This document shows positions 1-64,000 of a stretch of DNA of 64,000 nt, piece after piece. The position numbers and the translations under genes are program-made. Below the pieces are notes generated by a model, which was given only the letters and a program-made list of their open reading frames with translations, searched no databases and was not told where the DNA came from. How positions within the stretch are numbered: position 1 is the stretch's first letter; each line of letters begins with the position of its first letter. This DNA is from Methylothermaceae bacterium (GTDB lineage Bacteria; Pseudomonadota; Gammaproteobacteria; Methylococcales; Methylothermaceae): assembly GCA_026981855.1 (NCBI GenBank), contig JALSIB010000002.1, positions 1 through 64,000 on the forward strand, read 5' to 3'.

Positions 1-1
1 G

Positions 2-106
2 GAGGATCCGTGCCGGGACCGTCTGTTATGGGCCGTGAACGGGGCGCGCCGGCATCTCGACGACATCCGGGTCAGGCTGGAAGACTGGTTGAAGGCGTTG
101 GGTTAG
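2..106 (+). CDS. C-terminal end of an unidentified plus-strand gene (partial)
   Basis: An open frame enters from the left edge and stops with TAG at 104-106. The 34 residues seen end in DWLKALG and look like an amphipathic helix rich in Arg, Leu and Asp. A hairpin follows four bases after the stop, as expected for a gene end. If real, it points towards the minus-strand ICE genes and would be convergent with them. Too little is visible to name a family, and a chance open frame cannot be excluded. Confidence 0.35.
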   Translation, partial: EDPCRDRLLWAVNGARRHLDDIRVRLEDWLKALG

Positions 107-109
107 GGT

Positions 110-125
110 GGGGCCCGAAGGCCCC
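110..125 (+). terminator. Hairpin after the partial gene
   Basis: GGGGCC and GGCCCC pair around a CGAA loop (UUCG if read on the minus strand). There is no T-run on either side, so it is either a weak intrinsic terminator or simply a structured gene boundary. Confidence 0.35.
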
Positions 126-396
126 GGCCTATCACAGCCACCTCGCACGGAATGTGCTCCCTCGATTCTACGGTAAAACCGGGTGGCTGGAAAGCGGGTC
201 GGAAACGGCCGCCCCTTAGAGTCCACCATGTCAGCTTTCTGTCGCATCGAAAGGGGCCGCGGACGAACATTAACCACAAAGAAGTTTCTCTAGCGTGTTA
301 GCGACCCCATTATTAGCATGGCCGGTATTGCCGCCGGCGGTAAGGTTCATCCTCTGAAAATGTGACCGATGTCCCAGGTGGGGCAGGCTGTCACGC

Positions 397-421
397 CGTA
401 ATATCGTAATTACGTAATTAC
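397..421. repeat. Three tandem 8-bp units forming a 16-bp palindrome
   Basis: The units CGTAATAT, CGTAATTA and CGTAATTA follow each other directly. The last two make the perfect palindrome GTAATTACGTAATTAC at 406-421. It lies in the 593-base gene-free stretch 107-699 of the ICE. Its form fits a binding site for a dimeric regulator or a recombination or nicking accessory factor. The function is inference. The rest of 107-699 holds hairpins (a 9-bp stem at about 601-623, a 7-bp stem with a T-rich 3' side at about 560-578) and one pseudoknot, but no convincing gene. Confidence 0.5.
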
Positions 422-463
422 ACTCTCCTCCAAAAAAGCCCCCCCGGCGGGATGGATGAGAAT

Positions 464-515
464 GCCCACGAGGACCTGAAGGTCCCGCCACCGGAAATTG
501 TGGGCGCGCGGTGGC
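464..515 (-). ncRNA. ICE pseudoknot RNA, copy A
   Basis: One of four copies of the same fold. Read on the minus strand, stem 1 is GCCACCG (515-509) with CGGTGGC (493-487). Stem 2 is GCCCAC (505-500) with GTGGGC (469-464). An inserted hairpin, GGACC-TTCA-GGTCC, lies at 485-472. Stem 2 closes after the hairpin, so stems 1 and 2 form an H-type pseudoknot. It lies downstream of the Toprim gene and is preceded by a CACCCAA block shared with copies B and D. No exact Rfam assignment is made. Confidence 0.65.
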
Positions 516-671
516 TTGGGTGCGGCACGAGCGTGCGGCCGCGGCACGTGAAAGACTTTTTCGAAACCCGATGGACGGGTTTTCAGTTTTTCGCGTCTCA
601 CAGAAGCGCTCAGGCGCTTCTGGCGCAGGGTGCTTTCTTTCCCAAACCCCCTCCCTAGAAGAGGCTTGGGA

Positions 672-693
672 AAGGCCCCGCGCGAGGCGGGGC
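672..693 (-). terminator. Terminator of the Toprim gene
   Basis: A 7-bp stem, GCCCCGC/GCGGGGC with a five-base loop, begins six bases beyond the Toprim stop codon and is followed on the minus strand by CTTTCCC. The short T-run makes it a plausible but not strong intrinsic terminator. Confidence 0.5.
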
Positions 694-699
694 AACACA

Positions 700-1725
700 T
701 CAAACGGCAAGACGGAACACGTCGTTCCAGTCAAGCGACTTGGCGCCTTCCGGAATCGGACCTTCCGGTACCCGGATGATCGCCTGGATGCCGGCCGCCT
801 TCAGGGAATCGGCCAAGCGATCAGCCGCGGCCAGGCCGGTTCCGTTGCGGTCCAGATCGGCCCAGATGATCACCCGGCGGATACCCGGCGGCGGCCTGAA
901 ATGGATCATGAAGGTCCAGCTGGTCGTGGCCCAGACCGGCAGGCCGGTCTTTTGCCGGACCGCCAGGGCCGTTTCGATCCCCTCGGCGATCCCCAAGGAG
1001 TCGCCTGCCACTGTCATCCTTACCGCAGCCCCCTGGATTCTGGGCACCACAGGCTTCATCAGCATCCGGGGGTGTTTGACGGGGGCCTTGGCGCCTTCAT
1101 GGAGCCAGGTCCTGTGGATCGACACGACCTTTCCCTCGTTGTCGCGCATGAGCGCCAACAAGGCGGGATAGCGTCCCACGATCCTGTGGTCTTCCCAATA
1201 CGGCAGGTGGGGATGCAGCTTGAGATCCCGGAGACCAAAGACCATATCCCGCCGAAGCCCGCGATTGCGAAAGTAATATCGCACCGGAGCGGCAGCGGGA
1301 TGGGTGATCGGCACCGCTTCGCGCCAGACTTTGGCCAACGCCCTGCGGCGGGCTTCGAAATCCACCTCGATTCTGGGTCTGACCGGCACCACCACGTTGG
1401 ACTGGGACGAGGCGCCGATGACACCGGCCACGGCCTCGAGGGTTTCCGGGAAACTCCATCCCTTGAGCCACTGCAACAGGGCGAAACCATCAGGGCGGGG
1501 GCCGCAGGTGTTGCAAATCCCCCCACCCGTTTCCGGGACATCACGAAACAGGCGGAATCCATCCTTGCCCCCATGAACCGGACAGCGGCCGTGGCGTCCG
1601 GGCCGCTTCATCTGGGGCTCCAGTTCCGGGGCAAGCTGGGCCAGGATTTCCAGCCAGCGGCCCCGGGCGGCCTGGCGCACGTCATCCGATTCGAGGCTGG
1701 AACGGTTTTGAGGTATCGCACTCAT
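700..1725 (-). CDS. Toprim and zinc-finger primase-like ICE protein
   Basis: A 341-residue protein with a primase-type zinc-binding N-terminus (C48, H51, C71, C74) and a C-terminal Toprim fold showing the acidic Glu in AEGIE near 248 and the DxD in WADLD near 290-292. This layout is known from plasmid, phage and ICE primase-like proteins (DUF7146/Toprim type). A fused superfamily-3 or DnaB-like helicase, often present in such proteins, is absent. It probably primes or processes DNA during ICE replication or transfer. The ATG is supported by GGGAGG upstream. The leader carries two GC-rich hairpins at about 1745-1782. It sits downstream of ssb, consistent with an ICE replication module. Confidence 0.8.
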   Translation of the reverse strand: MSAIPQNRSSLESDDVRQAARGRWLEILAQLAPELEPQMKRPGRHGRCPVHGGKDGFRLFRDVPETGGGICNTCGPRPDGFALLQWLKGWSFPETLEAVAGVIGASSQSNVVVPVRPRIEVDFEARRRALAKVWREAVPITHPAAAPVRYYFRNRGLRRDMVFGLRDLKLHPHLPYWEDHRIVGRYPALLALMRDNEGKVVSIHRTWLHEGAKAPVKHPRMLMKPVVPRIQGAAVRMTVAGDSLGIAEGIETALAVRQKTGLPVWATTSWTFMIHFRPPPGIRRVIIWADLDRNGTGLAAADRLADSLKAAGIQAIIRVPEGPIPEGAKSLDWNDVFRLAV

Positions 1726-1786
1726 GATTTCCTCCCATCGAAATGAGGGGGAATTCTCCCCGCCCGGGAAGATTTCCCCGGACAGG

Positions 1787-1921
1787 TCATACGAAAAGCG
1801 TCAGGACCGCTTCGGCGATCCTGGCCAGAAGATCGGCGGCGGCCGCCTCCAGAGAGGGTGAAGGCCGCATGCCGATTAAGGAAAGCGCCGCCAGGGCGGC
1901 GCACGACTTGACAAGTTTCAT
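1787..1921 (-). CDS. Small ICE protein, 44 residues
   Basis: The ATG at 1921 follows a near-perfect Shine-Dalgarno (AAAGGAGGTAATC), the same layout as other ICE genes here. The product begins MKLVKSCAALAALSLIG, a short hydrophobic N-terminal segment, and ends in an amphipathic, Ala-rich helix. It could be a small secreted or membrane-anchored peptide. No family is recognised. The strong ribosome-binding site and its position between ssb and the Toprim gene are the main evidence that it is real. Confidence 0.45.
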   Translation of the reverse strand: MKLVKSCAALAALSLIGMRPSPSLEAAAADLLARIAEAVLTLFV

Positions 1922-1967
1922 GATTACCTCCTTTGGGTTGGAAACCCCATCCGAAGGAGACAATCCT

Positions 1968-2001
1968 CCCCAACGGGAGAGACGATCTCCCCCGGTTGGG
2001 G
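1968..2001 (-). promoter_or_regulatory. Nested hairpin in the leader of the 44-residue ORF
   Basis: CCCCAAC (1968-1974) pairs with GTTGGGG (1995-2001) and encloses GGGAGA/TCTCCC around a GACGA loop. It lies 47 bases upstream of the start codon and just downstream of ssb. It may attenuate, terminate ssb transcripts or control translation. Similar G/C-rich hairpins precede ssb and the 66-residue gene. Confidence 0.4.
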
Positions 2002-2045
2002 CATTGAGCAAGGGAGGAAGCTATCGCTTCCTCGTTACAAAGACA

Positions 2046-2510
2046 TCAAAACGGGATGTCATCATCGAAGTCGTCACCCGTGGGCTCCAGGGCAGGTTCC
2101 GGCTTCCTGGCACGTTTGGACGCAGGTTGTGCCGAAGCCTTCTTGCCGCGGTCCGGCTTTTGGCCGCCATTGGCAGAGCCCAGCATGCGAAGCTCGCGGC
2201 CGATGATTTCGGTGGTATAGCGATCCTGGCCGTTCTGATCCTGCCACTTGCGGGTGCGCAATTGGCCTTCCAGATAGATCAGGTTGCCTTTGGTCAGGTA
2301 TTCCCCGATGATTTCGGCCAGCCGTCCGTAGAAGACCACCCGATGCCATTCGGTGCGCTCCTGGGTCTCGCCAGATTGCCGGTCTTTCCAGCTTTCCGTG
2401 GTGGCGACCCGAAGGCCGGCCACGGCCCGCCCGTCGGACAAATAGCGGATCTCGGGGTCGGCGCCCAGGTTGCCGATCAGGATGACTTTGTTGACGCCTC
2501 TCGATGCCAT
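2046..2510 (-). CDS. ssb: Single-stranded DNA-binding protein (ICE copy)
   Basis: A 154-residue SSB. An OB-fold of about 110 residues begins [21 protein letters not shown] Lys/Pro/Gly-rich linker follows, and the acidic tip DDDIPF recruits replication and repair partners. It coats single-stranded DNA during replication and conjugative transfer. An upstream in-frame extension to 2780 runs through structured leader DNA and is not family-like, so the ATG at 2510 (GGAGG upstream) is chosen. SSB genes are standard in ICEs of the ICEHin1056/PAPI-1 type. The chromosomal ssb must lie elsewhere. Confidence 0.95.
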
Positions 2511-2597
2511 GGTTTTATCCTCCAATGAATTCCCGGCCGCCGCTGCCGGGAGAATGGAATACCCCGAAGCGGCGGCGGAAGGAGGAGGCGCAACGAT

Positions 2598-2635
2598 CCC
2601 CGGAGGGGCGATGCGTCTCGCTCCCCGCTCCGGGG
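2598..2635 (-). promoter_or_regulatory. Hairpin in the ssb leader
   Basis: CCCCGGAG (2598-2605) pairs perfectly with CTCCGGGG (2628-2635). It lies between pseudoknot copy D and the ssb start, the same order (pseudoknot, hairpin, gene) seen before the 66-residue gene. Confidence 0.4.
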
Positions 2636-2646
2636 TAACTCTAAGG

Positions 2647-2699
2647 GTTCCCGCAAGCCCTGAAAGGACTGTCACCGGAAAGCGCGGGAACGCGGTGAC
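2647..2699 (-). ncRNA. ICE pseudoknot RNA, copy D, upstream of ssb
   Basis: Minus strand: stem 1 is GTCACCG (2699-2693) with CGGTGAC (2677-2671). Stem 2 is GTTCCCGC (2691-2684) with GCGGGAAC (2654-2647). A short imperfect hairpin lies at 2670-2656. Relative to copies A to C, one stem-1 pair changes from C-G to T-A with both partners changed, and stem 2 is almost wholly different yet still pairs. This is strong covariation. It precedes ssb by about 140 bases. Confidence 0.65.
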
Positions 2700-2810
2700 T
2701 TGGGGGTGCAACCTGTAGGTTGCCTGGAAAATCTTTCCGGAACGCCTGGCGCAGGCCGGGTGTTTCGGAAGGATCCTCAAACGTTGGACAAATCAGGGAT
2801 GCAAAGAGAG

Positions 2811-2847
2811 ACGGCGCTTGAGTGGGTGATTACACCTCAAGCGCCGT
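2811..2847. terminator. Strong 12-bp hairpin between ICE units
   Basis: ACGGCGCTTGAG (2811-2822) pairs perfectly with CTCAAGCGCCGT (2836-2847) around a 13-base loop. It lies in the 510-base gap 2511-3020 between ssb and the small membrane genes, together with pseudoknots B and D. No T-run follows, so it may be factor-dependent termination or a processing or protein-binding site. Confidence 0.45.
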
Positions 2848-2928
2848 AGGATGAGATGACGGGTCGGTCCGCCTAGATGAGAGATCCGGTTTCTTAGGCC
2901 GGATGATGAAGGTTATGGGATTTAGGAT

Positions 2929-2980
2929 GCCCGCAAGGATCCGAAGATCCTGCCGCCGGAACGAGCGGGCCCGCGGCGGC
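2929..2980 (-). ncRNA. ICE pseudoknot RNA, copy B
   Basis: Minus strand: stem 1 is GCCGCCG (2980-2974) with CGGCGGC (2958-2952). Stem 2 is GCCCGC (2970-2965) with GCGGGC (2934-2929). The inserted hairpin AGGATC-TTCG-GATCCT (2951-2936) has a UUCG-type loop. It lies just downstream of the 30-residue membrane ORF and shares the GTTGCACCC block before stem 1 with copy D. Confidence 0.65.
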
Positions 2981-3020
2981 TTTGGGTGCAACTTTAACCC
3001 AAGTTGCCAGGGTTTGAAGC

Positions 3021-3113
3021 TCATCTTTGCTTGCTTTCTTGCCGCCAGGCCCAAATAAAAATGGACATGATGACTACAAATGTGAATAGAACGTACACAA
3101 GAATGTCATTCAT
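3021..3113 (-). CDS. Tiny single-pass membrane protein, 30 residues
   Basis: The ATG at 3113 overlaps the end of the preceding 66-residue gene by 8 bases and follows GGAG (minus strand), suggesting translational coupling. The peptide (begins MNDILVYVLF, ends WRQESKQR) is one hydrophobic helix with a positively charged C-terminus. The size and shape recall small accessory subunits of membrane complexes, but no family is recognised. Confidence 0.5.
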   Translation of the reverse strand: MNDILVYVLFTFVVIMSIFIWAWRQESKQR

Positions 3114-3306
3114 GACCTGTCTCCTCAGGAAGTCTGCGAATCAATCCCGCCAACCATAATGCAATGCCCAAGGCATCGATTGCCAGGGCGCTAGTCAGGG
3201 AAATACGGGCATCGAACATCAGCGCAGCCATGGCTCCGATGATGATCGCCACCCCGATCTTCCGCAAATCCTCCTGAAATGCGGCAATATTGAACAAAAA
3301 TTTCAT
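3106..3306 (-). CDS. Small two-helix membrane protein, 66 residues
   Basis: The ATG at 3306 has an excellent Shine-Dalgarno (AAAGGAGGTACGT). Two hydrophobic segments, about residues 17-30 and 38-56, are separated by a short polar turn with an acidic residue. The C-terminus is charged (RRLPEETGHE). It is coupled to the following 30-residue gene and preceded by a hairpin and pseudoknot copy C. The function is unknown; it may act with the PH-domain membrane protein upstream. Confidence 0.6.
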   Translation of the reverse strand: MKFLFNIAAFQEDLRKIGVAIIIGAMAALMFDARISLTSALAIDALGIALWLAGLIRRLPEETGHE

Positions 3307-3349
3307 ACGTACCTCCTTTCAGGTTGATCGACCTTCCGGAGGCACCGCT

Positions 3350-3376
3350 CCTTCCGGGAGCAATACTCCCGAAAGG
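3350..3376 (-). promoter_or_regulatory. Hairpin in the leader of the 66-residue gene
   Basis: CCTTCCGGGAG (3350-3360) pairs with CTCCCGAAAGG (3366-3376) with one mismatch. It sits between pseudoknot C and the gene, matching the arrangement before ssb. Confidence 0.4.
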
Positions 3377-3391
3377 GCCAATGGATAGATT

Positions 3392-3442
3392 GTCCGTCAG
3401 GATCTTACGATCCTGCCACCGGAAACACGGACCCGCGGTGGC
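3392..3442 (-). ncRNA. ICE pseudoknot RNA, copy C
   Basis: Minus strand: stem 1 is GCCACCG (3442-3436) with CGGTGGC (3421-3415). Stem 2 is GTCCGT (3432-3427) with ACGGAC (3397-3392). The hairpin AGGATC-GTAA-GATCCT (3414-3399) carries a GNRA loop. Stem 2 differs from the other copies yet pairs fully, and the loop swaps UNCG for GNRA. Both facts point to an RNA rather than a DNA function. It lies between the PH-domain gene and the 66-residue gene. Confidence 0.65.
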
Positions 3443-3483
3443 TGATAATACGATTTCAACGCTAGCATTCTGTTATGAGACTG

Positions 3484-4203
3484 TCAACGGTCAGAAGCGT
3501 TCAATCGTTCGGAATCGCCATTCGAGCGCAACAGAGACTCGATCCAACGCTTGATTTTCAAAGGCCCGGCCACATCGGTGAAGCGGACATCGATGCCCCC
3601 GGTACCGGCGGAAGCAAATTCCAGTGTCCCCACGTTCAAAAGGCGGGCGATGATGCCCTGTTTGAGATTGATCGAGCGAATATCGGACAACCGGATCGAG
3701 GTACTGTCACGCGACAGGATCCCCTGGCGCTGCTCGATACCGTCAGGACCGACGACATAACTGTTGGATAGCCAGGGGATGACGATGGCCAGCATGGAAA
3801 GTCCAAGGATTACTGTGCCTGCGGTTTCCACCGCATCCGCCACAAAGGCCGCATCGACGCCTGGAGGAAGACGGGACACGTTCAGTGAACGCAGCAGGGT
3901 GATCGCCAGGTCATCGGCGAACGACACGGCCAACATACCAAGGGCAAGGAATGGTATGTACCAGGGCAGGAGCACCCGCAGAGCCGGTCTGAAGACGAGG
4001 GTTTCAAATGCGCCGGGAGGGATTGCGGATCCGGTGGGATCGCTCCGGGAATCTTCCGGAGCCTCCACCACGAAGCCGCTCCCAACCGATTCGATCGTCC
4101 AGGGTCTGCCTGTGTTTTCGATGAGAATGTCCCGAAGCCAGGCTGCCCGGGAAAAATCGTTGAAAGGTTTGTCATTGCTGTCAAGGATTTGCCGGGGGCT
4201 CAT
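3484..4203 (-). CDS. PH-domain (bPH2-type) membrane protein of the ICE
   Basis: About 239 residues. Two hydrophobic segments lie near residues 90-110 and 125-150, followed by a bacterial PH-like domain with the typical run of a Gly-ended signature (VVGPDGIEQRQGIL) and SIRLSDIRSINLKQG. bPH2 proteins are membrane-anchored and of poorly known role. The ATG at 4203 is 8 bases from AGGAG; the ATG at 4209 is too close to it. The gene overlaps the end of the PFL_4669-family gene, so it belongs to the ICE operon. No pathway can be assigned. Confidence 0.65.
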   Translation of the reverse strand: MSPRQILDSNDKPFNDFSRAAWLRDILIENTGRPWTIESVGSGFVVEAPEDSRSDPTGSAIPPGAFETLVFRPALRVLLPWYIPFLALGMLAVSFADDLAITLLRSLNVSRLPPGVDAAFVADAVETAGTVILGLSMLAIVIPWLSNSYVVGPDGIEQRQGILSRDSTSIRLSDIRSINLKQGIIARLLNVGTLEFASAGTGGIDVRFTDVAGPLKIKRWIESLLRSNGDSERLNASDR

Positions 4204-4969
4204 GGACATCACTCCTGGACTTGGGGGAATACTTGGGGCGGCCCTTTCTGGTGATTTTCACCTCGGCCAGTGAGGTCTGCCTGGACGGGGCATGTCTTGG
4301 CTTATGTTTGCCCGTGACGATGTTCCCGGGGCATTCACCCATCAGTTCGATGGCGCGTTGGGCCACCTGGTTGTTCTGCTGGATATCGTTCCGGGTGACA
4401 CCGGTGTGCTTGTAGTTGATGGGTAGATGAAGCAGTCTTCTGAAATTCTTTTCCGAAGGCTGGATCATGTTGCGGCATTGCGCTCGATCAAGGATCCCCA
4501 TCAGTTCGCACGTCAGCGCCAGGCGCACCAGCCTGTCGAAGTCAGCGAGCACATAGGCTGCCATATAGCCATAGGGGTTGCCCATGGTCAGCTCGATGGT
4601 CACCGGTTTCTGGGACGAGGCTTCGGACACCTCGAATCCCGAGTCCTCGATGAATTTCTGCAAGCGGTCGGTAGATTGCTTGATCCGGTTTTTCAGCTTG
4701 AACAGTTCCTGCTCGATTCGATACAGAAACCAGTCCGCATAGGGATCTCCCTTGGCTGATTTCTCACACAGTTGCTGACACAGGCTCGAAAACCGAAACA
4801 GGCCCGGAGGACGGATGCCGTTGGGCAGGGTGACAGGATCGGTCAGGCGCCGGGCCTTCTCGGTATGGATCGTCATTTTCGCCTGGGCCCTGAGCGCTCC
4901 CGGGCGTTTGCTGGAGGTTGCCCCGTTGCCGGGGTTGCTCGTGTGGTTGGTCGCTGCTGTTTGAGCCAT
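4181..4969 (-). CDS. Integrating conjugative element protein, PFL_4669 family
   Basis: 262 residues. The central block (DPYADWFLYRIEQELF, NPYGYMAAYVLADFDRLVRLAL, then GVTRNDI and the MGECPGNIVTGKHKPR region) matches the TIGR03761 family found in ICEs of the PAPI-1/PFGI-1/ICEHin1056 group, usually near ssb and the partition genes. Its biochemical role is unknown. An N-terminal polar stretch of about 30 residues and a basic C-terminal tail (ITRKGRPKYSPKSRSD) suggest nucleic-acid contact. AGGAGAAG precedes the ATG. This gene is the main marker for the ICE class. Confidence 0.85.
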   Translation of the reverse strand: MAQTAATNHTSNPGNGATSSKRPGALRAQAKMTIHTEKARRLTDPVTLPNGIRPPGLFRFSSLCQQLCEKSAKGDPYADWFLYRIEQELFKLKNRIKQSTDRLQKFIEDSGFEVSEASSQKPVTIELTMGNPYGYMAAYVLADFDRLVRLALTCELMGILDRAQCRNMIQPSEKNFRRLLHLPINYKHTGVTRNDIQQNNQVAQRAIELMGECPGNIVTGKHKPRHAPSRQTSLAEVKITRKGRPKYSPKSRSDVHEPPANP

Positions 4970-5026
4970 GTTTCTTCTCCTGGAAAGGGAAGCCGATGAG
5001 TGCCTGAAACCACCGGTTTCCCGGAT

Positions 5027-5254
5027 TTATCCACAAGGATCAGTATTAAATAATTTCTATAAGATTTATATAAAACTTATAGGGCCTCGCCCTGTTCCCG
5101 CCGAATCCCAGAGCCCATGCGGGCTGCGGGCTGAAAAGAGGATTTTTTCGGTACCTGCTATACCCCCCAAACGTACCTGTAATACCCCCTAACCGTACCT
5201 GCTATACCCCCCAACCGTACCTGCTATACCCCCCAGGCCATTCAGTTATCCACA
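5027..5254. other. Origin-like block 1 (oriV1): DnaA boxes, AT-rich stretch, four 22-bp iterons
   Basis: A perfect DnaA box TTATCCACA at 5027-5035 is followed by a very AT-rich stretch (about 5036-5088). Four iterons with an exact 22-base period start at 5151, 5173, 5195 and 5217, each opening GTACCTG and containing ATACCCCC. A second DnaA box lies at 5246-5254, inside the last codons of the first initiator gene. This is the classical layout of an iteron-controlled plasmid origin opened by a Rep protein plus DnaA. Confidence 0.75.
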
Positions 5255-6090
5255 ACCTGAGGGCCATGCTTGATGACGTGAAACAGGTCATTCTCGTCCA
5301 GGACCATTTGCCAGCCGGTCACCGTCGCCACAAGCCTGGCGGCGGTCTTCAGCTGTTGCCTGAACTTTTTACGCTCTTTCGTCCGGCTGCCGCACAAGGC
5401 CTGCAAGGTCTCCACCTTGTAGGCGAGGGGCTTTTTGTGGGTGCCGTAAAAGCTGTGCAGCCATTTCGCCAGCTGGTTCTGCCCCAAGGCTCTGCGGTGT
5501 TCCAGGTTCTGGCGCGTCCAGCCGGGTTCCCACAGGACCGGGAGGTAAGGGTCGAGTTGCACCAGGATCGGCTTGCCTTTCTCGATCACCAGACGGGCGA
5601 TCAGGGCACCTTCGAACTCGATGCCTTCCTTTTCCATGCGGATGAAGATTTCGCAGCGGTACAGCCGCTCCAGAGCGTCGTACAGCCATTGCCGGTTGGG
5701 TCTGCCAGGTTTGCGCCCGAGTGTTTCCAGAAAAGGCCTGACGGGGATCTCCAGACGCCTGCCGGGATCTTCCTTGCGGGCCCAGTGGACAATTTCCTCC
5801 CAGACATCCAGATCGTTCTGATCCAGCGAGACACCGGACCGGACCTTGATTTCCACGCCCTTGACCGCGGGGACCAGCTCGACGCCATCGAGGACAGGGC
5901 GTTTTCCCTTTCTGACGATGCCGAACAAGGCAGAGCGGAGAATTGCATTGGGGGCGCTGCGAACGGCTTCCGGCCAGACCGGGAAATCGGCGGTCTGATG
6001 ATTGATCCGGCGCCTCTTGTTTCGCTGCTCCCTGGCAAGGCTGGCAATCTGTTCAACACGTCCCTGAAGGTCGATCACGTCATCGGACAT
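5242..6090 (-). CDS. TrfA-type replication initiator 1
   Basis: 282 residues resembling the TrfA initiator of RK2-type plasmids. It has the RSAPNAILRSALFG motif near residues 45-58, SLDQNDLDVWEEIVHWAR near 90-110, then QLAKWLHSFYGTHKKPLAYKVETLQALCGS and a C-terminal winged-helix region. TrfA proteins bind iterons, melt the origin with DnaA and load the host helicase. The gene lies between two iteron-bearing blocks, with the long array directly upstream of its start, so autoregulation by iteron binding is likely. Plasmid TrfA is not a usual component of ICEs of this class, which makes its presence twice here notable. Confidence 0.8.
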   Translation of the reverse strand: MSDDVIDLQGRVEQIASLAREQRNKRRRINHQTADFPVWPEAVRSAPNAILRSALFGIVRKGKRPVLDGVELVPAVKGVEIKVRSGVSLDQNDLDVWEEIVHWARKEDPGRRLEIPVRPFLETLGRKPGRPNRQWLYDALERLYRCEIFIRMEKEGIEFEGALIARLVIEKGKPILVQLDPYLPVLWEPGWTRQNLEHRRALGQNQLAKWLHSFYGTHKKPLAYKVETLQALCGSRTKERKKFRQQLKTAARLVATVTGWQMVLDENDLFHVIKHGPQVVDN

Positions 6091-6165
6091 GGCCGCCTCC
6101 TTGCATCAACGTGGGTAACCGGAAGGATGCCGGAAATGGACGGAAAGCAGGATCAGCTGTTTTTG

Positions 6166-6394
6166 ATGTACCCCGCTCCCGTTTTCGATGTACCCCGGGG
6201 GTATTCCCAATGTACCCCACCCCCATTCCCGATATACCCCACAGCGGTTCCCAATGTACCCCGGAGGGGTTCCCAATGTACCCCGGAGGGGTTCCCAATG
6301 TACCCCGGAGGGGTTCCCAATGTACCCCGGAGGGGTTCCCAATGTACCCCGGAGGGGTTCCCAATGTACCCCACCCGCGTTCCCGCTCTGCCCC
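6166..6394. repeat. Iteron array 2 (22-bp period, ten good copies plus one degenerate)
   Basis: The core ATGTACCCC (once ATATACCCC) recurs at 6166, 6188, 6210, 6232, 6254, 6276, 6298, 6320, 6342 and 6364, exactly 22 bases apart, with a decayed copy at 6386. The central copies share the whole unit (core plus GGAGGGGTTCCCA). The array lies in the 583-base gap between the two initiator genes, just upstream of initiator 1. The absence of unique spacers excludes a CRISPR array. Confidence 0.9.
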
Positions 6395-6475
6395 ATGGTG
6401 ACTTCCAGGACATGCCTCGACATTCGTCTCCCTGGACAGGGGAGCAGTGAGCCCGATAAGCCCCGGGTTTTCCAC

Positions 6476-6534
6476 TTATCCACAGGGCGGTTCTAAGAGG
6501 GTTATATTTAAGTTCTATAAAGGTTCTATGAGGG
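6476..6534. other. DnaA box and AT-rich 13-mers of oriV2
   Basis: A perfect DnaA box TTATCCACA at 6476-6484 is followed by three related 13-mers (GGTTCTAAGAGGG at 6489, AGTTCTATAAAGG at 6511, GGTTCTATGAGGG at 6522) in an AT-rich stretch, as in the unwinding element of iteron plasmids. Flanked by iteron arrays 2 and 3, this forms the second origin-like block. Confidence 0.65.
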
Positions 6535-6592
6535 CAGGCTTTGGGGCCCCAGGCCGCGGATAGAGCGATATTTTGAGTATTAGCTATTCTTG

Positions 6593-6667
6593 ATGTACCC
6601 CACCCCCATTCCCAATGTACCCCGGGGGCATTCCCAATGTACCCCACCCCCATTCCCAATGTACCCC
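6593..6667. repeat. Iteron array 3 (four copies, 22-bp period)
   Basis: ATGTACCCC recurs at 6593, 6615, 6637 and 6659, the same unit as array 2. The array ends 7 bases before the stop codon of initiator 2, on the far side of the DnaA box and AT-rich region from array 2. Confidence 0.85.
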
Positions 6668-6673
6668 ACCCCC

Positions 6674-7531
6674 TCATGACTCATCCCCCGCTTTCGGCGA
6701 CTTGTCCACAAGCTCGGGACGCAGGAGATGGACGCGATCGTGTTCATCGATTTTCCAAAGCCAGCCGGCGTTTTCCTCCAGCAGCGTCAACGCGCGCTTC
6801 AAGTTGTAACGAAATTTGAAAAGTTGCCCATCAACGCTCCCACACAAATACCGCAAGGTGGCCACCTTGTAGGGCAGGGGCTCGGGGTGGGTTACATAGA
6901 ACCCATACAACCACTTGGCCATCTGGTTGCGTCCCAGGTTGCGGCGGATATCGGGATCATTGCCTCCCCAACCCGCTTCCCAAAGTTCCGGCATCCGGGG
7001 ATGAATCGCGATACGGGGCGAGTCGCCGCGCGCATCCACGACCGATTCCAGCATCCTGCCGTCGTAAATACGCTCTCCGTTTTTGAACTCGATCCGGACG
7101 TGCTGGAGGCTCAAGCGTTGGATGGAAGCGGAGACAGAGCGTCGTTGCGGTTGTCCGTACTGACGATGCAATACCGACAGGATGCTTCGCATGGAAACGG
7201 GAACGAGCTCACCGGCCGGGGCCTTGCGCAATTTGTGTATGATCTCGATCCAAACGTCCAGGTCATATTGATCAAGCGGTTGTGGGTGACAGACGATCGT
7301 CACGTTGCTTGGGGAAGGAACCGGTGCGCTGCCGTCATGCCAGGGTTGCCGGCGCCGGTTGATGCCAAAGAGCGCCGAGCGAAGCATGGCGTTGGGGGCC
7401 GAGCGGATCGTTTCCAGCCAGACAGGCAACGCATGGGGTTCTGCCTCCCCGTCGATGATCGCCTGGCGGCTGCGGGCCAAATCAGCGAGCTGGCGAACCC
7501 TGGACGTGAAATCTATCGGATGTTCATCCAT
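6674..7531 (-). CDS. TrfA-type replication initiator 2
   Basis: 285 residues, a diverged paralog of initiator 1. It shares TIRSAPNAMLRSALFGINR, LDQYDLDVWIEIIHKLRK, NQMAKWLYGFYVTHPEPLPYKVATLRYLCGS and a winged-helix C-terminus. It overlaps the DUF2857 gene by 8 bases and so is the last gene of the parA-parB-DUF2857-initiator operon. Its 3' end contains a DnaA-box variant (TTGTCCACA, 6702-6710). Coupling of an initiator to the partition genes is plasmid-like and suggests that the excised ICE replicates and is partitioned autonomously. Confidence 0.8.
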   Translation of the reverse strand: MDEHPIDFTSRVRQLADLARSRQAIIDGEAEPHALPVWLETIRSAPNAMLRSALFGINRRRQPWHDGSAPVPSPSNVTIVCHPQPLDQYDLDVWIEIIHKLRKAPAGELVPVSMRSILSVLHRQYGQPQRRSVSASIQRLSLQHVRIEFKNGERIYDGRMLESVVDARGDSPRIAIHPRMPELWEAGWGGNDPDIRRNLGRNQMAKWLYGFYVTHPEPLPYKVATLRYLCGSVDGQLFKFRYNLKRALTLLEENAGWLWKIDEHDRVHLLRPELVDKSPKAGDES

Positions 7532-8078
7532 GATCCTGATCCTCCTCCACCTCCTCGAGACAAACCGCCTTCAGTACGCTGCAAAGGCTGATGCCCGTTG
7601 CTTCGTACACGGCGATCAATCGACGGGGCAGATCCAAGTGGCAATGATCGTCCCAGGCCTGGCGCACGAGGTTTTCCTCGGCCTCGGTCAGGGCGGTCGG
7701 ACGGCCAGCACGGCTTATCCCCAGATAGCGCCGTAACGCTGTATAGTCACTGTTTTGCAACCCATAGATCTGTCGCACCAACCACAACGGCGAACCGCAT
7801 CGGATCAGTTTGACAATCGTCTGCTGGTCGCTGGGTGGGAACTCGGTCAATGAAATGGCCGCATCCAGCGCCTTGGCGTCGATCGAGAAATCGAACGCCT
7901 GGTGAATCATGTCCGGCAGCTGCTGGATCGTTTCCACTCGCAACTGACGCAACCGCCGTATCTGCCTGGAATCCAGGCCGATTTGCTCAAGGGGCCGGCG
8001 CTTCCCCTTATCGGCCAGCCGGGTCAGAAATACCAGCAGAGTCAGGCATAAATTCTTTCGATATTCCTCATCGTTCAT
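7524..8078 (-). CDS. DUF2857-family ICE protein
   Basis: 184 residues. DUF2857 proteins sit beside parB in ICEs of the PAPI-1/SPI-7 type and have no proven biochemical role. The C-terminal half (residues about 100-165) shows a helix-turn-helix-like pattern (CGSPLWLVRQIYGLQNSDYTALRRYLG) suggesting DNA binding, perhaps transcriptional activation as in FlhC-like folds. The ATG at 8078 follows GGAGGAGGACT and overlaps the end of parB by 11 bases, so translation is coupled. Confidence 0.7.
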   Translation of the reverse strand: MNDEEYRKNLCLTLLVFLTRLADKGKRRPLEQIGLDSRQIRRLRQLRVETIQQLPDMIHQAFDFSIDAKALDAAISLTEFPPSDQQTIVKLIRCGSPLWLVRQIYGLQNSDYTALRRYLGISRAGRPTALTEAEENLVRQAWDDHCHLDLPRRLIAVYEATGISLCSVLKAVCLEEVEEDQDHG

Positions 8079-9186
8079 AGTCCTCCTCCCCCGGGATGAC
8101 TCCTCCAAGGTGGTTCAAGACGGCATCAAGGAGCTGCCGGTCGCGGGCCAGGCGCAGGAGGAATACAATTTCCTCCGGAACCGGATCGTCCGGCGTTTCC
8201 CCGTGCTCCCGCCGAAGCGCATTCAGGCTCCACCAGGCGGCGTATCGCAGCCTCTCGGAGCGCTCGGGCTTCGGTGCTTGCTCTTCAACCAGGTCGTGGG
8301 CGCCCAGACAGTCCGCGGCTGCCTCGAGCAGTTTCTTGTTGTTCGTGTTGGGATTTCGTCCCGGCTTCCCGTCTCCCCTCGACCGGGGCCGGTTCTGTTG
8401 GATTGATCCAGACCGGACGGCCGCCTTCTTGATGGCGGATTCAACCGCGGCAGGATCCAAATGGGGCGCATCCATGCCGGAAAGCAGTTTCCGGAAAGAA
8501 TCGTCCGGACACGCTCCGTTTATCTCCGTGAAAATTTTTTCCAGCCTCGACAGGTGATCGATATGGGTCGGTCCCAGATGAGGCAGGGCTTTGGGAATGA
8601 CAGCCTCGAGAGAAGCTGCATACAGCAGCCGGCGAATCTGCCGCCGTGACAGCGGCAGGCCAAGCTGGGTCAGATGTTTCTCGAAAGCTCTTTCCGATAC
8701 CCGTTCGCCCTGTTTCCGTTCAAGCTCATCGTGCAACCGGGCGATGGCCCGGGCCTTGTCGATGAATCGCATTTCCCCGCGGAGTTCGTTCTCCACCAGG
8801 TGGGAAATCAATACCCATTCTTCGCTGATCCAGGGCTTGTAGAGAGCCTCGAGGGTTCGGAAACGGTCGTCGCCGGTCTCCTCCCACAATTCCCGCACGG
8901 CCTTCAGCCGGGTATTGCCGCCGGCGGCGGGAATGTAGTGTTCCTCCCCGGGGCGCTGGGTGACCACCAGGGGAATGCGCAGCCCTTCGGCACGAATGGA
9001 CTCTTTGATGCTTTCGTAAAGTTCGTTGGGAACCGTTCGGGGATTGCCTTCGTATTCGCGGATCTGCTCGATGTCGAGAACGATTCGGGTTGGACTGACG
9101 GGTGTGGTCGGAAGGGAAGATGCTTGCCTGGAGGCGAATCCACCCTCGCTTAAGAGGCCTGCGATGTTGGCGGGCTTTCTAGCCAT
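8068..9186 (-). CDS. parB: ParB-family partition protein
   Basis: 372 residues. The ParB/Srx nuclease-like domain is at about 30-135 (VLDIEQIREYEGNPRTVPN, then EEHYIPAAGGNTRLKAVREL, where the usual GERR box reads GGNTR). A central HTH region (about 150-210) and a basic, low-complexity linker follow. It should bind centromere-like sites and cooperate with ParA in holding or segregating the excised ICE. It overlaps parA by 8 bases. The changed CTP-binding box is typical of ICE ParB relatives and may mean altered nucleotide use. Confidence 0.85.
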   Translation of the reverse strand: MARKPANIAGLLSEGGFASRQASSLPTTPVSPTRIVLDIEQIREYEGNPRTVPNELYESIKESIRAEGLRIPLVVTQRPGEEHYIPAAGGNTRLKAVRELWEETGDDRFRTLEALYKPWISEEWVLISHLVENELRGEMRFIDKARAIARLHDELERKQGERVSERAFEKHLTQLGLPLSRRQIRRLLYAASLEAVIPKALPHLGPTHIDHLSRLEKIFTEINGACPDDSFRKLLSGMDAPHLDPAAVESAIKKAAVRSGSIQQNRPRSRGDGKPGRNPNTNNKKLLEAAADCLGAHDLVEEQAPKPERSERLRYAAWWSLNALRREHGETPDDPVPEEIVFLLRLARDRQLLDAVLNHLGGVIPGEEDYER

Positions 9187-9988
9187 GGCTGGCCTCCAGA
9201 ACCTCCGGGAGATCGGGAAAGAGCTCCCTGGCCAGACTGGTCATCGACTCCAGGGCGCTGGGTGTGGGCCCTTTGCGATGACGTTCAAGTCGGTGGGGAG
9301 GCGTTTTATGGGTGGCCGACTCCCGATAGACGACCGTGGCGGGAATGACGGTATCCAGGATGGTGATCGCTCCCTTGCTGGGCCCGTAGGAGGCGCTCCG
9401 CAATTCCGCCGCGATTTGTCTGGCGTCCAAAGTCCGGTCCATCCGGTAGATGAGCCCCCGCATCGGACCGATGGGCGCCCCCAGGAGCGCCATGGGTTTC
9501 AGGCGTTCGAGCATGTCGAGGGTGCCCCGGACGAATTCACGGGCGGAAAGGATTTCGGGGGGGATGGGCGTCAGGAGAAGATCGGCCGCTGCAACGGCGG
9601 CATCCTGAAGGGGACCGACAGCGCCCTGGGTATCAACCAGGATGATGTCGTAATCCAGCCGGTTGAGGAGATGCTTGAGGCGGACCCGGCCGTCCACCGC
9701 GTCCCGGATCCAGTCGCGCAACTGGCCTTCCGGGTCGTTGGAGTAAATCAGGTCAAGCCGCTCGATCTCAGTCCGGCTGATGAATCCGGAGGATTCCGTC
9801 TGGACCAGAAACTCGACCAGGCCATACTCTGCCTGGTGGGCCAGATTGAAGAACGAGGAAAGGGTTGGCTGAGGGTCGGCATCGACGAGCAAAACCCGTC
9901 TGCCAAAATCGGCCAGGATCGCCCCCAGACTGGCGGTCAGCGTGGTTTTGCCGACGCCGCCTTTGGTGCTACATATCGTGATAATCAC
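9179..9988 (-). CDS. parA: ParA/Soj-type partition ATPase
   Basis: 269 residues with the deviant Walker A box KGGVGKT at residues 9-15, Walker A-prime DADPQPT near 36-42 and DTQGAVG near 115. ParA ATPases position DNA. In ICEHin1056-type elements the soj/parA gene is the first gene inside the end that abuts the tRNA, exactly as here. The start codon is GTG at 9988; an upstream ATG is out of frame. Transcription runs in the same direction as tRNA-Thr, only 55 bases away. Confidence 0.9.
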   Translation of the reverse strand: MIITICSTKGGVGKTTLTASLGAILADFGRRVLLVDADPQPTLSSFFNLAHQAEYGLVEFLVQTESSGFISRTEIERLDLIYSNDPEGQLRDWIRDAVDGRVRLKHLLNRLDYDIILVDTQGAVGPLQDAAVAAADLLLTPIPPEILSAREFVRGTLDMLERLKPMALLGAPIGPMRGLIYRMDRTLDARQIAAELRSASYGPSKGAITILDTVIPATVVYRESATHKTPPHRLERHRKGPTPSALESMTSLARELFPDLPEVLEASHG

Positions 9989-10031
9989 CCATAACCTTCT
10001 TCATGAGTTCAACAAAGTGAAGGGTTATGGG
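9988..10031. promoter_or_regulatory. Inverted repeat between tRNA-Thr and parA
   Basis: CCCATAACCTTC (9988-9999) faces GAAGGGTTATGGG (10019-10031), a 12-bp inverted repeat with one inserted G. It occupies almost the whole space between the tRNA 3' end and the parA start. It may be a partition operator, an integrase or excisionase arm site, or a weak terminator (no T-run). Confidence 0.55.
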
Positions 10032-10043
10032 AATGGATTGAAG

Positions 10044-10119
<76 letters not shown>

Positions 10120-10161
10120 TGATTGTGAAGCTTAGGAATTATACGGGATTGGAGGACCGAT

Positions 10162-10470
10162 TCAAGGTTCTGCCTCTTCAGCGATCCATTGCTGCAATGC
10201 GGCAACGATATTTTTGGCCTGCTCGCGGCTGGAGATATTGAATTTGGAACGCTGCTGGTATTCGCCGTTGCGTTTTTGATAACGGCGAATGGTATATTTT
10301 TCCGGTCCATAGGCTTCCTTGCGGGCATCCCATTCCCGATAGCGGAACAGAATGGTGGTCCAGGCCCCCTTGGAGAGGATGACCTTGTCCAGTTCCTTGA
10401 CAGTGTGTACGCCACCTTCCTGATAATCGACGGTCAGTTCTTCCGGTTTGCTTGCCATGTTGTCATTCAC
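10162..10470 (-). CDS. Conserved hypothetical cytoplasmic protein, 102 residues
   Basis: A soluble, charged protein (begins MNDNMASKPEELTVDYQEGG) with a central beta-rich part (AWTTILFRYREWD, YTIRRYQKRNGEYQQRSKFNI) and a C-terminal helix. No signal peptide and no recognised domain. It overlaps yqcC by 8 bases and lies at the end of the yncE-like/yqcC unit, so it belongs to the chromosome just right of the ICE boundary. Confidence 0.65.
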   Translation of the reverse strand: MNDNMASKPEELTVDYQEGGVHTVKELDKVILSKGAWTTILFRYREWDARKEAYGPEKYTIRRYQKRNGEYQQRSKFNISSREQAKNIVAALQQWIAEEAEP

Positions 10471-10792
10471 TCATCAATTCATCGAATTGTCTCAAGAGCC
10501 GGATCAAATGAACCAGCTCCGGACCCGACCCAGCGAACCATTCCTCGGCCATGGGGGCGATGCCGCACTGGGTGGGCAAGGGGGCGCCTGCCTCGATCAG
10601 CGCCTTCATCCGTTTCTGAAAGACGAATTGCAGCCACTGGGGAAAGGATAGCGTATCACAGCAGAAAGGTAAGGCGCTCGACAGGGCTTCCTCGCTGGGC
10701 GCGTCGCTTTCCCACAGACCCTGGCGGCGCATTTCGGCCTCCAGCTTCAAGAGCAGATCCGCCGCCAGGTTGAGTTTTCGTGAATCGGTCAT
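10463..10792 (-). CDS. yqcC: YqcC family protein
   Basis: 109 residues with the YqcC (DUF446) signature: a helical N-terminus (LLLKLEAEMRRQGLW) and the central PFCCDTLSFPQWLQFVFQKRMKALIEAGAPLP block. In enterobacteria yqcC is adjacent to truC and is involved in tRNA or rRNA contexts by association only; its role is unknown. The ATGA overlap with the propeller gene indicates co-transcription. Confidence 0.85.
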   Translation of the reverse strand: MTDSRKLNLAADLLLKLEAEMRRQGLWESDAPSEEALSSALPFCCDTLSFPQWLQFVFQKRMKALIEAGAPLPTQCGIAPMAEEWFAGSGPELVHLIRLLRQFDELMSE

Positions 10793-11754
10793 GGAGCGAT
10801 GAATTGGCCGAAGGCGCGACTGCCGTCACCTGTCGGAATGGAAGTCGTGGATTCCGGTTCAGCTATGTCCAGTACCGATACGCTGTTGCTGAACCAGTTG
10901 GCCACATAGACATGATGACCATCCGGGTGGGTGGAAATACCTTCCGGGTATTCGCCGACTTCCAGGGTGTCGATGACTTTCAGGCTGTCGGCGTCGATGA
11001 CCGATACGGTGTCATCGTATTGGTTGGTGACGATCACCTGTTTGCCATCGAGAGCCAAGGTGATGGCGTAAGGGCGCTCCCCCACGGGGATCGATCCGAT
11101 GGGCTGGAGGGTTCTGGAATCGAGAACGCTGATATCGTTGGAGAGGACATTGGCGGTATACAGACGCTGCTTTTTCTCATCCAGTGAGATCCCGAAAGGA
11201 TGCTTTCCCACCTTGGCGGTTGTGATGACCTTCATTGTCACCGCATCGATCAAGGAGATCGAGTCGCTGTCGCGATTGGCCACATATACCCGCTTGCCAT
11301 CCTTGCTGACCGCAAGGCCGGCGGGGGATTTGCCCACGGGAATCCGGGCGATGATCCGCCGGGCGGGAATGTCGATCACGCTGACATAATGGCCGTACCA
11401 GTCGGCCACATAGCCGCGTTTGCCATCGGAATCGACCGCGACGCCCAAAGGGCCGTCCCCTGCCGTGACTGTACCGGTCACTTCGAGCCTTTCCCCATCC
11501 ACGATGGTGATGTCCTTGCTTCCCGGGTTGGTCACCAGGATCACCCGTCCATGACCGCCGGCCGCCACGCCGGAGGGTTTGGAGCCGACCTTCAGTGTCT
11601 TGACCACGGTGTTGGTTGCGGTGTCGATGACGGTGAGGCTGTCGGCGCCCTGGTTGGTGATGAAGGCGTAAGGTTTGGCGGTTGCCTGGAGGGAAAAAAA
11701 GAGGGCGGCTGTCGCCGCCACTTTCAAGATGGTTGGCAATGAAGAACGAATCAT
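10789..11754 (-). CDS. Periplasmic seven-bladed YVTN beta-propeller (YncE-like)
   Basis: 321 residues. A signal peptide (about 1-26, cleavage near ATAKPYA) is followed by seven repeats of about 42 residues with the YVANxxxDxxSVID signature. YncE-like proteins bind DNA or ligands, and PQQ-associated homologs occur near alcohol dehydrogenases. Here it is preceded by an MxaD-like gene 11 bases upstream in the same direction, so a role in periplasmic oxidation is possible but not shown. Confidence 0.85.
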   Translation of the reverse strand: MIRSSLPTILKVAATAALFFSLQATAKPYAFITNQGADSLTVIDTATNTVVKTLKVGSKPSGVAAGGHGRVILVTNPGSKDITIVDGERLEVTGTVTAGDGPLGVAVDSDGKRGYVADWYGHYVSVIDIPARRIIARIPVGKSPAGLAVSKDGKRVYVANRDSDSISLIDAVTMKVITTAKVGKHPFGISLDEKKQRLYTANVLSNDISVLDSRTLQPIGSIPVGERPYAITLALDGKQVIVTNQYDDTVSVIDADSLKVIDTLEVGEYPEGISTHPDGHHVYVANWFSNSVSVLDIAEPESTTSIPTGDGSRAFGQFIAP

Positions 11755-11765
11755 GGGGCTCCAGC

Positions 11766-12335
11766 TTATTCAGCCACTTTCTTCAGGTTTTCCAACCCGC
11801 TGCGGAGAAACCCGGTCACCGCTTTGATACCGGCTTCCTCGTTCATTTCCTCGGGTGGATTGTTGTTCATGTAAGCGCGGTAGAAGGCCGCTTTCCAAAT
11901 GACCTTGGATTGGTTGTCGCCTTCCTGTTTGACTGTGATGCTGGCGGAAAAGTTTGCCACCGGGATGAGCGGAACCTTGATTTCCTGGTTGGCGTGGACG
12001 ATGGTCTTGGTGGTGCTGACATCGTCGGTATTGAATTTATAGGCGAAGGTCATCTTCTTGTCGTCGATCTTTTTCAAGGTGGCATGGATCCAGCCGCCGT
12101 TTTTCAACGTGAACTTGATCAAGGCGCCTTTCTTGTTCCCCTCGGCGGAGCAATCGACCACCTCCGGATGCCATTGTTTCATCCCGCAAGGATCCTTGAC
12201 GAGATTCCAGACCTTTTCGGCTGGTGCCTGGATGACGATTTCCTCGCTGACTTTCTGCCTGACGGGGCCGTGGGCCGCGGCCATTGAAGCCCACAGGAAA
12301 GCCAGCAGGGGAAGCAGGGATGTGAATGTGCGCAT
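11766..12335 (-). CDS. Periplasmic SRPBCC protein, MxaD-like
   Basis: 189 residues. A signal peptide (MRTFTSLLPLLAFLWASMAAA) is followed by one SRPBCC/START-like domain: EKVWNLVKDPCGMKQWHPEV at the ligand-entry helix and an amphipathic C-terminal helix. MxaD, found in methanol-oxidation clusters, is a periplasmic member of this fold. The resemblance (HGPVxQKV, KWHP, NKKGALIKFTLKNGG) is suggestive only. GGAGG precedes the ATG at 12335; the longer frame to 12407 runs into the sbcB 3' end. Confidence 0.7.
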   Translation of the reverse strand: MRTFTSLLPLLAFLWASMAAAHGPVRQKVSEEIVIQAPAEKVWNLVKDPCGMKQWHPEVVDCSAEGNKKGALIKFTLKNGGWIHATLKKIDDKKMTFAYKFNTDDVSTTKTIVHANQEIKVPLIPVANFSASITVKQEGDNQSKVIWKAAFYRAYMNNNPPEEMNEEAGIKAVTGFLRSGLENLKKVAE

Positions 12336-12379
12336 GTTTCCTCCAAGTGCTTGGTTGAATTGAAGAACAAAACCCGAAA

Positions 12380-15382
<3,003 letters not shown>

Positions 15383-15384
15383 AC

Positions 15385-16959
15385 ATGACAGATATTCACG
15401 CCCACAAGATTCTGATTCTCGATTTCGGTTCCCAATATACCCAGCTGATCGCCCGCCGCATCCGCGAAGTGGGCGTTTATTGTGAAATACATCCCTATGA
15501 CTGGCCGGAAGACGCCATCCGGCGCTTCGGTCCCCGGGGTATCGTGTTGTCTGGCGGGCCCCGCACGGTCACCGAGGATTTCACCCCTCGCGCGCCGCAA
15601 GGGGTGTTCGAGCTGGGTGTTCCGGTACTGGGGATCTGTTATGGCATGCAGACGATGGCGGCGCAACTTGGCGGTAAGGTGGAGACCGCCCACAAGCGTG
15701 AATTCGGCTATGCCCAGGTCCGGGTCAAGGGTCACTCGAGGCTGCTGGAAGACATCGAGGATCATACCACGCCCGACGGGGACGCCTTGCTCGATGTGTG
15801 GATGAGTCATGGCGACCGGGTGACGGAATTGCCCCAGGGCTTCAAGGTGATCGCCTACACCGATGACGCGCCCATAGCCGGGATGGCGGATGAAAAACGC
15901 CGTTTCTACGGCTTGCAGTTCCACCCCGAAGTGACCCACACCCTTCAGGGCGAGCGGATTCTCAAACGGTTCGTCAGGGCGATCTGCGGCTGTGAACAGG
16001 CCTGGACGCCGGGCAACATCATCGAAGAAAGCATTCACGCGATCCGGCGACAGGTCGGAAGCGACAAGGTGCTGCTGGGCTTGTCCGGTGGCGTGGATTC
16101 TTCCGTGGTCGCCGCTCTGCTCCACAAGGCCATCGGGGATCAGCTGACCTGCGTATTTGTGGATACCGGATTGTTGCGCCTCCACGAGGGAGACAACGTG
16201 ATGGCCACACTGGCCAGACACATGGGCGTCAAGGTGATCCGGGTCAATGCCGCCCAGCGCTACTTCGACGCCCTGGAAGGGGTCTGCGATCCGGAGGAGA
16301 AAAGGCGAATCATCGGCCACCTCTTTATCGAGATCTTCGAGGAGGAAGCCTCCAGGCTGGAAGACGTGAAATGGCTGGCCCAGGGAACCATTTACCCCGA
16401 CGTGATCGAATCGGCCGCGGCAAAGACCGCCAAGGCGACCTTGATCAAATCCCATCATAATGTGGCGGCGCTGCCCGAAACCATGAACCTCAAGCTGGTC
16501 GAGCCTCTGCGCGAGTTGTTCAAGGACGAAGTCCGCAAGATCGGGCTGGAATTGGGGCTGCCATACGAGATGATCTATCGCCATCCCTTCCCGGGTCCCG
16601 GGTTGGGGGTGCGTATTCTGGGAGAGGTGAAGCCCGCGTATGCCGACATCTTGCGGCTGGCCGACGATATTTTCATCTCCGAACTGCGCAAGCACCGCCT
16701 CTACGATCAGGTCAGCCAGGCTTTCGCCGTGTTTCTCCCGGTGAAATCGGTGGGGGTGATGGGGGACGAACGCAGCTACGAATATGTCATCGCCCTGCGG
16801 GCGGTGGAGACCAGCGATTTCATGACCGCCCGCTGGGCGCATTTGCCCTATGAATTCCTCGATACCGTTTCCCGGCGCATCATCAACGAGATCAAGGGAA
16901 TCTCCCGGGTGGTCTACGACGTTTCCGGCAAGCCGCCGGCGACGATCGAATGGGAGTGA
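15385..16959 (+). CDS. guaA: GMP synthase (glutamine-hydrolysing)
   Basis: 524 residues. A class I glutamine amidotransferase domain (catalytic Cys in GICYGMQ, His in [10 protein letters not shown]) is followed by the ATP pyrophosphatase domain with the PP-loop GLSGGVDSS near residue 235 and the dimerization domain ending in TIEWE. It makes GMP from XMP, ATP and glutamine. It forms an operon with guaB and overlaps tadA by 10 bases. Confidence 0.97.
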
Positions 16960-17420
16960 CCCCCCGCGACGAGAGGTGGATGCGCCGGGCGCTGGAATTG
17001 GCCAGGCAGGCCGAAACCGAGGGCGAGGTACCCATCGGGGCGGTACTGGTCCACAGGGACCGGATCGTCGGTGAGGGACGCAACCGCCCCATTTCCGCTT
17101 GCGACCCCACCGCCCATGCTGAAATCGAGGCCCTGAGAGCGGCCGCGCAAAAGCTGGGAAACTACCGGTTGCCGGAAACGGTCCTGTATGTGACCCTGGA
17201 ACCGTGCGTGATGTGCATGGGCGCCGTCGTTCAGGCCCGGGTCGGGCGGTTGGTGTATGGCGCCGCGGATGCTCAAAGGGGTGCCGCGGGCAGCGCCCTG
17301 GCGCTGCATCGGGCGGACTTTCTCAATCATCGGGTGAGCGTTACGGCGGGGGTGCTGGCCGATGCGTGCCGGCAGATTCTGTTGGCCTTTTTCTCCCGCC
17401 GCCGGGGAAAGGAGGGATGA
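16950..17420 (+). CDS. tadA: tRNA-specific adenosine deaminase
   Basis: 156 residues. The zinc deaminase motifs TAHAEIEAL (HAE) and PCVMCMGAV (PCxxC) are intact. TadA converts A34 to inosine in tRNA-Arg(ACG). The conserved neighbourhood with guaA and mltF is seen in many gammaproteobacteria. It overlaps the guaA 3' end, so it is probably co-transcribed; it converges with mltF 7 bases later. Confidence 0.95.
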
Positions 17421-17427
17421 AGCCCGG

Positions 17428-18906
17428 CTACAGGGCCGCCGGGGTGGTTTCCGGTATGTTGGAGTGGGCGGAGGATCCCGCTGAGGAGGAAACGGGCGCC
17501 TGTCGCCGTTTTGGCGGGGAAATGGGCCCTTCGGTGAGCCGTACCAACAGATCGTAGTAGTTCCGCACGTTCTCCACATAGCGGACGGGTTCGTGACCCC
17601 GGGCATAGCCGTGTTTGACCCGGCTGTACCACTTCTTGCGGGTCAACAGCGGCAGGTGTTTCTTTACATCCATCCACCTGTCCGGATTGCCTCCGTTGGA
17701 TTGGGTCAGCACTCTCGCATCCTCCAGATGGCCGAAGCCGATGTTGTAGGCGGCCAGGGTGAGCCAGGTCCGGTCGGGTTCGGGAATGCGCGCCGGGATC
17801 TTCGCTTTCAGTTGAGACAGATAACGCGCCGCACCCGGTATGGTGCGCCCGGGATCCAGCCGGTTTTGAATGTGAAGTTGCTTCGCCGTCTGACGGGTCA
17901 GCATCATGATGCCGCGCACCCCTGTGGGAGATTTGGCGTGGTTGTTCCAGTGGGACTCCTGGTAGCCGATGGCGGCCAGCAAGCGCCAGTCCCATCCGTG
18001 TTTTCGCGCCGCCTGTTCGAAATAGCGCCGGTATTTCGGCAGGCGCTCTTTGTAATGCCTGCGGAAGGTGTAGATGTCCACATAACCGAGGGCATCCACA
18101 TGGCCGTAATACTGTTCGCGCAATTGCGCCAGAATCTGGTTTTCCTGAAGATGGCGGAAGAACTTTTGGGCTTCCCGATGCAGGCTGCCGTCATGGTTCT
18201 TGGAAAAGGCCCAGGCCAGAGGTGCGGGTTTGATCAGGTCGAACGCCGCTTTCAAGCGGGGGTAGAAACGCCGCAAGGTGGCAAATTGATGGGAGTCGCT
18301 GACGGCGTAGTCGCTCCGGCCGGCTTCGACTCGTTGCAACAGCGTTTCGATATCCACATCCAGGGCTTGCCATGCCAATTTCGGGTAACGTTGTTTCAGG
18401 ATTTCCAGCGTGCGCTGGTGGCTGGAGCCGGCCATCACTTCCAGCCGGTGTCCTGCCAGGTCGGAGATCGTGCGTGGCCTTTTGTTTCCTCCCAGATAAA
18501 CGACCTGTTCCGTGATCATTTGGTAGGGGGTGGAAAAACGCAGGTAGAGCTTGCGCACGTCGGTGACGGTCAGGCCGGCTGCCGCCAGGTCGTCTTCCCC
18601 CTTCATGATCCGGGGCAACAATTCGCTGATGGAATCGACCGCGTGAAAAACGGGCCTGACACCCAGCCACCGGGCGAAGCGGGTGCCCAGTTCGTATTCC
18701 ATGCCCGCGAATCCATCCAGGGTGGGATAATAAGTCGTCGCTCCGTAGAGCGTCAGAATTCTCAGGGTGCCGGAATCTTTGACCCGCTGCAGGTGGGAAG
18801 GGCGCCACCTGTCTTTGATCCAGTTGGTCAGCGTCGACACGATGACGATGGCCACCACGATTCCCGTCACGGCCAGAACGGCCCGATAAGTGATTTGTCT
18901 CAGCAT
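17428..18906 (-). CDS. mltF: Membrane-bound lytic transglycosylase F
   Basis: 492 residues. An N-terminal membrane anchor (about 8-25) is followed by an SBP_bac_3 domain (RILTLYGATTYY onward, about 48-270) and a C-terminal SLT lysozyme-like domain with the catalytic Glu in AIGYQESHWNNHAKSPTGVRGIMML. It cleaves peptidoglycan glycan strands at the outer membrane. The poorly conserved C-terminal tail is Pro/Ser-rich. It overlaps aroE by 7 bases. Confidence 0.93.
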   Translation of the reverse strand: MLRQITYRAVLAVTGIVVAIVIVSTLTNWIKDRWRPSHLQRVKDSGTLRILTLYGATTYYPTLDGFAGMEYELGTRFARWLGVRPVFHAVDSISELLPRIMKGEDDLAAAGLTVTDVRKLYLRFSTPYQMITEQVVYLGGNKRPRTISDLAGHRLEVMAGSSHQRTLEILKQRYPKLAWQALDVDIETLLQRVEAGRSDYAVSDSHQFATLRRFYPRLKAAFDLIKPAPLAWAFSKNHDGSLHREAQKFFRHLQENQILAQLREQYYGHVDALGYVDIYTFRRHYKERLPKYRRYFEQAARKHGWDWRLLAAIGYQESHWNNHAKSPTGVRGIMMLTRQTAKQLHIQNRLDPGRTIPGAARYLSQLKAKIPARIPEPDRTWLTLAAYNIGFGHLEDARVLTQSNGGNPDRWMDVKKHLPLLTRKKWYSRVKHGYARGHEPVRYVENVRNYYDLLVRLTEGPISPPKRRQAPVSSSAGSSAHSNIPETTPAAL

Positions 18907-19751
18907 TTCCGTTCTGTTTGCCGCGGCTGACCGCCCTGGCGCAGCAGGGCGATGACCGGGCGGGTGTCCGGCCGCCTGCCCCGCCAGATCAGGTAGGCTT
19001 CGGCCGCCTGCTCCACCAGCATGCCGAGCCCGTCGGTGCTGAGCTTTGCGCCCTGGGCTCTGCCCCAGCGCACGAATAGAGTCGGCTGGTCGCCATACAT
19101 GAGGTCGTAGCAGCAGCCCCCTGTGGCGACCAAGCCGTCCGGCAACGGCGGGATTTCCCCCTTCAGACCCGCGGCGGTGGCGTTGAGGATGAGGTCGAAT
19201 GGTTTCGCTTCCAGCTGATCGAAACCGACGGCCGTGATCGTGCCGAGAGAGGCGAATCGCCGGGCCAGTTCCCGGGCCCTGGAAAGGGTACGGTTGGCGA
19301 TCACCACCTCCTCGGGGCGCTGTTCCAGGATGGGTCCCAGGATTCCGCGCGCCGCGCCACCCGCTCCCAGGATCAGAATACGGCGGTCTTCGAGTGACAG
19401 CCCCAGATTGAGGGTCAGGTCACGAAGCAAACCAACGCCGTCGGTGTTGTCTCCGAACAGGTGTTCATCCCGCCACATGAGGGTGTTGACGGCACCGCTC
19501 AGGCGGGCCCTGTCACTGAGTTCGTCCGCTCGCCTGAAGGCCGCCTCCTTGAGCGGAACGGTGCAATTGAGTCCCTTTCCACCTCCTGCCCGGAAAGTGC
19601 GAACGGCCACCTCGAAACACTCGGGCCGAACGTCCTGCGCGGTGTAGACGATATCGTCATTCAACTGGCGGGCGAACAGTTGATGAATGCGGGGCGACTT
19701 ACTGTGGGAAATCGGATGGCCGAAAACGGCGTAATGGTCTGATGGGGTCAT
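18900..19751 (-). CDS. aroE: Shikimate dehydrogenase
   Basis: 283 residues. It begins with the shikimate-binding PISHSKSPRIHQLFA and contains LNCTVPLKEAA (catalytic Lys), NTDGVGLLRDL and the NADP loop ILGAGGAARGIL with NRT. It reduces 3-dehydroshikimate in aromatic amino-acid synthesis. It is followed by mltF on the same strand and preceded by a small membrane gene, an apparent hemB-x-aroE-mltF unit. Confidence 0.95.
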   Translation of the reverse strand: MTPSDHYAVFGHPISHSKSPRIHQLFARQLNDDIVYTAQDVRPECFEVAVRTFRAGGGKGLNCTVPLKEAAFRRADELSDRARLSGAVNTLMWRDEHLFGDNTDGVGLLRDLTLNLGLSLEDRRILILGAGGAARGILGPILEQRPEEVVIANRTLSRARELARRFASLGTITAVGFDQLEAKPFDLILNATAAGLKGEIPPLPDGLVATGGCCYDLMYGDQPTLFVRWGRAQGAKLSTDGLGMLVEQAAEAYLIWRGRRPDTRPVIALLRQGGQPRQTERKC

Positions 19752-19757
19752 GGTGTA

Positions 19758-21391
<1,634 letters not shown>

Positions 21392-21487
21392 TCAAGGGGT
21401 TGTTCTGCCGGTTGCCTCTAGTTTATCCGAGAGGCTGGCGTTATGATAAACGATAATACGAAACTGCGAGATGCTCAGGAAGATTTG

Positions 21488-23122
<1,635 letters not shown>

Positions 23123-23425
23123 TCAAGAAGCGCCTTGTAATGGCAGCACTTCGCGTTCGATCTCCACCTGCTTGTCCCGTGCCATTTTGAGGTCGTAGGT
23201 TGCTTGCAGATTCAGCCAGGATTTGGCGTCACCGCCAAAAAACCGGGCCAGCCGCATGGCCGTGTCAGGGGTGATCGAGCGGCGTTCCTTGACGATCTCG
23301 TGCAATCGCGTCGGCGGCACGCGCAGTCTCAACGCCAGTGCGTTCACGCTCATGTCCAGTGGTGCGAGATATTCCTCACGCAGGATTTCCCCGGGATGGA
23401 TGGCTCTCATGCCGTCTCGACTCAT
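23123..23425 (-). CDS. higA: HigA-family antitoxin
   Basis: 100 residues. It opens IHPGEILREEYLAPLDMSVNALALRLRVPPTRLHEIV, the canonical HigA helix-turn-helix, and continues TPDTAMRLARFFGGDAKSWLNLQATYDL. It neutralizes HigB and represses the operon. It follows higB by 14 bases, the reversed toxin-first order typical of higBA. Confidence 0.92.
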   Translation of the reverse strand: MSRDGMRAIHPGEILREEYLAPLDMSVNALALRLRVPPTRLHEIVKERRSITPDTAMRLARFFGGDAKSWLNLQATYDLKMARDKQVEIEREVLPLQGAS

Positions 23426-23439
23426 TGTGTAGTGCCTCC

Positions 23440-23715
23440 TCAGTGATAATCGGTAATTTCCACGTCATACGGTTCGCCGCCCCATGAAAAGCACAGCCGG
23501 AACTGATTGTTGATGCGGATGCTGTATTGTCCCGCCCGGTCGCCCGTCAGTTTCTCCAGTCGGTTGCCGGGCGGGGAACGCAGAAAATCCAGCGTCTCGG
23601 CGTTGTCCAGCAACGTCAATTTGCGCTCGGCTATCGGCCGGATGGCGCGGAACCGTTTTGGGCACCGGCCCTCGAAGAGGGCCTGGGTGTGCCGGCACTT
23701 GAAGCTCCGTATCAT
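23440..23715 (-). CDS. higB: HigB-family toxin (RelE superfamily mRNA interferase)
   Basis: 91 residues. It begins MIRSFKCRHTQALFEG and ends VEITDYH, matching HigB/plasmid-maintenance killer proteins that cleave mRNA on the ribosome. ERKLTLLDNAETLDFLRSPPGNRLEKLTGDRAGQYSIRINNQFRLCF carries the conserved core, with Arg/Lys and the C-terminal His. Toxin-first operon with higA. Its start codon is only 8 bases past a clear -10 box. Confidence 0.92.
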   Translation of the reverse strand: MIRSFKCRHTQALFEGRCPKRFRAIRPIAERKLTLLDNAETLDFLRSPPGNRLEKLTGDRAGQYSIRINNQFRLCFSWGGEPYDVEITDYH

Positions 23716-23723
23716 GGAGAGGG

Positions 23724-23752
23724 ATGATATTACGTGTTGCGTAATACGTCAA
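23724..23752 (-). promoter_or_regulatory. higBA promoter with embedded operator
   Basis: Minus strand: -35 TTGACG (23752-23747), 17-base spacer, -10 TATCAT (23729-23724). The spacer holds the perfect inverted repeat TATTACG-N5-CGTAATA (23728-23746), placed to block RNA polymerase when HigA or HigBA binds. The predicted transcription start is within about 3 bases of the higB ATG. Confidence 0.75.
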
Positions 23753-23808
23753 GAAGAGCATCGTCTCCCTTTGACACACCATAGCCGCCGGGTCTACGCT
23801 TTCCCCCC

Positions 23809-24540
23809 ATGAAATCCAAACGAGACCGCCTTTTCTGTGACGCTTCCGGTCATGTCGGCCCTTTCCGCTTCGATGCCCGGGTGGCCGAAGTGTTCGAGGA
23901 CATGATCACCCGTTCGGTGCCGGGATATCGCACCGTGATCGACGCCATAGGAATTCTGGCCGCGGAACTGGCCCAGCCCCACAGCCGTTGTTACGATCTG
24001 GGCTGCTCTCTGGGGGCGGCGGCGCTCGCCATGGCGCAAACCATTCAGGTGCCGGATTGCGAGATCATCGCGGTGGACAACGCCTGGCCCATGATCTCCA
24101 GGTTTCGTGACCACCTTCGTGGCAGGGCGGCGGGGATACCGGTCCGGCTGGTGTGCGCCGATCTTGCCGATATCCACATAACCGATGCGTCGTTGGTGGT
24201 GATGAATTTCACCCTGCAATTCGTTCCCCTTGCGGGGCGGGCGCGGCTGTTGGAGAAGGTTCACCGGGGGCTGAAGCCGGGTGGGGCATTGCTCTTGTCG
24301 GAGAAGATCGCCTTGCCCGATCCCCGGCAACAGGCCCTTTTCAGCAAAATGCACCACGCGTTCAAGCGGGATCAGGGATACAGCGAACTGGAGATCAGCC
24401 GCAAGCGCACGGCCCTGGAGAACGTGCTGATTCCGGAGGCCCTTCCCGCGCACCTGGAGAGATTGGCGGCGGCGGGTTTCAGCAGCGCCGAGGTATGGTT
24501 TCAGTACTTCAATTTCGTTTCCCTGATCGCCATCAAATAG
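23809..24540 (+). CDS. cmoA: Carboxy-S-adenosylmethionine synthase
   Basis: 243 residues. It has the SAM-binding motif YDLGCSLGAAALAM, the FDARVAEVFEDMITRSVPGY entry and NFTLQFVP in the Cx-SAM family pattern. It makes carboxy-SAM from SAM and prephenate for tRNA wobble uridine modification (cmo5U34). It is in the same unit as cmoB, with one conserved gene between them. Confidence 0.95.
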   Translation: MKSKRDRLFCDASGHVGPFRFDARVAEVFEDMITRSVPGYRTVIDAIGILAAELAQPHSRCYDLGCSLGAAALAMAQTIQVPDCEIIAVDNAWPMISRFRDHLRGRAAGIPVRLVCADLADIHITDASLVVMNFTLQFVPLAGRARLLEKVHRGLKPGGALLLSEKIALPDPRQQALFSKMHHAFKRDQGYSELEISRKRTALENVLIPEALPAHLERLAAAGFSSAEVWFQYFNFVSLIAIK

Positions 24541-24562
24541 AAAACCAACATAAGGAATCGAC

Positions 24563-25156
24563 ATGTCCGACACCCTGGCCGAACTCTATCAAAGGCTGGC
24601 CGCACTCCAGCAGGACATCCTCGAGGAAATGCGGCGGGCGCGGCACCGATTCTCCTATACTCTGGAGCGCAACCGGGTCATCTTCGATCCCCAATGGGCA
24701 CGGGAACACAAGGCCGGTTGGAGGCATTTGTTCCGTTATGTCCTGGGTGCCCATCCCAAACACGTCCTGACCGCACCGGTCATCTATTCCTGTATCGTTC
24801 CGGCACTGCTGCTCGATCTGTGGGTGAGCGCCTATCATGCAATCTGTTTTCCCGTGTGGGGAATTCCCAAGGTCAAACGGCGTGATTACATCGTCGTCGA
24901 TCGTCACCACCTGCCTTATCTGAATTTGCTGGAAAAGCTCAACTGCCTCTATTGCGGTTACTTCAACGGGTTGATCGCCTACGTGCGCGAGATTGCCGGC
25001 AGGACCGAGCAATACTGGTGCCCGATCAAACATGCGCAGCAACCCCGCTCCATCCATAACCGCTATCCCCTGTTCGTGGATTACGGAGATGCCGAGGGAT
25101 ACCGGCGCCGCCTGGTTTATCTGCGGCGGCATTTCGATCCGGCGCCTCTCATTTGA
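24563..25156 (+). CDS. Conserved hypothetical protein with two Cys motifs, between cmoA and cmoB
   Basis: 197 residues. Parts: an N-terminal helix (MSDTLAELYQRLAALQQDILEEM), a hydrophobic segment (TAPVIYSCIVPALLLDLWVSAYHAICF, about 72-98), then a conserved block with KLNCLYCGYFNGLIAYVRE and EQYWCPIKHA. The CxxC plus a later Cys and His suggest metal or Fe-S binding; the family is widespread in gammaproteobacteria without assigned function. Its insertion between cmoA and cmoB hints at, but does not prove, a link to tRNA modification. Confidence 0.8.
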   Translation: MSDTLAELYQRLAALQQDILEEMRRARHRFSYTLERNRVIFDPQWAREHKAGWRHLFRYVLGAHPKHVLTAPVIYSCIVPALLLDLWVSAYHAICFPVWGIPKVKRRDYIVVDRHHLPYLNLLEKLNCLYCGYFNGLIAYVREIAGRTEQYWCPIKHAQQPRSIHNRYPLFVDYGDAEGYRRRLVYLRRHFDPAPLI

Positions 25157-25185
25157 CATCTGAACAAGTCCGCTTCCTGGAACCC

Positions 25186-26163
25186 ATGTTTGACTTGAAC
25201 TTATTTCATCGCGCGCTCTCCCAATCCCCTCCCCCCGGACTGGAACAGTGGATCGCCGGCCTGCCCCGGCAATTGGAAAAAGCGTTCGCCGCCCATGGCG
25301 AGGTGGAAGCGTGGCGCCGCCTGCTCGCTTCCCTGCCCCCGGTCACACCCTCGGTCTTGGCGTTCGATCGTCCCCGGGTACGCGTCGGCCTGGCCTCCGA
25401 TTGCAACGATTCCACCCGCCGCCGGCTGGAATCATGCCTGAAAGTTCTTCACCCCTGGCGCAAGGGACCTTTCGAGATCTTCGGTCTCCACATCGACAGC
25501 GAGTGGCGCTGCGACATGAAATGGAACCGTCTGGCCCATGACATCGCCCCGCTGCGAGGCCGGTTGGTGCTGGATGTGGGCGCCGGCAACGGTTACTACG
25601 GCTGGCGAATGCTGGGGGCGGGAGCGGCCAGGGTGATCGGCATCGATCCGACGCTCCGCTATGTTTTTCAGTTCCAGGCCATCAAGACCCTGGCGGGCAC
25701 CCATCCGCTGGATCTGTTGCCCCTGGCGCTGGAGGATCTCCCGCCCCGCCTGGAGGCGTTCGACACGGTTTTTTCCATGGGGGTGTTGTACCATCGCCGT
25801 TCCCCCTTCGACCACCTGTATGCCCTCAAGGATTGCCTGCGTCCCGGCGGAGAACTGGTGCTCGAAACCCTGGTGATCGAGGGCGGGGAAGGCGAGGTGT
25901 TGGTGCCCCCGGGACGCTACGCCAAAATGCGCAACGTCTGGTTCATTCCGGCTCCGGCCACCCTGGAGTGCTGGTTGCAAAGGGCCGGTTACCGCCGCAT
26001 TCGATGTATCGACGTCAGCCGGACCGGCTTCGAGGAACAACGGTCGACCGATTGGATGACTTTTCAATCCCTGCCCGATTTTCTTGACCCCGACAACCCT
26101 GAATGGACCGTCGAGGGGCTGCCCGCCCCCCGGCGGGCGATTTTTCTGGCGGAGAAACCATGA
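25186..26163 (+). CDS. cmoB: tRNA U34 carboxymethyltransferase
   Basis: 325 residues. It has PWRKGPFEIFGLHIDSEWR, the SAM motif DVGAGNGYYGWRMLGAGA and FSMGVLYHRRSPFDHL, all CmoB hallmarks. It transfers the carboxymethyl group of Cx-SAM to 5-hydroxyuridine at tRNA position 34. The ATG at 25186 (MFDLNLFHRALSQ) matches family length; a TTG at 25153 would add 11 residues overlapping the previous gene. Confidence 0.95.
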   Translation: MFDLNLFHRALSQSPPPGLEQWIAGLPRQLEKAFAAHGEVEAWRRLLASLPPVTPSVLAFDRPRVRVGLASDCNDSTRRRLESCLKVLHPWRKGPFEIFGLHIDSEWRCDMKWNRLAHDIAPLRGRLVLDVGAGNGYYGWRMLGAGAARVIGIDPTLRYVFQFQAIKTLAGTHPLDLLPLALEDLPPRLEAFDTVFSMGVLYHRRSPFDHLYALKDCLRPGGELVLETLVIEGGEGEVLVPPGRYAKMRNVWFIPAPATLECWLQRAGYRRIRCIDVSRTGFEEQRSTDWMTFQSLPDFLDPDNPEWTVEGLPAPRRAIFLAEKP

Positions 26164-26837
26164 AAATTCTGGAAAGAAAACACATCCTCGACGCCAAGCG
26201 TCGTTTCACCTCCCTGTGGGCCGTGCCCGAGGGTTACGACCGCAAAACCGCTGTGATCCTGGCCCACGGCGCCGGAAGCGACATGCACCACCCTTTCCTC
26301 TCCTTCATTCACCGGCGGCTGGCGACCCACGGGCTGCTCTCGGTCAAATTCAACTTTCCCTACAAGGAAGAAGGCAGAAAGGCACCCGACCGGATGCCGG
26401 TGTTGCTGGCAGCCTGGCGGAAGATTATCGCCGAGGTGAAAAACGACCCGCTGCTTTCTCCCGCCAGGCTGCTCCTTTCCGGCAAGAGTATGGGAGGACG
26501 CGTGGCCTCCCTCCTCGCTTCCGAAGAAGATGTGTGCGACGGGTTGATTTTCCTGGGGTATCCGCTGCATCCGCCGGGAAAGGCCGACAAGCTGCGGGCC
26601 GAACATCTTTCCCGTATCACCCGCCCGATGCTGTTCATCCAAGGCGACCGCGACCGCCTCTGCGATCTGGGAAAACTGCGACAGGTGCTCGAAGGTCTCG
26701 ATGCGCCGGTAACCCTGCACGTCATCGAAGGCGGGGATCATTCCTTCAAGGTGCTGAAGCGTTCGGGGAGAAGCGAGGAGGAAGTTTGGGAGGAAATCGC
26801 AAGGGTAATGCGATCGTGGATTGAAGACTATCGGTAA
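26160..26837 (+). CDS. Alpha/beta hydrolase (KANL3/Tex30-like)
   Basis: 225 residues. The nucleophile Ser lies in LLLSGKSMGGRVAS. The early loop is LAHGAGSDMHHPF, the acid LFIQGDRDRLCD and the His GGDHSF, so the triad looks complete. The KANL3/Tex30-type dienelactone-hydrolase fold is common; the substrate is unknown. The ATGA overlap with cmoB indicates coupling. Confidence 0.85.
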   Translation: MKILERKHILDAKRRFTSLWAVPEGYDRKTAVILAHGAGSDMHHPFLSFIHRRLATHGLLSVKFNFPYKEEGRKAPDRMPVLLAAWRKIIAEVKNDPLLSPARLLLSGKSMGGRVASLLASEEDVCDGLIFLGYPLHPPGKADKLRAEHLSRITRPMLFIQGDRDRLCDLGKLRQVLEGLDAPVTLHVIEGGDHSFKVLKRSGRSEEEVWEEIARVMRSWIEDYR

Positions 26838-26978
26838 GGGTTGGTCGGATTCCCAAAGAAACCGCATCTCGGAGCCGCCGGGACAGCAAGCAATCGCTCA
26901 ATTTGAGCACTCCTTCACACCCAAAAGGGATGGCATTGTCCTATACTCGCATTCAGACATCCACGTCAAGAGCAGATT

Positions 26979-27545
26979 ATGACCCGAACCGGACAAGGCT
27001 TCACCCTGATCGAACTGATGGTCACCGTGAGTGTGGCGGCCATCCTGCTGGCCGTGGGGGTTCCGAACTTTTCCGACATGGTCAAAAACAACCGCATGGC
27101 CACCACCGCCAACGAACTGGTGGGCGCGCTCAACCTGGCCCGCAGCGAAGCGATCAAGCGGGGCGTTCGGGTGACGGTGTGCAAGAGCGCCGGCGGCGCC
27201 ACCTGCACCACCTCCGGAAACTGGGAGCAGGGGTGGATTGTGTTCACCGATTTGAACGGAGATGGCGCGTTTGCCGACGACGGTGATTCGACTCTTTGCG
27301 AAAGCGGTGAAGAATGTATCCTGAGAATCCATGATGGGTTGCCGTCTTCCCTGACTCTGAGAACGGGGAGCAGCTTCGACGACTGGGTGAGTTATCTGCC
27401 GTCTGGAAGAAGCAAAGGGAATGGAGGCTTGTCCAATGACACCTTTCGCCTGTGTCAGGGTAGCGACACGGCCAACGCCAGGGCGATCGCCGTCAATGTC
27501 ACCGGCAGGGTGACGCTTTCCAAAGGTACTGCGTCATGTCCATGA
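26979..27545 (+). CDS. fimT: Minor type IV pilin, FimT/GspH family
   Basis: 188 residues. The prepilin peptidase site is G^FTLIELMVTVSVAAIL with Glu at +5, followed by the GspH domain (NNRMATTANELVGALNLARSEAIKRG). First gene of a minor-pilin operon in the order fimT-pilV-pilW-pilX-pilY1-x-pilE, as in Pseudomonas. A possible -10 TATACT lies at 26942-26947 without a clear -35, compatible with regulated transcription. Confidence 0.9.
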   Translation: MTRTGQGFTLIELMVTVSVAAILLAVGVPNFSDMVKNNRMATTANELVGALNLARSEAIKRGVRVTVCKSAGGATCTTSGNWEQGWIVFTDLNGDGAFADDGDSTLCESGEECILRIHDGLPSSLTLRTGSSFDDWVSYLPSGRSKGNGGLSNDTFRLCQGSDTANARAIAVNVTGRVTLSKGTASCP

Positions 27546-28084
27546 ACAGGCAAAAAGGTTTCACCCTCCTGGAAATTCTCATCGCGGCGGTAGTGCTGGC
27601 CATCGGCCTGCTTGGCCTTGCCAAGTTGCAAACCACCGGCCTGCACCAGACTCACAGCAGTGGTTTTCGTACCCGGGCCACTCTGTTGGCCTATGACATC
27701 ACCGACCGGATGCGGGCCAACCGGGCCGCCTTCCTGAATAACGGTAACTACATCGACCCGCCGGCCGGCACCACTTCCAAACAATGCGAATGGGACGGCA
27801 CGGCGGTCGAGGATTGTACCTCCACCGAGATGGCCCAGTTCGATCTGGCTCAATGGCGGGCTGCCATCGGCAGCGATTTGCCAGGCGGCAGCGGAACCGT
27901 TTGTTTAGATTCCACCCCCGACGATGGGGGTGACGCCGACAACGACGGGACTGTCGATGCGAGTGAATACGCTTGCGACGGCAACGGCAGCGTCTATGCG
28001 GTCAAGATCTGGTGGACGGATGAATTCGACGCCACCAACGGCAATCCCGTGATCAAACGTTTCGTGACCACCTTCCAGCCATGA
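27536..28084 (+). CDS. pilV: Minor pilin PilV
   Basis: 182 residues. It begins KGFTLLEILIAAVVLAIGLLGLAKLQ with prepilin cleavage after Gly and Glu at +5. The DxDxDG-like acidic stretch DDGGDADNDGTVDASE may bind calcium. It primes pilus assembly with FimT, PilW, PilX and PilY1. It overlaps fimT by 10 bases and pilW by 4. Confidence 0.9.
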   Translation: MSMNRQKGFTLLEILIAAVVLAIGLLGLAKLQTTGLHQTHSSGFRTRATLLAYDITDRMRANRAAFLNNGNYIDPPAGTTSKQCEWDGTAVEDCTSTEMAQFDLAQWRAAIGSDLPGGSGTVCLDSTPDDGGDADNDGTVDASEYACDGNGSVYAVKIWWTDEFDATNGNPVIKRFVTTFQP

Positions 28085-28773
28085 ACGACCGATATTCCAG
28101 ACAACGGGGCTTCGGCCTGATCGAAATCATGATCTCCCTGGTGGTGGGGCTGATTCTCACCGCCGGGGTGATCCAGATCTTCACCGCCAACAAGCAGACT
28201 TATCGGATGCTCGATGCCGAGGGGGGGATTCAGGAGAACGCACGGTTCGCAGAGGAAATTCTGGGGCGGTATTTGCGTATTGCCGGTTACCGTTCCGATC
28301 CCACCATCGATTTCGCCACCGCTTTCGCCTCGGTGACCTATGCCGGTTACGGCTTCGCGACCGGACAGGTCATCGCTGGCAGCGACGATGAAATCGTGAT
28401 CCGCTATCAAGGAGATGGCGTCATGCGCGATTGCGAGGACAACACCTTCATATCCGCGACAACGCCTGTCAGCACCCGATTCTTTGTGAATGCCAGCACG
28501 CTCGAATGCGCCACCGATCTGGATCCAGCAGGCAGTCAACCTCTTCTTTCCGACGTTCAGCAAATAACGATCCGCTACGGCATCGACACCGACGGTGACG
28601 GCACCGCCAACCGCTACGACCGCGCCGCCGGGGTGACCGACTGGAGCCAGGTGGTCAGTGTGCGCATGATTCTGGCCCTGCAATCGGCCGAGGCCAACAC
28701 CAGCACGACCATGGGCAGCCGCCTGCAACGCGGCTACACCACCACCATCGGACTGAGGAACCGCCTGCCATGA
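28081..28773 (+). CDS. pilW: Minor pilin PilW
   Basis: 230 residues. The N-terminus is QRGFGLIEIMISLVVGLILTAGVIQIF; cleavage after Gly leaves F at +1 and Glu at +5. The body contains DTDGDGTANRYD, a short Ca-binding-like loop. It is part of the PilVWX-Y1 priming complex and is coupled by ATGA to its neighbours. Confidence 0.9.
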   Translation: MNDRYSRQRGFGLIEIMISLVVGLILTAGVIQIFTANKQTYRMLDAEGGIQENARFAEEILGRYLRIAGYRSDPTIDFATAFASVTYAGYGFATGQVIAGSDDEIVIRYQGDGVMRDCEDNTFISATTPVSTRFFVNASTLECATDLDPAGSQPLLSDVQQITIRYGIDTDGDGTANRYDRAAGVTDWSQVVSVRMILALQSAEANTSTTMGSRLQRGYTTTIGLRNRLP

Positions 28774-29312
28774 ATGCCCCCCGTCATCACCAGACCGGCG
28801 CCGCTCTCATCATCAGCATGATTCTGCTGTTGGTGATGACCCTGATCGGCGTGACGGCCATGCAGTCCACGGTGCTGGAGGAGAAGATGGCGGGTAATTT
28901 CCGCGACCGGGACGTGGCTTTCCAGGCAGCGGAGGCGGCGTTGCGGTATGCGGAGCAAGAAATCCTTGGAGTCAATGATGTTGCGGAATTTTCGGATCCT
29001 TTGAAATGGGCCACCAATGACCCGGCCACCGGTGCCCCTCCCCCCCTCAACACAACCAGTGGGCAGCTGGGGCTTGCCTATGATGATTCCAGCGTGGATT
29101 ACACGCCCGCCAGTGACATCTGGCACACAGTCGGCAGTTACGCTTTGTGTCCAAACTGTGGCAACTTTATCGGCGATTCCCGTCCCCGCTATATCATCAA
29201 GCATATCAGCACATCGGGTAGTAAAAGAATTTTCAAAATCACCGCCTACGCGAAGGGCAAAAGCGAGGGAACGGCGGTTGTCCTCCGTTCTTACTATCAG
29301 CGGGAGGACTGA
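28770..29312 (+). CDS. pilX: Minor pilin PilX
   Basis: 180 residues. The N-terminus is QTGAALIISMILLLVMTLIGVTAMQST, lacking Glu at +5, a known PilX peculiarity. EEKMAGNFRDRDVAFQAAEAALRYAE is the conserved PilX helix. A CPNCG pair near residue 130 may form a disulfide. It acts with PilY1 at the pilus tip. Confidence 0.9.
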   Translation: MNAPRHHQTGAALIISMILLLVMTLIGVTAMQSTVLEEKMAGNFRDRDVAFQAAEAALRYAEQEILGVNDVAEFSDPLKWATNDPATGAPPPLNTTSGQLGLAYDDSSVDYTPASDIWHTVGSYALCPNCGNFIGDSRPRYIIKHISTSGSKRIFKITAYAKGKSEGTAVVLRSYYQRED

Positions 29313-29354
29313 TTTGATGTTCGAGTTCAAAAGGCAGCTGTCGGGGTGAAAATC

Positions 29355-32300
29355 ATGAAAGTATCCAGAATTTTGGCATTCAATCTCGGCGTGGCACTGG
29401 CGTGTGGAACCGGCGTTTCCGTAACTCGGGCCGCGCCTGGCAGCCTTACTCAAACTCCACTTTTCGTAGCTCCGTATCCCCCTCCCAACATATTCTTCGC
29501 CTTGGACGATTCCGGCAGTATGGCATGGACGATGCCGGTAGATGGTGTGCAAAGTGATTTCTGGATCGACCTTGGAGGTTATGACACCATCCCAGACGAT
29601 AGGTGGGAATGGCGCACTTGGTGCCGTGGCGCCAATCTGCTCGCTTACGACCCTAACATCGTGTACGAACCCTGGAAAGGCGTCGATCCTCTGAATGGGA
29701 ATCCCTTTCCCGATATGACCGACATCACCCAGGTTTGGGTGAACCCGGGGGTCGCCGATGGTATCGATGGCAGTACAGGGAATGATGATTTGTGGCACAG
29801 GGACGACACTAATGGAAATTACATAGTCGGTGGGCGTAACTATGCCATCATTGATCTGTCCAATGCCCCGGTGGTTACCGGTTGGAATGATGCAGATGGA
29901 GACGGGATTTTCGATCCGGAGGAGTGCCCGGTGCCGAGTGGCGATTTCAGTTGGGGAAGGGCTGACGCCGGCGATCCCATTATGAGTTTCTATGATGCCA
30001 GTTCTTATGTGAAACGGGCGAGCGAGTTGAGTCCTGAAGAACAGAAGAACTTCGCCAACTGGTTCGCCTATTACCGCACCCGGATGCACACCACCAAGGC
30101 GGCGGTTACGCGGGTAGTCGCTACCTCCAGTGCCAGAATGGGCATGACTACCCTACATCACAACAACAGCGTCGGCAAGGCGGTTGCCGATATGAGTGTT
30201 TTCTCCAACAAGGACGTGCTGCTGGAGGACTTGGTGGCAATGGATCCAAGCGGAGGTACACCACTACGTCAATTCCTAAATAATGTGGGGCAATATTTTC
30301 AACAGGGCAGCAGTACGCCGAGTCAGTTGAACATTGGCGCCGCGCCGAGCCCCATTTTACCCCAGGCGGACGGCGGGGAGTGCCAACAAAATTTCGCCAT
30401 GCTGATGACCGACGGCCAGTGGAACGGTGGAAGTCCCGGTGTTGGTCATCAGGATCAGACAGTGGATTCCACCCACGTCTACCCGGCACATAGAGATAAC
30501 GTTAGTAATACCCTGGCAGACGTGGCGATGAGATGGTACAAGACCGATCTTGCTCCCGGCTTGGCTGGAAAGGTGCCCACTCAGACCGGAGATCCCAAGC
30601 TCAACCTGGATGAAAACGCTGAACAGCACTTGGTCACTTTTGGTGTGGCCTTTGGTCCGGTCGGTACCTTGTCCAGCGATCCTGCCGATCGCAACGCATC
30701 CTTCAGCTGGCCCACTCCCTCGTCCAATTCGGACGAGACGGTGGATGATCTGCGCCATGCCGCCTATAACGGCCGGGGGTTGTTTCTTTCCGCCCGTGAT
30801 CCGGCGCAACTGATTTCGGTCTTGGAAACCGTCATCGCGGATATTGAGGCCCGCCAGGGCAGTGCCGCCGCCGTTTCGTTCAATACCACGGCCTTGGAGG
30901 CCGATACGCTGCTGTTTTCCGCCAACTTCAACACCGTGGACTGGCGTGGGGATCTGGTCGCCTGGAAACTCGATCCGGCCACGGGTCAGCTGCTTTCCTC
31001 CCAATGGAAGGCGGCGGATAAACTGGACGCCCATTCCGATGCGGACATGACTTCGAACCGAGTCATCTATACCTGGGGAGACACCAGCGCGGGACGTGAC
31101 GGGGTGATCTTCAACTGGTGGGATGGTACCCCACCGGAACCCGACAGCGCCCTCAAGAATGATTTTTTACAAAACCCCGACGGTTCGACGGAGAGCGCTC
31201 CGTTCACTGATACCCAAGAGCGGGTGGCATTCCTGCAGGGGGACAGAAGCAAGGAAGGCTCAACACTCAGGGACCGTGGCAGCCGCTTGGGCGACATTAT
31301 TCATTCTTCACCCGCCTTTGTCGGAAAGCCAGCATCGGGATGGCCTGATGGCGCTCCTTTTGGATCTTCCACCTCGCAATATTCTTCCTATGTTGCGGCG
31401 CTGACTTCTTCACCACGTGAAGCGGTGGTCTATGTGGGCGCCAATGATGGATTGCTCCACGGTTTTCGGGTACGCGACGGCGAGGAGATATTGGCTTATT
31501 TGCCGGGAGCCATGTCGTCGAGCCTGATCAATTCCGGTCTCCATTACTTGAGTGAGTTGGATTATAACCACCGTTATTACGTGGATGGCACACCAGTAGT
31601 GGCCGATGCTTTCATACGAACAGAGGCATCCGGAGCGAGATCCTGGCGGACGATTCTGGTGGGCGCTTTACGTGGTGGTGGCCGGGGATTATTCGCCCTA
31701 GATGTGACTGATCCCTCCGTTTTCTCCAAGACGGAAACCGCGGCCGACGAGGTGGTGTTGTGGGAGTTCACCGACCAGGATGATCCCGACCTGGGCTACA
31801 CTTTCAGTACGCCCCAGGTGGCTATGATGAATAACGGCAAGTGGGCCGTGATTGTCGGCAATGGGTATAATTCCACTGGCTCCCAGACTGCCAAGATGAT
31901 GGTCATTTATGTTGAGGGAGGTGTCGATGGAGCCTGGAGTGCAGGCGATTACCTGGAGATCGACACGGGCGTCGGCGGAGCGAGCAACCCCAATGGATTG
32001 TCCACCCCGGCACTTATTGATCTCAATGACGATGGAATCGTCGACCGGGCCTATGCAGGCGATCTGCACGGCAACCTCTGGGCATTCGATCTCTCGGACA
32101 GTAATGAAGCGAATTGGAAGGTCGCTTATGAAAATAGCGGCACGCCCAAGCCCCTGTTTGCGGCGGGTTCGACAAAACCAATCACCATGAAGCCTTTGTT
32201 GCTGCGTCCCGACTGGATCAACGATACGGCAGCCAACAAGCCCAATATCATGATCTATTTCGGTACAGGACAGTATCTTGCTACTGGTGACGCCGCGAAC

Positions 32301-32870
32301 ACCGACAGTCAGACATTCTACGGTATCTGGGATGCCGGTGCCGCTGTCAACGCTTCCAACTTGGTCGAACAGACGTTCATTACACTTTCCGATCCGGACG
32401 CCCGGGCACTGACGCAAAACCCTGTTAATTATGATGATCCGCCTTCAGCGGGCAATCTTGGATGGTATGTGAACCTTCCCGATACCGGAGAGCGGGTGGT
32501 GGTGGATGCTTTCGAGATCGAGGATATCGTGTTCTTCAACACCATTGTGCCGCAATCCGCACCTTGTTCTGCTGGTGGATACAGTTTCCTGATGTCCGTG
32601 GATGCGAAGACAGGCGGGTCGGCGACCAAGACGGTGTTCGACTACAATGGAGACGACTTGCTTGACGATAGCGATAAGGTGGATGACAAGACGCTGGCTG
32701 GTGAGCGGTTTGATTATGGGATCGCTTCCGCTTCTTCTGTGTTGGGCGGTAATGGGAAGAACTACCAATATACATCCGGAACCAATACCATGAAACCTCA
32801 GCGTCGCCGAATCATCGGCAGTGGCAATCCCACGGGAAAACGGCTGTCCTGGATCGAGGTGGTGCAATGA
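29355..32870 (+). CDS. pilY1: Type IV pilus tip adhesin and mechanosensor PilY1
   Basis: 1171 residues. A signal peptide is followed by a von Willebrand A-type region with a MIDAS-like FFALDDSGSM near residue 50. The C-terminal PilY1 beta-propeller contains VVYVGANDGLLHGFRV, YVDGTPVVADAF and the calcium loop DLNDDGIVD near 889. PilY1 caps the minor pilins and promotes adhesion and pilus extension. The ATG at 29355 has GGGGTG upstream; a GTG nine bases earlier is possible. Coupled to the PilY2-position gene by ATGA. Confidence 0.92.
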   Translation: MKVSRILAFNLGVALACGTGVSVTRAAPGSLTQTPLFVAPYPPPNIFFALDDSGSMAWTMPVDGVQSDFWIDLGGYDTIPDDRWEWRTWCRGANLLAYDPNIVYEPWKGVDPLNGNPFPDMTDITQVWVNPGVADGIDGSTGNDDLWHRDDTNGNYIVGGRNYAIIDLSNAPVVTGWNDADGDGIFDPEECPVPSGDFSWGRADAGDPIMSFYDASSYVKRASELSPEEQKNFANWFAYYRTRMHTTKAAVTRVVATSSARMGMTTLHHNNSVGKAVADMSVFSNKDVLLEDLVAMDPSGGTPLRQFLNNVGQYFQQGSSTPSQLNIGAAPSPILPQADGGECQQNFAMLMTDGQWNGGSPGVGHQDQTVDSTHVYPAHRDNVSNTLADVAMRWYKTDLAPGLAGKVPTQTGDPKLNLDENAEQHLVTFGVAFGPVGTLSSDPADRNASFSWPTPSSNSDETVDDLRHAAYNGRGLFLSARDPAQLISVLETVIADIEARQGSAAAVSFNTTALEADTLLFSANFNTVDWRGDLVAWKLDPATGQLLSSQWKAADKLDAHSDADMTSNRVIYTWGDTSAGRDGVIFNWWDGTPPEPDSALKNDFLQNPDGSTESAPFTDTQERVAFLQGDRSKEGSTLRDRGSRLGDIIHSSPAFVGKPASGWPDGAPFGSSTSQYSSYVAALTSSPREAVVYVGANDGLLHGFRVRDGEEILAYLPGAMSSSLINSGLHYLSELDYNHRYYVDGTPVVADAFIRTEASGARSWRTILVGALRGGGRGLFALDVTDPSVFSKTETAADEVVLWEFTDQDDPDLGYTFSTPQVAMMNNGKWAVIVGNGYNSTGSQTAKMMVIYVEGGVDGAWSAGDYLEIDTGVGGASNPNGLSTPALIDLNDDGIVDRAYAGDLHGNLWAFDLSDSNEANWKVAYENSGTPKPLFAAGSTKPITMKPLLLRPDWINDTAANKPNIMIYFGTGQYLATGDAANTDSQTFYGIWDAGAAVNASNLVEQTFITLSDPDARALTQNPVNYDDPPSAGNLGWYVNLPDTGERVVVDAFEIEDIVFFNTIVPQSAPCSAGGYSFLMSVDAKTGGSATKTVFDYNGDDLLDDSDKVDDKTLAGERFDYGIASASSVLGGNGKNYQYTSGTNTMKPQRRRIIGSGNPTGKRLSWIEVVQ

Positions 32871-33229
32871 AACTTTGGCGTTGTTTACTTATATTTCTTG
32901 GTATGACCATATTTACCCAGGCCGTTTCTGTTGAAACCCGCCGGGTGGCACGTGCCGCTGATATTCAGGTGGGTAGGATCGATGCGGTTTATCCCGCTGA
33001 ATCTCGGATTATCGTGGGGGACAGCAATTACGTGGTCGGAAAGCGTAGCCAACTCTTCGACCTGAACGGAAGGCCAGTTTTCGTGGATGGGCTGGAAGTT
33101 GGAACGATCGTGAAGATAAAACGTTCCCCCAGCTCCTACGGAAATACATATATGGTTGAAACACTGAGAATAATCACCGATTATCAAGCGGATACGGTCA
33201 TTGAATCGATGAGGGAAGAGATGGAATGA
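32867..33229 (+). CDS. Small periplasmic protein in the PilY2 position
   Basis: 120 residues. A hydrophobic leader (LWRCLLIFLGMTIFTQAVSV) precedes an all-beta body (IQVGRIDAVYPAESRIIVGDSNYVV, VGTIVKIKRS). In Pseudomonas a small protein, PilY2, lies between pilY1 and pilE; size and place match, but sequence homology was not tested. Overlaps pilY1 and pilE by 4 bases each, so it is coupled to both. Confidence 0.7.
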   Translation: MKLWRCLLIFLGMTIFTQAVSVETRRVARAADIQVGRIDAVYPAESRIIVGDSNYVVGKRSQLFDLNGRPVFVDGLEVGTIVKIKRSPSSYGNTYMVETLRIITDYQADTVIESMREEME

Positions 33230-33699
33230 AAGCGATTACACTGTCGAAATCAGGCTTCACCCTCATCGAAATCATGATCACCGTCGCGATCGTCGCCATC
33301 CTGGCGTCGATCGCCTATCCAGGCTACGTGAGCCAAGTGCGCAAGACCCGGCGCAGCGATGCCACGGCGGCGTTGTTGAAGACGGCTCAGGTGTTGGAAC
33401 GCTGTTATACCGAATACAATGCTTACGATGACACTGGCTGCCCTGCGGTGCAGGATGATGGGAGTGGTGGTTCCGAATTGGCCAGTGACTACACGAGCAC
33501 CGAAAGCGGTTATTACATCTTGAGCGCGGCTTCCCTCTCGCCCAATGCTTTCACCCTGACAGCCACACCGACAGGTGACCAGGCCAACGACAAGTGTGGC
33601 AATTTCACTTATGATCACGTCGGCCGCAAAGGCGTCAGCGCCGATGTGGACGGCGATGGCACCGCCGGCGACGCCGACGACGTGAAGGCCTGCTGGTAA
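33226..33699 (+). CDS. pilE: Type IV pilin PilE
   Basis: 157 residues. KSGFTLIEIMITVAIVAILASIAYPGYVSQVRKTRRSDA is a canonical class-III minor pilin N-terminus. The C-terminal disulfide-loop Cys pair (CGNFTYDHVGRKG, then VKAC) is present. It joins the priming complex. Last gene of the operon, 4 bases from the convergent MgtC-family gene. Confidence 0.9.
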   Translation: MKAITLSKSGFTLIEIMITVAIVAILASIAYPGYVSQVRKTRRSDATAALLKTAQVLERCYTEYNAYDDTGCPAVQDDGSGGSELASDYTSTESGYYILSAASLSPNAFTLTATPTGDQANDKCGNFTYDHVGRKGVSADVDGDGTAGDADDVKACW

Positions 33700-33703
33700 G
33701 CGT

Positions 33704-34984
33704 TTACCGGGCCATCCACACCATCGCCGCCGCGCCGGTGGCGATCTGGATCAGGAACGTGCCGGTGACATAACGCCCCACCCCCCAGCCTCCGATCACC
33801 GCCGCCATACCCCCTTTCACCAGCGTATTGACCACCGCCGCCAGCACAATCCCTTTCGCGGCGAGGGTCAGCATTTCCGGCTGTGCCGCCATGCGGGCCA
33901 GTGACAGGGTGATGGCATCCACGTCGGTCAGCCCCGACAGCGCCGCGGTCAGATAGATTCCCACCTCGCCGATCCACAGGCGCAGAATCTGGGTCAACCA
34001 GAGGATGAATGCCAGAAAAGCGCCGAATCCCAGGGCGGTTCCCAGCTCGAACGGGTTGCGCAGGCTCACGCCGGGGCTTCGGGTTCCCATGGGCCGGGCG
34101 CGCATCAGCCACCCCACGCACAGGTATCCTGTGGCCGCCATGGCCACCATCGGTGGTAACAATATCGAAGTCAGCGCCGGGCGCAGCAGGGTGGTGATCA
34201 CCAGAATCCGCAGGAACATGGTGGTGGAGGCGATGACGATGCCCCCTGCCAACAACCGATGCGCCGACGGCTGCATGCGGGCCAGGCGGGAAAGGCTCAG
34301 GGTGACGGCGGTCGAAGAAGCCAGTCCGCCGAACATCCCGGTCAGCAGGATTCCCCGCCCGGCTCCGATGATCTTGACGGCGAAATAGCCCACGAACGAG
34401 ATGGCGGAAATCAAGACCACCATCCACCATATCTGATATGGGTTGAATGCCTGCCAGGGATCGAAGGTGCGGTCCGGCAGGATGGGCAGCATGACCACCG
34501 AGATCAGCAGCAATTTGAAGACGGCGTGGATTTCCTGGGGTTGCAGCTTGAGTATCCAAGCATGGAGAATGGGTTTGGTGCCCAGCACCACGGTGGTGAT
34601 GACTGCGGCGGCGGCCGCCAGCGTGGCGTATCGGGTCATGGCCAGGGCGCCGAGAACGAAAGTAATCAGTATCGCCACTTCGGTGGTGATTCCGTAGTCG
34701 CCCGTCTTGAAGGATTCCATGGCCGTGGCGGTGGCGATCAACAGTCCAAGCCCACCGAAGGCCAGGGCGATCACCCAGAAATTGATCTCCCGGCTGAAGA
34801 GCATGGTGAGGGCGCCGAGAAAGCTGATCAGGCCGAATGTGCGTACCCCGGCGATTCGCTTTCCAGGTTCCAGCTCGCGTTTTGACCAGCCCCGTTCCAG
34901 ACCGATGAGAAGTCCCAGCGCCAGGGCCAAGGAAAGATTTCTGAACAGTTCCAGGTACAGCTGCGGCGACAGTTGGTCGGTCAT
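33704..34984 (-). CDS. MgtC/SapB-family membrane protein with DUF4010
   Basis: 426 residues, 12 or so hydrophobic helices. The N-terminal MgtC/SapB part has ALGLLIGLERGW and AGVRTFGLISFLGAL. The C-terminal half resembles DUF4010 (GGLASSTAVTLSLSRLA). Role possibly magnesium homeostasis or transport, unproven for this subfamily. It stands alone and converges with pilE. Confidence 0.85.
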   Translation of the reverse strand: MTDQLSPQLYLELFRNLSLALALGLLIGLERGWSKRELEPGKRIAGVRTFGLISFLGALTMLFSREINFWVIALAFGGLGLLIATATAMESFKTGDYGITTEVAILITFVLGALAMTRYATLAAAAAVITTVVLGTKPILHAWILKLQPQEIHAVFKLLLISVVMLPILPDRTFDPWQAFNPYQIWWMVVLISAISFVGYFAVKIIGAGRGILLTGMFGGLASSTAVTLSLSRLARMQPSAHRLLAGGIVIASTTMFLRILVITTLLRPALTSILLPPMVAMAATGYLCVGWLMRARPMGTRSPGVSLRNPFELGTALGFGAFLAFILWLTQILRLWIGEVGIYLTAALSGLTDVDAITLSLARMAAQPEMLTLAAKGIVLAAVVNTLVKGGMAAVIGGWGVGRYVTGTFLIQIATGAAAMVWMAR

Positions 34985-35123
34985 GTCTCCAAATCCACGA
35001 TGGATGATTTTTGCCAGGGGCTGTTCGATGGCAGTCTACACCAGGCCGGCGGGAGTAAAACAACTTTATGTGATCGTGGGGGTTCTTGCTCTACAATAGG
35101 CAAAAAACTCCAAGGCGGCCGGT

Positions 35124-37538
35124 ATGTCACAGAAAATCACCCCCCTCGAGCCTGAACAGCTTTACCAGGCATGTGATCCTTCCCAGCTGGAATTCGAAAC
35201 CACCGCCGATCTACCCGATGTTCCCCTCGTCTTCGATCAGCCGCGGGCTATGGAGGCGTTGCATTTCGGGGTGGACATGGGCGATCCGGGCTTCAACGTC
35301 TTCGTCCTTGGCCCTTCCGGAGCCGGAAAACTGACCGCCGTGCGCGAGGTGGTGGGGGAGCGGGCGAGAGAGAAGGCGGTGCCGGCGGATTGGTGCTACG
35401 TCCATAATTTCAAAGATCCGGTCAAGCCCAAGGCGTTACGGTTGCCGGCGGGGCGGGGCAGGCAATTGTGTCGGGATATGAGCGGACTGATCGACGAGCT
35501 TCGAACCGCCATCCCCGCGGCTTTCGAGGGTGAAGCGTATCGGGCCCGGGTGGAAGAACTGGAGCAGCAGGCCAAAGAACGCGAACTCAAGGCGATCGAG
35601 CAGTTGCGTCAGGAGGCGCGCGAGAAGGGGATCGCCCTGTTGGAGACGCCCACCGGCTTTGCCTTTGCGCCGTTGACCCACGAGGGCCAGGTGATGAGCC
35701 CGGAAGTCTTCAATCAGCTTCCGGAGGAGATGCGCCGCAAAATCGAAGAAACGGTGGCCGGGCTGCAGCAGCAGTTGCAAAAGCTGATTCGTCAATTTCC
35801 TGTCTGGCGCAAGGAAACCCGCGAGAAGTTGCGCCAGTTGAACCGCGAGATCATCCAATACGCGGTTGGTCACTTGATCGATGTGGTTAAGGATCATTAT
35901 CCCGATTTGCAGTCGGTGCAGGCCCACATGGACGAAGTCCAGCAGGATATCGTCGAGCACGTCGAGGACTTCCTGCCCCAGCCCGCGCCCCCCGTTCCCC
36001 TCCCCTTTGTCGTTTCCAAGGCGGAAGAACGGCTCAAGCGTTACCGCGTCAATCTGCTGGTCGACCACGGCGATGCCGAGGGGGCGCCGGTGATCCACGA
36101 AACGCTGCCGAACCATACCAATCTGATCGGCCGGATCGATTACCACGCTTTCATGGGCACCTTGATGACCGATTTCAGCATGATCAAGCCGGGAGCCTTG
36201 CACCGGGCCAACGGGGGGTTTCTCATTCTCGAGGCCCGCGAAGTCCTGCTCCAGCCTCATGCCTGGGAAACCCTCAAGCGCACCCTGCAGGCAGGGGAAA
36301 TCCGAATCGAATCGCTGGAAAAGACCATGAGCCTGATCAGCACCCTGCCCCTGGAACCGGAGCCGATACCGCTGAACGTCCGGGTCATTCTGATCGGTGA
36401 CAGAGTTCTCTACTATCTGTTGGAAGCCCTGGATCCCCAGTTCAAGGATTTGTTCAAGATACCCGCCGATTTCGACGAAGAGATTCCCAGGAACGCGGAA
36501 ACGCACAGGCTCTATGCCCACGTGGTCGCGACCCTGGCGCGCAAGGAAAACCTGCTCCCGCTGGACAGGCAGGCGGTATCCCGGTTGATCGAACAGGGCG
36601 CCAGACAGGTGGAACAGGCGGACAAGGTCACCACTCATTTGCGGACGGTGACCGATCTTTTGAAAGAGGCCGATTACCGTGCCCGCCGAAATGGGCGGGA
36701 GGTCATCACCCTGCCCGATCTGGAGGATGCCATCGACGGCCGGCTTCGTCGTGGTGAGCGGTTGAAGATCCGGATTCAGGAGTTGATCGAACGCGGTACC
36801 ATCCTGATCGACACCCAGGGCGAACGAGTGGGGCAGATCAATGGCTTGTCCGTGATTTCGCTGGGAGACTTCAGTTTTGGCCGCCCCTCGCGCATCACCG
36901 CCACCGCCCGGATGGGGGATGGCAAAGTGATAGACATCGAGCGGGAAACGGAACTGGGAGGGGCGATTCATTCCAAAGGGGTGATGATCCTTTCCAACTT
37001 CATTGCCGCCCGCTATGCCCGTGTTCAACCCCTTTCCATGGCGGCGAGCCTGGTATTTGAACAGTCCTATGGGCCGGTGGAAGGCGACAGCGCCTCGCTT
37101 GCCGAATTGTGCGCCCTGCTTTCTTCCCTGGCGGATCTGCCCCTGCGTCAGGATCTGGCGGTGACCGGCTCGATCGATCAACATGGCCGGGTGCAGCCGA
37201 TCGGGGGCGTGAACGAGAAGATCGAGGGGTTTTTCGATGTCTGCAATCACAAGGGCCTGACGGGTGGCCAGGGCGTGATCATTCCGGCCGCCAATGTACA
37301 GAATCTGATGTTGCGCCGGGAGGTGGTGGAGGCCGCCTCCGCTGGCCGGTTTGCCATCTATGCCGTGACGACGGTGGATCAGGCTCTGGAATTGCTGCTC
37401 GGCATGCCGGCCGGTTCCCGCGATGAAGACGGGCGCTTCCCTTCCGATACGGTCAACGGGCGGGTGGAGCGACAGCTGTCGCAATTTGCCGAACTCAAGA
37501 AGAAATTTGGCCGTGGCGAGATGGGAAAAAAGCCATGA
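35124..37538 (+). CDS. Lon-family ATP-dependent protease (LonB-like, AAA_32)
   Basis: 804 residues. Walker A GPSGAGKL near 62-69 and a long coiled coil (about 125-260) are followed by a split AAA core and the S16 protease domain. The Ser-Lys dyad is in EGDSASLAELCALL (near 654) and GGVNEKIEGFFDVC (near 698). It degrades proteins after ATP-dependent unfolding. It lacks the LAN domain of Lon A. The usp-like gene overlaps by 4 bases. Confidence 0.9.
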   Translation: MSQKITPLEPEQLYQACDPSQLEFETTADLPDVPLVFDQPRAMEALHFGVDMGDPGFNVFVLGPSGAGKLTAVREVVGERAREKAVPADWCYVHNFKDPVKPKALRLPAGRGRQLCRDMSGLIDELRTAIPAAFEGEAYRARVEELEQQAKERELKAIEQLRQEAREKGIALLETPTGFAFAPLTHEGQVMSPEVFNQLPEEMRRKIEETVAGLQQQLQKLIRQFPVWRKETREKLRQLNREIIQYAVGHLIDVVKDHYPDLQSVQAHMDEVQQDIVEHVEDFLPQPAPPVPLPFVVSKAEERLKRYRVNLLVDHGDAEGAPVIHETLPNHTNLIGRIDYHAFMGTLMTDFSMIKPGALHRANGGFLILEAREVLLQPHAWETLKRTLQAGEIRIESLEKTMSLISTLPLEPEPIPLNVRVILIGDRVLYYLLEALDPQFKDLFKIPADFDEEIPRNAETHRLYAHVVATLARKENLLPLDRQAVSRLIEQGARQVEQADKVTTHLRTVTDLLKEADYRARRNGREVITLPDLEDAIDGRLRRGERLKIRIQELIERGTILIDTQGERVGQINGLSVISLGDFSFGRPSRITATARMGDGKVIDIERETELGGAIHSKGVMILSNFIAARYARVQPLSMAASLVFEQSYGPVEGDSASLAELCALLSSLADLPLRQDLAVTGSIDQHGRVQPIGGVNEKIEGFFDVCNHKGLTGGQGVIIPAANVQNLMLRREVVEAASAGRFAIYAVTTVDQALELLLGMPAGSRDEDGRFPSDTVNGRVERQLSQFAELKKKFGRGEMGKKP

Positions 37539-38212
37539 CGGGTTTGTCGAAAGTCATCGTGGCGTTGGATTGTCGCAGGGCCGAGCGCCGGACCCTGGAG
37601 CTTGCCGCCCGTCTGGCTGCCGGCAAAGGGTGGAGGTTGAACGTCCTGTTCATCGAAAACATAGAACTGTGCCACGCTGCCGCCTTGCCTTTCGTGTGGG
37701 AGGTGGATCGCCTGTCCGCCACTTTGCAGCCTTTCGAGCCGGCCCAGCTGCAGTGGCTGTTGCGGCGGCAGATCAGGCAAATCGAGGGCTGGTTGGCCGA
37801 AATTCGCGATCACCGCTCGTTGCCGGGTGGTTTGGTGGTGGAACGGGGCGACTACGTACAAACGCCCCTGGCCCAGGCGGGCCACGGCGATTTGGTGGTG
37901 TTCGGCAGCCGCCATCGATGGCAGGTGGTGGGGCTCAAGCCCGCGGTGTGGGTCTGGTATGACGCTTCTCCCGAAGCGGATCGGGCTTTGAAAATGGCGG
38001 CCGATCTTGCCGCGGAGGAAGGGTGCCAGTTGCTGGTGGCGGTTGCGGAAAAAGATTTGAAACCCGAATCGGGCAAAGTGCTCCACATTACCCCGGACAA
38101 CTGGCTGGAGCTGGTTCGGCAACAGGGTTGCACGGCGGTATTCTGTCCCCGTACCAGTCCTCTTGCGGTTCGGTTGACCGACGAGGCCCCCTGCCCGGTG
38201 CTGCTGGTCTGA
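37535..38212 (+). CDS. Universal stress protein-like protein
   Basis: 225 residues. It begins VIVALDCRRAERRTLELAARLAAGKGWRLNVLFIEN, the alpha/beta start of a Usp fold, and a second half-repeat follows from about residue 145 with the ending ACPVLLV type. No clear ATP-binding G-x2-G-x9-G motif is seen. Coupled to the Lon-family gene, so it may be a stress-linked partner. Confidence 0.6.
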   Translation: MTGLSKVIVALDCRRAERRTLELAARLAAGKGWRLNVLFIENIELCHAAALPFVWEVDRLSATLQPFEPAQLQWLLRRQIRQIEGWLAEIRDHRSLPGGLVVERGDYVQTPLAQAGHGDLVVFGSRHRWQVVGLKPAVWVWYDASPEADRALKMAADLAAEEGCQLLVAVAEKDLKPESGKVLHITPDNWLELVRQQGCTAVFCPRTSPLAVRLTDEAPCPVLLV

Positions 38213-38302
38213 TTCTCCTGAATGTGACGAAGGACTGGGAATGTGTGGCGGGTCTCTGCTAGGATGGAGACCGGCGGACAAGAGCAAAGCAGGTGGATGA
38301 TC

Positions 38303-39667
38303 ATGACGCCGAAACAGAGGAGAGCGTCTTTCGCATCGTTCTGGTGGGCGGCGATACTGTTTTTTTTCTTCCTGGCCGTTCCCGCAGGGGCCAAAACTCC
38401 GAAGCCGATCGTTACCGTCAGCGGCAAGAAAATTTCCACCGCCGAAATCAGCCGCAGGCTCCACCGCCTTTTGCGCGAACTGGGGGAGCCCAAGTGGTCC
38501 AAGCGCGAGCTGAATCGTCTGACCCGTTCGGTTTCCGCCTATCTTCGGGCTTTCACCGGCCGCCAGTATGAGAAGACGCTGGATGCGTTACGGCGCGGGG
38601 ATCGTTATCGGCCAATGATCCGCGGCAAACTGGCGCGGGCGGGCCTGCCCCTGGCTTTCGAGGCGTTGCCGATGGCCGAAAGCGCCTATCGCTTCGATGC
38701 CCGCAGCCGCAGCGGCGCCCGGGGGCTGTGGCAATACATGCCCGCCAGCGCCAGGCATTATGGTCTCAAGGTGGGCAGGCGGGTGGATCAGCGTGCCGAT
38801 CCGGCGCGGGCCACCGATGCGGCGGTGAAATATCTGAAATTTCTCAACCGTAAATTCGCCAGAACCTCGGTCTTGTTGACGATCGCCGCCTACAATGCGG
38901 GTGAGGGGCGGATCGCCAGAGTGATACGCAGGAGCGGCGTGAGGGGAAGGCGGCGTGGCTACAGTCACGTATTGCGCTATCTTCCCAAGGAAACCCGGGG
39001 CTACGTGCCGGAATTTCTCGCCGCCGCCTTGATTCTCAAGGATCCGGCCTATTTTGGATTTCCGGTGCGGCGTGAGCGCAAGTACCGCTATGTCCAGATC
39101 CGCGATCCCGTCTCTGTCCGCAAGCTTTCCTCTCTGGCGGGACTGCGGCCTTCGACCCTGTTACGGCTCAATCCCGAGCTCAAGCGATACCGGAAAACAC
39201 CCGTCAGCAACTATTTCATCCGTCTGCCTGCCAAGGCGGCCCGCAGACTGGACGGGAGACTGGCCACGGTCAGGATATTCAGTCCGCTGATGCCGCAGAT
39301 CGCGCTCGACGATACACCGGCGCGCGAATCCTCCCCTGCGAGGAATGGCCGTCCGGGTCTGATCTACGAGGTGAAGCGGGGCAACAATCTGGGGAGCATC
39401 GCCAGGATGTTCGGCGTGAGCGTGAGGCAGCTCCGCCGGGCCAATCGTCTGCGGGGCAACCATATCGTGGCGGGACAGAAACTGGTCATCCCCGGCCACA
39501 AAGCCGCCCGGCTGGTGCGCCGGCATTACCGGGTGCGCCGGGGGGACAACCTGGGTGTGATCGCCAAACGCCTGGGGGTTCCCGTCAAACACCTGATGTT
39601 CGTCAACGGCGTGAGGGATCCGCGCCGGCTGCGGCCGGGCCAGTGTTTGTTTTATTACGCTTCCTGA
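38303..39667 (+). CDS. mltD: LysM-containing lytic transglycosylase, MltD-like
   Basis: 454 residues. A signal peptide (AILFFFFLAVPAGA) is followed by an SLT domain: catalytic Glu in FEALPMAESAYRFDARSRSGARGLWQYMPASARHYGL, then TIAAYNAGEGRI. A proline-poor linker carries two LysM domains at the C-terminus (YEVKRGNNLGSIARMFGV, YRVRRGDNLGVIAKRLGV). It cuts peptidoglycan. The ATG at 38303 is 8 bases from AGGTGG. Confidence 0.9.
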   Translation: MTPKQRRASFASFWWAAILFFFFLAVPAGAKTPKPIVTVSGKKISTAEISRRLHRLLRELGEPKWSKRELNRLTRSVSAYLRAFTGRQYEKTLDALRRGDRYRPMIRGKLARAGLPLAFEALPMAESAYRFDARSRSGARGLWQYMPASARHYGLKVGRRVDQRADPARATDAAVKYLKFLNRKFARTSVLLTIAAYNAGEGRIARVIRRSGVRGRRRGYSHVLRYLPKETRGYVPEFLAAALILKDPAYFGFPVRRERKYRYVQIRDPVSVRKLSSLAGLRPSTLLRLNPELKRYRKTPVSNYFIRLPAKAARRLDGRLATVRIFSPLMPQIALDDTPARESSPARNGRPGLIYEVKRGNNLGSIARMFGVSVRQLRRANRLRGNHIVAGQKLVIPGHKAARLVRRHYRVRRGDNLGVIAKRLGVPVKHLMFVNGVRDPRRLRPGQCLFYYAS

Positions 39668-39717
39668 AGCAATCTTGGGGTAAAGCCCCCCATAGAAGTG
39701 ACAGGGGGGTGCATTCT

Positions 39718-41772
39718 TCATTCCGGGGTTTCCTCGTCCAGAATGCCGCTGTGGCGCAACAGGGCGTCGATGCGGGGTTCGCGGCCGCGGAATTCGGTGA
39801 ACGATTCCAGCGCCGGGCGGCTGCCGCCCGTTTCCAGAATGTGTTCGAGAAAGGCCCTGCCGGTGGCCGGGTCGAACACGCCCTCCTCTTCGAAGCGGGA
39901 GAAAGCGTCGGCCGAGAGCACTTCCGCCCACTTGTAACTGTAGTATCCCGCAGCGTAGCCACCGCCGAAGATGTGGGAAAAGCTGTGGGGAAAGCGGTTG
40001 AACTTCGGCGGCTCGAAGACCGCCACTTGGTCGCGGACCTGTTGCAGAATTTGGTAGATCCTGCCGCCCTGTGCGGGATCGTATTCCAGGTGGATACGGA
40101 AATCGAACAGGGAGAACTCCAGCTGCCGCACCATCATCATCCCCGCCTGAAAATTCCTGGCGGCCAGCATTTTGTCGAAAAGCGCATCGGGCAAGGGCTG
40201 GCCGGTCCGGTAGTGGCCGGAAATGTGCGCCAGGGCTTCTTTCTGCCAGCAAAAGTTTTCCATGAACTGGCTCGGCAATTCCACCGCGTCCCATTCCACG
40301 CCGCGGATCCCCGAGGCGCCGAGATAATCCACCCGGGTCAGCAGATGGTGGAGGCCGTGGCCGAATTCGTGGAACAGGGTGATGACTTCGTCATGGGTCA
40401 GGAGGGCGGGATCGTCGCCTGCCGGTGGCGTGAAGTTGCAGGTCAGGAAGGCGACGGGAATCTGAACCTGTCCCTCAAGCCTGCGCCGGGCGATGCATTC
40501 GTCCATCCAGGCGCCCCCCCGTTTCTTGGGTCTGGCGTAGAGATCCAGGTAGAAACGGCCCCGGATGTCGCCCTGGCGGTCGCGAATCTCGTAGCAGCGG
40601 ACGTCCGGATGCCATACGTCCACATCCGCCAGTTCACGGATGGAAAATCCGTAGAGTTTCTCCACCACCTCGAACATACCGGGCACCACCCTGGTGGCGG
40701 GAAAATATTGTTTGACTTCTTCCTGCGAGAGCTGGTAGCGGTACTGACGCAATTTTTCCGAATAGTACATCAGGTCCCAGGCTTCAAGGTCCGGCAGCCC
40801 GTGATGGGTTTTGGCGTACTCACGCAGTTCCGCCAGATCTCTTTCCGCCACCGGTTTCGAGCGTTCCGCCAGTTGCTGGAGAAAGTCGAGGACTTGGCGG
40901 GGGGTGTCCGCCATCTTGGTGGCGAGCGACAGCTCGGCGAAATTGGCGTAACCGAGCAGCCGGGCCTTTTCGTGCCGCAGTGCGAGGATTTCCTCCATCA
41001 CCCGGGTATTGTCCCAGCGCCCGGCGAAAGGCCCCTGATCGGAGGCGCGGGTGACGAAGGCCTGATACACCTCCTCACGCAGGGCCCGGTCGTCGGCGAA
41101 GGTCATCACCGCGGCGTAACAGGGAAATTCCAATGTCAGCAGCCAGCCGTCGAGACCCTTGGCGGAAGCGGCCTGGCCGGCCACCGCCAAGGCGGTGTCG
41201 GGGAGACCGGCAAGGGCGTTGGCGTCGGTGACGTGCTTGCTCCAGGCGTTGGTGGCATCGAGGACGTTTTCCTCGAATTTGCTCGACAGTTCCGACAATC
41301 TCTGTTCGATCTCCCTGAACCTTTCCTTGTCCTTTTCCGCCAGCGCCACGCCCGCCAGCTTGAAGTCCCGCAGCGCGTCCCGCAGAATCTTTTTCTGCGC
41401 CCGGTCCAGTTCTTGGTATTCGGGTCCGGAGACGATTGCCTGATGGGCCTGGAACAGGCGGGTGTTCTGGCCCAGCTCGCTGGCGTATTCGCTCAGCTTG
41501 GGCAGGCAGGCGTTGTAGGCCCGGCGCAAAGCCTCGGTGTTGACCACCGAGTTGAGGTGCCGGACCGGGGACCAGGCCCTGTCCAGCCGGTCATCCATGT
41601 CCTCCAGGGGCCGGATCAGGTTGTCCCAGGTGAAGCGGGTGTTTTCTTCCAGCAGACGGGCGACCGTGCGGCGGTTGTCTTCCAGTATCTGCTCGATCGC
41701 AGGCTCCACGTGTTCGGGCCGGATTTGGGAGAAAGGGGGAAACAGGTGATGCTCGAGTAAAGGGTTGGTCAT
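39718..41772 (-). CDS. prlC: Oligopeptidase A
   Basis: 684 residues, the M3 family length. The zinc motif is in TLFHEFGHGLHHLLT with the distal Glu in SGIRGVEWDAVELPSQFMENFCW. It degrades oligopeptides and signal peptides in the cytoplasm. Single gene, tail-to-tail with mltD and divergent from the yrbG-lpt operon. Confidence 0.95.
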   Translation of the reverse strand: MTNPLLEHHLFPPFSQIRPEHVEPAIEQILEDNRRTVARLLEENTRFTWDNLIRPLEDMDDRLDRAWSPVRHLNSVVNTEALRRAYNACLPKLSEYASELGQNTRLFQAHQAIVSGPEYQELDRAQKKILRDALRDFKLAGVALAEKDKERFREIEQRLSELSSKFEENVLDATNAWSKHVTDANALAGLPDTALAVAGQAASAKGLDGWLLTLEFPCYAAVMTFADDRALREEVYQAFVTRASDQGPFAGRWDNTRVMEEILALRHEKARLLGYANFAELSLATKMADTPRQVLDFLQQLAERSKPVAERDLAELREYAKTHHGLPDLEAWDLMYYSEKLRQYRYQLSQEEVKQYFPATRVVPGMFEVVEKLYGFSIRELADVDVWHPDVRCYEIRDRQGDIRGRFYLDLYARPKKRGGAWMDECIARRRLEGQVQIPVAFLTCNFTPPAGDDPALLTHDEVITLFHEFGHGLHHLLTRVDYLGASGIRGVEWDAVELPSQFMENFCWQKEALAHISGHYRTGQPLPDALFDKMLAARNFQAGMMMVRQLEFSLFDFRIHLEYDPAQGGRIYQILQQVRDQVAVFEPPKFNRFPHSFSHIFGGGYAAGYYSYKWAEVLSADAFSRFEEEGVFDPATGRAFLEHILETGGSRPALESFTEFRGREPRIDALLRHSGILDEETPE

Positions 41773-41894
41773 GTTTTGATGTCTGTTTTGGGGTATCGAT
41801 TTGGAATCATCTTAATCGCCAGGGTTCAAAAGGCAAGCCGGGGGGGCGGCCTTTTCCGTGTATAATTGGCGCTATTTGATTTTCTGGTTGGTTG

Positions 41895-42872
41895 ATGGCC
41901 GGATTATGGCTTTTCATCGCCGCCCTGGTGGGCGGTTTTGTCGTTTTGATCTACAGTGCCGACCGCTTCGTCCTGGGTGCGGCCGGTATCGCCCGTAATC
42001 TTGGGGTCTCTTCCCTGATCATCGGTTTGACCATCGTCGGCTTCGGCACCTCGGCGCCGGAAATCCTGGTTTCCTCGATCGCCGCCTGGGGTGGCAATAC
42101 CGGTCTGGCGGTGGGCAACGCCTTGGGATCCAACATCGCCAACATCGGGCTCATTTTGGGTCTGACCGCGCTGATCATGCCCATCAGCGTGCATTCGGGC
42201 GCGTTGCGGCGGGAAATACCGCTTCTGCTGCTGGCGTGCCTGATCGCCTATGGATTGAGCCATGATCGCCAGCTTGGCCGGCTCGAGGGAGCGGGGTTGT
42301 TGGGGGGATTGGCCGTGTTCCTGACATGGCTGGTCTGGCAGGCGCGCCGGGCGCCGGTCTCCGATCCGCTCATCCGGGAAGTGGAAAACGAGTTGCCGCC
42401 GGCGATCTCTCTTTGGCGTGCCTGGTCGTGGCTCGCGCTGGGCCTGGTGGGCCTGGTGGCAAGTTCCAAGGCGCTGGTTTGGGCTTCTGTCGGTATCGCC
42501 CATCATTTTGGCGTCAGCGATCTGCTGATCGGCCTGACCGTGGTCGCTCTGGGAACCAGCCTGCCGGAGTTGGCCGCATCCATTGCCAGCATGTTGAAAG
42601 GCGAGGATGATCTGGTGATCGGCAACATCATCGGCTCCAACATGTTCAACATGCTGGCGGTGTACGCGATGCCGGGCCTTATCCGACCCGGGCCGTTGTC
42701 CGATCTGGTGGTCACCCGGGACTTTCCCTGGATGTTGGGGTTGACGCTGGCTTTGCTGCTGCTTGGCCTGGGGCGCCGTAATCCCGGCCGCATCGGCCGT
42801 CTGGGAGGGGGGGCGCTCGTGGCCTGTTTCGTCACTTATCAATACTTGCTTTATCTGAGGCTGCAATCATGA
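41895..42872 (+). CDS. yrbG: Calcium/sodium antiporter
   Basis: 325 residues, ten hydrophobic helices in two inverted halves. The alpha repeats are [38 protein letters not shown] and [38 protein letters not shown]. It is the classic first gene of the yrbG-kdsD-kdsC-lpt cluster. The ATG at 41895 is preferred over the TTG at 41892. Coupled to kdsD. Confidence 0.93.
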
Positions 42873-43852
42873 CACCATCGGAACGGGAGCGCTTGTGTCA
42901 GCTGGGTCTGGAAGTCATCCGTCTCGAAGCGCAGGCGGTTTCCCAGCTGGCCGGGCGGATCGACGAGAATTTCGGTCGTGCCTGCCAATTGATGCTGCGT
43001 TGCCGCGGCCGGGTCATCGTGACCGGCATGGGCAAGTCGGGCCATATCTGCGGCAAGATCGCGGCCACCCTGGCCAGTACGGGCACGCCCGCTTTCTTCG
43101 TTCATCCCGGGGAAGCCAGCCACGGGGATTTGGGGATGATCACCGAACACGACGTGGTGCTGGCGTTGTCCAATTCCGGCGAAACCAGCGAGCTGATCTT
43201 CATCATTCCGATTATCAAGCGTCTGGGGGTGCCGCTGATTTCCATGACGGGGCGGCCGGAATCCACGCTTGCCCGCCAAAGTACCGTGCATATCGATGTC
43301 AGCGTGCCCCAGGAGGCCTGCCCCCTGGGTCTGGCGCCCACGGCCAGCACCACGGCCGCCCTGGCCATGGGGGACGCCCTGGCCGTGGCCTTGCTGGAGG
43401 CCCGCGGCTTCACCAAGAACGATTTCGCCCGCTCGCATCCGGCCGGCAGCCTGGGCCGTCGTCTGCTCCTCAAGATCGATGACGTGATGCATACGGGGAA
43501 GGACATCCCGGTGGTTCATGAATCGGTCAGCCTCAGTGAGGCATTGTTGGAGATGACCGCCAAGAAGCTGGGCATGACGGCGGTCGTCGATGACGACGGC
43601 CATGTTTGCGGCGTGTTTACCGATGGCGATCTGCGGCGGTTGTTCGAACGGGGTGACTACGATGTCCATGCCACCCCCATCCGTGAAGTGATGACCCGGG
43701 GGGGCACCACGGTCCGCAAGGGTTTGCTGGCGGCCGAGGCGGTCAAGTTGATGGAGGACAAGAAGATCAATGCGCTCCTGGTGGTGGACGAACAAGACCA
43801 ACTGGTTGGTGCCTTGAATATGCACGATCTGTTACGCGCGGGAGTTTTTTGA
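42869..43852 (+). CDS. kdsD: Arabinose-5-phosphate isomerase
   Basis: 327 residues. SIS domain at about 40-180 ([39 protein letters not shown], then SNSGETSEL), then two CBS domains (about 210-325). It makes arabinose-5-P from ribulose-5-P for Kdo synthesis. Overlaps kdsC and yrbG by 4 bases each. Confidence 0.95.
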
Positions 43853-44376
43853 TGGATGAGATTTTGGCACGTGCAGCGGTGATCCGCCTGGTGATTTTCG
43901 ATGTCGACGGGGTGCTGACCGACGGCCGCCTGTTCTTCGATCACGAAGGCCGGGAATACAAGGCCTTTCACGCCCGGGACGGGCATGGACTCAAGTTGTT
44001 GCAACGGACCGGGGTCGAAACGGCCGTGATTTCCGGCCGCAAGTCCCGCTCGGTCGCCCTGCGTATGGACAGCCTGGGAATCCGCCATGTCTATCAAGGC
44101 TACGAGGACAAACGGGAGGCGCTGCGAAGCCTGCAGGCGGCCACCGGCATAGCGTTGGAACACATGGCCTGTGTCGGGGACGACACTTTGGACCTGCCGC
44201 TCATGAGCCGGGTGCATTTGGCCATCGCGGTCCAGGATGCCCATTATGCGGTGAAACGCCACGCTCACTGGGTCACCGACACGCCGGGCGGGAGGGGGGC
44301 GGCGCGCGAGGTGTGCGACCTGATCATGCGGGCCCAGAATACCCTGGATCCCTCCATCGAACGGTATCTGAAATGA
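43849..44376 (+). CDS. kdsC: Kdo-8-phosphate phosphatase
   Basis: 175 residues. HAD hydrolase with the nucleophile in [14 protein letters not shown], motif II in AVISGRKS and motif III in [12 protein letters not shown]. It dephosphorylates Kdo-8-P. The stop overlaps the lptA ATG, leaving no room for lptC, which normally sits here. Confidence 0.95.
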
Positions 44377-44891
44377 AAAAGGGGTCGATGCTTCTCATTC
44401 TGATGTTGATTGCCGTGGCCACGCCGCTCCAGGCGTTGGAGGAAGATTCCGAAAAGCCGATCTACATCGAGGCCAACAGCGCCTTCTATGACGAGAAGAG
44501 CGATCGCAGCACCTATACCGGCAACGTGGTGCTGATCCAGGGCAGCCTGAAAGTGCTGTCGGACAAGATGGTGGCCTATCTTCCCAACGGCGAGGTCGAG
44601 AAGGTGATCTTTTACGGTAATCCGGTGCGTTTCTGGCAAAAACCCAAGCCGGACGAGGAGGAAATCCATGGCACCTCGAAGCGGGCGGAATATTACCTCG
44701 ACAAGGAGGTCATCGTTCTGATCGATGATGCCGTGGTGTTTCATGGAACCAACAAGTACACCAGCGACCGGATCGAGTATGAACAGAAGACCGGTGTCAT
44801 CAGGGCGGGAGAAGCCAGGTCCGACACCAAGCGGGTGAAGATCATACTCAACCCGAAAAAATCCGGCTCCGCCAAGTCGTCAGGCCAATGA
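44373..44891 (+). CDS. lptA: LPS transport periplasmic protein LptA
   Basis: 172 residues. Signal peptide ([16 protein letters not shown]) and the OstA beta-jellyroll with [38 protein letters not shown]. It bridges the periplasm as part of the Lpt chain. The C-terminus is Lys/Ser-rich. Directly fused by ATGA to kdsC, coupled to lptB. LptC must be encoded elsewhere. Confidence 0.93.
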
Positions 44892-45622
44892 ATCCCGATT
44901 CCATGTTGGAGGCGAAGGGACTGGTCAAGAAATACCGCAAGCGGACCGTCGTCGATGGCGTGTCGCTGCAAGTGAAAGCCGGTGAAATCGTCGGCCTTCT
45001 GGGACCCAACGGCGCCGGCAAGACCACCAGTTTTTATCTGATCGTGGGGCTGGTTCCCAGTGATGGCGGCCGGATTCTTCTCGATGGAAAGGATGTGACC
45101 CCTCTGCCCATCCATGTCAGGGCCCATCTCGGTTTGGGGTATCTGCCCCAGGAGGCCTCCGTCTTCCGCCGTCTCACGGTCGCTGAAAACCTGCTGGGAG
45201 TGCTGGAGCTGCGGGCCGATCTGACGGCGGGGCAAAGACAATTGATCGCGACCGAGCTGCTGCAGGAATTCGGCCTGACCACTTTGAGCCGGCAGCCGGC
45301 GGCCAGCCTGTCCGGGGGGGAAAGAAGACGGCTGGAGATCGCCCGGGCGCTGGCCCTGGAGCCCAGATTCATCCTTCTGGACGAACCTTTCGCAGGGGTC
45401 GATCCGATTTCCATTCTCGACATCCAGAAAATCATCCGCCATCTGAGCCAGCGCGGGATCGGCGTGCTCATCACCGATCACAACGTGCGCGAAACCCTGG
45501 GGATTTGTGAACGTGCTTATATCATCAACCAGGGCCGGGTGCTGGCTTCAGGAAGCCCGAAGGAAATCCTCGAGCATCCGGAAGTGCGTCAGGTTTACCT
45601 GGGGGAGCATTTCTATCTGTGA
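44888..45622 (+). CDS. lptB: LPS export ABC transporter ATPase LptB
   Basis: 244 residues. Walker [11 protein letters not shown]-loop [13 protein letters not shown], signature [15 protein letters not shown], Walker [14 protein letters not shown] and H-loop TDHNVRET. It powers LPS extraction with LptFG. rpoN, its usual next gene, is absent; zapD follows. Confidence 0.96.
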
Positions 45623-45713
45623 AAAGGCGGGTGCAGTCGGGGGGGAAACTGTCTACAATACCCCATTGTCCAATCTTTGAAACAGCACAGGCGACGGCAG
45701 GAACACCGCGATC

Positions 45714-46481
45714 TTGAACGACCAGATCCTCTACGAATTCCCTCTCAACGAGAGAATCCGAACCTTCATCCGTCTCGAAAAGCTTTTCCAGCAGGTCGGT
45801 CATTTCGCCCGGGGCGAATCGGAATGGGACAGCCGGGCCGCGATCGAGAGCCTGCTGGACATACTGACCATTTCGAATCGGAGCGACATTCGCGCCGAAC
45901 TTCTCAAGGAACTCGAGCGCCACTACAAGGTATTGGCCCGGCTGGCACGCAGTCATGGCATCGACCGGGAGAAATTGCAGGAAATCATCGACGAGATCGA
46001 GCTTCTGAGCCAACGGTTGCGGAACATCCATGGCAAACTGGGGAGTCAGTTGTCCGGTGATGGGCTGTTCAAGAGCATCGCCCAGCGCAGCGCCATTCCC
46101 GGCGGCACCTGCAGCTTCGATCTGCCCTGTTATCACTACTGGTTGCAGCAACCGGTTTCCAAGCGCCAGCAAGAGTTGCATCTGTGGATGGAGCCTTTCC
46201 AGCCGGTGATCGATGCGATCCGGTTCGTGCTCGATACCATCCGTCACAGTGCCCTGCCGGAGGAGGCGGTGGCGGAAGCGGGTTTCTATCAGGAGAATCT
46301 GGACAAATCGTTGCCCTTTCAGCTTCTGAGAATCGGTTTGAACAGCGATCTGCCCTTTTTCGCCGAAATCAGTGGCGGCAAGCATCGTTTCAGCATCCGC
46401 TTCATGTCCCTGGGGCCTGAAACCAGCATCCACCAGGCGACGGAAGACATCCCGTTTCTGTTGAACAAGTGCCAGTTCTGA
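45714..46481 (+). CDS. zapD: Cell division protein ZapD
   Basis: 255 residues starting at TTG ([25 protein letters not shown]). The ZapD domain stabilizes FtsZ bundles ([13 protein letters not shown] is a hallmark). No ATG lies near a family-like start, so TTG is the best choice. Followed by yacG after 4 bases, a conserved pair. Confidence 0.93.
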
Positions 46482-46485
46482 TTCA

Positions 46486-46686
46486 ATGAAAGTGAAATGT
46501 CCCGAATGCGGAGAACGCGTGGAGTGGAGCCGGGACAACCCGTACCGGCCTTTTTGCAGCGAGCGCTGCAAGCTGGTGGACCTGGGTGCCTGGGCGGCCG
46601 GCGACCGCTTCATACCCGGTGAGGAAATACCGCCGGAGGCGGGCGGGGACGACGAATCTTCGCCGCCTTTTCCGTCCGCCGGCTGA
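46486..46686 (+). CDS. yacG: DNA gyrase inhibitor YacG
   Basis: 66 residues. Four zinc cysteines in [12 protein letters not shown] and [21 protein letters not shown]. YacG binds GyrB and inhibits gyrase. The acidic C-terminal tail is typical. Partner of zapD in the same unit. Confidence 0.93.
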
Positions 46687-46740
46687 ACCCGCTCTTCTCC
46701 CTCCGTACGGCGGTGGGCGCCGTCCCTGGCGCCATGAGAG

Positions 46741-47298
46741 CTACTGCAGGGTGGCCACTCCGACGGTGGGCACGGCGAAACGGTCGCCGCGGACCGGCGA
46801 ATGATCCGTCAGTTCGTACAAGCGGGTATTCTTCCAGTTCTTGAACAACAAGTCGTCGAACGGACGGTCGTTGTCGATGGCGTATTCGTAAGCCTTTCGG
46901 AACAGTACCGCTGTGCGGTAGGCGTGGAGCTCCTCGTCGGCGGTGACCGATCTGACATTGCCCACCTGGAAAGTCTTGTTGCGGGGCTTGCCTTCCTTGA
47001 TCCAGAAGACGGTGTAGCAAAGATAGCGCTTGTCCTTGCGCTTGTCGTACTTGATCGTTCTGGAAACCCCGGTCACCCCTGTGGAGACCTTGTTGCACGG
47101 GGTTTTCATGAAACGGGTCCGGCTGCCTTTGAGGATGGCGAGCATCTGATCGCGCCAGTTGATGGCGGCCTGCAGGGATTTGCTTTTGCCGCCCCATAGC
47201 TTATGGGAAAAGTAGCGGCTGCGCTCGACACCGCGGCGAACGATCCGGACCTGAAAGCCGAACGGATCCGGCTCGGTGATGTGTTTGTGTTCTGCCAT
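46741..47298 (-). CDS. AP2/ERF-like DNA-binding domain protein
   Basis: 185 residues. The N-terminal block FGFQVRIVRRGVERSRYFSHKLWGGKSKSLQAAINWRDQML resembles the bacterial AP2 domain, and a related second block (GVTGVSRTI to TFQVGN) follows. Such proteins are often linked to mobile DNA, though here no integrase is near. The ATG at 47298 is chosen because MAEHKHITEPDPFG is the natural start. Confidence 0.6.
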   Translation of the reverse strand: MAEHKHITEPDPFGFQVRIVRRGVERSRYFSHKLWGGKSKSLQAAINWRDQMLAILKGSRTRFMKTPCNKVSTGVTGVSRTIKYDKRKDKRYLCYTVFWIKEGKPRNKTFQVGNVRSVTADEELHAYRTAVLFRKAYEYAIDNDRPFDDLLFKNWKNTRLYELTDHSPVRGDRFAVPTVGVATLQ

Positions 47299-47468
47299 GA
47301 TCTTCAACCTGCTGCGAAGTTTATGATGTTGTTATAATTTTTCTGTCTCCAGGTGGCGACAGTCGCGCTTGTCGGTCAAATCTTACATAACCTGCCAGGG
47401 ACTTGCAAATTTCGGGGAATTCTGATTTTCCGCAGTCAGTCCAGGGTGATCGCAGGTACCGGGTTAAA

Positions 47469-47503
47469 CCCTCACTCCCGATCTCTCTCCCAAAGAGAGA
47501 GGA
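47469..47503. repeat. REP-like palindromic element
   Basis: CCCTCACTCC then TCTCTCTCC-CAAA-GAGAGAGGA: a short palindrome preceded by CCCTCACTCC, the pattern of intergenic REP-like repeats. It lies in the 337-base gene-free stretch 47299-47635 upstream of the peroxiredoxin. A possible -10 TAGAAT is at about 47568. Whether it recurs in the genome cannot be seen here. Confidence 0.4.
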
Positions 47504-47635
47504 AACCGGTTCGTGCGATTGCCCCGGGGCGGGGCGGTATTTCTCACTGTGATGGTGTAGAATTGCACGGGTTCGGGCCTCCTGGTTTGGAGGCCACACA
47601 AGTCAACCCTGTCCAAAAAGAAAAGGAGGGAATCC

Positions 47636-48241
47636 ATGAGTGTATTAGTAGGCAAACCGGCTCCGGATTTTACCGTTCCAGCCGTGCTGGCCGACGGCCA
47701 GATCGTCGACGAATTCAACTTCTCCGAAGCGACCAAAGGAAAATACGCCGTTCTGGTGTTCTACCCGCTGGATTTTACTTTCGTCTGCCCCAGTGAATTG
47801 ATCTCCCTCGATCACCGGGTGGAAGAATTCAGCAAGCGCGATACCGAGGTGATCGCGGTCTCCATCGATTCCCAGTTCACCCACAATGCCTGGCGTAACA
47901 CCCCGGTGGAGAAGGGAGGAATCGGTCCGGTGCGTTACACCCTGGCGGCCGATGTCGGGCACGACGTGGTGCGGGCCTACGATGTGGAAGCGGAAGGCGC
48001 CCACGTGGCTTACCGGGGCAGTTTCCTGATCGACAAGGAAGGCGTCGTTCGTCACCAGGTGGTCAATGACCTCCCGCTTGGCAGAAACATGGACGAGCTG
48101 ATCCGGATGGTCGATGCCCTGCGGTTCTTCGAGCAGCACGGCGAAGTCTGCCCGGCCAACTGGAAACCCGGCCAGGAAGGCATGAAGCCGGATCCGGAAG
48201 GGGTGGCCGAATATCTGGCCAAACATGCCGAAGAACTCTGA
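47636..48241 (+). CDS. Typical 2-Cys peroxiredoxin (AhpC/TSA)
   Basis: 201 residues. Peroxidatic Cys in FYPLDFTFVCPSELI and resolving Cys in HGEVCPANWKPG. It reduces peroxides with thioredoxin-type donors. A strong AAAGGAGGGAATCC ribosome site precedes the ATG. Monocistronic, closed by a good terminator. Confidence 0.95.
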   Translation: MSVLVGKPAPDFTVPAVLADGQIVDEFNFSEATKGKYAVLVFYPLDFTFVCPSELISLDHRVEEFSKRDTEVIAVSIDSQFTHNAWRNTPVEKGGIGPVRYTLAADVGHDVVRAYDVEAEGAHVAYRGSFLIDKEGVVRHQVVNDLPLGRNMDELIRMVDALRFFEQHGEVCPANWKPGQEGMKPDPEGVAEYLAKHAEEL

Positions 48242-48298
48242 GCCGGTAGAGGGCGGTATCCATCCGCCGGGAGCAGGGATGCTTCCCGGATAACGAGC

Positions 48299-48332
48299 AA
48301 GGCCGGGCGCGCCAATCGTGCCCGGCCTTTTT
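48299..48332 (+). terminator. Intrinsic terminator of the peroxiredoxin gene
   Basis: AAGGCCGGGC pairs with GCCCGGCCTT around an 11-base loop, followed by a T-run. 57 bases after the stop codon. Confidence 0.85.
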
Positions 48333-48339
48333 CAATGGT

Positions 48340-48627
48340 TCAGCTTTCCTCCTTTTCCGCGCTGGCGACCAAACGGCTGCGAATGAACCAGGCCACCAGA
48401 ATCCCCAGGATGGTTCCGCCATAATGCAGGGCCGTCAACAGCGCCGGGCTTTGGTGATGCAAGGTCTGGCTGGCGGGCCTGAGAAGCAGGAACCACCAGA
48501 GAAACACCACCACGTAATAGGCCGCCACGCCATTGATGGCCCACTTGTAGGGATTGGGGTCATTGATTTTTACCGCAGTGTGATAGAACCAGATGGCGAT
48601 CGCCACTGCAATCAGTCCTCCTATCAT
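48340..48627 (-). CDS. Small two- or three-helix membrane protein, unknown function
   Basis: 95 residues with hydrophobic segments at about 2-16, 34-50 and 66-82 and a basic/acidic tail (RSRLVASAEKEES). GGAGG precedes the ATG. Convergent with the peroxiredoxin terminator. No family is recognised. Confidence 0.65.
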   Translation of the reverse strand: MIGGLIAVAIAIWFYHTAVKINDPNPYKWAINGVAAYYVVVFLWWFLLLRPASQTLHHQSPALLTALHYGGTILGILVAWFIRSRLVASAEKEES

Positions 48628-48846
48628 GCGTCAACCTCCTCGAATCTGCCGTGTTTTTATATTTGGGCGGAAACACCGTGCGGCGCCTCCGGTTGTCCGG
48701 GCGGACCTGCCTCCAGAAGTCATGATGCCGGGACAGGCACATGATAGGTCTTTGTTCAATCCAATGGAATCGCAACGACACGGCGGCTGACGCCGGAGGC
48801 GAAGGGGGCCTTCATGCAATCGTCCTGGCGGATGTTTCCTTTCGCC

Positions 48847-48874
48847 TTGCAATGAATCCTTTACGATATAGGCT
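48847..48874 (+). promoter_or_regulatory. Candidate promoter of asmA-mutY-yggX
   Basis: TTGCAA (48847-48852) and TAGGCT (48869-48874) are 16 bases apart. Other weak pairings are possible in the 324-base stretch 48628-48951, where no gene is seen. Confidence 0.35.
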
Positions 48875-48951
48875 AGTAAGGGACGAACCCTCGCCTGAAG
48901 ACGTGCTCTGAGCGGCGATTACCATCCATATCGAAACCGGGAGGTGGAGTT

Positions 48952-51063
48952 TTGAAATATCTGTTTTATAGCCTCGCAGTCATCGTTTTACTGGTCGTCA
49001 TCGGATTGGCCGCGGTGGTGTTTTTGGTCGATCCCAATGAATTTCGTGACGAGATCGCCGCCAAGGTGGAAGAAAACACCGGCCGCACGCTGGCGATCGA
49101 GGGAGACATCGAGCTGTCGGTTTTTCCCTGGATAGGCTTGCAACTTGGCCGTGTGGTGTTGGGGAATGCGCCTGGATTCGGGCCGGAACCTTTCGCCGAG
49201 CTCGATGGCGCGGAAATCCGGGTCAAGCTCATCCCCCTGTTGTCCAAACGGCTGGAGGTCAAACGTATCGTCCTCGACCGGTTGCGGCTGTCCCTGGCCA
49301 AGGACGCCCGTGGGCGAACCAATTGGCAGGATCTGACAGAAGGGAGAAAGCGGAAAGCGGCCGCGGAAAAGCAAGCGGAAGGGGCGGAGAAGCCCGCTTT
49401 GGAAGAATTGATGGTCGGCGGCCTGACTCTCAAGGAGGGCGCCGTCACCTGGAAAGACCGGCAGGCGGGAAAGACGATCCGCATCGACCATCTCAACGTC
49501 AACCTGGATCGGTGGCGCTTTGGCGAGCCGGCCGCTCTCGATCTGGGATTCGTTCTTCAGATGAACGACCCGGCGCTCAAGGAGACTTGCTCTGTCACCA
49601 CCGATCTGGTGGTGGATGAATCCTTGCAGCGTTTCGAATTCAGGAAACTGAAGATCCAGTCCCGTACCGAAGGACAGATCGTCCCTTCCGGAAGGCTGAC
49701 TGCCGGGCTGGGATCGACGGTGGTGCTGGATCTGGCGCAGCAAACCCTGACGGCGGACGATTTCCGCCTGGAGGCGGCCGAGGCATCGTTGAACGGCCGG
49801 TTGGCGGGCAGGTCCATCCTGGATAAACCCCGCATCTCGGGGCGCTTCAAACTCCGCTTCGACCCCAGAAAGACCCTGGCCACCCTGGACATTCCCCCGC
49901 CCGAGACCAGCGATCCCGCCGTGCTGAAACTGGCCGAGCTGGAATTCGGGCTGGAGGCCGGCGCCGATGCCGCGACCCTGCGGGATCTCAAAGGCGTCTT
50001 CGACGATACCCGGCTGGCCGGGCAACTGAGCGTGACCTCTTTTTCCAGGCCCGGAATCGGCTTCCAGCTGAAACTGGACGCCATCGATCTGGACCGCTAT
50101 CTGCCCAAGGCGGTGGAAAACGCCCCCAAAACCTCCGCCGCGGCGCCTTCGGCTCCCGCCGGGCAGGAGAAACCCCTGCCGCTGGACAAGCTGGCCAGGC
50201 TGAACCTGAACGGCCGCTTGCAGATAGACCGGCTCAAGGTGAAGAACCTGAAGATGGAGGGGATCGGACTCACCGCGGCCGGGAATGGACGCGCCCTGAC
50301 GCTGAAGCCCCGCATCGGCCGTTTCTATCAGGGCGATTTCCATGGCGCCGTCCGTATCGGAAGCGGCCGCCAGCCGACGCTCGATCTCACCGCCAAATTG
50401 CAAAAGGCGGCCCTGGGGCCCCTGTTGCGGGACTTGCGGAAGAAAGAACCGCCCCTTGAAGGGAGCGCTTTTCTGGATGTCAAGCTGAGTGGCAGGGGCG
50501 CCACCGAGGCGGCGATCAAGCGCACGCTGGGCGGCAATCTGTCGTTTCATGTCAAGGATGGCAGCCTGACCAATGTCAAGATCCTGACTTTGATCAAGCA
50601 AGGGGAAGCGTGGTGGAAAGGCAAGCCCGCTCCCCCCTCTTCCGGCCAGATCGAAAAACTCAAATTCGTCGGCCTGGATTTTCTCGCCACGGTCAGAAAC
50701 GGCGTGGTTCAAACCGACCGTTTCCTGATCGACAGCCGCAAATTGCGCATCGAAGGCACGGGGAACATCGACCTGGCGCGGGAACGGCTCGACTATACCA
50801 TTCGCGTATTGAGAATGCGGCACGAGACCGACGAAAGCGGCAAGGAGGTGGCCAGGGCGAGAAAGCTGCCCATCATCATCGACGTGACCGGCCCCCTCGA
50901 CAAGCCCGGCTACATGCTGAACGTGGCGGAAATGGCCAAGGCCAGGTTCCGGAAGAAGATCGAGAAACAAAAATCCAAGCTGGAGAAAAAGGTGATCGAA
51001 AAGCTGGATAAAAAACTGGGGCCCGGCATAGGCGAAGCGTTGAAGGGGCTGTTTTCCCAATGA
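48952..51063 (+). CDS. AsmA family protein
   Basis: 703 residues. N-terminal signal anchor (LFYSLAVIVLLVVIGLAAVVFLV), then the AsmA N-terminal domain (PNEFRDEIAAKVEENTGRTLAIEGDIELSVFPWIGLQLGRVVLGN) and the C-terminal AsmA_2 region (about 480-620). Thought to help phospholipid or outer-membrane biogenesis as bridge-like lipid carriers. The start is TTG with GGGAGGTGG upstream. mutY overlaps by ATGA. Confidence 0.9.
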   Translation: MKYLFYSLAVIVLLVVIGLAAVVFLVDPNEFRDEIAAKVEENTGRTLAIEGDIELSVFPWIGLQLGRVVLGNAPGFGPEPFAELDGAEIRVKLIPLLSKRLEVKRIVLDRLRLSLAKDARGRTNWQDLTEGRKRKAAAEKQAEGAEKPALEELMVGGLTLKEGAVTWKDRQAGKTIRIDHLNVNLDRWRFGEPAALDLGFVLQMNDPALKETCSVTTDLVVDESLQRFEFRKLKIQSRTEGQIVPSGRLTAGLGSTVVLDLAQQTLTADDFRLEAAEASLNGRLAGRSILDKPRISGRFKLRFDPRKTLATLDIPPPETSDPAVLKLAELEFGLEAGADAATLRDLKGVFDDTRLAGQLSVTSFSRPGIGFQLKLDAIDLDRYLPKAVENAPKTSAAAPSAPAGQEKPLPLDKLARLNLNGRLQIDRLKVKNLKMEGIGLTAAGNGRALTLKPRIGRFYQGDFHGAVRIGSGRQPTLDLTAKLQKAALGPLLRDLRKKEPPLEGSAFLDVKLSGRGATEAAIKRTLGGNLSFHVKDGSLTNVKILTLIKQGEAWWKGKPAPPSSGQIEKLKFVGLDFLATVRNGVVQTDRFLIDSRKLRIEGTGNIDLARERLDYTIRVLRMRHETDESGKEVARARKLPIIIDVTGPLDKPGYMLNVAEMAKARFRKKIEKQKSKLEKKVIEKLDKKLGPGIGEALKGLFSQ

Positions 51064-52118
51064 AACCGGAGCGGTTGCGGGAAATCCTGCTGCGCTGGCA
51101 TGACAGCGAAGGGCGCAAGGATCTGCCCTGGCAACGGCAACGGACGCCTTATCGTGTCTGGGTGTCCGAGATCATGTTGCAACAGACCCAGGTGACCACC
51201 GTCATACCCTATTTCGAGCGTTTCATGGCGGCTTTTCCCACCGTGGAATCACTGGCCCGGGCCGAACTCGACCAGGTGCTGCATTTGTGGGCCGGCCTGG
51301 GGTATTATGCCCGGGCCCGGAACCTGCACCGGGCGGCCCGCCTGCTGCAGGACCGGTTCCAGGGCCGGTTTCCCGAGCGGCTGGAATCGTTGTGCGCCCT
51401 GCCCGGTGTCGGCCGTTCCACCGCCGGGGCCATCCTCAGCCTGGCGTTCGACCGTCCGGCGCCGATCCTCGATGGCAACGTCAGGCGGCTGTGGACCAGG
51501 CTTCACGGTATCGAGACCTGGCCCGGGGAACGGGCGACGGAACGGCTGCTGTGGCGGTTGAGCGAACGCTATCTGCCCGATCGGAACGCCGCCGTCCATA
51601 CCCAGGCGCTGATGGATTTCGGCGCCACCCTTTGTACCCGAAGCCGCCCCAAATGCGATCGCTGTCCTTTTCGCGATCACTGCCTCGCCCACCGCCACGG
51701 CAAGGTGAGCGAAATTCCGGCTCCCCGCCCCAAAGTGCGCAAACCCGTCAAGGAAAGTTATTGGCTGGTGCTGAGCGACGGGCGGGAACGGCTGTACCTG
51801 GAACGGCGCCCGGCCAATGGCGTCTGGGCCGGGTTGTGGAGTTTTCCCAGTTGGGACAGGCGCGAGGCGCTGGAAGACCATTGTCTCGACATCGGCCTGG
51901 AAACCGGCGCCTTGACATGGCTGGCGCCCCGCCGTCATACCTTCACCCATTTTCAGCTGCGATACGTCCCGGTGCTGGCGGCCTTGAAACGAGCCGTGCC
52001 CAGGGTGGGCGACACCCCTTCCCGCTGGATTGTGCCGACAGGCCGGCCGGAAGTGGCGGTGCCTTCTCCGGTAAAAAAACTGCTGGCAGAGCTTGGAAGC
52101 GGCAATATGCTAACATAG
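51060..52118 (+). CDS. mutY: Adenine DNA glycosylase
   Basis: 352 residues. HhH motif ALPGVGRSTAGAI, catalytic Asp in PILDGNVRR and the 4Fe-4S cluster C-x6-C-x2-C-x5-C in CTRSRPKCDRCPFRDHC. A C-terminal NUDIX-like domain recognises 8-oxoG. It removes A opposite 8-oxoguanine. Operon with yggX, as in E. coli. Confidence 0.96.
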   Translation: MKPERLREILLRWHDSEGRKDLPWQRQRTPYRVWVSEIMLQQTQVTTVIPYFERFMAAFPTVESLARAELDQVLHLWAGLGYYARARNLHRAARLLQDRFQGRFPERLESLCALPGVGRSTAGAILSLAFDRPAPILDGNVRRLWTRLHGIETWPGERATERLLWRLSERYLPDRNAAVHTQALMDFGATLCTRSRPKCDRCPFRDHCLAHRHGKVSEIPAPRPKVRKPVKESYWLVLSDGRERLYLERRPANGVWAGLWSFPSWDRREALEDHCLDIGLETGALTWLAPRRHTFTHFQLRYVPVLAALKRAVPRVGDTPSRWIVPTGRPEVAVPSPVKKLLAELGSGNMLT

Positions 52119-52148
52119 CGTTTTTGTCAGGAATGCCGAGGAGTAAAA

Positions 52149-52436
52149 ATGACCCGCCGAGTCAAATGCGCGAAACTGGGCATTGAGGCCGAAGGATTGG
52201 ACACGCCCCCTTTCCCCGGTCCCGAAGGACAGAGAATCTACGAGAACATTTCCAAACAAGCCTGGCAGTCTTGGCTGGAAGTCCAGACCATGCTGATCAA
52301 CGAACACCGCCTAACGGTATTCGAGCCGGAAGCCAAGGAATTTCTGGCCCGGGAGCGGGAGAAATTCCTCTTCGGCGGCGGTTCCGCCATGCCCGAAGGC
52401 TACGTTCCGCCCGATGCCGAACACGGCCAGACTTGA
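52149..52436 (+). CDS. yggX: Probable Fe(II)-trafficking protein YggX
   Basis: 95 residues. Begins RRVKCAKLG and contains EGLDTPPFPGPEGQRIYENISKQAW and FLFGGG, the YggX pattern. It protects Fe-S clusters from oxidative damage. Its stop codon overlaps the -35 box of tRNA-Phe. Confidence 0.94.
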   Translation: MTRRVKCAKLGIEAEGLDTPPFPGPEGQRIYENISKQAWQSWLEVQTMLINEHRLTVFEPEAKEFLAREREKFLFGGGSAMPEGYVPPDAEHGQT

Positions 52437-52461
52437 CACACGCCGCCCGGCCTAGTTTAAT
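52433..52461 (+). promoter_or_regulatory. tRNA-Phe promoter
   Basis: TTGACA (52433-52438) and TTTAAT (52456-52461) are exactly 17 bases apart and end 13 bases before the tRNA. The -35 box overlaps the yggX stop codon. Confidence 0.75.
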
Positions 52462-52474
52462 ACTGCCTTCTTCC

Positions 52475-52550
<76 letters not shown>

Positions 52551-52557
52551 GTAAAAC

Positions 52558-52595
52558 AAAGCCCTGCCGGATCGCCCGCCAGGGCTTTTTTCTTG
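52558..52595 (+). terminator. Terminator of tRNA-Phe (copy 1 of a duplicated sequence)
   Basis: AAAGCCCTG pairs with CAGGGCTTT, followed by a T-run. The whole unit, including the loop and the trailing CTTG, is repeated at 53537-53575. Confidence 0.85.
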
Positions 52596-52704
52596 CATTG
52601 AATTCAATCCCGCTCACGGCGCAAAAGCCTCTTGAACGTCGCCAGGTTCTTTTGGAAGGTGGAGACGGTGGGCAGGGTGCGGCACTTCCCTTCCACCGCC
52701 TCGA

Positions 52705-52959
52705 TCACCCGTAGTGATAGCGGCATTGGGCGATGATGAGGCGGCCGTCCTGCACCGTGTAAACCAAGCGGTGTTCATGGTCGATCCGGCGGGACCAGAA
52801 TCCGGCCAGTTCATGCTTGAGCGGTTCGGGTTTGCCCGGCCCTTCGAACGGGTTGCGCTGGATGTCCCGGATCAACTGATTGATGCGCTTGAGCTTGGCC
52901 TTGTCGTGCTTTTGCCAGTACAGATAATCTTCCCAAGCTCGGCGCTCGAAGCTAATCAT
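52705..52959 (-). CDS. yoeB: YoeB-family toxin (RelE-type mRNA interferase)
   Basis: 84 residues. ISFERRAWEDYLYWQKHDKAKLKRINQLIRDI, then EGPGKPEPLKHELAGFWSRRI, EHRLVY and the C-terminal CRYHYG with the catalytic His. It cleaves mRNA at the ribosome. The antitoxin precedes it with 8 bases of overlap. The ATG at 52959 (MISFERRAW) is the family start. Confidence 0.93.
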   Translation of the reverse strand: MISFERRAWEDYLYWQKHDKAKLKRINQLIRDIQRNPFEGPGKPEPLKHELAGFWSRRIDHEHRLVYTVQDGRLIIAQCRYHYG

Positions 52960-53188
52960 CGGGCAGCAGTTCCTTGGCCTCGACATGCCGGCCTTGGCGG
53001 ATGTTTTCCAGCGCTTCGAGCAACCGGCGGCGGTTGGCCGGTTCCTTCAACAGATAGGCGGTCTCATCTTCCCCGGCCAGGCGCTTGAAGCGCAGAAACT
53101 CGATGAAATTCAACACCTCCCTGGCGTCTTCCTCGGGCAGGTCTTTGGTCAACTCGCGTATCCGCTCGGCGGTTTCCTGACGGCACAT
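52952..53188 (-). CDS. Antitoxin partner of YoeB with an unusual N-terminus
   Basis: 78 residues. The C-terminal half (YLLKEPANRRRLLEALENIRQGR) is the toxin-binding tail of YefM/RelB-type antitoxins. The N-terminal half (TAERIRELTKDLPEEDAREVLNFIEFLRFKRL) resembles DUF2281-type proteins rather than the Phd/YefM DNA-binding fold. The ATG at 53188 follows GGAGG. It overlaps yoeB. Confidence 0.7.
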   Translation of the reverse strand: MCRQETAERIRELTKDLPEEDAREVLNFIEFLRFKRLAGEDETAYLLKEPANRRRLLEALENIRQGRHVEAKELLPDD

Positions 53189-53190
53189 GG

Positions 53191-53406
53191 TCAAACCTCC
53201 TTCCGTTTCAACGGGGTGATCGTGGCGCTTTCCTTCACCCCGGCGGCTTTCAGAATGAAGCCGGTGATTTTCTGCATCGACTCTCGCAGGCGTTCCCCGT
53301 CGATCACGTCGCTGCCGGTTGAGTGATTCAGCAGGCGCTTGAGGACATAGGCGGGAATCAGGACGTTCTCGATAGCGGTTTTCGTGAAATTGAGCTTTCG
53401 GGGCAT
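53191..53406 (-). CDS. Small hypothetical gene upstream of the YoeB cassette
   Basis: 71 residues, basic (begins MPRKLNFTKTAIENVL, ends TPLKRKEV), no recognised domain. It ends 2 bases before the antitoxin start, so it is likely in the same operon. It could supply the DNA-binding function missing from the antitoxin, which is inference. Confidence 0.5.
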   Translation of the reverse strand: MPRKLNFTKTAIENVLIPAYVLKRLLNHSTGSDVIDGERLRESMQKITGFILKAAGVKESATITPLKRKEV

Positions 53407-53536
53407 CGCGTCTTACCTTTCAAACGGCCGTTTCCATTCTGCCTTCGGGGAAGGTCAGGGGGGGCGTAAATCTCCGCAAATGTCCGGGGCATGATAACGC
53501 CTTGAAACGTAAAGGTAAATTAGCTTTCGTAAATAT

Positions 53537-53575
53537 AAAGCCCTGCCGGATCGCGCCGCCAGGGCTTTTTTCTTG
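53537..53575 (+). repeat. Second copy of the tRNA-Phe terminator
   Basis: Almost identical to 52558-52595 (one inserted G in the loop). The two copies bracket the 941-base yoeB cassette as direct repeats. Confidence 0.8.
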
Positions 53576-53787
53576 TCGCCGACAGCAGGAAAAGCCTGCA
53601 AGGTTTCCGCGCTTTCCGCGACTGTTGTCAGGTAGTCAAGATTCAGCCAAACGCAAGGCTTTATGGGCAAGGTCTTTGCCAACGCTGAAATTCGCCCGTA
53701 AATTCAGGCCAGGCGCAGTCCTCCCCGGCCGCTGACGGGGCCTTCCGGCGGAAGTGACAGGTGGTAAGGTCAAGAAATGGCCATGGT

Positions 53788-53803
53788 GTATCCTGTAGGA
53801 TAC
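53788..53803. promoter_or_regulatory. Operator-like palindrome before the HI1419-type toxin
   Basis: GTATCC-TGTA-GGATAC, a perfect 16-base inverted repeat, 9 bases before the toxin start. Likely the autorepression site of this toxin-antitoxin module. Confidence 0.55.
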
Positions 53804-53812
53804 AATCAGAAG

Positions 53813-54106
53813 ATGGGCTATACGCTTGCCAGTACAACGACTTTCCGCAATTGGGTGGAGAAACTGGACCCCGGCATCCGGTGCCGGCTGCTCGCCAGAA
53901 TTGACCGGGTGTGCCTTGGCAACTTTGGAGACCACAAGCAGCTTCAGCCAGGGCTGTATGAGATGCGGTTTTTCTTCGGTTCCGGCTACCGCGTCTATTA
54001 CACCTTGCGAGATGGCCGAGTCGTGCTGCTGTTGGCGGGCGGTGACAAGTCCAGCCAGGCGCGCGACATCGCCAAGGCCAAAACCATCCTCGACAGTCTG
54101 GAGTGA
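53813..54106 (+). CDS. HI1419-type addiction-module killer protein (RelE/ParE superfamily)
   Basis: 97 residues. FRNWVEKLDPGIRCRLLARIDRVCLGNFGDHKQLQPGLYEMRFFFGSGYRVYY and LLLAGGDKSSQARDIAKAK are the TIGR02683-type signature. The antitoxin follows by 3 bases. An ATG at 53777 is in frame but would place the operator inside the gene. Confidence 0.88.
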   Translation: MGYTLASTTTFRNWVEKLDPGIRCRLLARIDRVCLGNFGDHKQLQPGLYEMRFFFGSGYRVYYTLRDGRVVLLLAGGDKSSQARDIAKAKTILDSLE

Positions 54107-54109
54107 ATC

Positions 54110-54418
54110 ATGAGCGAATCCATCAAACCTTTCGATCCGGCGGAATACCTGGAAACGGAAGAGGACATCCGCGAATTTCTGGAAGAAGCCACCAAAGGCA
54201 CACCGGAGGAATTCATCCATGCGCTGAATACCGCCGCCCGCGCTGCCGGCATGACCGAAGTCGCCCGTAAGGCCGGCGTCAGCCGTGCCAGTCTGTACAA
54301 GACGCTTTCCGGCGAGGGAAGCCCGAAATACGAAACGGTTAGAAAGATTGTCGAGGCCCTGGGCTGCCGCCTCACCGTGATTCCAGATGATACGGCGCGG
54401 CGGAATGAAGTTGCCTGA
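54110..54418 (+). CDS. HI1420-type antitoxin
   Basis: 102 residues. Helix-turn-helix core GMTEVARKAGVSRASLYKTLSGEGSPKYETVRKIVEALGCRLTVIP, the TIGR02684 pattern. It should bind the toxin and repress the pair. Confidence 0.9.
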   Translation: MSESIKPFDPAEYLETEEDIREFLEEATKGTPEEFIHALNTAARAAGMTEVARKAGVSRASLYKTLSGEGSPKYETVRKIVEALGCRLTVIPDDTARRNEVA

Positions 54419-54478
54419 ACGCCTCGTATCCATCCGCTCCAGCCGCGACCTCATCGAGTATTTCCGCACCCCAGTCCC

Positions 54479-54515
54479 TCGAATGGATCGCGCTGGATGT
54501 CCCGGATCAACTGAT
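54479..54515 (-). pseudogene. Fragment of a second yoeB gene
   Basis: 37 bases match positions 52843-52879 of yoeB with three substitutions; the last 26 bases are identical. On the minus strand it still reads QLIRDIQRDPFE-like codons. Nothing else of the gene remains in 54419-54640. Confidence 0.65.
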
Positions 54516-54640
54516 GGTAAAACCCCGGAAAACCAAAGACAGGCAAACGACGTCAAACCCCGATACGGCGAACCTTATCCCCTGTCGCTTCTGTCGGAGG
54601 GGGCCGGGAAGGATCCGTCACCGGCCCGGGGGCGGGTCAT

Positions 54641-55300
54641 TCAGTAGAACCGCCGCTGGAACAGAACCGAAGTGATGACCTTGCGGTATCGGTTCCCGGC
54701 GTCTTTCTCCAGATCGACGCAGATCACCGGATCGAGCAGGGAATACTTTTGCGGTTCCGCGTGACAGACACTTTCTTTCAGCCAACTGTCGGTGACTTCC
54801 AGGTCGTAGAGTGTGTCGTGGCAGGGGAAGCGCCCCCGAATGACCGGCCGCCCGCGGCCGTGGCACCTGACCGACAGATCCAGCCGTTGCACCCGAATGA
54901 GAAGGGGCGTTGCCGTTTTCGGTTTGCCGGGGAGCAGATCGTTGTACCCCTCCCTGCTGTGATGGCCGTTTTCCCACAAGCCGGCCGGACGATCGAGCCA
55001 GGGCGTCAGCTCGCTCCAGGCGAGCCGGCCCAGATACCGCCAGCGGCCGTCTTGGGCCGGCAGGCGCCCCGGTTTCCCCGAATCGGCGGCGAAGGTGGCT
55101 GAAACGATATGCAGCACGTCCAGCGTTTCCCCGGTCACGCAACCCATTTCCCAGGAATGGAAGAAATCCCTTCCGCCCTCGGCCAGCGGCAGAAACCACG
55201 GCCCGGGGCCGTTTCCGCGCCATTCCTTGCCGGCGATGCGGTACCCCGCACCCCGGAGAGAGCGGGCGAGACAGACGAAGCTTTTGCTGTAAACGATCAT
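54641..55300 (-). CDS. Dual-OB-fold (DuOB-like) protein next to cas6
   Basis: 219 residues. The N-terminal OB pattern (VYSKSFVCLARSLRGAGYRIAGKEW, WFLPL) and the C-terminal RGRFPCHDTLYDLEVTDSWLKE match the dual-OB domain of prokaryotic conflict-system proteins. OB folds bind nucleic acid or nucleotides. The ATG at 55300 has AGGGAGG at the right distance. It is the last gene of the CRISPR region and points the same way as cas6. Its role is unknown; it may be an ancillary type III factor. Confidence 0.6.
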   Translation of the reverse strand: MIVYSKSFVCLARSLRGAGYRIAGKEWRGNGPGPWFLPLAEGGRDFFHSWEMGCVTGETLDVLHIVSATFAADSGKPGRLPAQDGRWRYLGRLAWSELTPWLDRPAGLWENGHHSREGYNDLLPGKPKTATPLLIRVQRLDLSVRCHGRGRPVIRGRFPCHDTLYDLEVTDSWLKESVCHAEPQKYSLLDPVICVDLEKDAGNRYRKVITSVLFQRRFY

Positions 55301-55484
55301 TCCATTCACCTCCCTGTAGGGTAAGGACGTACACCGCGGCTCCGATTGGTCATCCTGGATCGTCTGCCGGGAAAAGACTTCCTTTCCCCGATCCTTCGTG
55401 GAGACAGGATCGAGCCGAAGGAAGATTATGCCGGCCGGGGCTGAAGCGGAAATGAATGGCAGGCTTGCCGGCGGTGAGGGTGTG

Positions 55485-56426
55485 TCAGTCCGTCTCCGTC
55501 GATATCCGGTAACGCCCCAACCCCATGCTGACGCTCTTGCCCACGTGGAGCCAGCGCCCCAGCGCCAGCCAGGGCCAGAAGGGGCGCAGGTCGCCGGCCG
55601 CGAACGTCAGCCAGCCGGTCAGCCCGCCCATCTTCATCGCCGTCCGCTGGCGGGTGGAGTAGCGTTGCCAATCGTACCAGCCCAGGCTGCTTTCACCCGG
55701 TTCCACCGTTTCGGCGCGCGCCACCAGATCGCGGAAATCCACCTCCAGGGGGCCGTCGCCGTGGAAGTGATGCAGCAGCGACAGTCGCCGCAACAGGCTG
55801 GCGACGAGGCCGCGGAAGCGAAACGCCGCCGGTCCCATCAGCCGCTGTCCGTGGCGGATGCGCAGCGGGGTTTCGATCACCAGGCGGCAGACGCCCTCTG
55901 GCGGGGGCGGTGGCGCCTCCGCCTCCGCCGGCAGGGGGGAGAGGCCGCCGCCGGCCTCGTGAATCGGGTGCCACACGCCGCCCGCCAGCTGACTCACTCC
56001 CTCCAGACGATAGCGGCCGCGCCCCCTGCCGACCCCCTGCTTCCCCATTTCCCCCCAGGCATGAACGATATAAGGCAATTGCGAGACCGCGCGGCCGATC
56101 AGGGTCAGATCCACCGTGAACGCTTCATCCACCTTCCAGGTGGCGCCGTTGGTGGCTTCCGGGTGAAGAATGAAGGGGTGAGGCGCGGCGGAACAGTTCG
56201 CCAGCAGCGGCGTGTCCGGCGGTGGCGGGGTTTCGAAAATGTCGCTGTAAGCGCAGCTTCGCCACAACAGGCAGTCGGGGCAGCGGGGCGTTCGGGTGAC
56301 GCAGACGGTGCGTTTGAGGGCGTAACCAAAGGCCCCGCGCCAGGCGGAACCGGCGTAAGGAGGCAGCGACAGGGGCGTGACGGTGCGGCAGTGGAAGCGG
56401 AAGCGGGAAAAAGGCAGTGAAATCAT
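55485..56426 (-). CDS. cas6: CRISPR pre-crRNA endoribonuclease Cas6
   Basis: 313 residues. RAMP fold of the PF10040 type: N-terminal YAGSAWRGAFGYALK, a Cys cluster (CVTRTPRCPDCLLWRSC, about 42-58) that may bind metal, and the Gly-rich loop VGKSVSMGLGRYRI at the C-terminus. It cuts repeat RNA to make crRNA. Lies between the array and the dual-OB gene on the same strand. The unusually Pro-rich linker (about 165-180) is noted. Confidence 0.9.
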   Translation of the reverse strand: MISLPFSRFRFHCRTVTPLSLPPYAGSAWRGAFGYALKRTVCVTRTPRCPDCLLWRSCAYSDIFETPPPPDTPLLANCSAAPHPFILHPEATNGATWKVDEAFTVDLTLIGRAVSQLPYIVHAWGEMGKQGVGRGRGRYRLEGVSQLAGGVWHPIHEAGGGLSPLPAEAEAPPPPPEGVCRLVIETPLRIRHGQRLMGPAAFRFRGLVASLLRRLSLLHHFHGDGPLEVDFRDLVARAETVEPGESSLGWYDWQRYSTRQRTAMKMGGLTGWLTFAAGDLRPFWPWLALGRWLHVGKSVSMGLGRYRISTETD

Positions 56427-56512
56427 GGTAGAGCGGCTTGGCGGAGTGGAACCTCACCTCAGCTTAGCCTGTTTTCGCCGCGGGCAAAAGCCGGCAAGCT
56501 TGCCGCCCCCAG

Positions 56513-56757
56513 GTCTTAATCCCTTTTCAATCAGGTCACTTTCTTAACGGTTCGAGTGATAGCCCAGGGCCAGGGACGGCCGTCTTAATCCCTTTTCAAT
56601 CAGGTCACTTTCTTAACGTTTTTACGGGGGATTTCCGTAAATAAGAAAATTCGTCTTAATCCCTTTTCAATCAGGTCACTTTCTTAACACTGGTTCGATG
56701 TCACTCATCCGGGCAGCCGCCGTCTTAATCCCTTTTCAATCAGGTCACTTTCTTAAC
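56513..56757 (-). CRISPR. CRISPR array, four identical 36-bp repeats, three spacers
   Basis: Repeats at 56513-56548, 56582-56617, 56653-56688 and 56722-56757, each beginning GTCTTAATCC and ending TTTCTTAAC (plus strand). Spacers are 33, 35 and 33 bases (56549-56581, 56618-56652, 56689-56721). Transcription is probably on the minus strand: the crRNA 5' handle would be ATTAAGAC, and the AT-rich leader lies to the right. The array is very short and no cas1/cas2 is present in the window. Confidence 0.97.
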
Positions 56758-56880
56758 CGCACCCTCCTTTTTTTGTCAATGAAATCAATGTCTTGGAATG
56801 CTCCATAAAGAAAATTCCCGGCGCCGGAATCCTCATGTGGTTATACAAGTATAACATTTTTTTATATTAGGGTTTTTCCT
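56758..56880 (-). promoter_or_regulatory. AT-rich CRISPR leader with a palindrome
   Basis: The 123 bases upstream of the first repeat (minus strand) are AT-rich and contain the perfect inverted repeat GTTATAC-AA-GTATAAC at 56840-56855 and a TTGACA at about 56774-56779. The exact promoter cannot be fixed. The rest of the gap to 57097 holds only the short open frame listed next. Confidence 0.6.
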
Positions 56881-56943
56881 CGCTCCCCGTTGGCGGGGTA
56901 TGATTCAAATGTATCACATCCGGCATTTCGGGCAAGTGCTTGT

Positions 56944-57030
56944 TCACAGGTCTGGAAAGTGCTTCGGTAATTGCAGTTTTTCCACCTCGAACCGGGGGCC
57001 GCCGCCTTTCCTCGCCAGGGCGGACAGCAT
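56944..57030 (-). other. Possible C-terminal gene remnant downstream of cad1
   Basis: The frame beginning MLSALARKGGGPRFEVEKLQ and ending KHFPDL has a protein-like composition and ends at TGA (56944). It has no proper start of its own and extends in frame into the cad1 3' end. It may be the tail of a lost gene. The overlapping 79-residue frame at 56862-57101 looks random. Confidence 0.25.
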
Positions 57031-57097
57031 GGGGATGAACTCCGCCCGCGAACAGGGCCCGGTCGGGCGATGCCGGGAAAGAGGATGAGGGGGCGGT

Positions 57098-59212
57098 TCA
57101 TCTCTGGCGATGGGTGATGGCGAAGGCGTTTCTGTCTTCTAACAGGTCGTACACCAGGCTGTCCATCCGCTTGAGCATCCGTTCCTTATCCTCGGCGGGC
57201 AGGAAGGCGTGAATGAAGCCCTGCTTGAGGATGGCCAGGGCATCCCAGGCGCTCATATCCGGCCAGTATTCGGTCGCCTTGCGGAACTCTTCATTCAGGG
57301 TGGTGCGGCTGATGCCGGGATTGTCGGTGCACAAAGTCAATGGCACGCCCTTCTTCCAATAGCTGACCAGGGGATAGCTGGCCGCATCGTACCCCACCAC
57401 TTCGTCGTTGGAGGTTGGGCAGAGTTCCACGCAGATGCCCCGGTCGCGAAAGCGCTCCAGCAAGCGGGGCTGGTCGAGAAGGGTCAGGCCGTGGCCGACC
57501 CGGTCGGCATGCAGGCGGTAGGCGGCGTTCCAGATCTGCTCCGCCGGCGTGCCTTCGCCGGCATGGATGGTGATGGGGATGCACTCGGCAAAGGCGGGCT
57601 CGAAATGGGTGGCGATTTCCTTGAGCCGTTGGTCGCTGTCCCGGGCTTCATCGCCGGCCAGGTCCAGGCCGACGACGAAGTCTCCCAGCACCTGCCGTGC
57701 CTGGACGGCCAGCTGCACCGTTTCTCCCAATTTGTGGATCTTGCGCCGGTCGGCGATGATGATAAAGCGCAACTCGATCTCCTGGCGCCCGCCCCCGTAT
57801 TCGCGGGCGATGGCCTGCATCCGGCGCAGGAACTCGATCTGCTGTTGCCGGGTGCGGCGATATTTTTGCGGGCTGCCCCGCAGTTCCAGATAGCGCACTC
57901 CTTCCTTCCGCGCATCGTCCAACAGCGCCCGCAGGTAGGGTTCCAGGGCGGCGGGATGGGACAGGGTGGCCGAGCCGCTCAGCTCGCCGGGCCGTTCGTA
58001 GGCCGCAAAGCCCCGTGGCCCGTCGTTCAATCCCTTGCGTGGCTCCGTCTCTTGATAAAGATTGCGTTCGAGCTGTTCATCGCTGGCTTCCACCAGCAGG
58101 GCCGCCGCGTTGTGGCTGCGCACCCCCTGTTTCAGCAACTCGGGCCAGTTCCACGCCCAGGGTTTCGCGGTTTGTTCGAGCAGGGGGCCGACCTGCCGAT
58201 AGGCCTGTCGCCGTTCCTTGTCTGAAAGGCTTTGCCAGATGGCCCGCCCCACCTTGCGCTGGGCGGCGAGATCGAGGCAGCCGCCGATGTGCCGGTGCAG
58301 ATCCGCCTTGGGCAGGCGAGTGATCCACTCTCCCGGTGTGTCGCTCAGGCGGATGCCGCGCAGTTGAGCGATGCGGGCGGGTGGCAGGCGATAGAGGGAG
58401 CGCCAGCTTTCGTGGCGTTCGTCCCGGGCGACGGCCTGGAGAAAGTTGCCCAGCAGGCGGCTGCCTTCGCGTTCACGGCGCTCCAGCTCGCCGGGCAGGC
58501 TGGTGGAACCCGGTTTCCGGGTCCAGGCGAGTGGTTCCCCGTCTTCACTGGCCAGGGGCAGTGGAAAGTGTGTGCCGTCAACGTCCGGGAATCCGTGTTC
58601 ATGGATGTCCAGCAGTTCACTGCGCAGCCCCCGGCCCACCACCAGTGGCAACACGCCTTCGAGATCGGCCGGTTCCAGTGGCGATTGGAAGGAGGCGGGC
58701 GCGGCCTCTTGCATCTTCGGGGTCATCTGGCGGTAAGGGGGCGCGATGACGTGCAGCAGGGCATCGCATCCCATGAGCATCCCGGCTTGTTGCAGGTCAG
58801 CGGACATGGTCTTGCGGCCACCGGCCAGGCTGAGATAGAGGTGTCCGTTTTCACCCTTGTGGCGGGAGGCGAGCAGCACGGCGCGATAGATCAGTTCCTG
58901 GACTTGGGCCGTGCTCTCCCTGTCGGCGAGGTCGCTCACTTCCGCGGTGCGCCAGATACGCAGGGGCATGGCCGGCGCAATGGTCCGCTTCCAGGCTCTC
59001 AGCTTTTCCAGGCCGGAATCGAGGCCGGGGTCGTCGGTGGTGCAGATCCAGAGTTCATCGACCGCTTCCAGCCGGTATTCGCGCCGCAAGTTTTCGATGA
59101 ACGCCTTGCGGGGGTGACGTTTGTACAAGGGGCAACGGTCAGGGTCCAGCAGGGCCAGTGCCTCGGGAATGACCGCCCAGGTCTGGCCCAGGGTGCACAG
59201 CAGGATGTTCAT
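57098..59212 (-). CDS. cad1: Cad1: CARF domain fused to adenosine deaminase
   Basis: 704 residues from the ATG at 59212. CARF domain at about 1-165: it starts MNILLCTLGQTWAVIPEAL and has the SLAGGRKTMS ligand loop near 128-137. A helical linker (about 170-295) leads to the deaminase domain, with zinc ligands H306 and H308 (DLHRHIGG), H550 and catalytic E553 (HAGEG), H574 (VGHG), CPTSN at 598-602 and D630 (TDNP). All catalytic positions of the adenosine deaminase family are present. Described Cad1 proteins bind cyclic oligoadenylate through CARF and deaminate ATP to ITP. It follows csm5 on the same strand. A start at 59311 would add 33 unconserved residues. Confidence 0.9.
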   Translation of the reverse strand: MNILLCTLGQTWAVIPEALALLDPDRCPLYKRHPRKAFIENLRREYRLEAVDELWICTTDDPGLDSGLEKLRAWKRTIAPAMPLRIWRTAEVSDLADRESTAQVQELIYRAVLLASRHKGENGHLYLSLAGGRKTMSADLQQAGMLMGCDALLHVIAPPYRQMTPKMQEAAPASFQSPLEPADLEGVLPLVVGRGLRSELLDIHEHGFPDVDGTHFPLPLASEDGEPLAWTRKPGSTSLPGELERREREGSRLLGNFLQAVARDERHESWRSLYRLPPARIAQLRGIRLSDTPGEWITRLPKADLHRHIGGCLDLAAQRKVGRAIWQSLSDKERRQAYRQVGPLLEQTAKPWAWNWPELLKQGVRSHNAAALLVEASDEQLERNLYQETEPRKGLNDGPRGFAAYERPGELSGSATLSHPAALEPYLRALLDDARKEGVRYLELRGSPQKYRRTRQQQIEFLRRMQAIAREYGGGRQEIELRFIIIADRRKIHKLGETVQLAVQARQVLGDFVVGLDLAGDEARDSDQRLKEIATHFEPAFAECIPITIHAGEGTPAEQIWNAAYRLHADRVGHGLTLLDQPRLLERFRDRGICVELCPTSNDEVVGYDAASYPLVSYWKKGVPLTLCTDNPGISRTTLNEEFRKATEYWPDMSAWDALAILKQGFIHAFLPAEDKERMLKRMDSLVYDLLEDRNAFAITHRQR

Positions 59213-59333
59213 GGGACAGGTGGCTCCGGCCGGGGTTTTCGTCCGTTCAGGCTGCGACATCGCCCTGTAATGCGAGGAAAGCCGGGGAAAATCCGGCTTC
59301 GCTGAAGTCATAACGGATCGTGATGTCTCGCAT

Positions 59334-61007
59334 TCAATCCTCCTCGAGGTTCAGGAATTGCTCCACCGCCTTGCAGCGATCGCGTTGTTTGAGTTTTTGC
59401 TTGTTTTTTCCCTGGAAGCCGGGGTTCCATCTGTTTTCGGCCTGCCAGAGGGCTTTGATTTTTAATGCGACTGTGTGTTTGTTTTCATCACTCTCCCAGT
59501 CGCCCGCTTGCAGTTTATTGAACAGAACCGCCGCCGGATTATTGTTTTTTTCGCGCCGGCAGATTTCCTCCAGCTCACGCTCCAGTGGCGAAAGTTGGGC
59601 GAGCCTGGCTGCTTCTTCGGCTTTTTTGCGGGCCGCCTCGTCTTCCTGTTCGGCCTGCTCCCTGGCGCGCTTCTCCGCTTCTTCTTTGATGGCTTGCAGC
59701 TTGTCCGCCAGTTCCCGCTGGTATTGCCTGACGGTAGAAATCCAGGCCCGCATTTTTTCACCATGGCGGGCCATGAGGGCCTCGGCCGGCTTCCATTCGG
59801 GCAGTGCCTCTTTAGGCTCGGTCATTTCCACCAGCAGCCAGCCGAAGGGGCGTAGATAGCGTTTGTCCTGACGGCTTCCGGTGGCCAGCCAAAGGGTTTT
59901 CGCCTGGGGTTCCCAGGCGGGTTTTTCGCCTTTCCCCTTCATGATTTTGATGGAGCGCACACCATTGAGGGTGACCGATTCGGCGCCGCTGTGCCGGCCC
60001 ACCCGCAGCAAAAAGGCGTCGTTGTTTTGCAACCGCCGCTCGATAGCGGGATCTCCCAGCAGGGTTTCCACCGTTTGGCGCCACTCGCTGTCGAGAAGCC
60101 CGCGCTTTCCGAGCAGATCGGTTTCGCGCTCGAAGATGGGGCGGTAGAAACGATTGCAGGCGGTTGCGATTTCCCCAAAGCTGAATTGGAAGCGAGGCAG
60201 TTTGTCGCCCCGCTCATCGAAACCGGCCAGGTCGGAAATATTGAGCAACCCCTGAAAGGCGCGGAAACGGAAGGGCGCGGCGCATTCGAGCATTTGATAC
60301 AGGTTTCTTTGCTCCGCCTGAGAGGAAACTTCCCTGCCATGTTTCATCACCGGCTGTTTCTTGCGGTTGACGGTGAACAGGATTTCGGCGCTGTTGAGTT
60401 CGTCCGGCCCCTGCCAGGCGCAGTCGCCGACCTGAATCAGGCGCATCGGGTCTTGATGCAAATCGCGCATGGTGTAGCCAAACAGGCGCTGCTGTATGTC
60501 GCGATTACGCTCGCCGCGTTCCGCCCGGTTTCCCTGGTTGACCGCATCCAGCAGGGCCGTCCGCATCGCACCCTTCAATCCGCTGCCGGGCAGGAACAAG
60601 CGCCTGTCCCGGGGGTTGTAGGCCGCCCGCTCGATCTCCAGCGCGTTGAGCACTTGCTTGCCACTGCTTTCGATATTGGCCGTCTTGCCCACCCGGTCTT
60701 CATACAGCTTTGCCAGTTCGTCACTGACATACACCACGTTGACAGCGGCTGGTATCAGCCATTTGCGGTTTTCGTGGAAAAAGGCCTGCACCTGCTTGAG
60801 CAGGTGGGGCGTGGCCTTGCCGGACAGAATCTTGTCCAGCGCCTGGCGCTGGCTGGCGGGCAGGTTTTCCAGCGCGGTTTGATCGAATTCGTACAGCGCA
60901 TTGCCTTCGATGACATAGCCTGTGGGGGTATAGTCTTCGTCGGTGCCCATGTGCACCGGCGACAAGGGGGTGATCCAGAGTTTTCGGGTTTCGGGAATGC
61001 CGCTCAT
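59334..61007 (-). CDS. csm5: Csm5, with a long C-terminal extension
   Basis: 557 residues, versus about 340-400 for typical Csm5. The RAMP core (to about 400) has LWITPLSPVHMGTDEDYTPTGYVIEG and the Gly-rich FLPGSGLKGAMRTALLDA. Residues about 410-557 form a charged, Ala/Glu/Lys-rich coiled coil (KEEAEKRAREQAEQEDEAAR) and a basic end (GKNKQKLKQRDRCKAVEQF). Csm5 caps the crRNA 3' side of the complex. It overlaps csm4 by 4 bases. Confidence 0.88.
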   Translation of the reverse strand: MSGIPETRKLWITPLSPVHMGTDEDYTPTGYVIEGNALYEFDQTALENLPASQRQALDKILSGKATPHLLKQVQAFFHENRKWLIPAAVNVVYVSDELAKLYEDRVGKTANIESSGKQVLNALEIERAAYNPRDRRLFLPGSGLKGAMRTALLDAVNQGNRAERGERNRDIQQRLFGYTMRDLHQDPMRLIQVGDCAWQGPDELNSAEILFTVNRKKQPVMKHGREVSSQAEQRNLYQMLECAAPFRFRAFQGLLNISDLAGFDERGDKLPRFQFSFGEIATACNRFYRPIFERETDLLGKRGLLDSEWRQTVETLLGDPAIERRLQNNDAFLLRVGRHSGAESVTLNGVRSIKIMKGKGEKPAWEPQAKTLWLATGSRQDKRYLRPFGWLLVEMTEPKEALPEWKPAEALMARHGEKMRAWISTVRQYQRELADKLQAIKEEAEKRAREQAEQEDEAARKKAEEAARLAQLSPLERELEEICRREKNNNPAAVLFNKLQAGDWESDENKHTVALKIKALWQAENRWNPGFQGKNKQKLKQRDRCKAVEQFLNLEED

Positions 61008-61945
61008 GCTCGCTCCTCCAGAGAGACCGGCAGCACCGGCGCGTAGCCTTGATGTACGGTTTGCGGGATGGCCTTCGACAGGCTGCCGTCACCGCCCAGC
61101 CCCCGGCCGATGAAGACGGACTCATTGTATTCCACGGGTGTCAGAATAGCGGCGGTGTCCGCCATCAATACCGGCGTCTTGAAGGGTTGCCCGCTGTGAA
61201 CCGCGATGTCGCCATGGCGGCCGAAACGGGTGAAGGGTTGATACCAGCTATTGTCCGGCCGAAGTTTCATCCCTTGCGGCGCGCAAGGCGCCAGGGTGTA
61301 CCAGGCGTTGGCGTTGGATTGCGCCGGCCATCGGGCTTCCTGAACCGCCTCCACCTCGAATTTCCCCAGGCCGATGCTGGCGTCGCGCCCGTAGCCGGAC
61401 AGTCCCACATCCACGAGCAGTTGGCGGATTTCTTCTATTTTTATCCGCTCGTCGTGGGCGAGATAGAGGTCGAAGCGCAGGCCATCGGCGAAACGCAGTT
61501 GCGGCATGACATAGGGCGCGAATTCCCCTGTGCCGGTGGTGCCGGTCATGCGGTTGATGGTGTTGTGGGGCTGTATCGCCGCCTCCGCCAGATCGGCGTC
61601 AAAAATTTTCCGCTCAGGGTTGGCGTGATGGAGCCAGGTGTCAACCGGTTCGGCGAAATGCGCCACCGGAATCCAGTTGCGTTTCTTCACCTGCTTGCGA
61701 TCCGCGCCGGCCACTTCGGCATATCGGTGCAGGGGCAAGGCGGGACGCGGCAAAAACCCGGATGGAAAGGCGTCGGAAACCACCAGAAAGGGCCTGTTCT
61801 GCGTGTAGCCTTCGAGCAATTCATCGAGCCGCGCCTCGCCCCGGCGGTGCAATATGGCCCAGCAAAGCTGCCCGAACAGGGTGTCGCCGCGAATCACGCC
61901 GCCGAAGCCGGACCGGGGACTGATCTGTGCCATCAGCGTTTTCAT
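61004..61945 (-). CDS. csm4: Csm4
   Basis: 313 residues. It begins LMAQISPRSGFGGVIRGDTLFGQLCWAIL, then PFLVVSDAFPSGFLPRPALPL, the Csm4 pattern; a Gly-rich region (SGYGRDASIGLGKFEV) forms the RAMP loop. It holds the crRNA 5' handle and contacts Cas10. ATG at 61945; a TTG three bases earlier is less likely. Confidence 0.9.
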   Translation of the reverse strand: MKTLMAQISPRSGFGGVIRGDTLFGQLCWAILHRRGEARLDELLEGYTQNRPFLVVSDAFPSGFLPRPALPLHRYAEVAGADRKQVKKRNWIPVAHFAEPVDTWLHHANPERKIFDADLAEAAIQPHNTINRMTGTTGTGEFAPYVMPQLRFADGLRFDLYLAHDERIKIEEIRQLLVDVGLSGYGRDASIGLGKFEVEAVQEARWPAQSNANAWYTLAPCAPQGMKLRPDNSWYQPFTRFGRHGDIAVHSGQPFKTPVLMADTAAILTPVEYNESVFIGRGLGGDGSLSKAIPQTVHQGYAPVLPVSLEERA

Positions 61946-61951
61946 CAAAGC

Positions 61952-62659
61952 CTATACCTCGACCTGTTCCAGGCGCGCCTGTACCGGTTCGCCATCCAGT
62001 TGCAGACCGCGGAAAGCCACCTTGCCATAGCCCCGGGAGATGGAGCCGCCCAGGCCGGACAATTCCACCAGCTTGAGGCCGCGCAAGACCGGTTCCAGCA
62101 AGTCCTCGCCATCGATGACTTTCAGGGTCAACTGGAAGTTGAAGCGCGCGCCGGCGGGGACGCGTTCGGTGTTGCGGGGGTTTTCCGCCGTGCCCTTGAT
62201 CCGGTCGATGGAGTTTTCCATCTTGGTTTCGGTGAGCAGCAGGTTTTTCTCACGCATTTCATCCACCCAGCCGGAATCCAGCTCACAGTCCCAGAAGGCG
62301 AGCCGGGTGGGGCCGATTTCCCTCACCAGGCTTTCATCGTCGTTCGTGCCGGTAGGGGCGTAACCGAACAGGCGGAGTATCTCGATGCCCTGCTCACGGT
62401 TGCCGTTGAGCCTGTCGATGTGCTTGATGCCCAGGGGCTTGCCATCGGAAATGGAGACCGTGCCCGCATGCCATTCCATCAGGCTGCGCATCTTGCCCTT
62501 GAGGCTGGAGCCGGGGATGTAGGGCTGATTGGTGACCGGGTTCTTGATCACCGGATTGTCGGTGCCGCCGATGTGCATTTCGGTATTGCCGCTGCCGATG
62601 TGGAGGCCGGAGACCAGTTCAATGGTGCCGGTGAGTTTTGCGATTTTGTCGAGTTTCAT
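61952..62659 (-). CDS. csm3: Csm3, target-RNA nuclease backbone subunit
   Basis: 235 residues. GLHIGSGNTEMHIGGTDNPVIKNPVTNQPYIPGSSLKGKMRSLME holds the catalytic Asp (TDNPV, near residue 33) that cuts target RNA every 6 bases. ETKMENSIDRIKGTAENPRNTERVPAGARF and the SGLGGSISRGYGKVAF loop complete the family. GGAG precedes the ATG. Confidence 0.96.
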   Translation of the reverse strand: MKLDKIAKLTGTIELVSGLHIGSGNTEMHIGGTDNPVIKNPVTNQPYIPGSSLKGKMRSLMEWHAGTVSISDGKPLGIKHIDRLNGNREQGIEILRLFGYAPTGTNDDESLVREIGPTRLAFWDCELDSGWVDEMREKNLLLTETKMENSIDRIKGTAENPRNTERVPAGARFNFQLTLKVIDGEDLLEPVLRGLKLVELSGLGGSISRGYGKVAFRGLQLDGEPVQARLEQVEV

Positions 62660-62662
62660 CGG

Positions 62663-63121
62663 TCAGTCTCCTTTTTCCAGCTTGTAAAATCCGAGGAACG
62701 CCTCGAAAAACAGTTTGGCCACCCGCAGATCATCCGTGCTTTTGACGAAATCGATAGTCTGCTCCATCAAATCCACAAAAGCGCCATCGACAAGCTTGCG
62801 GCCTTCGGCATAGGCGGCCTTGGCCTTGAGCATGCGTACAAAGGGCAGGTATTCATCGAACTCGTCTTGGTTCTGGCGGGCTTTCTCCTCCCACATCACC
62901 AGCTCGTCGTAGAAACGGCGCAGCTGCGTGCTCTTGTTTTGTTCCCGCCGGCAATCGGAAACCGTTTTTGCAGCCTCTTTTGCCGTTTTGTCGAACAGAT
63001 CGGTGTCGATTTTACCTTCACCATTCCTGAATCGAATCGTGAACCCCAGCGTCCGCCTCTGATTCCGGTTGTTTTGCTGGGGCCTGTGGCCCCCTCTGTT
63101 TTGTCGATGATGATCGGCCAT
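62663..63121 (-). CDS. csm2: Csm2 (Cas11) small subunit
   Basis: 152 residues. The basic, Asn/Arg-rich N-terminus is followed by the helical core (TQLRRFYDELVMWEEKARQ, LPFVRMLKAKAAYAEGRKLVDGAF) typical of Csm2. It lines the target-RNA groove. The ATG at 63121 follows GAGGAGAAATGTG. Confidence 0.9.
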   Translation of the reverse strand: MADHHRQNRGGHRPQQNNRNQRRTLGFTIRFRNGEGKIDTDLFDKTAKEAAKTVSDCRREQNKSTQLRRFYDELVMWEEKARQNQDEFDEYLPFVRMLKAKAAYAEGRKLVDGAFVDLMEQTIDFVKSTDDLRVAKLFFEAFLGFYKLEKGD

Positions 63122-63133
63122 CACATTTCTCCT

Positions 63134-64000
63134 CTAGCTGCGCTGCTGATAAAGATGAATAAAAAGTGGAATCCGGAAACGGCTTCCATGTTGTTCAATG
63201 GGCTCGCTGATGATGCTGGCCAGTTCCTGCATACGCCGTTTTCGTTCCGCGTCGTTAAGGCCACGCATGCGTTCCAGCATCCGCCAGCTGCGGTAACTGA
63301 ACCAGGATCGCCAGATGGCGTTTTCCGGTCTGGGCTGGTCGGATTTCAGGTTTTCGGCCATCTCGGCCAGTTCCTGCAGCCGGTACAGGTAACCGGTGCT
63401 CAGTCCGAATTCCTCGTCCTTTTCCCGTATCTTTTCGAAGACCTGCCACAGCCTGTCGAAGTCGTCCCAGGAGACGGTCTCGCCAAACAGCGTCACCGCG
63501 TTCTTTTCGCCATCGCCATGGCTCTTGGCGTGTTCAAGCGCCTGTTCGGCCATATCGCCCAGCTGGCGCACCGGCATGCCCGGCTTGGTCATCAGCAGGC
63601 CGGCGGAAAAATGAATGTCGCGGTTGTCCGCCACGTAGCGGGAAAACGCCAAACGCATCTTGCGCGCCAGTTCGATGGTGCTTTTCCACGGACCGATCAG
63701 AAAGAAATCGTCGCCGCCCGCGAACACGGTGTAGGTGGAGGGGTATTTCTTGCGGCACAACCACGGTAGATAAACGGCGAAAAAGGCGTTCATCTGCCGT
63801 GACAACGACGCCCATTTGGCAAAGCTGGGGCGCTTCAGGCCCTGCTCGAAGATCCGCCCCAGGTTGTCCACATCGCCTTTGAGCACCATCAGGGCTTCGG
63901 TGCCGTTCCAGCGGCCTTTTTCGTCCAGCCAGCGGTCGTCGCGGGCGATATGTTCAAAGGATTTGGGGGCTCGGGTGTCCCACTCGGCATCTTCCTCGAT
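63134..64000 (-). CDS. cas10: Cas10/Csm1, C-terminal part (cut by the window end)
   Basis: 289 residues visible, open through the right edge. The second Palm domain carries LMVLKGDVDNLGRIFEQGL and the intact cyclase motif FAGGDDFFLIG; AGLLMTKPGMPVRQLGDMAEQALEHAKSHG follows. This is the cyclic-oligoadenylate synthase half, so second-messenger output is expected. The HD domain, if present, lies outside the window. The helical D4 domain ends the protein. Ends 12 bases before csm2. Confidence 0.95.
   Translation of the reverse strand: MEEDAEWDTRAPKSFEHIARDDRWLDEKGRWNGTEALMVLKGDVDNLGRIFEQGLKRPSFAKWASLSRQMNAFFAVYLPWLCRKKYPSTYTVFAGGDDFFLIGPWKSTIELARKMRLAFSRYVADNRDIHFSAGLLMTKPGMPVRQLGDMAEQALEHAKSHGDGEKNAVTLFGETVSWDDFDRLWQVFEKIREKDEEFGLSTGYLYRLQELAEMAENLKSDQPRPENAIWRSWFSYRSWRMLERMRGLNDAERKRRMQELASIISEPIEQHGSRFRIPLFIHLYQQRS

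Follow-up and report, generated by a model that had tools for sequence, protein, structure and literature searches.

A long-form CARF-adenosine deaminase of the Cad1 family in a type III-A CRISPR locus of a Methylothermaceae bacterium

The type III-A locus and its cad1 gene

The stretch of DNA analysed here (64,000 nucleotides, hereafter the window) carries a complete and intact type III-A set (cas10, csm2, csm3, csm4 and csm5), a CRISPR array and cas6 downstream of that set and, beginning 121 bp after the csm5 stop (59334), a gene for a fusion of a CARF domain with an adenosine deaminase (ADA), the long form of cad1 (Table 1). The cas10 gene, which runs past the window, was completed from neighbouring sequence of the same contig (G000:C2), and both the GGDD polymerase motif and the HD motif of Cas10 are intact. 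No exact match was found between the three spacers of the array in the window and viral contigs.

Table 1. Genes, domains and motifs of the type III-A locus (residue numbers refer to the 704-aa Cad1 product)
Feature	Position	Strand	Basis
cas6	55485..56426	-	PADLOC Cas6 6.5e-107
CRISPR array, 4 identical 36-nt repeats, 3 spacers	56513..56757		array beside cas6
cad1 long form, CARF-adenosine deaminase fusion, 704 aa + stop	57098..59212	-	PADLOC PDLC01908; pLDDT 94.5 model; full-length Cad1 fold match
Adenosine deaminase domain, residues 294-697	57122..58333	-	Pfam A_deaminase 1.6e-42; rmsd 2.2 A over 366 residues vs TaqCad1 chain 9ofd_K
TDN, residues 629-631: zinc ligand D630, Cad1-signature N631	57320..57328	-	D 100%; N 73/80 long, 8/8 short
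GHG, residues 573-575: catalytic H574; GHA in short Cad1	57488..57496	-	alignment
HAGE, residues 550-553: zinc ligand H550, catalytic E553	57554..57565	-	100% conserved
Glu406, at essential Met294 (Bacteroidales) / Met311 (Taq) of short Cad1	57995..57997	-	alignment
HRHIG, residues 306-310: zinc-ligand histidines H306 and H308, Gly310	58283..58297	-	100% in 80 long + 8 short
CARF sensor domain, residues 1-195	58628..59212	-	Pfam Cas_NE0113 and CARF5 models; Rossmann-type strand/helix order in model
LAGGRKT cOA-binding motif, residues 129-135	58808..58828	-	alignment; K134 = K104 (Bacteroidales) / K106 (Taq)
csm5	59334..61007	-	PADLOC Csm5 4.8e-21
csm4	61004..61948	-	NCBIfam cas5_csm4 1.3e-38
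csm3	61952..62659	-	NCBIfam cas7_TM1809 4.6e-66
csm2	62663..63124	-	Pfam Csm2_III-A 1.2e-15
cas10/csm1	63134..64000, past window to G000:C2:65869	-	Cas10a 1.4e-142

The cad1 open reading frame on the minus strand is intact over 57098-59311, and reading it from 59311 gives 737 aa. A start at 59311 was discarded, as the residue encoded at 59212 is the one with which the closest relatives begin. The start codon there is MNILLCTLGQTW, and we take it as the natural start because the nearest relatives share MNILLCTLG, the N-terminus of the resulting product, as their first residues.

This product is a member of the Cad1 family in the broad sense, that is, a CARF-ADA fusion. In the profile search, the PADLOC model CARF5--CARF_ADA (PDLC01908), which spans the short and long forms described below and does not split them, matched it along its full length (E=2.9e-204, 678 bits, residues 34-726 of the 737-aa reading), and Pfam recognised A_deaminase (1.6e-42) and Cas_NE0113 (1.1e-9). 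An AlphaFold2 model built from 44 homologues reached a mean pLDDT of 94.5. Its top 38 PDB matches by Foldseek were all Cad1 chains (best E 1.1e-30), and VIA-align 2 matched it along the whole length to the solved Cad1 structures at Z about 42, with canonical ADAs next at Z about 36 and RdrB at 22-24. No solved structure closer than the three short-form Cad1s was found.

The locus had originally been predicted to encode, right after csm5 of a type III-A system, a Cad1-type protein with a CARF sensor bearing a GGRK loop and a deaminase with every zinc and catalytic residue in place. All of this was borne out by the gene order, by the CARF similarity in the Pfam and PADLOC searches, by LAGGRKT and by the deaminase motifs H306xH308, HAGE, VGHG (residues 572-575) and TDNP (residues 629-632). 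Structure prediction and alignment with known Cad1, which had been proposed as a check, gave the same answer. The expected mode of action, conversion of adenine nucleotides, is likewise supported, as a prediction.

Two forms of the CARF-adenosine deaminase family

CARF-ADA proteins fall into a short form of about 608-642 aa (about 600-640 aa for the characterised Cad1s) and a long form of about 680-790 aa, the latter across many phyla, and the split between them had bootstrap 100 in our tree. On the evidence of its sequence, the window protein is a long-form member, in a clade separate from the characterised Cad1 branch. The Cad1s that have been characterised structurally, three in all (those of Bacteroidales and T. 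aquaticum, and LngCAAD), are short-form proteins. The published Cad1 tree was restricted to homologues of 550-650 aa (PMC11645235), and by this filter the first Cad1 survey left the long form out. We found no published assay of a protein identifiable as long-form; the Desulfomicrobiaceae Cad1 that Baca et al. tested for toxicity may be of either form. As far as we found, what has been published on how Cad1 works (its ATP specificity, the hexamer, the ATP between the domains and twist-and-squeeze) describes one branch of the family.

We collected 80 relatives from named genomes, which were found with a long-form query and are therefore silent on proportions, and five from same-order genomes. 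The short-form set was small, with eight members (six from genomes plus the Taq and Bacteroidales Cad1), two of them assembled from printed alignments with gaps. To counter the query bias, we also sampled with the family model, taking full-length matches with E <= 1e-90 from about 1,540 genomes of four phyla and the window's class; in these samples, which are modest too, the long form was at least as common as the short one in several phyla.

When stand-alone ADAs were used as outgroup, the CARF-ADAs grouped together (0.92) and the short-form clade was recovered (0.99); long-form monophyly was unsupported (0.05). Since its own monophyly is unsupported and it shares ADA features (GHG, CPxSN, TD(N)P and Glu at 642 are common to the long form and ADAs), the long form may be an ancestral grade from which the short, studied form is derived. 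Among plasmids, only partial matches were found, none covering 80% of the query, and the annotated ones were stand-alone ADAs; no relatives were found in viral contigs.

The short-form proteins (Bacteroidales HAJ98955.1, TaqCad1 and LngCAAD, also called Cad1/CAAD) have the CARF-linker-ADA layout and the full-length fold in common with the window protein, which is about 100 aa longer and only 21-28% identical to them. Of the short-form residues that the papers test or name, those kept are K104/K106 (K134 in the window protein), T35 (T59), H243 with the other zinc and catalytic residues, G264 (G310), G314 (G409), R397 (R489), W472 (W561) and N549 (N631).

Active-site residues and the predicted reaction

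The Lys at position 134 is present in all 80 long and all eight short members; in TaqCad1, the corresponding K106A mutant lost cA4 binding (PMC12669630). H306, H308, H550, E553, H574 and D630 are likewise present in 80/80 long and 8/8 short members, the window protein included. Two other positions bear on the substrate. Gly310 stands at a position that is Asp in canonical ADA and Gly in Cad1, and in TaqCad1 both Asn549 and Gly264 occupy the sites of canonical aspartates, where N549D or N549D/G264D destroyed ATP deamination (PMC12669630). All solved Cad1s have TDN, and the window protein keeps both G310 and N631, which speaks for an adenine nucleotide, not adenosine, as its substrate. The original prediction had read the Asn of TDNP as a departure from a usual TDDP; this part has to be turned round, as TDN is the norm of Cad1 (see Table 1) and TDDP is usual for canonical ADA. 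Asp replaces Asn631 in seven of the 80 long-form members, so that the substrate may vary within the long form. Long-form proteins with TDD rather than TDN (relatives L105, L108, L113, L116, L117, L120 and L122, also L128, L145, L151 and L157) are a natural test set for substrate choice; in TaqCad1 that exchange would put an end to ATP deamination.

The real departures from the studied Cad1s appear, from the alignment, to lie elsewhere. The active-site Met294/Met311 is E406 in the window protein; this residue was assigned to the active site by alignment (Y405, G409, G413 and S414 around it are conserved) together with the role published for Met294, and in Bacteroidales Cad1 the M294A mutation abolished toxicity and activity (PMC11645235). 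The hexamer contacts W349, R408 and R453 are aligned with I459, E497 and A542; loss of the hexamer abolished deamination in the Bacteroidales and Taq Cad1, both enzymes in which it was tested. The inter-domain ATP contacts R161, K165 and K589 are aligned with D202, T214 and L686, which weighs little because the same positions vary even among short members. The ATP-contact residues compared are those named in the text of the Cad1 papers. Moreover, NDD after HAGE, R570, A575, A601, K606 and N642 belong to the short form alone, and the window protein is without the NDD; it reads GHG where they have GHA, its CPxSN has S in place of A, and K606 and N642 are replaced by V and E.

We favour, as rather likely, the reading that the window protein is a cOA-activated adenine-nucleotide deaminase, a long form of the Cad1 (CARF5-ADA) family, which most likely converts ATP to ITP. 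The family match, the full-length Cad1 fold, the catalytic residues, Gly310 with Asn631, the Cas10 GGDD/HD motifs and the type III or CARF genes beside most long-form loci support it, while E406 in place of Met294, the changed short-form active-site positions and the lack of conservation of hexamer and inter-domain contacts stand against it. Tested Cad1 relatives convert cellular ATP to ITP and thereby stop viruses. For the window protein we infer that cOA activates it, that the messenger is cA4 and the substrate ATP, and that growth arrest is the outcome: the Csm complex would bind viral RNA, whereupon the GGDD domain of Cas10 would make cOA, most likely cA4, which would bind to Lys134 in the CARF pair; this would switch on the ADA domain, which would deaminate an adenine nucleotide (most likely ATP, giving ITP), and the ensuing growth arrest would limit phage spread. 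The messenger is probably cA4, because csx16 adjoins cas10, with card1 in the same gene block; the tested Csx16 is a cA4-specific ring nuclease (PMC12409355) and Card1 is a cA4-activated nuclease (PMC9704534).

It is possible, though unlikely, that the long form is activated in the same way and acts on another adenine substrate (dATP, ADP/AMP, NAD or another). This alternative arises because the pocket Met has become a conserved Glu and the NDD and Lys positions of the short form are lost. Position 406 is Glu in 78/80 long members and Met in 7/8 short ones, the Met was indispensable in Bacteroidales Cad1, the Asp found at the N631 position of some long-form members is the residue that is incompatible with ATP deamination in TaqCad1, and the residues peculiar to the short form are restricted to it. 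However, the window protein keeps the Gly310 and Asn631 that were shown to tune Cad1 to ATP, and a Glu in the pocket could suit ATP through coordination of the nucleotide's Mg ion. A further-reaching proposal, which we hold to be quite unlikely, is that the long-form CARF-ADAs make up a second class of CRISPR deaminase effector, cOA-activated and with a non-ATP adenine substrate, without the Cad1 hexamer contacts and with Glu406 as the substrate-defining residue. If the substrate or the assembly of the long form does differ, CRISPR deaminase effectors have two mechanisms, not one; if not, Met294 and the hexamer contacts, which are thought essential, are replaceable, and this constrains the catalytic model.

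That the protein is mainly a ring nuclease or cOA sink, with a weak or conditional deaminase, is very improbable. The in vivo effect of TaqCad1 is mild, and in (S/T)W of motif I and K134 of motif II the CARF domain is similar to that of TaqCad1, which cleaves cA4 (PMC12669630), but the locus already has a dedicated ring nuclease, Csx16, and the deaminase residues do not vary among the 80 long-form proteins, which come from many phyla; purifying selection would not maintain these residues for a sink.

An ordinary housekeeping adenosine deaminase that lies beside the csm genes by chance is extremely improbable, and in its plain version this reading is ruled out by the CARF fusion. Canonical ADAs (mouse ADA and bacterial Add) share with the window protein the TIM-barrel fold (rmsd 2.6 A over 335 residues to 1add), the zinc and catalytic residues, GHG, CPxSN (CPTSN in the window protein), TDNP and the Glu at 642. 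They differ in standing alone without a CARF domain and in having Asp19 and Asp296 where the window protein has Gly310 and Asn631. The N-terminal fusion to a CARF domain with GGRKT, the Gly310 that is neither Asp nor Glu, the Asn631 and the conserved placement in type III loci all argue against this reading, and TaqCad1, in which these two residues are identical, shows hardly any activity on adenosine. The least probable alternative is A-to-I editing of adenines in RNA or transcripts, for which the generic ADA fold is the only point, whereas short-form Cad1 is inactive on RNA (PMC11645235) and the closest structural matches are deaminases of mononucleosides and mononucleotides.

RdrB of RADAR is another anti-phage protein with the ADA fold, and it makes ITP from ATP (PMC9994260); it differs from the window family in having no CARF domain, in being activated by RdrA, in forming a dodecamer and in accepting dATP too.

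Surroundings of the locus and of its relatives

Type III cas genes or other CARF effector genes were recognisable at at least 63 of the 80 long-form loci, and a Card1 homologue lies near cad1, often directly after it, at 33 of the 80. In the closest relatives of the window protein (L045-L049 and L090), a gene for a Csx1-type CARF-HEPN nuclease directly precedes cad1. A genome search found no full Csx1-HEPN gene in the window genome; a broken N-terminal scrap of a Csx1 CARF-HEPN gene lies at G000:C2:66491-66610 (minus strand), between cmr6-like and csx16, with about 17 codons in frame and the rest out of frame. Away from this locus, the window genome also encodes a house-cleaning ITPase (Ham1/RdgB), as do 14/14 control genomes.

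Just past the window, the type III block continues (G000:C2:66036-79912). It holds genes for the Csx16 ring nuclease, for RAMPs of the cmr6-like and cmr1-like kinds, for a CARF protein of NE0113 type, for two Cas1 proteins of which the second has diverged, for Cas2, for a SAVED protein that has TM segments and for the Card1 nuclease, and these contents place one Cas10 amid three or more predicted cOA effectors. At G000:C2:74469-75706 lies a second CRISPR array, with 18 repeats, and its repeat differs from that of the window array at two positions (three in the first repeat unit).

Within the window, a 28-codon ORF (59247-59333, minus strand) that has a strong ribosome-binding site directly adjoins the stop of csm5 and terminates ahead of cad1. 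Nothing similar to it was noted, and it may serve as a relay for translation or be what is left of a gene that was lost. A DuOB (dual OB) domain protein (54641-55309, minus strand; PADLOC candidate PDC-M45A, E 9e-29) is encoded beside cas6. Two small gene pairs at 52705-53194 and 53777-54418 resemble RelE/HigB-type toxins with antitoxins, and a 46-nt stretch is 87% identical between 52835-52880 and 54470-54515.
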